DNA of 32,482 nucleotides from a virus. The translations under genes were made by a program, and so were the position numbers. This document shows positions 1-32,482 of the stretch, piece after piece (the stretch's first letter is position 1; every line of letters begins with the position of its first letter). The notes beneath the pieces are model-generated. The model did no database searches, was not told the origin of the DNA, and saw nothing but the letters and a program-made list of their open reading frames with translations. The DNA is taken from IMG/VR virus record IMGVR_UViG_3300042868_000853, positions 1 through 32,482 of that record. One strand, given 5' to 3'.

Positions 1-89
1 GCGATTTAAAGACAAGTTTAAAAGATAGATTGATAAACTATGAAATGGATTTTGAATACGCTTATAACCTTATAAATGATGTAGTATAA
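1..89 (+). CDS. 3' end of tail protein gene (duplicate copy of 31323-32444 C-terminus)
   Basis: This is the last 28 complete codons and the TAA stop (87-89) of the 373-aa tail protein whose full copy is at 31323-32444. It is present twice only because the contig ends overlap. The stop overlaps the next start codon as TAATG, so the two tail genes are probably translationally coupled across the circularisation point. Confidence 0.9.
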   Translation, partial: DLKTSLKDRLINYEMDFEYAYNLINDVV

Positions 90-127
90 TGTTAGCAGTA
101 GCCATATACATAAAAGATGTTTATACA
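1..127. repeat. Terminal direct repeat, copy 1 (circular contig overlap)
   Basis: Bases 1-127 are identical to 32356-32482, and the repeat spans the end of one tail gene and the start of the next. A perfect overlap of exactly 127 bases that cuts through coding sequence fits a k=127 assembly overlap of a circular or circularly permuted genome better than a biological terminal repeat. The unique genome length is then 32,355 bp. Confidence 0.95.
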
Positions 128-2053
128 GAACAATACAATAGAATTGATTTATTTGATGACGAAAAGATTTCGGTAACAAGTTCTATACAAAACATCAATG
201 ATATTAGTAAAACTTTTACTGATTTCAGTCAGACATTTACAGTTCCAGCGACAAAGCAAAACAATAAGATTTTTAGACATTGGTACGACAACTCAAATGA
301 TGAGCCATTCAGTACATTAGTAAAAGCTGATGCTTATATTGAAATAGACACTATTACTTTTCGTAAAGGTAAAATTCAATTAGAAAGTGCAAATTTAGAA
401 GATGGACAAGCGAAGGATTATTCAATTACTTTTATCGGAACATTAGGTAATTTAAAAGATAAATTTAATGGTTTATATTTAAAAGATTTAAAAGATACTA
501 CATATGATTTTGAGTATACACCAAGTTTAGTTATTTATAAAATTGTCACAAACACGTTTAGCGGTGATATAATGTTTCCTTTAATAACTTCAAATAGAGG
601 TTGGAATTATGGAGCAGGAGGAACTGATGATATATCTAATATAGATAATCCAATAAGATATAATGAGTTATTTCCTGCGTTAAGATTGAGAGCCGTTTTT
701 TCTATGATAGAAACAGATTTTGGAATTAATTTTAATGATACTTTTTTATTTGATGAAAAATTTACAAATGCTTATTTATATTTAAAAAATTCAGATACGT
801 ATGAAACAAATTTATTTCAACAAATTGATTTTACAACAAAAGGTGATTTAGAATATTTGCCGGGTGTAGAAGTTAATTTAACAGATAATTATTTTATAAG
901 ATATAACGGTGGTAATACAGCTATAACAATAACTCCACAAGCTGGATTTACAACAGTTCCATATACTGTTTATAGATATTTAAATGGAGAAGTTTGGGAT
1001 GTATATACTGCATCAACTGGTGGCACAAACCAGTTCTTTGTGAGAACAGATGCTGATTCAAATAAACATTCTTTTTACATAAGAACAAGCCAATCTTTTC
1101 AATTTGTATTTAAAATAGATATGGCACAATATGGTCCAGTTATTTATACAAAATCTGCTACAATGTCTGCTCAAGCATTGTCATCTTATTTTTCAATTCG
1201 AACATATTTTCCAGATATTAAAATTGAAGATTTCTTTTCTGGTATTTTAAAAATGTTTAATTTAATTTGTTTTTCAGAAGATGGAATTAATTATACACTT
1301 GATACATTAGAAAATTATTATTTAGCTGGTTCGGATGTAGACATTACTAAATATGTTATACAAGATAAAAAGACTTTAAATAGAGTAAAGACACATAAAA
1401 AAATAAACTTTGATTATGAAAAAAGCGAATCATTTGTAAACGTAGGTTTTAATTCTTTAAATGGTATTGAATATGGTTCATTACATTATTCAAATAATCC
1501 ACTAACAGAAGGAGAGGAATATGCGGTAAAATTACCATTTGAAAATTTAAACTTTAGTAAAATTGCGGGTTCTATACAAGTTGGGTATTCTTTAAAAACA
1601 GATAGGACACCATATATACCAAAACCAATAATACTATACGATTATGATTCAAACGCATCAACTTCAACTTTTGGATTTCCGCTTCACTTATCAAATTCTA
1701 CCACCGGAGCAGGTACGGCTTATAATTTTTACAAAGCATTCGGTTCAGAAACATTAATAGGGACAGAAGCATTCGGATTAAACTTCAATGAGCAACAGTC
1801 AACACTTACAGACTTTATGGTTTTTAATGGACTTTATAGAACATACTATTCAAATTACTTTAATAATATATACAACTATAAAGCAAGATTAGTTAAAGTT
1901 AGTGCCATACTACCAACAAGTATATTAACTACGCTTAAATTGAATGATAATGTTATTATAAGAGACACAAAGTATTTGATTAATACGTTTACAACTGATT
2001 TAACAAAAGGAGAAGTTCAATTTGAATTATTAACTGATAACAGAGTATTATGA
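89..2053 (+). CDS. Large tail/baseplate structural protein
   Basis: This 654-aa protein lies between a 373-aa tail protein and the tape measure gene, so it most likely belongs to the tail tip or baseplate. The sequence is rich in beta-forming, Thr/Asn/Tyr-heavy stretches with no transmembrane segment. An N-terminal stretch (about residues 47-60, with FTVPATKQNNKIF) resembles the start of large structural proteins I associate with Bacteroidota phages. The C-terminus (about 600-654) looks like a compact beta domain ending in FELLTDNRVL. The ATG overlaps the preceding stop (TAATG) and the TGA stop overlaps the next ATG. Role is inferred from position and sequence character; no catalytic motif was recognised. 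Confidence 0.65.
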   Translation: MLAVAIYIKDVYTEQYNRIDLFDDEKISVTSSIQNINDISKTFTDFSQTFTVPATKQNNKIFRHWYDNSNDEPFSTLVKADAYIEIDTITFRKGKIQLESANLEDGQAKDYSITFIGTLGNLKDKFNGLYLKDLKDTTYDFEYTPSLVIYKIVTNTFSGDIMFPLITSNRGWNYGAGGTDDISNIDNPIRYNELFPALRLRAVFSMIETDFGINFNDTFLFDEKFTNAYLYLKNSDTYETNLFQQIDFTTKGDLEYLPGVEVNLTDNYFIRYNGGNTAITITPQAGFTTVPYTVYRYLNGEVWDVYTASTGGTNQFFVRTDADSNKHSFYIRTSQSFQFVFKIDMAQYGPVIYTKSATMSAQALSSYFSIRTYFPDIKIEDFFSGILKMFNLICFSEDGINYTLDTLENYYLAGSDVDITKYVIQDKKTLNRVKTHKKINFDYEKSESFVNVGFNSLNGIEYGSLHYSNNPLTEGEEYAVKLPFENLNFSKIAGSIQVGYSLKTDRTPYIPKPIILYDYDSNASTSTFGFPLHLSNSTTGAGTAYNFYKAFGSETLIGTEAFGLNFNEQQSTLTDFMVFNGLYRTYYSNYFNNIYNYKARLVKVSAILPTSILTTLKLNDNVIIRDTKYLINTFTTDLTKGEVQFELLTDNRVL

Positions 2054-2208
2054 TAAAGCACATTTTAGATTTATTAGCACTAGATGAATTTTATGGACAA
2101 AGTGAACTCATTGAAATAGCTAAAGGAAAGTATAAAAGGGTTACAACTTTTAAAGAAGGATTTAAACAATTAAAAAGACAATTAAAATGGCTGAAAAGAA
2201 AACAATAG
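2050..2208 (+). CDS. Small basic protein upstream of tape measure
   Basis: A 52-aa ORF starts with an ATG overlapping the previous TGA (ATGA) and runs 22 bases into the tape measure gene. It begins MIKHILDLLALDEFYG and ends in a Lys/Arg-rich tail (LKRQLKWLKRKQ). It fills what would otherwise be a 130-base gap between two tail genes, and the overlaps at both ends fit a genuine coupled gene. I do not recognise a family. The basic C-terminus could bind nucleic acid or an acidic partner, but this is a guess. Confidence 0.55.
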   Translation: MIKHILDLLALDEFYGQSELIEIAKGKYKRVTTFKEGFKQLKRQLKWLKRKQ

Positions 2209-3902
2209 AGTTAGAAGTTAAATCAAATCTTGGAGAGTCTATTTCAGATTTAAAAGCATTAAAAAGACAATTAAAAGATACTGCTGCTGGTTCTGAAGAA
2301 TTTAAAAAGATATTTAATCAAATAGATGATTTAGAAGATAAAATTAAATCCGCTAAAAATACTTCGTCAGATTGGATTGATAGTTTAGAAAGTGCTGGCG
2401 GACCAATAGGTGCATTGGGTGCATCTTTAAATAGAGCAAAGGTAGCTACTCAAAGTTTTGGAGGTGCATTAAAAGCTACAGGAATAGGTTTAGTTGTAGC
2501 CTTGATTGGTGGATTAGTTGCAGCATTTCAAGACAATGAAGTGGCAATGAAAAAACTACAACCATTATTAGATGGATTGGGTAAATTATTTCAAGGAGTA
2601 TTTCGAGCAGTAGAACCTTTATTTAATACTTTAGTTGATTTGGCAATAAGTGCTTTACCAACTGTATCAAAAGCCTTTGGAGTAGTTTATAGTTCTGTAA
2701 CTGCAGTATTCCAATCTTTAGGATTGTTAGGTGGTGCAATTAAAAAACTTATTTCTAGAGATTTTAGTGGTGCTTGGAAAGATGCAAAAAGTTCTGTTAA
2801 TGATTTTAGTAAAAATTATGATGCTTCTATAAAAAGGTTTAATGAAGGGACAAAAGAAATGTCTAAAACCGAAAAAGAAGAAGCAGAAAAAAGAGCAGAA
2901 GCAAGAAAAGCATCACAAGAAAAACAAGCTGCTAATGATGAAAAAGCTAAACAAGAAAGAATAAGAAAAGCAGAAGAAGAAAAAAAGAGATTAGAAGAAA
3001 TTGAAAAAGAACGTCAAGCATTAATTGGAAGGCAAGGAGAAAGAGCAAGAGATGAATATGAAGCAGCAGAAAAATTAATTGCTGATGCAAGAAAATCGAA
3101 TGAAGATGCTTTAAAAACAGAAAATCAAATTAAAGTTGAAAAAGAAAACGCAGATTTTGAAGCCAAAAAATTAAACTTATTAAATAAAGGTTTATCTATT
3201 GAAGAAATAGAAAAAGAACATAAAAGAAATTTATCAATAATAACTAAAACAGAAAACGATAAAATACTTGTTGATGCAAAAGAACAAGCAGATAAAGAAA
3301 TTGCTTTAGATTTAGCAATAAAAGAAGCTAAAAGAAATGCTTTAAATGTAGGGTTAGATATATTACAACAGTTTGCAGGTAAGAATAAAGCAATTGCATT
3401 AGGTATTTTAGCAGTTACAAAAGGATTAGCTATTGCTGATATTATAGTTGGAGCTTCTAAAACTATTGCAGGAGCATCCGCTGCTACTGGTTTAGCAAAT
3501 AGTGCTGCATTAGCAACTCCACAAGCTATTGCGTCAAGTGGCGTAAGTGCTATTCCAGTTATTGCTGCAAATACTGCTATATTAGGTAAAACTCTTGCTC
3601 TTACAAAATTAACTGCAGCTACTTCTATTGCTTCTATTGTTGCTGCTGGTATATCAGGTGCAAAATCTATTACTGCAGGTGGCGGAGGCGGAGGTTCTGC
3701 TTCAGGCGGTGGCGGTGGTGGAACTGCTCCTGCTCCTGCTGCTCCATCATTTAACGTAGTAGGTGCAAGTGCTGTAAACCAAGTTGCTCAAACAATAGCA
3801 CAACAAGGACAACAACCTATTAAAGCTTACGTAGTGGCTAATGATGTTACAACACAACAAAGTTTAGATAGAAACATAGTTTCAAGTGCTTCAATAGGAT
3901 AA
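2187..3902 (+). CDS. Tail tape measure-like protein
   Basis: The 571-aa protein has tape measure architecture. An N-terminal helical region (about 1-60, with LKALKRQLKDTAAGSEEF) is followed by a small-residue-rich hydrophobic stretch (about 90-115) and a second hydrophobic region (about 125-185). A long charged coiled coil follows (about 220-380, many E/K/R/A heptads), then an Ala/Ile-rich hydrophobic segment (about 385-500) and a Gly-rich linker near 495-515 before a short C-terminal domain. Tape measure proteins set tail length and sit inside the tail tube. At 571 aa this one is short, predicting a short tail by the usual rough rule of 0.15 nm per residue (inference). It directly precedes the head morphogenesis genes. 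Confidence 0.75.
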   Translation: MAEKKTIELEVKSNLGESISDLKALKRQLKDTAAGSEEFKKIFNQIDDLEDKIKSAKNTSSDWIDSLESAGGPIGALGASLNRAKVATQSFGGALKATGIGLVVALIGGLVAAFQDNEVAMKKLQPLLDGLGKLFQGVFRAVEPLFNTLVDLAISALPTVSKAFGVVYSSVTAVFQSLGLLGGAIKKLISRDFSGAWKDAKSSVNDFSKNYDASIKRFNEGTKEMSKTEKEEAEKRAEARKASQEKQAANDEKAKQERIRKAEEEKKRLEEIEKERQALIGRQGERARDEYEAAEKLIADARKSNEDALKTENQIKVEKENADFEAKKLNLLNKGLSIEEIEKEHKRNLSIITKTENDKILVDAKEQADKEIALDLAIKEAKRNALNVGLDILQQFAGKNKAIALGILAVTKGLAIADIIVGASKTIAGASAATGLANSAALATPQAIASSGVSAIPVIAANTAILGKTLALTKLTAATSIASIVAAGISGAKSITAGGGGGGSASGGGGGGTAPAPAAPSFNVVGASAVNQVAQTIAQQGQQPIKAYVVANDVTTQQSLDRNIVSSASIG

Positions 3903-3941
3903 ACAAAATAAATATAAATTAATTATAATATAAAAAATACA

Positions 3942-4544
3942 ATGGCTAAAAAATTAGAAACAATAGAATTGTTTATTGACGAAAGTCAAGATAAAGACGG
4001 AATAGATGCTTTAAGTTTAGTAAAGTTTCCTGCAATAGAAGAAAACTGGGTTGCATTAAATAACCATAGAATTGAATTTAAATCAGTTGATGATGAGAAA
4101 AGAATTATTATAGGATTAGCTTTAGTTCCAGATAAATTGATTTACAGAAAAAATGGTGATTATGAATATAATATTAAATTTTCAAAAGAAACTGTAAACA
4201 AAGCAGCAAGATTATATTTAAAAAAACTAAATAATAACAATGCTACTTTAGAACACAAAACAGAAGTTGAAGGTGTTTCAGTTGTAGAATCTTGGACAGT
4301 TGACAATCCTAAAATCGATAAAACTGCATTGTATGATTTAAATGCAGTAGAAGGTTCTTGGGCAGTTATTATGAGTATTGACAATGATAAAGTTTGGGAA
4401 GAAATTAAAAACGGAACTTATTTAGGAATAAGTGTAGAAGGATATTTTAGCGACAAATTAGAAATGAGTTTACAAATAGCTAAAGAACAAGAATTAATAG
4501 ATAAAATAAAATCAATAATAACTAATGCTGAAATTAATAAATAA
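3942..4544 (+). CDS. XkdF-like prohead protease / head maturation protein
   Basis: This 200-aa protein resembles the XkdF family, thought to be serine proteases of phage prohead maturation. Visible features are a beta region containing IIIGLALVPDKLIYR (about 55-69), a conserved His (LEH, residue 105), the ESW motif (116-118, Ser117) and the G-x-S-x-E-G signature at 162-167 followed by YF. The His and Ser are plausible catalytic residues by analogy with assemblin-fold proteases; this was not tested. It precedes scaffold-like and capsid genes, the usual position for such a protease. An A/T-rich leader of about 40 bases separates it from the tape measure gene. Confidence 0.75.
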   Translation: MAKKLETIELFIDESQDKDGIDALSLVKFPAIEENWVALNNHRIEFKSVDDEKRIIIGLALVPDKLIYRKNGDYEYNIKFSKETVNKAARLYLKKLNNNNATLEHKTEVEGVSVVESWTVDNPKIDKTALYDLNAVEGSWAVIMSIDNDKVWEEIKNGTYLGISVEGYFSDKLEMSLQIAKEQELIDKIKSIITNAEINK

Positions 4545-4548
4545 AATT

Positions 4549-4734
4549 ATGGGAAATAAAACAAGTTCACCAAAAGGTGGGAACAGAGGTTGCTTATGTA
4601 AAGATGGTAAATACTCTCAAAAATGTTGTAATGGAGAATTACAAGAACAAGGAATAGGCTCTACTTTTAATCAACAAACAAGTACAGTTACAAACACAAA
4701 CATTGTAAGAACTATTACAAGTGTAAGTTCGTAA
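4549..4734 (+). CDS. Tiny SEC-C-like Cys-rich protein
   Basis: I start this at ATG 4549 (61 aa), just after the XkdF stop, rather than the in-frame ATG at 4525 inside that gene. It begins MGNKTSSPKGGNRG, then has CLCKDGKYSQKCC. That string is C-x-C-x8-C-C, the exact spacing of the SEC-C zinc motif found at the C-terminus of SecA (C-x-C-x8-C-[CH]). The rest is Gln/Thr/Ser-rich and probably unstructured. It sits in the head morphogenesis cluster between protease and scaffold-like genes. Similar small proteins occur, to my knowledge, in other Bacteroidota phages as hypotheticals. Zinc binding is inferred; function is unknown. Confidence 0.7.
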   Translation: MGNKTSSPKGGNRGCLCKDGKYSQKCCNGELQEQGIGSTFNQQTSTVTNTNIVRTITSVSS

Positions 4735-4779
4735 TTTATAACAAAAATAAATAATAATAATTAATATAAAAAAAATAGT

Positions 4780-5139
4780 ATGACAACTGAAAAATTAGTA
4801 AACAAAGCATTGTTTGGAAAAACAGAATTATCTTCTCAAAAAATAGAATTGGCTGCTATTGATGATTTTAAAGAAATATATAATAAAGCTAATAATGAAC
4901 AAGCTAAAATTGCAACAACTTTAGTGGATGATTTAGCAAAAGCTTCTAATGATTTTAAAGGTAATTTAGCAGATTGGCAAAAAGCATCTGTAATAGGTAA
5001 TCAAATAATTTTAAAAGCCAAAGAATTAGGTGTTGAATTACCTGCTCCATTTTTGAATAGTGTTAAAGCATCTGAAATAGAAGTTAAAAATACTCCTTCT
5101 GTGCTTTCAAATATTTCAAAATTATATAGTGTATTTTAA
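4780..5139 (+). CDS. Helical head-region protein of unknown function
   Basis: A 119-aa protein with mostly helical character, rich in Ala, Lys, Asp and Leu, without Cys, Trp-rich motifs or membrane segments. It ends in SNISKLYSVF. Its place between the SEC-C-like protein and the scaffold-like protein suggests a head assembly role, perhaps an accessory scaffold or internal head protein. An A/T-rich leader of about 45 bases precedes it, similar in character to the one upstream of the XkdF-like gene. I recognise no family. Confidence 0.65.
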   Translation: MTTEKLVNKALFGKTELSSQKIELAAIDDFKEIYNKANNEQAKIATTLVDDLAKASNDFKGNLADWQKASVIGNQIILKAKELGVELPAPFLNSVKASEIEVKNTPSVLSNISKLYSVF

Positions 5140-5159
5140 TAATAAGTAAATAAGTAAAT

Positions 5160-5705
5160 ATGAATGTAATTAATGAAATCAAAACTCTTTTGGGTATGGA
5201 AGTTAAACTTGCTCAAATGAAACTTAAAGACGGAGTTACTGTTATAGAAGCAGATGCTTTTGAAATGGATAACAATGTTTTTATTGTAAACGGTGAGGAT
5301 AGAATTCCTGTACCTGTTGGAGAATACGAACTTGAAGACGGAATGATTTTAGTTGTAGCAGTTGAAGGTGTTATTGCTGAAATTAAAGAAGCCATTGTAG
5401 AAGAAGAAGCTCCTGAAGCTGAAGTAGAAGTTGAGGTTGAAGCACAAGCTGAAACAGTAGCTACTCCTAAAAGAATTGTTGAATCAGTTTCTAAAGAAAT
5501 GTTCTTTTCTGAAATTGAAAAACTACGTACTGAAATTGCTGAATTAAAATTAGCAAAAGAAGTAAAAGAAGAATTAAGTTCTGATGTTGTTGTTGAACCA
5601 TTAACACATTCACCAGAAGTTAAATCTGAATTAAGATTAAATAAAATATCAACTAATCGCCAAATGACTACACAAGATATAGTTATGGCAAAACTTTTTA
5701 ATTAA
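5160..5705 (+). CDS. Scaffold-like head assembly protein
   Basis: This 181-aa protein lies just upstream of the capsid region. It has a small beta domain (about 15-75, alternating hydrophobic residues around GEYELEDGMILVV), a very acidic Glu/Ala/Val low-complexity linker (about 76-102), a coiled coil (about 112-140, EIEKLRTEIAELK) and a C-terminal tail (KISTNRQMTTQDIVMAKLFN) that could contact capsid. Acidic, helical, capsid-adjacent proteins of this size commonly act as scaffolds, so I call it scaffold-like. A homing endonuclease separates it from the capsid gene. No direct sequence motif proves the role. Confidence 0.55.
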   Translation: MNVINEIKTLLGMEVKLAQMKLKDGVTVIEADAFEMDNNVFIVNGEDRIPVPVGEYELEDGMILVVAVEGVIAEIKEAIVEEEAPEAEVEVEVEAQAETVATPKRIVESVSKEMFFSEIEKLRTEIAELKLAKEVKEELSSDVVVEPLTHSPEVKSELRLNKISTNRQMTTQDIVMAKLFN

Positions 5706-5717
5706 AAAATAAAAAGA

Positions 5718-6293
5718 ATGCTTCATTTTACGTATCAGACAAAAAATATTATAAATGAAAAGACTTATGTAGGTATTCATTCTACAGAAAATCTTAATGA
5801 TGGATATTTAGGTTCTGGTACGGCTTTACAAAAAGCAATAAAAAAGTATGGTAAAAAAAATTTTACTATGATTCCTTTAGCTTTTTTTGATAGCAGAAAT
5901 GAAGCTTTAGAAGAAGAACATTTTATTGTGGATTTAAAATGGGTTAACGATAAAAATAATTACAATTTATCAGGAGGAGGAACTGCAAATAAAGTCACTT
6001 CTGAAAAAACTAAATTAAAATTATCAAATGCATTAAAAGGTAGAGAAGTTTGGAATACAGGTATTAAAATGAAAGATAGTACTAAATTATCTTTATCTAA
6101 ATCTAAAACTGAATACATAATAGAAAAATATAATAAAAATGGAATTCTTTTAAATTCATTTGATAATCTTTATGAAGCTTATAGTTCTGTAAAAGGAGAT
6201 GGAAAAAGTCTTTGGAGAGCATTAAATGGTAAACGCAAAACTTATTTAGGTTTTGTATGGAAAAAAAATAATAATAATAATAATATAAATTAA
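5718..6293 (+). CDS. GIY-YIG homing endonuclease with NUMOD DNA-binding modules
   Basis: The 191-aa protein opens with a GIY-YIG-type nuclease domain in its GIH variant: TYVGIHSTENLNDGYLGSG at about residues 15-33. A KKYGKKNF stretch and an E-rich helix with EALEEEHFIVD (about 58-70) follow. A NUMOD3-like segment (about 97-117, ALKGREVWNTGIKM) and a NUMOD1-like segment (about 135-180, YNKNGILLNSF ... SLWRALNGKRKTYLGFVWK) follow as DNA-binding modules. The C-terminus is an Asn run encoded by an AAT microsatellite (about 6268-6288). It is free-standing between scaffold-like and capsid genes. It is more AT-rich than its neighbours, as expected of a mobile nuclease gene. Confidence 0.85.
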   Translation: MLHFTYQTKNIINEKTYVGIHSTENLNDGYLGSGTALQKAIKKYGKKNFTMIPLAFFDSRNEALEEEHFIVDLKWVNDKNNYNLSGGGTANKVTSEKTKLKLSNALKGREVWNTGIKMKDSTKLSLSKSKTEYIIEKYNKNGILLNSFDNLYEAYSSVKGDGKSLWRALNGKRKTYLGFVWKKNNNNNNIN

Positions 6294-6306
6294 AAACTAA
6301 AAACTG

Positions 6307-7251
6307 ATGGCAACAACTACGTCAATAACAACAACTTATGCAGGAGAATTTGCAGGAAAATATATCTCTGCTGCATTATTATCAGGTTCAACTATCGCTA
6401 ATGGTGGTATTGAAGTTAAACCAAACATCGCTTTTAAAGAAGTAATCAAACGAATTGCTACAGATGCGATTGTAAAAAATGCAACTTGTGATTTTGATGC
6501 TACATCTACTGTAACATTGACTGAAAGAATTATTACTCCAGAAGAATTTCAAGTAAATTTACAACTTTGTAAAAAAGATTTTAGAAGTGATTGGGAAGCG
6601 ATTCAAATGGGATATTCTGCATTTGACACTTTGCCTCCATCATTTGCTGATTTCTTATTGTCTCACGTTGTAGCTAAAGTTGCTGAAAAAACAGAACAAA
6701 ACATCTGGAAAGGTGTTACTGCTAACGCTGGAGAATTTGACGGATTCTTAACTCTTGCTGCTGCTGACGCTACTGTTATTGATGTAGCTGGTGCTTCAGG
6801 TGGTGTAACTGCTGGAAATGTAGTCGCTGAGCTCGGAAAGCTTGTAGATTCCATCCCGAGTACACTCTATTTAAAAGAAGATTTGTATCTATATGTATCT
6901 CAATCGGTAGCACGTGACTACGTGAGAAGTCTTGGTGGATTTGGTGCATCAGGTTTAGGTGCTAATGGTACAAACGCACAAGGTACACAATGGTATAACA
7001 ATGGTTCACTTTCTTTTGATGGTGTTAAAATCTTTGTTTGTAACGGAATGACAAATGATTATATGATGGCTGCTCAAAAATCTAACTTATACTTTGGAAC
7101 AGGTTTATTAAATGACTTGACAAATGAAGTTCAGGTGATTGATTTAGCTGATATTGACGGAAGTCAAAATGTAAGAGTAGTAATGAGATTTACTGCTGCG
7201 GTTCAATATGGTGTAGGTGCTGAAATTGTACTTTACACACCAACTGCATAA
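6307..7251 (+). CDS. Major capsid protein
   Basis: The 314-aa protein is the best candidate for the major capsid protein. It follows protease and scaffold-like genes, has a typical length for a processed or unprocessed HK97-fold subunit, and has few charged low-complexity stretches. It begins MATTTSITTTYAGEFAGKYI and has a middle helix (SFADFLLSHVVAKVAEKTEQ, about 111-130) followed by NIWKG. It has Gly/Ala-rich loops (about 210-230) and a beta-rich C-terminus ending YGVGAEIVLYTPTA. A strong intrinsic terminator follows 23 bases after the stop. About 6820-6930 is noticeably GC-richer than the surrounding sequence. The HK97 fold is inferred from context. Confidence 0.75.
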   Translation: MATTTSITTTYAGEFAGKYISAALLSGSTIANGGIEVKPNIAFKEVIKRIATDAIVKNATCDFDATSTVTLTERIITPEEFQVNLQLCKKDFRSDWEAIQMGYSAFDTLPPSFADFLLSHVVAKVAEKTEQNIWKGVTANAGEFDGFLTLAAADATVIDVAGASGGVTAGNVVAELGKLVDSIPSTLYLKEDLYLYVSQSVARDYVRSLGGFGASGLGANGTNAQGTQWYNNGSLSFDGVKIFVCNGMTNDYMMAAQKSNLYFGTGLLNDLTNEVQVIDLADIDGSQNVRVVMRFTAAVQYGVGAEIVLYTPTA

Positions 7252-7274
7252 TCTAAATTATAATACTAAATATA

Positions 7275-7305
7275 GGGTAGGTAAAATTGCCTACCCTTTT
7301 TTTTT
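7275..7305 (+). terminator. Intrinsic terminator after capsid gene
   Basis: A perfect 7-bp stem GGGTAGG (7275-7281) / CCTACCC (7290-7296) with an 8-base loop is followed by nine T residues (7297-7305). It lies between the capsid gene and the next gene, which starts only about 20 bases on, so it probably lowers rather than abolishes downstream expression. Confidence 0.9.
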
Positions 7306-7325
7306 AACTTTAAAAATATAAAACT

Positions 7326-7877
7326 ATGCCTTGCGATATATCATTAGGAAGAGCTGTACAATGTAAAGACAGTTTAGGAGGATTAAAAGCGGTTTACTTC
7401 ATTAATTGGGGTGATGCTACAGATGTAACATATTCAGCAACTGCTGGACAAGAAGATGTGATTACTGCAATGGCAGGAGCAGCAATCGGTTACAAATATG
7501 AATTAAAAGGAACTTCTACTTTTGAACAAACTTTAACAAGTTCAAGAGACAATGGAACTACTTTTGTTGACCAAAAATTATCTTTGGATATTAAAAAATT
7601 AACTATTGCTGACCATAAACAACTTAAACTTTTAGCTTATGGACGTCCACAAGTTATAGTTGAAGATAACAACGGTAATTTCTTTATGGCAGGATTAACT
7701 AAAGGAATGGATTTAGTTACTGCTACTATATCTACAGGTGCTGCAATGGGAGATGCTTCATCATACAAAATGGAATTTCAAGGAATGGAAAAAATACCTG
7801 CTAATTTTATCAAGCCTACTGCTGGTACATTAGTTAGTGCAGTTCTTGCTTCTGTTGTTGACGGTGTTGTAGCATAA
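7326..7877 (+). CDS. Probable major tail tube or abundant structural protein
   Basis: A 183-aa, beta-rich protein with many alternating hydrophobic residues (for example KQLKLLAYGRPQVIVED, about 98-114) and a C-terminal Ala/Val-rich tail. Its length and composition fit a tail tube subunit, and its location right after the capsid gene fits an abundant virion protein. It is bounded by intrinsic terminators on both sides (7275-7305 and 7900-7937), so its transcript level is set separately from the capsid and portal genes. It could alternatively be a head decoration protein. I see no catalytic motif. Confidence 0.55.
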   Translation: MPCDISLGRAVQCKDSLGGLKAVYFINWGDATDVTYSATAGQEDVITAMAGAAIGYKYELKGTSTFEQTLTSSRDNGTTFVDQKLSLDIKKLTIADHKQLKLLAYGRPQVIVEDNNGNFFMAGLTKGMDLVTATISTGAAMGDASSYKMEFQGMEKIPANFIKPTAGTLVSAVLASVVDGVVA

Positions 7878-7899
7878 CATTTTGTTTTGTTTGTTTTTT

Positions 7900-7937
7900 A
7901 AAAAGGTGTACTTTAATTAGTATGCCTTTTTTGTTTT
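7900..7937 (+). terminator. Intrinsic terminator after 7326-7877
   Basis: A 13-bp stem pairs 7900-7912 (AAAAAGGTGTACT) with 7919-7931 (AGTATGCCTTTTT), including two G-U wobbles, around a 6-base loop (TTAATT). T-rich sequence follows. The A-run before the stem also gives reverse-strand termination potential. Confidence 0.8.
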
Positions 7938-7979
7938 AAAACAATTCTACGTTAAATTTATTATTAAATAAAATAGATT

Positions 7980-8309
7980 ATGATAATTTTAAAAGAACAA
8001 AATACTGCACAAACATTTAGCTTTATTCCACGTGAATTAAAAGCTACTACTATTGTTTTAAGAAACGAAACAACAGGAAGTGAAACAAATATAGCTGCTG
8101 ATTTTTTCTTATCTGATTATTATTTAACAACGACAACTATTTTTGCATTAAAAGAAAATACGTTTTATAATTTGACTATTAAAAACAATAATGATATAGT
8201 TTACAAGGATAGAGTTTTTTGTACTAATCAAAATACAGATACATACACAGTCAATCAAAATGAATACGTAGCAAACGTTACAAACAACGAATTTAAAATA
8301 TATGAGTAA
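7980..8309 (+). CDS. Small beta-rich virion-region protein
   Basis: A 109-aa protein beginning MIILKEQNTAQTFSFIPREL and overlapping the portal gene start by 8 bases. The sequence alternates polar and hydrophobic residues, with Thr/Asn-rich turns, and is probably an all-beta domain (Ig-like or similar). The overlap suggests co-translation with portal. Similar small beta proteins often accompany head-tail or fibre genes. I do not recognise a defined family. Confidence 0.6.
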   Translation: MIILKEQNTAQTFSFIPRELKATTIVLRNETTGSETNIAADFFLSDYYLTTTTIFALKENTFYNLTIKNNNDIVYKDRVFCTNQNTDTYTVNQNEYVANVTNNEFKIYE

Positions 8310-10089
8310 TATATCAATAGTAAATTTAAGTGCTTATACAAGTCCTGTAATACAAGAAAATAAAAAGAATGATTTTATTGAATATGGAAGTGATAATAAT
8401 TACTTTCAATATTTGATTGATAGGTATCTTTATAGTGCTACAAATGGTGCTATTATAACAGGTGTTGCTAATATGATTTATGGCAAAGGATTAGATGCTT
8501 TAGATTCTAATAAAAAGCCTAATGAATACGCACAAATGAAATCTATTATAAAAGATGCTGATTTAAAGAAAATATCTTTAGAACGCAAACTTTTAGGAAT
8601 GGCTGCAATGCAAGTTGTAATGGAAAAGAAACAAGTAAAACAAGTTTTACACTTTCCAATGCAAACATTAAGAGCAGAAAAATGTAATGATAAAGGAGAG
8701 ATTGAAAATTGGTATTACCATCACGATTGGAAAAATAAAAAACCAACTGAACAAATTAGAAAAATACCTGCTTTTGGATTTGGTAATGGAAATGAAGTTG
8801 AAATATATGTTATTAAACCTTATGTAAGTGGATTTGATTATTATAGTCCTATAGATTATTCTGGTTCTTTACCTTATGCTTTATTAGAAGAAAACATAGC
8901 AGATTATCAAATTAATGATTGTCAAAATGGTTTTAGTGGAACTAAAGTAATCAATTTCAATGCAGGTATTCCTACAGAGGAAATGCGTGATAAAATTAAA
9001 CGTGATGTTCTTTCTAAACTTACAGGTTCAAGAGGTGAAAAAGTAATTGTAGCTTTTAATCAAAATGCTGAATCTAAAACAACTGTAGAAGATTTGCCTT
9101 TAAATGATGCTCCTGCACATTATGAATATTTAAGTAAAGAATGTTTTGAAAAGCTAATTGTAGGACATAGAGTTACTTCTCCAATGTTATTAGGAATTAG
9201 AACAGGTGATGGTGGTTTAGGTAACAATGCAGACGAAATAAAGACTGCTACGCTATTATTTGACAATATAGTAATAAAACCATACCAATTAGAAATAATT
9301 GAAGCATTAGACGTTATTTTAGCTATTAACAATATATCATTAAAGTTATATTTCAAAACAATACAACCTTTAGAATTTATTGATGTATCTGGAATGGATG
9401 CTGAAACAATGGAAGAAGAAACAGGTGTTAAAATGTGTTCGCATAATTTATCAAATGATTCTATTGCAGATTTATTAATTGAAAAAGGAGAAACATTAGG
9501 CGAAGAATGGTTAATAATTGACGAAACAGAAGTTGATTATGATACTGAAGATGAATTAGATTTAGAAATACAAAACATAAATTCTAAAAAAGAAAGTACA
9601 TTATCTAAAATGTGGAATTTTGTAACTACAGGAGTTGCAAGACCAACAAATAAATCAGAACAAGATAAAGTAGTTGATGGTGTAAACTTCATTACACGTT
9701 ATGTTTATAGTGGAAATTTATCAGGTCAAAGAGAATTTTGCAATAAAATGGTAAATGCTGACAAAGTTTATAGAAAAGAAGATATTATTTCTATGGGTGG
9801 TCAAGTTGTAAATGCTGGATTTGGAGTTAAAGGTGCTGATACATATTCTATTTGGTTATATAAAGGTGGAGCAAGATGTGAACATAAATGGTTACGTAGA
9901 ACTTATGCGAATTTAGATGGTGTAAAAATAGACCCAACAAGTCCTAAAGCAAAACCATTAAGCAATGCAATAGCTGAAAAATATGGATATAGAATACGTA
10001 ATGAAAAAGAAGTTTCTATGAAGCCAAGTGATATGCCTACAAAAGGATACACACAAGAGTATTGGAATAAAATGGGATATACAAACTAA
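8302..10089 (+). CDS. Portal protein with C-terminal FC...CxH domain
   Basis: The N-terminal ~400 residues have portal character: an early IYGKGLDAL segment (about 60), a long helix/strand core, and the late segment YEYLSKECFEKLIVGHRVTS with PMLLGIRTGDGGLGNNADE following it (about 273-312). Portals form the dodecameric DNA gate at one capsid vertex and anchor the terminase and tail. The last ~130 residues look like an added domain: FITRYVYSG, REFCNKMV (about 477-484), KVYRKEDI, then GGARCEHKW (522-530). This Cys/His pattern resembles the C-terminal region of MuF/XkdF-type minor head proteins, so the gene may be a portal fused to a minor-head-protein tail. At 595 aa it is longer than most portals, consistent with a fusion. 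Confidence 0.75.
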   Translation: MSNISIVNLSAYTSPVIQENKKNDFIEYGSDNNYFQYLIDRYLYSATNGAIITGVANMIYGKGLDALDSNKKPNEYAQMKSIIKDADLKKISLERKLLGMAAMQVVMEKKQVKQVLHFPMQTLRAEKCNDKGEIENWYYHHDWKNKKPTEQIRKIPAFGFGNGNEVEIYVIKPYVSGFDYYSPIDYSGSLPYALLEENIADYQINDCQNGFSGTKVINFNAGIPTEEMRDKIKRDVLSKLTGSRGEKVIVAFNQNAESKTTVEDLPLNDAPAHYEYLSKECFEKLIVGHRVTSPMLLGIRTGDGGLGNNADEIKTATLLFDNIVIKPYQLEIIEALDVILAINNISLKLYFKTIQPLEFIDVSGMDAETMEEETGVKMCSHNLSNDSIADLLIEKGETLGEEWLIIDETEVDYDTEDELDLEIQNINSKKESTLSKMWNFVTTGVARPTNKSEQDKVVDGVNFITRYVYSGNLSGQREFCNKMVNADKVYRKEDIISMGGQVVNAGFGVKGADTYSIWLYKGGARCEHKWLRRTYANLDGVKIDPTSPKAKPLSNAIAEKYGYRIRNEKEVSMKPSDMPTKGYTQEYWNKMGYTN

Positions 10090-10096
10090 TTAAGAT

Positions 10097-10597
10097 ATGG
10101 CACAAGGACTTTTTATAAGCACAAATGATATAGTTAAATTTACTAATTTGAATGGTAATTTAGACCCTGATATTTATACACAATATATTTATCAAGCACA
10201 ACAATTACACATACAAAATTATTTAGGAACTAAACTATACGACAAAATTAATGATGGTATTGTTGCAGGTAATTTAGCTGCTCCATATACAACGCTTTTA
10301 AGCAAATATATTAAGCCAATGGTAATACATTGGGCAATGGTAGAGTTTTTGCCTTACGCTGCTTATAAAGTATCAAATAAAGGAGTATTCAAACATAATT
10401 CTGAAAACAGTTCTACAGTTGAAAAATCTGAAATAGACTTTTTAATTGAAAAAGAAAGAGATGTTGCACAATCTTATACAAATCGTTTTATTGATTATAT
10501 GAGTTTTAATCAAAATTTATTTCCTGAATATACTGCTAATTCAAATGCTGATGTATTTCCAGACCACAATGCAAACTTTACAGGATGGGTACTATAA
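10097..10597 (+). CDS. Head-tail connector / adaptor-like protein
   Basis: A 166-aa protein directly downstream of portal. It is mainly helical, with an early FISTNDIVKFTNLNGNLD segment, a central IQNYLGTKLYDKIND stretch (about 38-52) and a hydrophobic MVIHWAMVEFLPYAAYK helix (about 75-91). This arrangement resembles gp6-type adaptor proteins that form the ring below the portal. The family assignment rests on position, size and helical layout. Confidence 0.6.
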   Translation: MAQGLFISTNDIVKFTNLNGNLDPDIYTQYIYQAQQLHIQNYLGTKLYDKINDGIVAGNLAAPYTTLLSKYIKPMVIHWAMVEFLPYAAYKVSNKGVFKHNSENSSTVEKSEIDFLIEKERDVAQSYTNRFIDYMSFNQNLFPEYTANSNADVFPDHNANFTGWVL

Positions 10598-10674
10598 AAG
10601 AAACATACAAGCCAAAAGAAACTAACGTAAAAAAGTTAGAGGTATTTTTAAACAAACTAAATAAAGACAAATAA
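10585..10674 (+). CDS. 29-aa coupled mini-ORF
   Basis: A 29-codon ORF (MGTIKETYKPKETNVKKLEV...) overlaps the end of the connector gene by 13 bases and ends TAATG, sharing a base with the next start. It is Lys-rich and hydrophilic. The tight junctions at both ends support translation, but it may serve only to couple ribosomes between neighbours. No family recognised. Confidence 0.4.
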   Translation: MGTIKETYKPKETNVKKLEVFLNKLNKDK

Positions 10675-11009
10675 TGGCTTTAGATTTTACACATATAAAA
10701 GGAGATACATTTGAATTAGTAAACTTTCAAATGCTTGTTAATTCGGTAGCTTTAAATTTAACAGGTTGCACATTACGTATGCAATTAAGAAAAGAATATG
10801 GAGGAGTAATATTTCTTTCATTAACTTCTGTTGCAAGTGCTGGAATAACAATTACAAATGCTGCTACAGGTTCATTTAGAATTAATAGGCAAATAATAAA
10901 TTTAGATGCTTATAATTATATTTATGATATTGAACTTATAAAAGCAGATGGTACTGTTAAAACTTATATAAGTGGTAATTTTTCAATAACTAATGACGTA
11001 ACACGATAG
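10674..11009 (+). CDS. Beta-sandwich protein next to tail fibre
   Basis: A 111-aa protein with an early FTHIKGDTFELVNFQ stretch, LTGCTLRMQLRKEYGG (about 29-44), ITNAATGSFRIN and a C-terminal YIYDIELIKADGTVKTYISG with terminal DVTR. This pattern recurs in small beta-sandwich domains next to tail fibres or baseplate adaptors such as BppU-like N-terminal domains. It probably links the following fibre to the tail or acts as its chaperone (inference). Two bases separate it from the fibre gene. Confidence 0.55.
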   Translation: MALDFTHIKGDTFELVNFQMLVNSVALNLTGCTLRMQLRKEYGGVIFLSLTSVASAGITITNAATGSFRINRQIINLDAYNYIYDIELIKADGTVKTYISGNFSITNDVTR

Positions 11010-11011
11010 TA

Positions 11012-13402
11012 ATGGCAAACGATATAATAGATATTAATGTTTATGAAACAACTGAAACAGTTGCAATAACTGTAAATCCAAATTTAACTACTGTAAATGT
11101 TAATCAAGTTACAGGTGGCGGAGGAGTTACAAATTTAAGTACAACACAAACTGCAAGTAATTTTACAATTAATTCAGATACTGGAGATGATGCAATCGTG
11201 CCTTTAGGGAATGGTACTTTAGCAGGTGCTACTTTAAACGATTATACTACTGCTGAAAAAACAAAATTAAGTGGCATTGAAACAGGTGCAGAGGTAAACG
11301 TAAACGCTGATTGGAATGCAGTTAGTGGCGATGCTCAAATATTAAATAAACCTACAATTCCAGCATCTTCACCTATAACTATTGTAAATAATAATAGTCT
11401 TTTTTCAACTGGATTGATTGATACTGGAGAAAATTCAACTGCTACTAATTCAATTTTTCTTGGAGATGGTGCTGGTTATGGTACAACAACCGCAAATAAT
11501 TCAAATTTTATTGGAGCAGGGACTGGTTATAATGCAAGCTATGCTAATGATTCAAATTTCATTGGAACTGGAGCTGGTATTGGAGCATCAAGTGCTAATA
11601 ATTCAAATTTCTTTGGTAAAGATGCTGGTACTAATGCATCAGGTGCTAATAATTCAAATTTATTAGGATATAAAGTTGGTAAGTCTTTTACTGATAATAA
11701 TATAAGTTCAAATAATATAATTATAGGCACAAATATTTCATTGCCAAATGCAGCAGTGGATAGTATAAATTTAGGTGGTGTATTATTTGGCACAGGAACT
11801 CATTCGGATATATCAGGAGACCCATCAATTACCCCTATATTAGGAGGCAAAATAGGTATAGGAGTTGTAGACCCAACAAATACATTACATATATACTCTG
11901 AAACAGCAAATACATCAGGGTTAAGACTTGAAAGATTAACAAGTGCATCTCCTTCAAGTACTGGTAAATTAATTGGTGTTGACTCAAGTGGTAATGTTGT
12001 TACTTTAGAAGGTGCAGGTGGCGGAGGTTCAAGTGTTAATTATTATTTAAACGGTGGTACAAGTCAGGGTACTTTTGGAGGTACAACTTATTATGAATTT
12101 AGCAAGACTCCCGTAATAGGAACAGGTGCAGACTTTAATAGAAATACAAATGGATATATAGCTTCATTTATAACTGATGTAGCCGACCCTTCATTATTAC
12201 TTATTCCTGCTGGAAATTGGAATTTAGAATTTTTCTTTTCTTCAAGTTCTGCTGGTGGTTCACCTTCATTTTATGCTGAATTGTATAAATACGATGGAAC
12301 TACATTTACCTTAATTGCAAGTGGTTCTGCTGCTCCTGAAGGAATAACAAATGGAACGGCTATCGATGCTTATTTTACTGCATTAGCAGTGCCTGAAACG
12401 GTATTAACAGTTAATGATAGATTAGCTATTAGAGTATATGTAAATGCTTCAAGCAAAACAATTACACTACATACACAAAACGGACACCTTTGTGAGGTAA
12501 TAACAACATTTTCAACAGGATTAACTGCTTTAAATGGATTACAAGCACAAGTTCAGAATTTTGCAACAGGAACAACAGGAACAGACTTCGCTATTAATTC
12601 AAGTGGAAGTACACATACATTTAATTTACCTGATGCAAGTGCAACTGCAAGAGGAGCAATTACAACAGGAACACAAACTATTGCTGGGGCAAAAACATTT
12701 AATTCACCTGCTGATGTTCCTATAACTGCTCTTTCTCAATCCGAATATGGAATATTTGCTGGGTCTGATAATAATGCAGCTATATTTGCACAATCTTTAA
12801 ATGGAGATGGCATACAATCTTTTGCATTGGGTGGTGGGATTGGTATACACGCATATTCGGATTTAGCTGCTGGTGGAGTTTTTGAAACTGTAACAGGTTC
12901 TAATATTGCTGAATTTAAAACATCTAGTGTATTAAAAGCTTATATTAATAGCGTAGGAACTGTAATAGGAACAGGCTTAAACGCTTCAGGACAAACTATA
13001 AATACTATTGCTTCATTTGATGCAGGCAAAAACGTGGTTAGTTTATCTACCGCAACCTATCCAAGTCTTACTGAATTAGCGCTATTAAAAGGAGTTTCAG
13101 GAAGTTCTGTTCAAACACAATTAGATGGTAAAGTATCAACTAACACTGCTATTACAGGAGCAACAAACACTAAAATAACTTATGATGCAAAGGGATTAGT
13201 AACTGCTGGAACTACATTAATTGAATCAGATATCCCTACACTTTCACAATCTAAAGTTACAAATTTAACAACTGATTTAACAGGTAAAATATCAAAGAAT
13301 ATAGCTACAACATACACCACAAATACAATAACAACAGTAACAGCTGCTGAATATGCTGCAATAGGAACAAAAGACGCTACAACACTTTATTTTATAGTAT
13401 GA
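11012..13402 (+). CDS. Tail fibre / receptor-binding structural protein
   Basis: The 796-aa protein is a modular fibre. A short N-terminal region (DINVYETTETVAITVNPN) is followed by a tail-fibre module with YTTAEKTKLSGIETGAEVNV (about 76-95) and ILNKPTIP (about 110). Five 17-residue YadA-head-like repeats (about 146-225, unit of type NSNFIGxGxGxxASxAN) come next, then a beta-rich globular region (about 345-500). Repeated fibre shafts (GAITTGTQTIAGAKTF, about 546-561) lead to a C-terminus with VTAAEYAAIGTKDATTLYFIV. The terminal AEY ... TLYFI ending is common in trimeric phage fibres. It likely mediates host attachment together with the following protein, whose start overlaps this stop. Confidence 0.8.
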   Translation: MANDIIDINVYETTETVAITVNPNLTTVNVNQVTGGGGVTNLSTTQTASNFTINSDTGDDAIVPLGNGTLAGATLNDYTTAEKTKLSGIETGAEVNVNADWNAVSGDAQILNKPTIPASSPITIVNNNSLFSTGLIDTGENSTATNSIFLGDGAGYGTTTANNSNFIGAGTGYNASYANDSNFIGTGAGIGASSANNSNFFGKDAGTNASGANNSNLLGYKVGKSFTDNNISSNNIIIGTNISLPNAAVDSINLGGVLFGTGTHSDISGDPSITPILGGKIGIGVVDPTNTLHIYSETANTSGLRLERLTSASPSSTGKLIGVDSSGNVVTLEGAGGGGSSVNYYLNGGTSQGTFGGTTYYEFSKTPVIGTGADFNRNTNGYIASFITDVADPSLLLIPAGNWNLEFFFSSSSAGGSPSFYAELYKYDGTTFTLIASGSAAPEGITNGTAIDAYFTALAVPETVLTVNDRLAIRVYVNASSKTITLHTQNGHLCEVITTFSTGLTALNGLQAQVQNFATGTTGTDFAINSSGSTHTFNLPDASATARGAITTGTQTIAGAKTFNSPADVPITALSQSEYGIFAGSDNNAAIFAQSLNGDGIQSFALGGGIGIHAYSDLAAGGVFETVTGSNIAEFKTSSVLKAYINSVGTVIGTGLNASGQTINTIASFDAGKNVVSLSTATYPSLTELALLKGVSGSSVQTQLDGKVSTNTAITGATNTKITYDAKGLVTAGTTLIESDIPTLSQSKVTNLTTDLTGKISKNIATTYTTNTITTVTAAEYAAIGTKDATTLYFIV
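11447..11680 (+). repeat. 51-bp tandem repeats encoding YadA-like 17-aa units
   Basis: Units begin at 11447, 11498, 11549, 11600 and 11651, with the last one incomplete. Each encodes about 17 residues of type N-S-N-F-I-G-x-G-x-G-x-x-A-S-x-A-N. In trimeric adhesins such units stack as left-handed beta-rolls. Copies differ in sequence, so this is an old, in-frame protein repeat rather than a fresh slippage product, though copy number could still vary between relatives. Confidence 0.85.
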
Positions 13403-14379
13403 GTATAGCACTAGGATTAAATAGTTTAACAGATATAAAGTTTGGTACTAATCAAATAAGTTCGGTTTACCTTGGTAACAATCTTGTATGGAGTAATTTT
13501 TCTTATATTTTAGATTTATACCCATCAGCACATCACGCTTATTCTTTACGAAAATTAAGGAGTGCTTATACAGGATTTTGTTTAAGAGTTAGAAGAACTG
13601 CAATAACTTCAACTGAAGTCAATGTAAGTTTTGATTCTAATAATACAATTAGTTTAAACAGTCCAATAACTTATGCTTCTGGAACTGCTACAACTGCAAC
13701 TACTTTAGGACAATTTGCTGCAATAGCTGGATATGGAGCTGCTGATATTGGAGTAACTGCTAATCAAAATATTTTTGTGGTAACTTGGTATGACCAAAGT
13801 GGTACTAATATAAATCCAACTAATGCAACTGCAGGGCAACAACCAAGATTAGTAAATTTAGGTAATTTAGAGTTATCAGGTGGTAAAGTAGCGGTTAGAT
13901 TTATATCTGCAAATTCTAATCGTTTAAATGTATCAAGCACTAATATGTTTTTTAATAATTTATCACACTATGTAGTAGCTACGCCATTAACTACAGCAAC
14001 AGCCGCACAGACATTTACATCATTAAATTCAACAAATTCGCCAAGATGGTATTTGCCAAGAATTCCAGCTACTGATTTATCTAATATATATATATCCTAT
14101 AGTACAGATGCAACACATCTTTCAAATGCAAATGACGGTGTAACTAGATTGTATTCAATAGTCGCGGGAAGCAGTACATACACAGCATATAGAAATACAA
14201 CATCAATAGGTACAGGAGCTTCATTTACAAACGCTACACTATCAATGCCCCTTGGTTTTTCTGGAAATGCATCGTTTCCGTCTTCTGCTAACGGATATAT
14301 TCAGGAGTCAATTATTTGGAAAAATCAATCAAATGTTACAAATATTCAAACAAATATAATAAATTATTATGGTTTATAA
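13399..14379 (+). CDS. Tail tip protein with AbfB-like jelly-roll domain
   Basis: The 326-aa protein overlaps the fibre gene (ATGA). The N-terminal ~35 residues (LTDIKFGTNQISSVYLGNNLVW) look like a virion-attachment segment. From residue 45 on it has AYSLRKLRSAYTGFCLRVRR and later VVTWYDQSGTNINPTNAT (about 127-144). These are hallmarks of the concanavalin-type catalytic domain of alpha-L-arabinofuranosidase B, as also seen in phage tail proteins. Whether it cleaves or merely binds glycans is not decidable here. It probably contributes to receptor recognition on capsule or surface polysaccharide. Confidence 0.65.
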   Translation: MSIALGLNSLTDIKFGTNQISSVYLGNNLVWSNFSYILDLYPSAHHAYSLRKLRSAYTGFCLRVRRTAITSTEVNVSFDSNNTISLNSPITYASGTATTATTLGQFAAIAGYGAADIGVTANQNIFVVTWYDQSGTNINPTNATAGQQPRLVNLGNLELSGGKVAVRFISANSNRLNVSSTNMFFNNLSHYVVATPLTTATAAQTFTSLNSTNSPRWYLPRIPATDLSNIYISYSTDATHLSNANDGVTRLYSIVAGSSTYTAYRNTTSIGTGASFTNATLSMPLGFSGNASFPSSANGYIQESIIWKNQSNVTNIQTNIINYYGL

Positions 14380-14539
14380 ATACAACACTTACGAAGAAGC
14401 ACAAACAGCGTTAAACACCGTAAATACTTATTTTGGTTTACCTTGTGGCGAGACATTAAGATGGACAGATATTGAAGAAGGAGATGGATTTTGGTATTTA
14501 TCTGCCGAAAGATTAGAAGAAGTATTAGGAAATGAATAA
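14369..14539 (+). CDS. 56-aa acidic protein between fibre and lysis genes
   Basis: This 56-aa ORF starts inside the last codons of the tail tip gene and ends overlapping the holin-like gene (ATGAATAA). It reads MVYKYNTYEEAQTALNTVNT, then YFGLPCGETLRWTDIEEGDG, FWYLSAERLEEVLG. The layout (Tyr/Glu-rich helix, GLP turn, DGFWY) recurs, to my memory, in small proteins near fibres of Bacteroidota phages. Possible roles include fibre chaperone; function unknown. Confidence 0.65.
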   Translation: MVYKYNTYEEAQTALNTVNTYFGLPCGETLRWTDIEEGDGFWYLSAERLEEVLGNE

Positions 14540-14708
14540 TTTAGATAAAATATTAAATAAGATTATATCACGCAAATTAATGGTGTTTGTAATAGCTTGT
14601 TGTGGATTATTTGCAGGGGATTTAACTTCACAAGATTGGGTAGTGATAGCTACTGCTTATGTAAGCATTCAAGGATTTACGGATATAGTTGCAAAATTAA
14701 AAAGTTAG
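14532..14708 (+). CDS. Holin-like small membrane protein
   Basis: The 58-aa protein has an N-terminal amphipathic stretch (NNLDKILNKIISRK) and two hydrophobic segments, LMVFVIACCGLFAG (about 16-29) and WVVIATAYVSIQGF (about 36-49), joined by a short polar turn, with a charged C-terminus (DIVAKLKS). It lies two genes upstream of the endolysin. The SRK-hydrophobic-W...QG..D layout fits small holins. Holins form the inner-membrane lesions that trigger lysis. The next gene, also membrane-anchored, could be the holin instead or an antiholin. Confidence 0.65.
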   Translation: MNNLDKILNKIISRKLMVFVIACCGLFAGDLTSQDWVVIATAYVSIQGFTDIVAKLKS

Positions 14709-14709
14709 A

Positions 14710-15003
14710 ATGGAATTTCAAGAAAAAGAAAGATTAGACAGAATGGAACAACACCTTCGTTTAATAAAAGAAGATTTACAACACATATCAAGTGCTTTAG
14801 TAGGTTCTAAAGTAAATGGTAATAAAGGTGTTATTTCTGATATTGATTCTATAAGACACGATATAGAAGTTCTTAAAGAAAAGTTAGAATTTATTGAATT
14901 AGATATGGCTAAAAAGTCCGTTTATATCGGCCAATTAAAATTTGTCGCAGGTTTATTAACTGCTGGATTAGTTGGAACAATAATTAAATTACTATCAAAA
15001 TGA
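14710..15003 (+). CDS. Coiled-coil protein with C-terminal membrane anchor (lysis cassette)
   Basis: The 97-aa protein has an N-terminal coiled coil (about 1-35 and 45-65, EKERLDRMEQHLRLIKEDLQ) and one C-terminal hydrophobic segment (about 75-93, FVAGLLTAGLVGTIIKLL). The topology suggests a C-tail-anchored inner-membrane protein with a soluble coiled-coil domain. Position between the holin-like gene and endolysin (overlap ATGA with the latter) indicates a lysis role, perhaps holin or holin regulator. It resembles haemolysin XhlA-type proteins in layout, but I cannot confirm homology. Confidence 0.6.
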   Translation: MEFQEKERLDRMEQHLRLIKEDLQHISSALVGSKVNGNKGVISDIDSIRHDIEVLKEKLEFIELDMAKKSVYIGQLKFVAGLLTAGLVGTIIKLLSK

Positions 15004-15449
15004 AATTAGACAATAAAGGCTATATGTTAATTTGTGAATTTGAAGGGTTTAGTGCTAAACCATATCTATGCCCTGCAAAATTAGCTACTATTGGTTATGG
15101 TAACACATTTTATAAGGATGGTAAAAAAGTTACTATGGTCGATAAAGAAATAACTAAAGCTGAAGCATTTGATATGTTTAAAGATATTGCTGATAATTTT
15201 GCTAAAAGAGTTTCTAAATGTGTTACACAACCATTAACACAAAATCAATTTAATAGTTTAGTTTCATTTGCTTATAATGTTGGAGTTGCAAATTTTATGA
15301 GAAGCACATTATTAAAGAAAGTAAATAATAATAGATTAGACCATTCTATTGCAGATGAATTTTTAAAATGGGATAAAGTAGGAACTAAAAAATTAGCAGG
15401 TTTAACTAAAAGACGACAAATTGAAGCAGACAATTATTTCACGAAATAA
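15000..15449 (+). CDS. Endolysin, GH24 phage lysozyme
   Basis: A 149-aa muramidase of the phage lysozyme family (GH24). The catalytic triad pattern E-x8-[DC]-x5-T is visible as Glu15 (CEFEGF), Cys24 (PYLCPAK) and Thr30 (LATIGYGNT). Cys replaces the more usual Asp, as in P1-like lysozymes. A conserved QPLTQNQFNSLVSFAYNVG segment (about 78-96) and a C-terminal GLTKRRQIEADNYF close the domain. There is no signal peptide or SAR anchor at the N-terminus, so export should rely on the holin. Length matches the family. Confidence 0.92.
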   Translation: MKLDNKGYMLICEFEGFSAKPYLCPAKLATIGYGNTFYKDGKKVTMVDKEITKAEAFDMFKDIADNFAKRVSKCVTQPLTQNQFNSLVSFAYNVGVANFMRSTLLKKVNNNRLDHSIADEFLKWDKVGTKKLAGLTKRRQIEADNYFTK

Positions 15450-15912
15450 AGGGGTTATTACATTTTGGTTATCAGTTATATTAGCTACAATTTCAATCAC
15501 AATATTATCATCTTGTTCAACAAGAAAAGTAGTAATAGAAGAAGTTAAAAAAGATTCTTTGTCCCAAATTTACACTAAAATAGAGACGAAAGAAGATATT
15601 AAAATTGAAACTAAAAATGATATTGTAACTGATGAATTTATAATTACTCCATTAGATACTTGTAAAGATATTGTAATAAACGGTATAACGTACAAAAACG
15701 TTGTTTTAAGACACATAAATACAAAAGACAATAGTTTACATAAAGAAGATATAAAAGTGTCTAAAATCGAAGATAAACAACAAACTACAAAGATTAAAGA
15801 AAATACAAAAGTTAAAAATATAGAAAAAACTTCTAATCCAATAGGATATATTTTAATTATAATTATAATTTATTTAGTATGGCAAAACAGACGGTGGTTT
15901 CTACCCGTATAG
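15421..15912 (+). CDS. Probable unimolecular spanin (u-spanin)
   Basis: This ORF starts at TTG 15421 (overlapping the endolysin by 29 bases) and encodes about 163 aa. I see no in-frame ATG before the signal peptide. Residues 11-31 are a hydrophobic signal ending in the lipobox LSSC, with Cys32 as lipidation site. A charged, mostly extended/helical Lys/Asp/Glu-rich middle (about 33-135) follows, and one C-terminal transmembrane segment (about 139-155, IGYILIIIIIYLVW) ends it. A lipoprotein N-terminus plus C-terminal membrane anchor is the defining topology of u-spanins (T1 gp11 type), which join outer and inner membranes in the last step of Gram-negative lysis. Position directly after endolysin supports this. 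No separate Rz/Rz1 pair is visible. Confidence 0.7.
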   Translation: MKQTIISRNKGVITFWLSVILATISITILSSCSTRKVVIEEVKKDSLSQIYTKIETKEDIKIETKNDIVTDEFIITPLDTCKDIVINGITYKNVVLRHINTKDNSLHKEDIKVSKIEDKQQTTKIKENTKVKNIEKTSNPIGYILIIIIIYLVWQNRRWFLPV

Positions 15913-16013
15913 AAACTAATATTTCAAGACCAGGTGTACATTCAAAAACAAAATCTTCTAAATTAAAATCTTCTAAAAATTATCAAAAGAAATACAAAGG
16001 TCAGGGTAGATAA
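15879..16013 (+). CDS. 44-aa basic conserved-type phage protein
   Basis: A 44-aa ORF overlaps the spanin 3' end by 34 bases in another frame. It reads MAKQTVVSTRIETNISRPGV, then a very basic Lys/Ser tail (HSKTKSSKLKSSKNYQKKY) ending KGQGR. I associate the RPGVHxKxKxSKLKSSKNY pattern with short proteins found in lysis regions of Bacteroidota phages. A basic, likely disordered peptide; function unknown. Confidence 0.6.
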   Translation: MAKQTVVSTRIETNISRPGVHSKTKSSKLKSSKNYQKKYKGQGR

Positions 16014-16218
16014 ATTTGGCATATAGTAGCCTTCTCCACACTTTGTTTTTTGTTATTTATTTTGTTTCTTTTTGGTTATTTATTTTAATCTTTTTTTTAA
16101 ATACTTATTTTGTTTTTTTGATTACAAGGCAAAGTTACAGGATAAAAAATTAAAACAATACTATTTTAAAATAAAGTTATTGTATGTTAATGTTAATAAT
16201 GTATAATTATATTTGTAT
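16014..16218 (+). other. 205-bp non-coding junction between late and early regions
   Basis: No ORF of note on either strand. The + strand switches from purine-rich to strongly T-rich (about 16041-16125, with several T4-T8 runs) and then to A/T-mixed sequence ending in the promoter-like element at 16208. A weak GGC/GCC hairpin near 16018-16033 could help terminate late transcription. Possible roles are late terminator, origin-proximal sequence or simple spacer; none is proven. Confidence 0.5.
16208..16215 (+). promoter_or_regulatory. TAnnTTTG -7 element
   Basis: TATATTTG matches the Bacteroidota -7 consensus TAnnTTTG. A weak -33-like TTATTG is at 16177-16182, slightly far. The HNH ORF's ATG at 16219 lies three bases downstream, so the transcript would be leaderless or nearly so. 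Confidence 0.5.
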
Positions 16219-16836
16219 ATGAAAAAATGTAAAAAATGTAATATAGAAAAACAATTAAATAATTTTTATAAAGAAAAAAGAAATAATGATGGTTTTTCTG
16301 GAACTTGTAAAATTTGTATAAAAAAATATAATAAGGAATATAAAACAAATAATATAGATAAGGTAATTATATCGCAAAAAAAATGGGTTTTAAATAATTT
16401 AGAAAAAATAAAAGAATATAAAAAAGAATATTTTATTATAAATAAAGAAAAAATTTCTAAATTACATAAAGAATATCATTTTAAAAATAAAGATAAATTA
16501 AATAAAATTTATGTAGAAAGAAAAAATAATAATCCTCTTTTAAAATTAAAATGTAATACAAGAAATTTAATTGGAATATCAATTAAAAGACAAGGTTATA
16601 GTAAAAAATCTAAAACTTTTAATATATTAGGATGTTCTTTTGATGAATTTAAAGCACATTTAGAAAAACAATTTACTGAAGGAATGAATTGGGAAAATCA
16701 AGGACAATGGCATATGGACCATATATATCCTGTATCTTTAGCAAAAAATGAAGAAGAACTTATAAAGTTAAATCATTATACTAATTTTCAACCTTTATGG
16801 GCGATAGATAATCTTAAAAAAGGTAATAAAATATAA
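16219..16836 (+). CDS. HNH homing endonuclease
   Basis: I start this at ATG 16219 (205 aa); a TTG at 16213 would add two residues. The N-terminus has a zinc-binding-like pair of Cys knuckles (MKKCKKC ... TCKICI, about 1-35), then an extremely Lys/Asn/Ile-rich spacer (about 40-115). The C-terminal HNH nuclease region has WHMDHIYPVSLAKNEEE (about 166-182), YTNFQPLWAIDNLKKGNK. The DH and N...N/K residues fit an HNH active site coordinating a metal. It is free-standing, adjoins the NinG-like gene with no spacer, and is more AT-rich than neighbours, all consistent with a mobile homing nuclease. Confidence 0.85.
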   Translation: MKKCKKCNIEKQLNNFYKEKRNNDGFSGTCKICIKKYNKEYKTNNIDKVIISQKKWVLNNLEKIKEYKKEYFIINKEKISKLHKEYHFKNKDKLNKIYVERKNNNPLLKLKCNTRNLIGISIKRQGYSKKSKTFNILGCSFDEFKAHLEKQFTEGMNWENQGQWHMDHIYPVSLAKNEEELIKLNHYTNFQPLWAIDNLKKGNKI

Positions 16837-17226
16837 ATGGCTAAAGAAATAAAAAGAAGTATTTTAATTAAAAAACTTGATACTATATTTTCACAATATA
16901 TTAGAAGAAGATATGCTGTAAATAATATATCTGAATGTTTTACTTGTGGAGTCAAAAATGAATATAAGAAGCTACAAGCAGGTCATTTTGCGTCAAGAAG
17001 ACATTATTCAACAAGATGGAATGAATACAATGTTCAAGTTCAATGTTATTCCTGTAATATTTGTAATCAAGGAATGCAGTTTGAATTTGGTAAAAAATTA
17101 TGTTTACAATATGGTGATAACTTTGCAGAAGATTTAATGATAGAATCTAAAAAAATAGTTAAATTTACAGAATCAAATTTGATTGAAATGATTGAATACT
17201 ATAATTCTAAATTAGATTCTTTGTAG
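16837..17226 (+). CDS. ninG: NinG/Rap-like recombination endonuclease
   Basis: The 129-aa protein matches the lambda NinG (Rap) family of structure-specific nucleases acting on branched recombination intermediates. Visible features: LDTIFSQYIRRRYA (about 14-27), ECFTCG (about 34-39), KLQAGHFASRRHYSTRW with NEYNVQVQCYSCNICNQGMQ (about 48-86) and a closing FGKKLCLQYG. The Cys pairs and the AGH His are the zinc and active-site residues expected of this HNH-related fold. It is followed by an intrinsic terminator. The family is about 200 aa in lambda; this is a shorter, core-only version, as in many Bacteroidota phages. Confidence 0.8.
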   Translation: MAKEIKRSILIKKLDTIFSQYIRRRYAVNNISECFTCGVKNEYKKLQAGHFASRRHYSTRWNEYNVQVQCYSCNICNQGMQFEFGKKLCLQYGDNFAEDLMIESKKIVKFTESNLIEMIEYYNSKLDSL

Positions 17227-17256
17227 TTCTCTGTTTATATATTGTTTGTTAGAAGA

Positions 17257-17285
17257 GGGATGCTTTAATTAGCGTCCCTTTTTTT
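17257..17285 (+). terminator. Intrinsic terminator after ninG-like gene
   Basis: A 7-bp stem GGGATGC (17257-17263) / GCGTCCC (17272-17278), with one G-U pair and an 8-base loop, is followed by seven T residues. It closes the endonuclease pair and isolates it from the early operon starting at about 17335. Confidence 0.88.
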
Positions 17286-17334
17286 ATTTTAAAACTTTAA
17301 CTTTTCTTTAACACTTTTATATCTAAAACAGTTA

Positions 17335-17342
17335 TATATTTG
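17335..17342 (+). promoter_or_regulatory. TAnnTTTG early promoter
   Basis: TATATTTG sits right after a terminator and 37 bases upstream of the first early ORF. A clear -33 TTTG is missing; T-rich stretches at 17302-17319 may serve. The A-rich leader contains TAACAATTTAAAAAA (17357-17371), shared with the promoter region at 23881. Confidence 0.65.
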
Positions 17343-17379
17343 TACTCAACAAACAATAACAATTTAAAAAATAGAAATT

Positions 17380-17616
17380 ATGAATGTTCAAAAAATTAAA
17401 ATTACAGAAACAAGAGGTATTATTCAATTTGGTGAAGCTATTATTGATAAAATTATTGTTCAATTTTGCTATAATTTAAAATCTGATAAATTTACAGCAA
17501 TATCTTATGATAGATTTAAAGCAAGTGGAATATTTCCTGAAGGTAGAAATAAAGATATACCACAATCTTATTTAGTAGGTAACGCAATTAAAAAAGCAAT
17601 TAAAAACAACAACTAA
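17380..17616 (+). CDS. First early-operon protein, unknown function
   Basis: A 78-aa protein begins MNVQKIKITETRGIIQFGEA and continues with beta-strand-like segments (IIDKIIVQFCYNLKSDKF) and a basic C-terminus (GNAIKKAIKNNN). It is the first gene after the 17335 promoter, a position often held by host-takeover or anti-defence proteins. I recognise no family and claim no function. Confidence 0.65.
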   Translation: MNVQKIKITETRGIIQFGEAIIDKIIVQFCYNLKSDKFTAISYDRFKASGIFPEGRNKDIPQSYLVGNAIKKAIKNNN

Positions 17617-17627
17617 AAACAAACAAA

Positions 17628-17711
17628 ATGAAACAAAATTTAAAAGACATCGGATTAGCATTTATTTTATGGGGATTATTTTTTACTTTAGTATTAACTT
17701 TAACACTTTAA
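17628..17711 (+). CDS. 27-aa single-span membrane peptide
   Basis: A 27-aa ORF, MKQNLKDIGLAFILWGLFFT followed by LVLTLTL, is almost wholly one transmembrane helix. A typical A-rich leader (AACAAACAAA) precedes its ATG. Such micro-membrane proteins occur in early phage operons. It could be spurious, but the leader and spacing (11 bases from the upstream stop) support it. Confidence 0.45.
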   Translation: MKQNLKDIGLAFILWGLFFTLVLTLTL

Positions 17712-17714
17712 CAA

Positions 17715-17894
17715 ATGAAAGATTTATTAGATTACAACAGATTTAGATTAGAAGCAATGCAAGATAGAATTTGCAAATTAGAAAACCATCTTCAAATATT
17801 AGAAACATACTGTTTTGAATTAGCTGATGAAAATTGTCCAAGAGAATACAAGACAATAATTAAACAAGAACTTTATAACCTTAAAACAAATTAA
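17715..17894 (+). CDS. Small helical early protein
   Basis: A 59-aa ORF begins MKDLLDYNRFRLEAMQDRIC and continues KLENHLQILETYCFELADEN, a strongly amphipathic helical pattern, then a basic end (EYKTIIKQELYNLKTN). It fills the space between the membrane peptide and the HNH gene with one- to three-base gaps. Probably a small helical or coiled-coil protein; no family recognised. Confidence 0.6.
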   Translation: MKDLLDYNRFRLEAMQDRICKLENHLQILETYCFELADENCPREYKTIIKQELYNLKTN

Positions 17895-17895
17895 A

Positions 17896-18336
17896 ATGGA
17901 ATATGAAGAATTAATAAGTAATTTTAAATATAATAATGAAACTGGATTATTAAATAGAATTACAAGAAAAAATAGTAATGGCTGTAAAGATAAATTTGGG
18001 TATTTAATTATAAAATACAAAGGTAAACAACATAAAGCACATAGATTAATTTGGCTTTATAATTATAAAAAATACCCTGATAATTTAATAGACCATATTA
18101 ATGGAATAACAAGTGATAATAGAATTGAAAATTTAAGGGATGTTAGTTGTTTAGAAAATTCTTTAAATCATAAAAGAAAAGCAAATGATATAACTGGTTA
18201 TGTTGGAATTTATAAAGATGAAATAACAAAAGGTTTAAAAAGTAAATTTACAACTCAATTTAACAATAAACAATATAGATTTTTAACAATAGAAGAATGT
18301 ATAAATTTTAGAAAAAACAATAACTTAAAACTATAA
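17896..18336 (+). CDS. HNH homing endonuclease (HNH_3 type)
   Basis: A 146-aa endonuclease with the HNH_3 signature: KAHRLIWLYNYKKYPDN (about 48-64), LIDHINGITSDNRIENLRDV (about 65-84) and a CLENSLNHKRK helix. The tail after it (DITGYVGIYKDE ... FTTQFNNKQYRFLT) resembles the AP2-like DNA-binding domain that usually follows. DHxNG, DNRxENLR and the NxxNH segment give the H-N-H residues. It is inserted directly before the ERF gene without disrupting it. Free-standing homing nuclease is the likeliest role. Confidence 0.88.
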   Translation: MEYEELISNFKYNNETGLLNRITRKNSNGCKDKFGYLIIKYKGKQHKAHRLIWLYNYKKYPDNLIDHINGITSDNRIENLRDVSCLENSLNHKRKANDITGYVGIYKDEITKGLKSKFTTQFNNKQYRFLTIEECINFRKNNNLKL

Positions 18337-18339
18337 AAA

Positions 18340-18894
18340 ATGACAGAATTAAATTTTTATGAAAAATTAGCAGCAGTTAAATCTGAAGTAGGTAGGATTT
18401 CAAAAGATAGTAGCAATCCTTTTTTTAAAAGTAAATACTTTGATATAAATTCTTTACTTATGCACGTTGAACCAATTATACAAAAAAATGGTTTATTATT
18501 ATTGCAACCTATTCAAGATAATTTAGTAAAAAGTATTATTTATGATACAAATGGATTTTCTATTGAATCAGGAATTAACCTAACTGGAATAACAGACCCG
18601 CAAAAATTAGGTTCGGCAATCACTTATTTTAGAAGATACACTTTACAATCTTTATTAGCTTTACAGGCAGAAGATGATGATGCAAATTTAGCAAGTAAAA
18701 AATCAAATGTTGCAGAAACTTTAACATCAAAAGAAATAAGTGCAGCATTAGATGATAAAAAATGGTTAAATAAAAATACACCAGAATTTAATAAAGCTAT
18801 TGAATATTTAAAAAATGGTGGTAATATTGCAACTATTGAAGGAAAGTATAAAATGACTAAAGTTGTAAAAGACGAATTATTAAAAGTTAAATAA
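18340..18894 (+). CDS. erf: ERF-family single-strand annealing protein
   Basis: The 184-aa protein matches the Essential Recombination Function family of P22-type annealing proteins. Signature segments: FYEKLAAVKSEVGRISKDS, NPFFKSKYFDINSLLMHVEP (about 26-45), GLLLLQPIQ, then DPQKLGSAITYFRRYTLQSL with LALQAEDDDAN (about 86-116). ERF proteins form rings that anneal complementary ssDNA and help circularise or recombine phage DNA. The C-terminal ~60 residues are variable and Lys-rich. It likely works with the SSB-like protein next door and the RecE-like exonuclease at 24512. Confidence 0.9.
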   Translation: MTELNFYEKLAAVKSEVGRISKDSSNPFFKSKYFDINSLLMHVEPIIQKNGLLLLQPIQDNLVKSIIYDTNGFSIESGINLTGITDPQKLGSAITYFRRYTLQSLLALQAEDDDANLASKKSNVAETLTSKEISAALDDKKWLNKNTPEFNKAIEYLKNGGNIATIEGKYKMTKVVKDELLKVK

Positions 18895-18950
18895 TAAAAC
18901 TGAATAGCTGACAACAGTAAAAAAAGGTAAGCAAAATAAAATTAAATAAT

Positions 18951-19247
18951 ATGAGTGCATTAATTAATGTAAGTTTAAGAGTTGACAAATTACCTAAAGA
19001 AAAATTTGTATCAGGAAAAGATGGTGCAGTTTATTACAACTTTACAGTTGGAGTAAATGACGAATCTAACCAATGGGGACAAAATGTATCTTTAACTGAT
19101 AGTCAAACAAAAGAAGAAAGAGAAGCTAAAAAGCCTAAAACGTATTTAGGAAATGGAAATGTAATTTGGACAAATGGAACTATTTCAGTTGCTGATAAAA
19201 AAGCAGAAGCAACTGCATCAGTTGTAGATGACAATTTACCTTTCTAA
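18951..19247 (+). CDS. Single-stranded DNA-binding-like protein
   Basis: A 98-aa beta-rich protein beginning MSALINVSLRVDKLPKEKFV, with a central GAVYYNFTVGVNDESNQWGQ stretch (about 25-44) and the C-terminus VVDDNLPF. The acidic tip DDNLPF closely matches the DDDIPF tail of bacterial SSB that recruits partner proteins. Size, tail and adjacency to ERF support an OB-fold ssDNA-binding protein of phage type. It is followed by an intrinsic terminator. Confidence 0.75.
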   Translation: MSALINVSLRVDKLPKEKFVSGKDGAVYYNFTVGVNDESNQWGQNVSLTDSQTKEEREAKKPKTYLGNGNVIWTNGTISVADKKAEATASVVDDNLPF

Positions 19248-19289
19248 TTAATTATTAATTTAGGGATTAGTCTACCTAAAATTATACTC

Positions 19290-19318
19290 AAAAGGGAATG
19301 TAAAAGTTCCCTTTTTTT
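19290..19318 (+). terminator. Intrinsic terminator after SSB-like gene
   Basis: A 10-bp stem pairs 19290-19299 (AAAAGGGAAT) with 19306-19315 (GTTCCCTTTT), with one T-G pair, around a 6-base loop. A T7 run (19312-19318) completes it. It separates the ERF/SSB unit from the ATPase gene 18 bases downstream. Confidence 0.85.
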
Positions 19319-19335
19319 AACAAACAAACAAACAA

Positions 19336-20184
19336 ATGGAATTAAACAAAGACGAAAAGAGATTATTAATGGAAGTTTTTGAAGCAGAATGTTTCATTAA
19401 TCCATTAGAAAAGATAACGCATCCAAAACCAGCTATTTCATTTGGTGTTAAAAGTTACGAAACTAAAGATGGAAAAATAGAATATCCTACACCAATAGGA
19501 ACTTATGGTAATTTTAGCTTTGTACAAGCTCCTCCTAAAAGTAAAAAAACATTCTTTGTATCATTATTATCAGCAATATATTTAGCAGACGAATTAGAGC
19601 AATTTGGAGGTGATTTAAAGGCCAATAGAGACAATAAGCACCTAATACATTTTGATACTGAACAGGGCAATTTTCACGCTGCAAATGTGTTTAAAAGACC
19701 TATTGATATGACTGGAATAAAAACAGATAAATACCATACTTTAGCCTTGCGACAATTATCATTTAAAGAAAGAGTTGAATTTATAGAATATTACCTTTAC
19801 GATAAACTTGAGGCTACAAATATTGGATTAGTAATTATTGATGGTATTGCAGATTTATGTTCTGATGTAAATAATATAGAAGAATCTAATAATGTAGTTC
19901 AAAAGTTAATGAAATGGTCAAAGGAATTAAATTGCCACATAGTAACAGTAATACATTCTAATTTTGGAACTGATAAACCAACAGGGCATTTAGGTTCATT
20001 TTTAGAAAAGAAAACAGAAACGCAAATACAATTAGAATTAAACACAGTAAACAAAGGATTAGTAACCGTAAGTTGTAAACGTTCCAGAAATGCACCATTT
20101 GAAAACTTTAGTTTTAAAGTAAATAATTTTGGATTGCCACAAGTTGAAGGAGCATTTTATGACCCATTAAAAGATATATTTTGA
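19336..20184 (+). CDS. RecA/RepA-type ATPase with altered Walker A
   Basis: The 282-aa protein has the layout of RecA-superfamily replicative or repair ATPases (AAA_25/RepA-like). The phosphate-binding loop reads APPKSKKT (about 64-71), where the canonical pattern is GxxxxGK[ST]; both glycines are replaced but the terminal KT is kept. HFDTEQ (about 104-109) resembles an acid-containing strand. LVIIDGIADL (about 162-171) is a Walker B strand with Asp, and IVTVIHSNFG (about 195-204) a sensor-like strand. It may act as a helicase or loader in phage replication. An A-rich AACAAACAAACAA leader precedes the ATG. Confidence 0.7.
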   Translation: MELNKDEKRLLMEVFEAECFINPLEKITHPKPAISFGVKSYETKDGKIEYPTPIGTYGNFSFVQAPPKSKKTFFVSLLSAIYLADELEQFGGDLKANRDNKHLIHFDTEQGNFHAANVFKRPIDMTGIKTDKYHTLALRQLSFKERVEFIEYYLYDKLEATNIGLVIIDGIADLCSDVNNIEESNNVVQKLMKWSKELNCHIVTVIHSNFGTDKPTGHLGSFLEKKTETQIQLELNTVNKGLVTVSCKRSRNAPFENFSFKVNNFGLPQVEGAFYDPLKDIF

Positions 20185-20477
20185 AAACAACAATTAAAAA
20201 CCACTTAGAAGAATTACAAGTTTCAAACGAAAGAATGTTACTTTATCATTCAGACAATAAAATGTTAATAAGTTTCTTTAAAGATTTAAAAGAAAAGCTT
20301 GTATATTTACAAGAATTAACAGATATGGAAGCAAGATATAATTTAACACCCATAGCTGATTGTATTGAAGAACTATTAGAAGTTGATTCTGAATTAACAC
20401 ATATTGATTTTTCAATTCAATTAAAAGAAGTAATTTCTGAAAAGAAAGTAGTAAAAGTAAACGCAAAATTATTTTAA
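20181..20477 (+). CDS. Helical protein of unknown function (TTG start)
   Basis: A 98-aa ORF starting at TTG 20181, overlapping the ATPase stop as TTGA. The first in-frame ATG would be codon 19, so TTG is favoured because it removes the gap. The protein is helical (LLYHSDNKMLISFFKDLKEK, LVYLQELTDMEARY) with acidic and Leu-rich stretches and a Lys/Val-rich end. No family recognised. Its coupling suggests it belongs with the ATPase. Confidence 0.6.
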   Translation: MKTTIKNHLEELQVSNERMLLYHSDNKMLISFFKDLKEKLVYLQELTDMEARYNLTPIADCIEELLEVDSELTHIDFSIQLKEVISEKKVVKVNAKLF

Positions 20478-20478
20478 T

Positions 20479-20697
20479 ATGGTATTAATCACTTTAGGTT
20501 TTATTTTATGTACTGCATTTATAATAGCACAATTCTACGATTGTGAAATAATTATAAATCCAATTAAAGGTGTAATGCTCGGGGCATTGTACAACGATGA
20601 TGAATTTGATGACGAAACAGAACACACTATACAGGTTCTAATATTAATAATATCATTTTCATTTATATGGACAACTTCAACTGGCTGGAACAAGTAG
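20479..20697 (+). CDS. Small two-span membrane protein
   Basis: A 72-aa protein with an N-terminal hydrophobic helix (VLITLGFILCTAFIIAQF, about 2-19), an acidic middle (YNDDEFDDETEH) and a second hydrophobic helix (IQVLILIISFSFIWTTS, about 51-67). The predicted topology puts the acidic loop between two membrane spans. It sits among DNA-metabolism genes and overlaps the sigma-like gene by 31 bases. Function unknown; early phage membrane proteins sometimes act in exclusion or membrane-tethered replication. Confidence 0.6.
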   Translation: MVLITLGFILCTAFIIAQFYDCEIIINPIKGVMLGALYNDDEFDDETEHTIQVLILIISFSFIWTTSTGWNK

Positions 20698-21209
20698 CAA
20701 AACACCACAAAGAATGGATTGAAATAATTCATAAATTTGGTGAATATGATTATGCAGAAGATATAGTACAGGAAAGTTATATAGCATTGATAAAATATGC
20801 TGATGCTTCTAAACTTATTGATGCAAATGGAAAAGTCAGAAAAGGATATATGTTTTTTACATTAAAATCTTTGTTTTTTCAGTTCTACAATAAGAAAATG
20901 AAAATAACTAAAGTACCAATAGATGGATGCTGGGAATTATTTGACGATTCAAACGTAGAAGAACACAAGGCATATAATGATATATGTATGTTAATTGATG
21001 ATGAGATTGAGAATTGGAGTTGGTATGACCGCAAATTGTTCAAACTTTATAGAGACAATGATTTATCTATGAGAGATATTTCAAAAGAAACTACAATCAG
21101 TTTAATATCTATATTCCATTCAATTAAGAATTATAAAATTATTTTAAAAGAAAAATTCCAGAAGGAATATACTGATTACGTTGAAAATGATTACAATCAA
21201 ATTTATTAA
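20667..21209 (+). CDS. Sigma-70-family-like protein
   Basis: The 180-aa protein has the two-part layout of an ECF-type sigma factor. A region-2-like segment has YDYAEDIVQESYIALIKYAD (about 27-46), matching the D-x-V-Q-E/D-x-F/Y signature. A region-4-like helix-turn-helix has RKLFKLYRDNDLSMRDISKE with TTISLISIFHSIKN following it (about 122-155). Between lies a divergent linker. Such proteins in Bacteroidota phages are plausible regulators redirecting host RNA polymerase to phage late promoters. It could instead be a sigma-like DNA-binding packaging or regulatory protein; I favour transcription control because the late region lacks recognisable host promoters. Confidence 0.7.
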   Translation: MDNFNWLEQVAKHHKEWIEIIHKFGEYDYAEDIVQESYIALIKYADASKLIDANGKVRKGYMFFTLKSLFFQFYNKKMKITKVPIDGCWELFDDSNVEEHKAYNDICMLIDDEIENWSWYDRKLFKLYRDNDLSMRDISKETTISLISIFHSIKNYKIILKEKFQKEYTDYVENDYNQIY

Positions 21210-21224
21210 TAAAAATAATTAAAA

Positions 21225-21605
21225 ATGGCAAAAAGAAAAGCACAAGGTTTAGGTGATACAATAGAAGCTATCACAGAAGCAACAGGAATTAAAAAAGTGG
21301 TTGAAATGTTTAGCGAAGCAACAGGTATAGATTGTGGATGCGATGAAAGAAAAGTTAAACTAAATAATTTGTTTCCATACAACAGAAATATAAACTGTTT
21401 AAATGAATCAGATTATAATAAACTAACAAAGTATTTATCTGCTCAACAAAGCACATTAAATGCAATAGAACAACAAGAAGTATCTGACATCTATTTTAAC
21501 GTATTTAACTATCGTTTACAGATAAGTTCTTGTGCAAGTTGTTGGAAAGGTAAACTTGATGAATTAAGACGTGTATATAACGAATACAAGTCTGATGAAA
21601 TTTAA
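21225..21605 (+). CDS. Cys-containing protein of unknown function
   Basis: A 126-aa protein beginning MAKRKAQGLGDTIEAITEAT, with two GI-containing repeats of EATGI (about 18-22 and 31-35). It has CGCDERK (about 37-43), LNNLFPYNRNINCL and a late SSCASCW (about 101-107). The spaced Cys pairs suggest a zinc site. I associate GDTI...TGI...CGCxxRK with conserved hypotheticals of Bacteroidota phages. It follows the sigma-like gene by 15 bases. Possible DNA- or transcription-related role, unproven. Confidence 0.65.
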   Translation: MAKRKAQGLGDTIEAITEATGIKKVVEMFSEATGIDCGCDERKVKLNNLFPYNRNINCLNESDYNKLTKYLSAQQSTLNAIEQQEVSDIYFNVFNYRLQISSCASCWKGKLDELRRVYNEYKSDEI

Positions 21606-21969
21606 CAATGATTTTAGATATGATTTAAAATTTGGACAAGTAGGTGAAGAATTATTAGGTTCTATTTTTACTGATAAAATGATTGAAGTAAAAAGAGACA
21701 ATTGGATAGCAAGAAGTGGAAATATAGCTATTGAATTTGAAAGTAGAGGAAAACCATCTGGCATAAATAAAAGTTTAGCTGAATATTGGGTATTTATTTT
21801 TAGTGGTAAATTTGAAGATGATATTCTTTTAATTATAAAAACTGAAAGATTAAAATCAATATTTAAAAAATACTATGATAAAGGGAGTATTAAAAGTATG
21901 GGAGATAATAATACATCTAAAGCAGTATTAATTCCAGTAAAAGAAATAACAGATTATAAAAGCTATTAA
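21595..21969 (+). CDS. PD-(D/E)XK-like nuclease-fold protein
   Basis: I choose ATG 21595 (124 aa), overlapping the previous stop by 11 bases, over the upstream in-frame ATG at 21571. The protein has LKFGQVGEELLGSIFTDKMI (about 10-29), then EVKRDNWIARSGNIAIEFES (about 30-49) and RGKPSGINKS. The GE...EVKRD...GN..IE arrangement fits the E-x-K core of restriction-endonuclease-like (PD-(D/E)XK) proteins of small phage type, such as resolvases or exonucleases. Catalytic residues would include Glu30 and Lys32. Identification is by motif only. Confidence 0.6.
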   Translation: MKFNNDFRYDLKFGQVGEELLGSIFTDKMIEVKRDNWIARSGNIAIEFESRGKPSGINKSLAEYWVFIFSGKFEDDILLIIKTERLKSIFKKYYDKGSIKSMGDNNTSKAVLIPVKEITDYKSY

Positions 21970-21970
21970 A

Positions 21971-22327
21971 ATGGAAATAAACATAATACAACAGGAATAT
22001 TTAAAATCAGTAATATTAAGTCAGTTACTGTTAGAATCAAATGAAAGTTTAATTTTTACAACACAATACAAGCAACAGATTAAACATAAGATAAATAGTT
22101 TAAATAAAGACTTGGAGGAAACTGTAAGAAACGAATTTAAAATAATTTATAACACAGACCCTGAAACAACAACTAATATATTAAGAAGTATAGAAGAAAT
22201 AGTTTCCAAACTGCAAACAAGTACATTAGATGAATTAGTATTTATAAATGCAGTAATAGACAAATACAAAGAAAATGCTGAATGGTTCAAAGAGTACGGA
22301 GAAACAGAATTTTTAAAATTAGACTAA
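21971..22327 (+). CDS. Helical early protein, unknown
   Basis: A 118-aa protein that is mostly helical (EYLKSVILSQLLLESNE, INSLNKDLEETVRNEF, ILRSIEEIVSKLQT, FINAVIDKYKENAEWF). No Cys or membrane segment. Its stop overlaps the next ATG (TAATG). No family recognised; the layout suggests a helical bundle, perhaps an accessory replication or regulatory protein. Confidence 0.6.
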   Translation: MEINIIQQEYLKSVILSQLLLESNESLIFTTQYKQQIKHKINSLNKDLEETVRNEFKIIYNTDPETTTNILRSIEEIVSKLQTSTLDELVFINAVIDKYKENAEWFKEYGETEFLKLD

Positions 22328-22494
22328 TGAAATTAACATACACATCTTACGGAAAAACATCAACAATAGAAACAGAAAATGATGATATTGATATTGATGA
22401 ATTAGGGCAAATGCTTTATAATTTATGTTTAACACAAACTTGGTCACCTGTAATATTAAAATCAATATTTAAAAAGGATGTTACAAATGGCTAA
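22327..22494 (+). CDS. 55-aa acidic small protein
   Basis: ATG 22327 shares a base with the upstream TAA and is preferred to an internal start at 22282. The 55-aa product is acidic in the middle (TSTIETENDDIDIDELGQML), then YNLCLTQTW and a basic end. Its 3' end overlaps the next gene. No family recognised; possible regulatory micro-protein. Confidence 0.55.
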   Translation: MKLTYTSYGKTSTIETENDDIDIDELGQMLYNLCLTQTWSPVILKSIFKKDVTNG

Positions 22495-22750
22495 AAAACA
22501 ATCAGAAAAGTATTCTCCAAAAGAAGATGAATTAGAAGCAATGAGATTATGCTGGAAGAATGATTTAGCTTATGTAATACAACCAATACAAAACACAAAA
22601 ATGTATCACGTAATTAAGTTTCAAATATCAGACAACTTAAAGATATATACTTTTGAAATAGATAAAACAAAAATAGAATTTACAGAATATGAAGCATCTA
22701 AAAAGGTTATGGAACTTTACACACAACATTCTAAAAGATTTAGTAAATGA
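22487..22750 (+). CDS. Small conserved-type phage protein
   Basis: ATG 22487 (87 aa) is chosen over ATG 22478, which would add three residues. It contains KYSPKEDELEAMRLCWKNDL (about 9-28), then AYVIQPIQNTKMYHVIKFQI and YEASKKVMELY near the end. I associate the MRLCW..DLAY.IQP..NTK pattern with a recurrent Bacteroidota phage hypothetical. Mixed alpha/beta layout, no catalytic motif. It overlaps neighbours on both sides (8 bases with the upstream gene, 4 with the next). Confidence 0.65.
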   Translation: MAKKQSEKYSPKEDELEAMRLCWKNDLAYVIQPIQNTKMYHVIKFQISDNLKIYTFEIDKTKIEFTEYEASKKVMELYTQHSKRFSK

Positions 22751-22938
22751 AATATAATATAGGAGATATTGTTATTTTAAAAACTGACCCAGAACAAAAA
22801 GTTAGATTAGTAACAGGAATTTTAATTAGAATAAATTCAAATTTATATTATTTATCACATTCTACGGAAGAAACTTTACATTATGAATTTGAAATATCAA
22901 AAGAAGTAAATGAAATTTTTAAATTAATGAATCAATAA
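22747..22938 (+). CDS. SH3/KOW-like small beta protein
   Basis: A 63-aa protein, MKYNIGDIVILKTDPEQKVR and LVTGILIRINSNLYYLSHS, with the opening YxxGDxVxLK followed by strand-turn-strand segments. This resembles small SH3-like barrels (KOW-type), but the match is weak. It overlaps its neighbours at both ends (ATGA upstream, TAATG downstream). Function unknown. Confidence 0.6.
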   Translation: MKYNIGDIVILKTDPEQKVRLVTGILIRINSNLYYLSHSTEETLHYEFEISKEVNEIFKLMNQ

Positions 22939-23138
22939 TGAAAGATAGTATAGTAGAATCAGTAATAGAACAATTTAAACAACGTTCTAACGTAGGAATT
23001 AATAAATATGGTACAACATTAGATAGAACAGATTTAAGTACAGGAGAATGGATAGAACACGCTATTGAAGAAAGTATGGATTTTATTCTTTATTTACGTA
23101 AAATAAAAACACAATGGGAGCAAAACAAAATGATTTAA
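22938..23138 (+). CDS. MazG-like NTP pyrophosphohydrolase-related protein
   Basis: The 66-aa protein has RSNVGINKYGTTLDRTDLST followed by GEWIEHAIEESMDFILYLRK. KYG..LDR....EWI.HA.EE..D...YL is the pattern of short all-alpha MazG-like proteins of phages, where the E-E-x-x-D residues (around EHAIEESMD) bind magnesium and hydrolyse nucleotide triphosphates. It is shorter than full MazG domains, so it may be a single-helix-pair dimer or a degenerate copy. A homing nuclease begins 25 bases before its end. Confidence 0.6.
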   Translation: MKDSIVESVIEQFKQRSNVGINKYGTTLDRTDLSTGEWIEHAIEESMDFILYLRKIKTQWEQNKMI

Positions 23139-23701
23139 CAGGTTTAAAATTTAATAAATTAACTGTTTTAAATTTAATAAATCATAATGAAGAAAAAACA
23201 TATAAAAAAAGATATTGGTTATGTTTATGTGATTGTGGTAATAAAACAAAAGTTTCAACTTCTCAAATAGTATCTAAAAAAACTACTTCTTGTGGATGCA
23301 ATAGAGCAATATCAAATGTAATTAATTCAGCAAATTCAAGACATAAAATAGCTAAAAAAGATGCAGGATATAATTCTATATTTAATTCATATAAAGCAAA
23401 TGCAAATTTAAGAAATAAATCTTTTGAAATACAATTAATTGATTTTATAGAATTATTAAAAGGTAATTGTTTTTATTGTGATTCAGAACCTAAAAATGTT
23501 TATTATAAAAGTTATTATAATATAACTTATAATGGTGTTGATAGACGTGATAATAATTTAGGATATACTTTTGAAAATTCAGTATCTTGTTGTAAGATGT
23601 GCAATATTGCAAAAAATAATAATACAGAATCAGATTTTAAAAAATGGATAGAAAAAGTATATAATAATTTAGAAAAATTAAAGCAATATGACACGAAGTA
23701 A
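23114..23701 (+). CDS. HNH endonuclease with N-terminal Cys-rich domain
   Basis: The 195-aa protein has an N-terminal domain with LTGLKFNKLTVLNL, LCLCDCGNKTKVSTSQI and SCGCNRAIS (about 8-70), a zinc-binding module often seen ahead of phage HNH domains. The C-terminal nuclease region has NCFYCDSEP, NGVDRRDNNLGYTFENSVSC and CKMCNIAKNNN (about 118-163), with DRRDN and the paired Cys knuckles typical of an HNH fold. It overlaps the MazG-like gene by 25 bases and the next small ORF by 14 bases. It is AT-rich and free-standing, and probably mobile. Confidence 0.87.
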   Translation: MGAKQNDLTGLKFNKLTVLNLINHNEEKTYKKRYWLCLCDCGNKTKVSTSQIVSKKTTSCGCNRAISNVINSANSRHKIAKKDAGYNSIFNSYKANANLRNKSFEIQLIDFIELLKGNCFYCDSEPKNVYYKSYYNITYNGVDRRDNNLGYTFENSVSCCKMCNIAKNNNTESDFKKWIEKVYNNLEKLKQYDTK

Positions 23702-23825
23702 ACAATCAGCATTACAAAGAATCCAACGTATAATGAAATTCAATTATAATAGGGGATTAAACTCTGAAAGGGTTAATGAAATATATAGAAAAATTATTAA
23801 TTTAAAATTAAGCAATCAGAAATGA
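23688..23825 (+). CDS. 45-aa basic protein ending in a terminator
   Basis: A 45-aa, highly basic ORF (MTRSKQSALQRIQRIMKFNY ...) overlaps the HNH gene by 14 bases. The basic, amphipathic N-terminus may bind nucleic acid. Its TGA stop is part of the terminator stem at 23823-23831, so the 3' end of the coding sequence has a double role. No family recognised. Confidence 0.5.
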   Translation: MTRSKQSALQRIQRIMKFNYNRGLNSERVNEIYRKIINLKLSNQK

Positions 23826-23837
23826 TTGTTTTTTTTT
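23810..23837 (+). terminator. Intrinsic terminator, GAAA tetraloop
   Basis: A 9-bp stem AAGCAATCA (23810-23818) / TGATTGTTT (23823-23831), with one G-T pair, is closed by a GAAA loop. T residues run to 23837. It ends the unit before the promoter at 23881. Confidence 0.85.
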
Positions 23838-23880
23838 AGTTAATTTTTTGTTAAAATGTTTTTTATAAACAAATAATGTT

Positions 23881-23888
23881 TATATTTG
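23881..23888 (+). promoter_or_regulatory. TAnnTTTG early promoter
   Basis: TATATTTG lies between a terminator and a gene start (ATG 23916). A strong -33 TTTG at correct spacing is not seen; TTTTTTA near 23859-23865 may serve. The leader carries TAACAATTTAAAAAA (23893-23907), identical to that after the 17335 promoter. Confidence 0.7.
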
Positions 23889-23915
23889 CGTATAACAATT
23901 TAAAAAACAAACAAA

Positions 23916-24122
23916 ATGGACAAACTACAAATTTTATTCAAATTAGAAACCTGTATAGAGGTTATGAAAACAACAGACAATGTTTATGTGCGTAAACAGT
24001 TAGAATTAATTGCTGAAGCATTAGTAAAAGATTGGAATGAATCAGAAGCTTATGCACAACAAATTAGAGAAATATTGAATTATGATGAAACAATGAATAA
24101 TTTAGATAACATAAGAATATGA
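23916..24122 (+). CDS. Small helical early protein
   Basis: A 68-aa protein, MDKLQILFKLETCIEVMKTT, then VRKQLELIAEALVKDWNESE, strongly helical and acidic. It leads the second early operon directly downstream of the 23881 promoter, and its stop overlaps the next ATG. No family recognised. Confidence 0.6.
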   Translation: MDKLQILFKLETCIEVMKTTDNVYVRKQLELIAEALVKDWNESEAYAQQIREILNYDETMNNLDNIRI

Positions 24123-24328
24123 AAAAACAAACAGCAGTACAATGGCTACAAGATAGTTTAGATATTCATTTTTCATTTGAACATAGAATGCAGTTTGAGG
24201 GATTATTCCAACAAGCCAAAGAAATGGAAAAAGAACAAATTAAAGACGCTAATATAGTTGGTGTTAATTGTGGATTATATGGTTACAGAAGTGCAGAACA
24301 ATATTTTAATAAAACTTATAAAAAATGA
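24119..24328 (+). CDS. Small helical phage protein
   Basis: A 69-aa protein with MKKQTAVQWLQDSLDIHFSF, FEGLFQQAKEMEKEQIKDAN and a C-terminus with SAEQYFNKTYKK. The AVQWLQ opening and AEQYF...TY ending recur in short hypotheticals of Bacteroidota phages (memory, not a search). Helical, no catalytic motif. Overlaps both neighbours by 4 bases. Confidence 0.6.
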   Translation: MKKQTAVQWLQDSLDIHFSFEHRMQFEGLFQQAKEMEKEQIKDANIVGVNCGLYGYRSAEQYFNKTYKK

Positions 24329-24528
24329 ATGAAGCTGCATACTTTACAATACAATCTAAAGTACAGGGATTAGATAGAGAATTGTTCAAATATATAAATG
24401 AACTAATGTCAGGACAAAGTTTAACATCTGATGAACATTTAAAGATAATGATTGATAGTACAGAAAGAGAATTAGCAACATACGATTACATACTAAAACT
24501 AATAATAAACAATGGAAACAAAAATTAA
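24325..24528 (+). CDS. Small helical protein, unknown
   Basis: A 67-aa, helical protein (MNEAAYFTIQSKVQGLDREL ... LKIMIDSTERELATYDYILK). It overlaps the exonuclease gene by 17 bases, so it probably co-expresses with it. No family recognised. Confidence 0.55.
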   Translation: MNEAAYFTIQSKVQGLDRELFKYINELMSGQSLTSDEHLKIMIDSTERELATYDYILKLIINNGNKN

Positions 24529-25288
24529 AACATTCGACAACAAGATTTGGGATAAACAAGAACTAATAGATAATATGTATAACGATTCATTCTATTACGG
24601 TTATCTTGGTAAACAAGCTTTAAGTAGTTCAAGTCTTAAAATGGTATTGTCAAGTCCTAAAACGTATAAGTACGTTACAAAGTACGGACAAAGTGAAACA
24701 CAACCTTTAAGAGATGGTAAACTATTCCACACAATGATTTTAGAGCCACATAAGATAGATGAATTAACTATTGTAGATGTAGCAACAAAAGCAGGAAAAG
24801 CATACAAAGAAGCAAAAGCAGAAGGTAAAGAAGTTTATACTACAAATGAGATTAAAGCTGCTGAAAGATTAGCTGATGCAATATTAAGAAACGATGAAGC
24901 AGTACACTATATGTCTAAATCACAATTTGAAATACCTGAAATAGCAATGATAAACGGAATACCATTTAGAGCAAAAGCAGATATATTAAAAGACAATATG
25001 ATTGTAGATTTAAAAACTACTACTGGTTTAAATGAATTTAGATATTCAGCAGATAAATACAGTTATGATTTACAAGCATATCTTTACAGGGAAATGTTTA
25101 ATGTAGATGAATTTGTATTTGTTTGTATTGATAAAGGAAGTTTAGACATTGGAATATTTGAATGTAGTGATGAATTTTATGATAAAGGCAAACGTAAACT
25201 TGAACAAGGAATAGATAATTATAAATACTTCTTTGGAGAAGATAGCGATGTAGATTTGAATCAATATGTATTAAGAGGAATATTATGA
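24512..25288 (+). CDS. PD-(D/E)XK exonuclease (RecE/Cas4-like)
   Basis: The 258-aa protein matches phage PD-(D/E)XK exonucleases of the RecE-C/PDDEXK_7 kind. Visible features: YLGKQALSSSSLKMVLSSPK (about 30-49), DGKLFHTMILEP with an H motif (about 68-79), the nuclease core IPFRAKADILKDNMIVDLKT (about 150-169; Asp157, Asp167 and Lys169 as D-x-K) and SYDLQAYLYREMF (about 185-197). It would degrade one strand of dsDNA ends and pass ssDNA to the ERF annealing protein, giving a phage recombination system. The ERF gene is 5.6 kb upstream in another operon, which is an unusual separation. Confidence 0.85.
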   Translation: METKIKTFDNKIWDKQELIDNMYNDSFYYGYLGKQALSSSSLKMVLSSPKTYKYVTKYGQSETQPLRDGKLFHTMILEPHKIDELTIVDVATKAGKAYKEAKAEGKEVYTTNEIKAAERLADAILRNDEAVHYMSKSQFEIPEIAMINGIPFRAKADILKDNMIVDLKTTTGLNEFRYSADKYSYDLQAYLYREMFNVDEFVFVCIDKGSLDIGIFECSDEFYDKGKRKLEQGIDNYKYFFGEDSDVDLNQYVLRGIL

Positions 25289-25479
25289 CACCAAAAGAAA
25301 AAGCAATAGAGTTATATGAAAAATTTATATTTCCTTGTTGGGAATGTGATGAGTTTGATAAGGCTAAACAAAGTGCATTAATAGCAGTTGATGAATTAAT
25401 ATATGAAACACAGTTTGAAGTTCCTAATGTTAGACAAAAGTATTGGTTGAGTGTTAAACAAGAAATAGAAAAGCTATGA
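25285..25479 (+). CDS. Small conserved-type protein (AKQSALIAVDE)
   Basis: A 64-aa protein, MTPKEKAIELYEKFIFPCWE, then DKAKQSALIAVDELIYETQF and ending YWLSVKQEIEKL. I recognise the AKxxALIxVDExI ... YWxxVKxEIExL pattern as a very common small hypothetical in Bacteroidota phages and prophages. Helical, function unknown. It overlaps both neighbours by 4 bases. Confidence 0.75.
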   Translation: MTPKEKAIELYEKFIFPCWECDEFDKAKQSALIAVDELIYETQFEVPNVRQKYWLSVKQEIEKL

Positions 25480-26147
25480 AAGTAACAGATAAAATAACAA
25501 TTACAAACGAAGATAATATGTTATTGATGGCTCGTTATCCTGATAATTATTTTGATTTAGCTATTGTAGACCCGCCTTATGGAAGTTCAAATATTGTTGG
25601 AGGTTATACATCAGGAAAAGGTGGAGGAATATCAAAACAAAAAAAATACCATAAAGAACTTTGGAATCAAATTGCACCATCAAAAGAATATTTTACTGAA
25701 TTAATAAGAGTTTCTAAAAATGTAATTATATGGGGTGCAAATCATTTTATTGAAAACATACCAAAAGCGAATAGTAGTTGTTGGATTGTATGGAATAAAA
25801 TTAATGGAGAAAATTCATTTGCTGATTGTGAACTTGCTTGGACAAATTTAGATACTGCTGTTAGATTATTTGAGTTTAAATGGCAAGGAATGTTACAAGG
25901 AGATATGAAAAATAAAGAAACAAGAATACACCCAACACAAAAACCTGTAGCACTTTACAAATGGATTTTAGATAAATACGCTAAAGAAGGAGATAAAATA
26001 TTAGACACTCATTTAGGTTCAGGTTCAATAGCAATAGCAGCACACGATTATAAATATGAATTAACAGCTTGTGAATTAGATAAAGAATACTATGACAAAG
26101 CAATACAAAGAATAACAAATCATACAAATCAACAAAAACTATTTTAA
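25476..26147 (+). CDS. DNA methyltransferase (DPPY type)
   Basis: A 223-aa amino-methyltransferase. Motif IV is DPPYGSSN (Asp32-Pro-Pro-Tyr35), and motif I, binding S-adenosylmethionine, is the late ILDTHLGSGSIAIAA (about 180-194). HPTQKPVALYKW (about 152-163) precedes motif I, as in circularly ordered beta-class enzymes. Such enzymes methylate adenine N6 or cytosine N4. No restriction partner is visible, so it is an orphan enzyme likely to protect the genome from host restriction. Length is short but complete for the phage type. Confidence 0.9.
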   Translation: MKVTDKITITNEDNMLLMARYPDNYFDLAIVDPPYGSSNIVGGYTSGKGGGISKQKKYHKELWNQIAPSKEYFTELIRVSKNVIIWGANHFIENIPKANSSCWIVWNKINGENSFADCELAWTNLDTAVRLFEFKWQGMLQGDMKNKETRIHPTQKPVALYKWILDKYAKEGDKILDTHLGSGSIAIAAHDYKYELTACELDKEYYDKAIQRITNHTNQQKLF

Positions 26148-26696
26148 ATGGAAATAACAGAAAGATTAAAAGAAATAATATTAAAAGAAACTGATATAGA
26201 TGTTTCTAAAAATAGTAGGAAGCATAATATAATAGAAGCAAGAGCATTATATTTTTATTTGGTAAAACATTTTAAACCTAAAATGACATTACAAGAAATA
26301 GCTGAATCAGTAAATAAGAATCACGCAACAGTAATACATTCTTTAAACAATTATGAAATGTATGAAAAGTTTAATAGAGATTTAAGAAGTTTAAGAAACA
26401 TAATAACAAATGAAATAGATGAAGAAAACATTTTAAATACAGAAGATAATGAAGAGTTAAGATTAGAAATTAAAAAGAAAAACTTAAGAGTATCTGAATT
26501 AGAAATACAATTAGAAGAAAGTAATTTAAGAATAAATAAACTTGAAAAAGCAGCATACGAATACAAAATAATAGAACAGTTAAACAACCTTTTAAATAAA
26601 ACAAAAGATACAGAACATCACAATGTAATGATACTACGTTTAGAAGCTATCTACGATATGAATATGAAAGTAATAGAACATAATAAAAACAATTAA
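26148..26696 (+). CDS. DnaA domain IV-like DNA-binding protein with coiled coil
   Basis: The 182-aa protein starts with a DnaA domain IV-like helix-turn-helix: SRKHNIIEARALYFYLVKHF (about 23-42), MTLQEIAESVNKNHATVIHS (46-65). The KNHATVIHS portion matches the DnaA signature (DHTTVLHA). There is no ATPase domain. A long coiled coil (about 100-140, LRLEIKKKNLRVSELEIQLE) follows, so it probably dimerises. It may bind DnaA-box-like sites in the phage or host origin (inference). It is immediately downstream of the methyltransferase. Confidence 0.75.
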   Translation: MEITERLKEIILKETDIDVSKNSRKHNIIEARALYFYLVKHFKPKMTLQEIAESVNKNHATVIHSLNNYEMYEKFNRDLRSLRNIITNEIDEENILNTEDNEELRLEIKKKNLRVSELEIQLEESNLRINKLEKAAYEYKIIEQLNNLLNKTKDTEHHNVMILRLEAIYDMNMKVIEHNKNN

Positions 26697-26697
26697 G

Positions 26698-26844
26698 ATG
26701 AAAAAATACAAAGTAATTGAATTAATGACTTTAGCATTTGAAGCAGGATTTAAACAAGCAGAAATAGTTGAAGCAGGATTAGAAGGAAAAGAAACAGATA
26801 TATTAGTAAACTGGATTTATATTAAAAACGTAAATAATAAATAA
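26698..26844 (+). CDS. 48-aa small protein
   Basis: A 48-aa ORF, MKKYKVIELMTLAFEAGFKQ, then AEIVEAGLEGKETDILVNWI, followed by a basic end. One base separates it from the DnaA-like gene. The opening resembles a small helical motif with repeated EAG turns. No family recognised. Confidence 0.55.
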   Translation: MKKYKVIELMTLAFEAGFKQAEIVEAGLEGKETDILVNWIYIKNVNNK

Positions 26845-26845
26845 G

Positions 26846-27016
26846 ATGCCAGATATAACAATGTGTTCAGGAAACAACTGCGAACTATCTTCTTTATGTT
26901 ATAGATATAAAGCAGAACCAAGTAAGTTTAGACAATCATACTTTTGTAAACCACCTAATGAAGGATTAGAATGTGAATACTTCTGGGAATATAAAACTGA
27001 TGAAAATGACAACTAA
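26846..27016 (+). CDS. Cys-rich 56-aa protein
   Basis: The 56-aa ORF MPDITMCSGNNCELSSLCYR has C-x4-C-x5-C at residues 7, 12, 18, then FCKPPNEGLECEYFW with further Cys at about 34 and 43. Five Cys in 56 residues suggest a metal- or disulfide-stabilised mini-domain. I associate MPDITMC...CxxxxxCYR...PP...CEYFW with a recurrent phage hypothetical. Function unknown. Confidence 0.7.
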   Translation: MPDITMCSGNNCELSSLCYRYKAEPSKFRQSYFCKPPNEGLECEYFWEYKTDENDN

Positions 27017-27158
27017 AGAAAAGTTAGAACAAATAGCTGATGAATATGCTATTGAATTTGCACATTGGTTATTTGAAGATATGGAAATAAAAAAAGTAGA
27101 AAGACTATTAAAACTATTTAAACAATACAATAAAATGAATCTACCAAAAGAATTATGA
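27006..27158 (+). CDS. Small helical protein
   Basis: I start this at ATG 27006 (50 aa); ATG 27000 would add two residues. It overlaps the Cys-rich gene and reads MTTKEKLEQIADEYAIEFAH, then WLFEDMEIKKVERLLKLFKQ, amphipathic helices. Stop TGA overlaps the next ATG. No family recognised. Confidence 0.6.
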   Translation: MTTKEKLEQIADEYAIEFAHWLFEDMEIKKVERLLKLFKQYNKMNLPKEL

Positions 27159-27250
27159 AATATATATTAGTATTAATCGCTTATGAATTTATAAGGTCAA
27201 AAATGATTTGGCTATGGTATTATTTAATTAAAAAAGGACAAGGAGAATGA
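27155..27250 (+). CDS. 31-aa hydrophobic mini-ORF
   Basis: A 31-aa ORF in ATGA junctions at both ends: MKYILVLIAYEFIRSKMIWL, then WYYLIKKGQGE. Aromatic and aliphatic residues dominate, so it may sit in the membrane. It bridges two genes exactly, which supports a coupled reading. Confidence 0.45.
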   Translation: MKYILVLIAYEFIRSKMIWLWYYLIKKGQGE

Positions 27251-27453
27251 AACCAATACATAAATTAAATGGAGGAATAGGTGCTACACTATGTCAACTA
27301 TGTAGTGTAATAATAACAACAGGATTATCTCAAAATTTATATTGTGATAAATGTTTATCTGAAAGAGTTAAAACTGATTCTGAATTTAAACAGATAAAAG
27401 AAAGGGCAAATAATTTAATGAGATTGAAAAATGGATTTAAAGATAAACAATAA
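27247..27453 (+). CDS. Small zinc-ribbon-like protein
   Basis: A 68-aa protein with LNGGIGATLCQLCSVIITTG (about 7-26) and LYCDKC (about 31-36). Two CxxC pairs 15 residues apart form a likely zinc ribbon. The C-terminus is basic (LMRLKNGFKDKQ). I associate GGIGATLCxxCxxII..G..LYCDKC with common phage hypotheticals just upstream of terminase genes. Possibly DNA-binding; function unknown. Confidence 0.7.
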   Translation: MKPIHKLNGGIGATLCQLCSVIITTGLSQNLYCDKCLSERVKTDSEFKQIKERANNLMRLKNGFKDKQ

Positions 27454-27484
27454 ACAAAAATGTTTATTTTTAATTCAATAATGA

Positions 27485-27493
27485 TATTATTTG
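27485..27493 (+). promoter_or_regulatory. Weak promoter-like element before terminase
   Basis: TATTATTTG is one base longer than the TAnnTTTG consensus. It sits 3 bases before the terminase small subunit ATG and would yield a nearly leaderless transcript. Only suggestive. Confidence 0.3.
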
Positions 27494-27496
27494 ATT

Positions 27497-27754
27497 ATGG
27501 AAGATAAAAGAAAATACAACGGTGGTAACAAAAGTGCAGGACGTAAATCAAAAGCAGAAGAAGTAAAGTTGCTTGAAAAACTTGGGGCATTAGAACCAAT
27601 AGCATTTATGGCATTAGAAAAAGGATTAGAGAATGGAGACTTTAAATTCACTCAATTATTCTATAACTATTATGCTGGTAAACCAAGAGAAACAAAAGAC
27701 ATTACAGTAACAAACGAGCAACCTATCTTTAACATCAATTTTGATGACATTTAA
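27497..27754 (+). CDS. terS: Terminase small subunit-like protein
   Basis: ATG 27497 gives 85 aa; a TTG at 27491 would add two residues. Immediately upstream of the large terminase, it begins EDKRKYNGGNKSAGRKSKAE, a basic DNA-binding-like stretch. Helices (LLEKLGALEPIAFMALEKGL) and YNYYAGKPRETKD (about 56-68) follow. GRKSKAE and Y..GKP.E/T are seen in small terminase subunits. It would recognise phage DNA and regulate packaging. It is shorter than typical (100-180 aa), so it may be a core version. Confidence 0.65.
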   Translation: MEDKRKYNGGNKSAGRKSKAEEVKLLEKLGALEPIAFMALEKGLENGDFKFTQLFYNYYAGKPRETKDITVTNEQPIFNINFDDI

Positions 27755-27765
27755 GACACTATTAT

Positions 27766-28932
27766 ATGGAGTTTGTATTAACTACTGCAATAAGAAAGTT
27801 ATCACGTTTAAAGCAACGTATTAAAGTTATTAGAGGAGGTACTTCAGCAGGTAAAACTTTTGGAATACTTCCTTTACTAATTGATAAAGCAATAAAAGAA
27901 CCAATGCTTGAAATAAGTGTAGTATCTGAATCAATACCACATTTACGTAGAGGTGCTTTAAAAGACTTCTTAAAGATTATAATGGCATTAGGTAGGTATA
28001 ATGATGACCAATTTAATAAGTCTACTTTAAAATACACATTTGCTAATGGTAGTTATATTGAATTCTTTTCTGTAGACCAACCAGACAAGTTAAGAGGAGC
28101 AAGAAGAAACATATTATACGTAAACGAATGTAATAATATAGACTTTGAAAGCTATTATCAAATGGCAATTAGAACATCTGGTGATATATGGTTAGATTAT
28201 AATCCTGCTTCTACATTTTGGGTAGACAAAGAAATATTAACACAAGATAACATAGACTTTATTACATTAACATATTTAGACAATGAAGCATTAAGTGATA
28301 CTATTATAAAAGAAATAGAATCAGCAAAAGTAAAAGCATTAACATCTACATATTGGGCTAATTGGTGGCAAGTATATGGACTTGGACAAACAGGTAGTTT
28401 AGAAGGTGTATGTATTACAGATTGGAATGAAATAGATTTACCAACAGAAGCAAGAATATTATGTTACGGAATGGATTTTGGTTATTCAAATGACCCTACA
28501 AGTTTAGTTGCTATGTACAAATACAATGATGCTTATATATTTGATGAGGTAATATACAAGAAAGGATTATTAAATAGTGAAATATCTAATCTATTAAAAG
28601 CAAATGAAGTAAATGATATTGTTTATGCTGATAGTGCAGAACCTAAATCAATAGCTGAATTGAATAGTTATGGACATAATGTATTACCTGTATCAAAAGG
28701 AAAAGATAGTATCTTATTTGGCTTGAATTTAATCAATCAAAACAAAATATATATCACATCAAGAAGTAAGAATCTAATAAACGAATTAAGAAACTACATT
28801 TGGTTAACAGATAAGACAGGAGTTAAAATGAATAAACCAATAGATGCTTATAATCACGCAATAGATGCTATGCGATATGCAGCAACATCACATTTAGAGA
28901 ACCCAAACAAAGGAAGTTATTTTATATACTAA
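27766..28932 (+). CDS. terL: Terminase large subunit
   Basis: A 388-aa packaging motor. The ATPase has Walker A GGTSAGKT (24-31) and Walker B ILYVNE (116-121), with the catalytic Glu121. The nuclease domain has GMDFGYSNDPTSLV (about 234-247), YADSAEPKSI (about 286-295) and the terminal Asp-containing NHAIDAMRYA (about 364-373), giving the three acidic metal-binding positions of an RNase H-like nuclease. This enzyme cuts concatemeric DNA and pumps it through the portal. The stop overlaps the start of a 49-aa ORF (TAATG). Confidence 0.95.
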   Translation: MEFVLTTAIRKLSRLKQRIKVIRGGTSAGKTFGILPLLIDKAIKEPMLEISVVSESIPHLRRGALKDFLKIIMALGRYNDDQFNKSTLKYTFANGSYIEFFSVDQPDKLRGARRNILYVNECNNIDFESYYQMAIRTSGDIWLDYNPASTFWVDKEILTQDNIDFITLTYLDNEALSDTIIKEIESAKVKALTSTYWANWWQVYGLGQTGSLEGVCITDWNEIDLPTEARILCYGMDFGYSNDPTSLVAMYKYNDAYIFDEVIYKKGLLNSEISNLLKANEVNDIVYADSAEPKSIAELNSYGHNVLPVSKGKDSILFGLNLINQNKIYITSRSKNLINELRNYIWLTDKTGVKMNKPIDAYNHAIDAMRYAATSHLENPNKGSYFIY

Positions 28933-29081
28933 TGACATACGGGGAAATAATTGCAACAATACAATGTTATATTCACCACATAAAGAATGTACAGGTGGTT
29001 ATTAATTTGCCTCGTAATATAGGTGAAATTAGAAAGATGCAGGAAATGTATAAGGTTGCAAGTGCTTACCTTTCATCGTAG
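28932..29081 (+). CDS. 49-aa protein coupled to terminase
   Basis: The ATG shares a base with the terminase stop. The 49-aa product, MTYGEIIATIQCYIHHIKNV, then INLPRNIGEIRKMQEMYKVA, is helical and basic. I associate TYGEII.TI.CYIHHIKNVQV with a recurrent small protein next to Bacteroidota phage terminases (memory). It may assist packaging. Function not established. Confidence 0.65.
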   Translation: MTYGEIIATIQCYIHHIKNVQVVINLPRNIGEIRKMQEMYKVASAYLSS

Positions 29082-29166
29082 GATAACTATTAAAATTAGG
29101 GTTTATCTTGACATCAAAGGTAATGTTAAATAAAAGTTAAAGTAAAATATAAATAACAAAAAGTAT

Positions 29167-29174
29167 TATATTTG
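29167..29174 (+). promoter_or_regulatory. TAnnTTTG promoter before 29205 ORF and RNA region
   Basis: TATATTTG stands in a 123-base gene-free stretch, 30 bases before the ATG at 29205. The -33 region is not clear. It would drive the 57-aa ORF and the structured RNA segment up to the terminator at 29549-29577. Confidence 0.6.
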
Positions 29175-29204
29175 TAAAATATATTTAATCTTAAAACAAA
29201 CACT

Positions 29205-29378
29205 ATGAAACAATACGAAGTTAAAGGTTGGTACAGATACGCTGACAATGAGAAAGATTATGAGTATGCTAAAATAATAGCAGAAAATGAACAGATGGTT
29301 ATTACACTATTTAAAGATATGTTTAAACAGAACTTCTTTGCAATAGATATAAAAGAAATTACTAATGCTAACTGTTAA
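29205..29378 (+). CDS. 57-aa protein of unknown function
   Basis: A 57-aa ORF, MKQYEVKGWYRYADNEKDYE, then YAKIIAENEQMVITLFKDMF and a C-terminus ending TNANC. It follows the 29167 promoter after an A-rich leader and is the only ORF in this transcript. The beta-alpha layout is plausible for a small globular protein. No family recognised. Confidence 0.6.
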   Translation: MKQYEVKGWYRYADNEKDYEYAKIIAENEQMVITLFKDMFKQNFFAIDIKEITNANC

Positions 29379-29382
29379 TTAA

Positions 29383-29577
29383 TGATGGTGCTAAAAGGAT
29401 GAAAAAGGTTTAACAGTAATCTGGAGTACAAGCAAATCATTAGTCAGTAAACCTGCTCTTATGTAAGCATCGGAGCTGATAATCCGAAATGGCTATAAGA
29501 AAAACACAAGGTTAGTAATTGGGATTAAGGTGTCCTTGGTCGGAAATTAGACTTACAGAAATGTAGGTCTTTTTTTT
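29383..29577 (+). ncRNA. Candidate structured RNA ending in a terminator
   Basis: No plausible ORF covers this stretch, which is less AT-biased than its surroundings and carries nested complementarity. AGGTTTA (29406-29412) pairs with TAAACCT (29448-29454). TCTTAT (29457-29462) pairs with ATAAGA (29495-29500), enclosing AGC/GCT (29466-29468 / 29492-29494) and CGGA/TCCG (29471-29474 / 29483-29486). The 3' half offers competing pairings, such as CAAGG/CCTTG (29507-29511 / 29534-29538). A terminator follows at 29549-29577. It could be an independent RNA, a 3' UTR-derived RNA, or a leader element for the tail operon. I match it to no known RNA family. Confidence 0.5.
29549..29577 (+). terminator. 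Intrinsic terminator ending the RNA region
   Basis: An 8-bp stem AGACTTAC (29549-29556) / GTAGGTCT (29563-29570), with one T-G pair and a 6-base loop, is followed by a T8 run (29570-29577). Confidence 0.88.
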
Positions 29578-29625
29578 GTTTAATACAATTTACACATTAT
29601 TTTATTATTATAAAAAACAAATCAA

Positions 29626-30306
29626 ATGAAATTAGAAATAACAATACCAACTAAATTAAGTGAAATAAAACTTTCACAGTATCAGTCTTTTTTAAAGATA
29701 GCTAAAGATAATGAAGATACAGAATTTCTACATCAGAAAATGGTACAGATATTTTGTGGAATAGATTTAAAAGAAGTTGCTTCAATTAAATATAAAGATG
29801 TAAATGATATAACTACATCTATAGGAAATATGTTTAACCAGAATCATTCTTTTATACCTACATTTAAAATGGGTGGAACTGAATTTGGTTTTATTCCTAA
29901 TTTAGAAGATATGACATTTGGTGAGTATACAGATTTAGACACGTATATAACCGATTGGGATGAGATACATAAAGCAATGGCAGTGTTATATAGACCAATT
30001 AAAAAGAAAGGCTTAAATGGCACGTATGAGATTGAAGATTATAATGGAACAATAACATATGCTGAAGTAATGAAGTTTGCGCCATTAGATGTTTGTTTAG
30101 GTGCTACGGTTTTTTTTTATCGTTTAGGCAACGAATTATTGAAAGCTACTATAGCTTATTTGGAGAAGGACACGGAGGTACAGAATATTCTGCAACAGCA
30201 AACTTCGGACAAAAGTGGGGATGGTATAGTTCAATCTATGCTCTTGCTCAAGGAGACATTAACAGATTTGACGCAGTTACAAGATTACCAATTAATCAAT
30301 GTTTAA
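29626..30306 (+). CDS. Tail assembly chaperone, zero-frame product
   Basis: The 226-aa zero-frame product fits a tail assembly chaperone of the lambda G/GT kind. It begins MKLEITIPTKLSEIKLSQYQ and has a helical core (FIPNLEDMTFGEYTDLDTYI, about 88-107; AMAVLYRPI). A conserved-looking ALGATVFFYRLGNELL-type helix (CLGATVFFYRLGNELL, about 157-172) and a C-terminus with SGDGIVQSMLLLKETLTDLT follow. A T9 slippery run at 30110-30118 allows a -1 shift into a second coding frame (separate entry). Codon use in the overlap 30120-30306 becomes GC-richer (CTC, ACG, GAG), a mark of double coding. Confidence 0.75.
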   Translation: MKLEITIPTKLSEIKLSQYQSFLKIAKDNEDTEFLHQKMVQIFCGIDLKEVASIKYKDVNDITTSIGNMFNQNHSFIPTFKMGGTEFGFIPNLEDMTFGEYTDLDTYITDWDEIHKAMAVLYRPIKKKGLNGTYEIEDYNGTITYAEVMKFAPLDVCLGATVFFYRLGNELLKATIAYLEKDTEVQNILQQQTSDKSGDGIVQSMLLLKETLTDLTQLQDYQLINV

Positions 30307-30374
30307 CATATCTGACATTTGAAAAAGAAAAGAATAAAATAGAAGCTGATTTAATTAAAAGACAGAATAGATGA
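29626..30374 (+). CDS. Tail assembly chaperone, -1 frameshift fusion product
   Basis: A -1 shift on U-UUU-UUU at 30111-30117 would join the first 164 residues to 85 residues from the -1 frame, giving about 249 aa. The appended segment has FGQKWGWYSSIYALAQGDIN, then RFDAVTRLPINQCLTYLTFE followed by KEKNKIEADLI. It looks like a genuine protein domain and resembles the C-terminal extension of tail chaperones in related phages. The -1 frame has no ATG; its only upstream initiator is a TTG at 30093. Such fusions prepare tape measure and tube for tail assembly. A homopolymer miscall or a true indel is the main alternative. Confidence 0.65.
30110..30118 (+). promoter_or_regulatory. T9 slippery site for -1 frameshifting
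   Basis: Nine T residues read GTT-TTT-TTT-TAT in frame 0. Tandem slippage on U-UUU-UUU keeps perfect codon-anticodon pairing in the -1 frame. I did not identify a strong downstream pseudoknot. Confidence 0.6.
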
Positions 30375-30826
30375 CATCACATTATTACGAAATAACACAA
30401 GCAATTAAGAATCAATTAAAGGAAGATTTATTTGTAAATACAGTTACTATTGGAGATATATTTAAAGTTGATTTAAACAAGCTTACAATATTTCCTTTAA
30501 GCCATATTATAATTAATTCAGCCACGTATCTGGGTTCAACTTGGAATTACAATGTATCTATATTATGTATGGATATAGTTGATGAAAGTAAATCATTAAC
30601 AACTGATATATTTTTAGGTAATGACAACGAGCAAGATGTTTTAAATACACAATTAATGGTAGTTAATAGATTCTTGGAAGTTTTAAGAATGGGTAAATTT
30701 GGAGATGATTATGAATTAATAGGCACACCATCTTGTGAATTTTTTACAGAAAGATTTGAAAATAAAATGGCAGGAGTAACTGTTACTTTTGATATGGTAA
30801 TTCAAAACCAAATGAGCAAATGTTAG
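30371..30826 (+). CDS. Tail completion/terminator-like protein
   Basis: A 151-aa protein starting 4 bases before the end of the frameshift ORF. It has VNTVTIGDIFKVDLNKLTIF followed by PLSHIIIN (about 23-50), CMDIVDESKSLTTDIFLGND followed by NEQDVLNTQLMVVNRFLEVL (about 66-105) and C-terminal SCEFFTERFENKMAGVTVTF. This is a recurrent protein in Bacteroidota phage tail modules. Its position between chaperone and a gp10-like protein fits a tail terminator or completion protein. Confidence 0.65.
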   Translation: MTSHYYEITQAIKNQLKEDLFVNTVTIGDIFKVDLNKLTIFPLSHIIINSATYLGSTWNYNVSILCMDIVDESKSLTTDIFLGNDNEQDVLNTQLMVVNRFLEVLRMGKFGDDYELIGTPSCEFFTERFENKMAGVTVTFDMVIQNQMSKC

Positions 30827-31326
30827 AAGTTCAAAAGACTTTAATTAAATTCAGGGATTATGTTATCCAACAATCAAGAAGTAATTTAACTAAAAATGGA
30901 AAGAATAGTTCTAAAGAATTATATAATTCTATTAAAGGTGAAATTGTAAGTGATAATGGATTTAACATAGTTGGCTTTTCTATGGTTGATTATGGTATTT
31001 ATCAGGACAAAGGAGTTTCTGGTAAAATTAAAAAATACAATACACCATATAGTTATAAAAATAAAATGCCTCCTGCAAAAGCATTTGACAAATGGATAGT
31101 AAAAAAAGGAATAGCACCAAGAAACGCTAAAGGAGAATTTCAATCAAGAAAAGGTTTACAATATGCAATAGCAAGAAGTATATTTTTAAATGGAATTAAA
31201 CCTTCTTTATTTTTCACTAAACCATTTGAAGCAGGTTATAAAAAATATATAGACGTAGATTTATTAAAAGCATTTGGACAAGATGTTGAAACAATGGTAG
31301 ATTATAATTTAAAAGATATAAAATGA
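30820..31326 (+). CDS. HK97 gp10-like neck/tail protein
   Basis: The 168-aa protein starts MLEVQKTLIKFRDYVIQQSR and includes VDYGIYQDKGVSGKIKKY (about 56-73), KMPPAKAFDKWIVKKGIAPR (about 85-104), RKGLQYAIARSIFLNGIKPS (about 112-131) and LFFTKPFEAGYKKY. DYGxYxDxGVSG and the FFTKPFE tail suit gp10-like neck proteins that link head and tail. It overlaps both neighbours by 4-7 bases, forming a tightly coupled tail operon. Confidence 0.65.
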   Translation: MLEVQKTLIKFRDYVIQQSRSNLTKNGKNSSKELYNSIKGEIVSDNGFNIVGFSMVDYGIYQDKGVSGKIKKYNTPYSYKNKMPPAKAFDKWIVKKGIAPRNAKGEFQSRKGLQYAIARSIFLNGIKPSLFFTKPFEAGYKKYIDVDLLKAFGQDVETMVDYNLKDIK

Positions 31327-32444
31327 AAGTAGTAAAAGTTAGAAGTCCTTATATAATTACAGTTGCAGAGACTGGACAAATAGGGAGTAAAATAGAATTA
31401 TCTATTTGGAATGGAAGTGCTTATCCAACATCAGGAACAGGATTTTATTCATTATCAAAAGCAATACCAAGTGCATCACAAATAACTACAAATTATAATG
31501 TTTCAAATTATGTCAAAGAATTTATAAATAATATTTATCCTAATAATGTTGATTCTACATTTGTACCTGTAGCTGAAAGTTCTAATGAATGGACAAGATT
31601 TCAAGTTAAAAGATATAAATTAGTTGCAAGTACTTATACATTATTAGATACAACTGAATATGTAGGTGTTAATGGATTTAGCAATTATTCAGATGGTTAT
31701 CAAGTTGCAACTGATAGTGTATTAACATTATTAGCAAATCCAAGTATTAATAATTACTATTGGCAAAGTACATATGCTGATGGTAAAATAGAATATTTAA
31801 ATTTATTAATTGATAAAGCTACTACAACTACTACAACTGTTGTGGCAAAATATGAAAAACTTGACGGAACAGGAACTCCAGTTAGTCAAAGTATAATGGC
31901 AGGAGTTAGTGGAATTGCTAATTATAGAATACCTATTACAAGAATTGTAAATGATGCTGCTTTTGTTAACGGATGTAAAGTTACATTAACATTAACACCT
32001 GTAACAGGAAGTCCTACTGTTTATATATTTTATTCATATCCAATTGAAGAATGTAAATATACAACTGTTAGATGTTCATTTGTAAATCGTTATGGAGGTT
32101 GGAAAGATATAATATTCTTTAAACAACAAACTAATACCATTGCGGTAAAAGGAACGGATTACAAATTAACCCAAGATACAATAAATTATAATACTTCTAT
32201 TGGTCAATTTAAAACATTTAATACAAACGGTAAACAAACTGTAAAACTAAATACAGGATTTGTTGATGAGAATTATTCAGAATTAATAACTGATTTATTA
32301 TTATCTGAAAATGTTTTATTAGATGGCAAACCTGTAACTGTAAAAACACAAGGAAGCGATTTAAAGACAAGTTTAAAAGATAGATTGATAAACTATGAAA
32401 TGGATTTTGAATACGCTTATAACCTTATAAATGATGTAGTATAA
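31323..32444 (+). CDS. Tail structural protein (gene crosses circularisation point)
   Basis: A 373-aa beta-rich protein starts MKVVKVRSPYIITVAETGQI, has Ser/Thr/Asn-rich segments, and carries YPIEECKYTTVRCSFVNRYG (about 239-258) before GGWKDIIFFKQQ. The C-terminus (LKTSLKDRLINYEMDFEYAY) lies in the terminal overlap. RSPYII, FVNRYGGWKDIIFF and the tail-end pattern point to a Bacteroidota phage tail tip or baseplate subunit. It is coupled to the following 654-aa gene through TAATG. Exact role unproven. Confidence 0.65.
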   Translation: MKVVKVRSPYIITVAETGQIGSKIELSIWNGSAYPTSGTGFYSLSKAIPSASQITTNYNVSNYVKEFINNIYPNNVDSTFVPVAESSNEWTRFQVKRYKLVASTYTLLDTTEYVGVNGFSNYSDGYQVATDSVLTLLANPSINNYYWQSTYADGKIEYLNLLIDKATTTTTTVVAKYEKLDGTGTPVSQSIMAGVSGIANYRIPITRIVNDAAFVNGCKVTLTLTPVTGSPTVYIFYSYPIEECKYTTVRCSFVNRYGGWKDIIFFKQQTNTIAVKGTDYKLTQDTINYNTSIGQFKTFNTNGKQTVKLNTGFVDENYSELITDLLLSENVLLDGKPVTVKTQGSDLKTSLKDRLINYEMDFEYAYNLINDVV

Positions 32445-32482
32445 TGTTAGCAGTAGCCATATACATAAAAGATGTTTATACA
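32356..32482. repeat. Terminal direct repeat, copy 2
   Basis: The last 127 bases repeat 1-127 exactly. Trimming one copy gives a circular sequence of 32,355 bp. Confidence 0.95.
32444..32482 (+). CDS. 5' start of 654-aa tail protein (duplicate copy)
   Basis: These 13 codons repeat the start of the gene fully present at 89-2053. It is cut off only by the window end. The ATG shares its first base with the upstream TAA. Confidence 0.9.
   Translation, partial: MLAVAIYIKDVYT

Follow-up and report, generated by a model that had tools for sequence, protein, structure and literature searches.

The window analysed here, meaning the whole stretch of viral DNA studied, comprises the 32,482 nucleotides of IMG/VR record IMGVR_UViG_3300042868_000853 and carries a gene for a 61-aa protein built around a module with four closely spaced cysteines (Cys4). 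The original prediction described this protein as a stand-alone SEC-C-like zinc motif in a head gene cluster. Rereading the open reading frame and its translation confirmed the coordinates and the arrangement C15-x-C17-x8-C26-C27, and matches to Pfam and PHROGs bore out the location in a head cluster, with a protease gene before the Cys4 gene and a scaffold-like gene after it. The gene order is tape-measure-like protein, XkdF-type protease, Cys4 protein, 119-aa ORF, scaffold-like protein, GIY-YIG protein and capsid protein, followed further on by the portal and DUF6712 genes (Table 1). The true start of the Cys4 gene is uncertain, since an alternative in-frame ATG at position 4525 would give a 69-aa form. 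An in-frame methionine at most 10 residues upstream is present in 100 of 121 occurrences, some of them in loci that share a contig, and absent from 21; a longer N-terminal form is thus common, but not universal.

Table 1. Features of the Cys4 gene and of its neighbours in the window.
Feature	Position	Strand	Evidence or remark
XkdF-type prohead protease (Peptidase_S78_2/XkdF)	3942..4544	+	PF14550, 7.4e-17
61-aa Cys4 module protein	4549..4734	+	ORF calling; possible longer start at 4525
Conserved module, residues 7-38 (SP.GG.RGCLC.DG.Y...CC.GEL..QGIG)	4567..4662	+	pN/pS 0.20 for residues 1-38
Four cysteine codons (C15, C17, C26, C27) and x8 spacer	4591..4629	+	all four kept by 377/381 distinct relatives
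Variable C-terminal tail, residues 39-61	4663..4731	+	pN/pS 0.85; swapped in relatives
119-aa ORF, optional neighbour	4780..5139	+	no Pfam or PHROG match
Scaffold-like protein	5160..5705	+	matches phrog_24921 residues 205-315, 1.3e-9
Probable major capsid protein	6307..7251	+	phrog_11320, 1.5e-46; phrog_1623, virion structural protein, 2.4e-8
Portal protein	8302..10089	+	phrog_33693, 1.1e-101
DUF6712 protein; the alternative module-gene site of relatives follows such a gene	10097..10597	+	PF20459, 8.5e-23

The pattern CxCx8C[CH] arose in 18 of 200,000 shuffles of the window protein's own residues. Uncorrected pN/pS values from 68 homologous DNA sequences (2278 pairs; mean pS 0.36-0.45, saturation not corrected) were 0.20 for residues 1-38 and 0.85 for residues 39-61, and the gene is under purifying selection. 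The AlphaFold model of the 61-aa protein is poor (pLDDT 57, pTM 0.26), and its sole Foldseek match at E<=10, a C2H2 zinc finger with an E-value of 9.4, was rejected as meaningless at such a pLDDT.

The scaffold identity of the ORF at 5160-5705 is plausible because phrog_24921 covers first the window protease (residues 10-173) and then this ORF. Between the scaffold and capsid genes, the GIY-YIG endonuclease ORF (5718-6293) matches PF01541 with 25.2 bits (cut-off 22.6) and NUMOD3 slightly under the cut-off; among the relatives' loci compared for gene order, it recurs in L016 only. The 119-aa ORF is one of a set of proteins of about 115-155 aa located between the protease and capsid genes, up to three per genome, which were also seen in L486, L500, L514, L522 and L529 and share N-terminal stretches such as KxWxELSxKxxELSxxKVELS. 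These proteins are reminiscent of the internal head proteins of T4 with their targeting and cleavage tags. Judged by the capsid and portal proteins, the nearest isolates are the Nonlabens phages P12024S and P12024L (35-36% identity), and the window phage therefore likely has a host in the Bacteroidota. The only megablast match of window positions 1-25000 among isolated phages was at 16440-16837, and in Flavobacterium phage vB_FspP_elemoA_10-9C it falls on an HNH endonuclease region (75.2% identity).

The original prediction also held that the protein lacks an assigned function, and indeed no name for the family was found in Pfam, PHROGs or NCBIfam, nor a description of it in the open-licence PMC literature. 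A protein search of IMG/VR with the window protein returned 250 relatives, a search with an alignment at least 591, and a degenerate DNA pattern at least 120 matching stretches. Of their matches, these and the other scans for relatives each retained no more than 80 to 120. With a profile run over all fetched loci, the module was recovered from 521 of 580 loci, corresponding to 381 distinct proteins; this fraction is no prevalence, as most of the loci were picked for carrying the gene. The loci are not independent genomes, many lying on the same contig as another (for example L001 and L083), and the scan began ORFs at ATG and misses at least L429, L430 and L441. It found no second module copy in any of the 521 module loci.

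A less biased set consists of 148 loci picked by the capsid protein, among the matches listed. The module was present in 101 of these, always upstream of the capsid gene; 13 have a visible protease and no module by the profile, and in the other 34 the protease was not visible and no module was found. Eleven of the 13 were inspected. In L468 and L471 alike, a single ORF matches the protease as well as the scaffold models, seven loci (L486, L492, L500, L514, L522, L529 and L531) have protease and scaffold with neither a fused ORF nor a module, and L536 and L539 contain small ORFs ending in QGIG with profile scores of 12.0 and 8.4 bits, which may be strongly diverged members. The P12024S group seems to encode protease and scaffold as one polypeptide (L157 179-1228; L468 1362-2378), the L468 ORF matching both models and P12024S itself probably having the same arrangement. 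A protein of 135-142 aa before the capsid gene in L471 and L529 was considered as a replacement for the module and ruled out, 74 of its 84 matches being in loci with the module. This protein, 132-142 aa long across its occurrences (ADSGK..L...G..VTLPA...), is encoded at L162 7672-8079, L140 6846-7265, L471 763-1170 and elsewhere, and has only a weak match, to a PHROG of unknown function.

Outside the environmental viral sequences, a tblastn search with five queries against 50,697 phage records gave no relatives in isolated phages; 16 Gordonia tape measure proteins hit by one query (E 6 to 10) were taken as chance. Likewise, a search for cellular or prophage copies in 395 genomes from the phylum of a Saprospiraceae MAG, with up to 16 candidates scored per genome, yielded one match, antisense inside a 471-aa ORF and judged to be chance, and a scan of genome contigs returned the same antisense match alone. 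The identity of the module core keeps step with that of the capsid protein (medians of 64.5 and 60.5% in 52 loci with portal identity below 50%), with a bias in that many loci were picked by the module gene.

The spacer between CxC and CC is x8 in 160 of 193 distinct cores and x9 in 33, the cysteines themselves being fixed by the search expression in this set; beyond the cysteines, a tyrosine and three glycines are invariant in the x8 cores. As the original prediction implied, the cysteine positions are conserved in homologues, with all four in 100 of the 101 module loci of the capsid-picked set. The sole exception, L485 (profile E 2.9e-11), led to a group of five loci that encode four distinct cysteine-free proteins upstream of scaffold and capsid genes. 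All four cysteines are thus present in 377 of the 381 distinct proteins and none of the four in the remaining 4. This clade retains SRTSPK.GRRATLG.NG.YSR...KGF.INQGIGNLEG, that is, the elements TSP..RR...Y...QGIG. Since the clade has lost all cysteines and kept the rest, metal or disulphide chemistry cannot, judging from these sequences, be indispensable to the module. We infer that the Cys4 site props up the fold and that the working surface is formed by the other conserved residues. In two loci of the clade (L608 460-4992 and L610 799-4993), two proteins separate the protease and module genes (296 and 1213 aa, and 265 and 1128 aa, respectively), with nearly no Pfam or PHROG match.

What follows the module differs greatly among the 381 proteins. 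Assigned with our own regular expressions, the C-terminal classes comprise 164 short tails, 115 proteins with at most 12 residues after QGxG, 39 with a CYTV domain, 33 with QEN repeats, 14 with W-rich tails, 6 with CYTV plus a beta domain, 6 long repeat proteins, 2 LamG-like proteins, 1 other and 1 without QGxG. Sequence comparison thus presents the C-terminal part as exchangeable, alternatives being nothing at all, near-neutral short tails, small Cys-rich domains, tandem beta-sandwich repeats and a PF09206 domain. The last of these lies at residues 62-136 of the 313-aa protein of L310 (6.7e-11, above the cut-off), residues 58-312 of which match phrog_10356, a virion structural protein (3.9e-21). 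In L455, the first two repeat copies were modelled as beta-sandwiches (block pLDDT 79-92), with values below 60 for the remaining copies and the module; the likeness to Ig-, Rib-, PKD- and FN3-like domains is weak (best Z 5.2), and Foldseek gave no match for the repeats at E<=0.001. Repeats of this type are also present in module-less proteins of L235 and L240, between the "ORF168" and "TUBE" genes upstream of the tape measure gene. The CYTV domain gives no independent hint of function, as across the 580 loci every protein with this domain also has the module. Of the beta domains in the L198 fusion, the second recurs, among the matches listed, in seven other loci (L397 to L403), where proteins of 258-261 aa carry it together with a different N-terminus and lack the module.

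The gene occupies two genomic sites. Of 321 deduplicated contexts, 277 are in the head cluster, 34 follow a DUF6712 gene and 10 could not be assigned, counts that rest on a regular expression missing some true members. Where both sites are visible, the gene is at one of them only (15 and 5 loci by the regular expression), and the profile adds 28 such loci, all with the gene in the head cluster; some contigs belong to more than one of these sets. L352 has adjoining protease and scaffold genes, and its module gene follows DUF6712. Downstream genes at this second site were read in five loci, three of which (L311, L321 and L343) have genes read as fibre-like.

We propose that the module is a virion anchor, of an architecture like that of Hoc and pb10, that displays variable C-termini, and give this reading a probability of roughly 0.55. 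It is based on the contrast between a conserved anchor and a free tail, on the surface-type fusions, on the neighbourhood of structural genes and on the virus-only distribution. An anchor of about 45 residues, with a basic N-terminus followed by SP..RGCLC.D.TY...CC.G.L..QGIG, would fold around the Cys4 site, most likely with zinc as the metal, and dock on the particle so that its C-terminus is left exposed. What is exposed would be a short, fast-changing tail in the window phage and, in relatives, beta-sandwich repeats, small Cys-rich domains or a ConA/arabinofuranosidase-type domain. The original prediction drew on a single short form; across the family, the fusions at the C-terminus and the existence of a second genomic site suggest display on the virion, and the module proteins are probably present in virions with the C-terminus facing outward. 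We count against the anchor that 279 of the 381 proteins, namely those with short tails or nothing after the module, have no recognisable displayed domain, and that the seven capsid-picked loci mentioned above have protease and scaffold but no module. The poor AlphaFold model, the weak fold matches of the repeats and the confinement of the CYTV domain to module proteins weigh on the same side. Furthermore, distance co-variation across 112 genomes gave partial values of 0.28 for a 183-aa ORF, 0.26 for the scaffold, -0.11 for the capsid protein and -0.06 for the tape measure protein. Given the value for the capsid protein, docking on the capsid is not favoured, and a link with the scaffold would suit a role in assembly.

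That role would have the module bind scaffold or protease within the prohead rather than serve chiefly for display. It is one of two serious rivals to the anchor, though unlikely in our judgement. In its favour, the gene lies between protease and scaffold in most contexts, as the head-cluster counts indicate, and co-variation places the scaffold among the two leading partners. It would also fit that L468 and L471, relatives of P12024S, combine a joint protease-scaffold ORF with absence of the module, as P12024S itself probably does. However, the 34 contexts after DUF6712 and the adjoining protease and scaffold genes of L352 argue against it, and fusions to a PF09206 domain and repeat proteins of 522 aa seem ill-suited to the core of a prohead.

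Equally improbable to us is that the module adapts a fibre or lectin-like domain to the neck or tail, with the position in the head operon being an operon address only. The fibre-like genes next to the module gene at the second site, the PF09206 fusions at that site (L271 and L310) and the co-variation with the 183-aa ORF point in this direction, as do the very large proteins encoded immediately ahead of the module gene in L608 and L610, which we read as fibre-like and for which Pfam offers one sub-threshold tail-repeat match. It is countered by the head-cluster location of 277 of the 321 contexts and by the lack of co-variation with the tape measure protein.

A further part of the original prediction that stood is that a Cys4 motif with SEC-C spacing forms much of the protein, and the window protein does carry the ligand pattern C-x-C-x8-C-[C/H]; membership in SEC-C did not stand. 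The window protein matched no Pfam family at E<=1, and none of 30 members listed PF02810 at E<=10, in a search whose HMMER filters drop most matches above about E 0.1. An hhalign comparison of the family with SecA-type SEC-C tails, 10 of 30 tails being used, placed the cysteines in register at a probability of 0.5% (E 0.13), and neither Pfam, NCBIfam nor profile A3 run against PDB sequences (0 matches at E<=10) lent any support to membership. The analysis likewise yielded no support for the SecB idea of the original prediction. A true SEC-C or SecA-like metal-binding domain engaging host SecB, the ribosome or the translocon is accordingly very improbable, for the shared order and spacing of the four ligands, their alignment in register and the presence of PF02810 in 86 of the 118 genomes searched from the phylum are set against the missing PF02810 matches, the low hhalign probability, the cysteine-free clade and the fusions to surface-type domains. 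From its sequences, the module looks like an anchor with exchangeable tails rather than a true SEC-C protein, and cysteine spacing alone is no ground for naming such proteins after SEC-C.

If the virion anchor is real, a small gene that ranks among the most frequent in a large set of environmental phages gains a testable role, as a minimal grafting point for surface change. The cysteine-free clade would then be a natural experiment that tells docking, through TSP, RR, Y and QGIG, apart from metal-supported folding, and the module could be turned into a short tag with which proteins are displayed on particles. A broader hypothesis, which we hold more tentatively, is that uncultured phages, probably those of Bacteroidota, use a very common and unnamed display platform. 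Its zinc-folded anchor of about 45 residues, present once per genome, would change places between head cluster and fibre region, would be grafted with lectin-like, Ig-like or peptide heads, and would have dispensed with its metal site in one clade.

Compared with known systems, the window phage shares the gene order around capsid and portal with P12024S and P12024L, but neither the genome of P12024S nor the initial 6 kb of P12024L contained a copy of the module. Like SEC-C (PF02810) and the C-terminal tail of SecA, the module has C-x-C-x8-C-[C/H] behind a basic, Arg-rich stretch; it differs from them in the missing profile match, in the residues between the ligands, in the x9 variants and in the cysteine-free clade. 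Proteins named for the SEC-C motif are listed for the Vibrio phages Virtus and vB_VneS_J26 (PMC9229204, PMC12038007), and ORF49 of Virtus is given there a pfam02810 match of 2.55e-6 (PMC9229204), which by description sets it apart from the Cys4 family. The closer parallels are architectural and carry no claim of homology. In T5 pb10, about 75 conserved N-terminal residues bind the capsid and are followed by a solvent-exposed, less conserved C-terminal domain (PMC5292684), and the module proteins likewise combine a conserved N-terminal with a variable C-terminal part. The anchor of pb10 is alpha-helical, whereas the Cys4 module has about 45 residues and is often followed by just a tail; capsid binding is established for pb10, whereas the module family is known here from its genes. 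T4 Hoc and Hoc-like fibres, as portrayed in PMC10385173, join a conserved capsid-binding domain to variable domains of Ig-like and, in one case, enzyme type. The module family has the same combination of a conserved anchor and variable appended parts; as to an appended Ig-like domain, the window protein has none, and the beta-structured repeats of L455 come nearest with their weak match. The Hoc anchor is usually C-terminal, whereas the module is N-terminal and able to stand alone.
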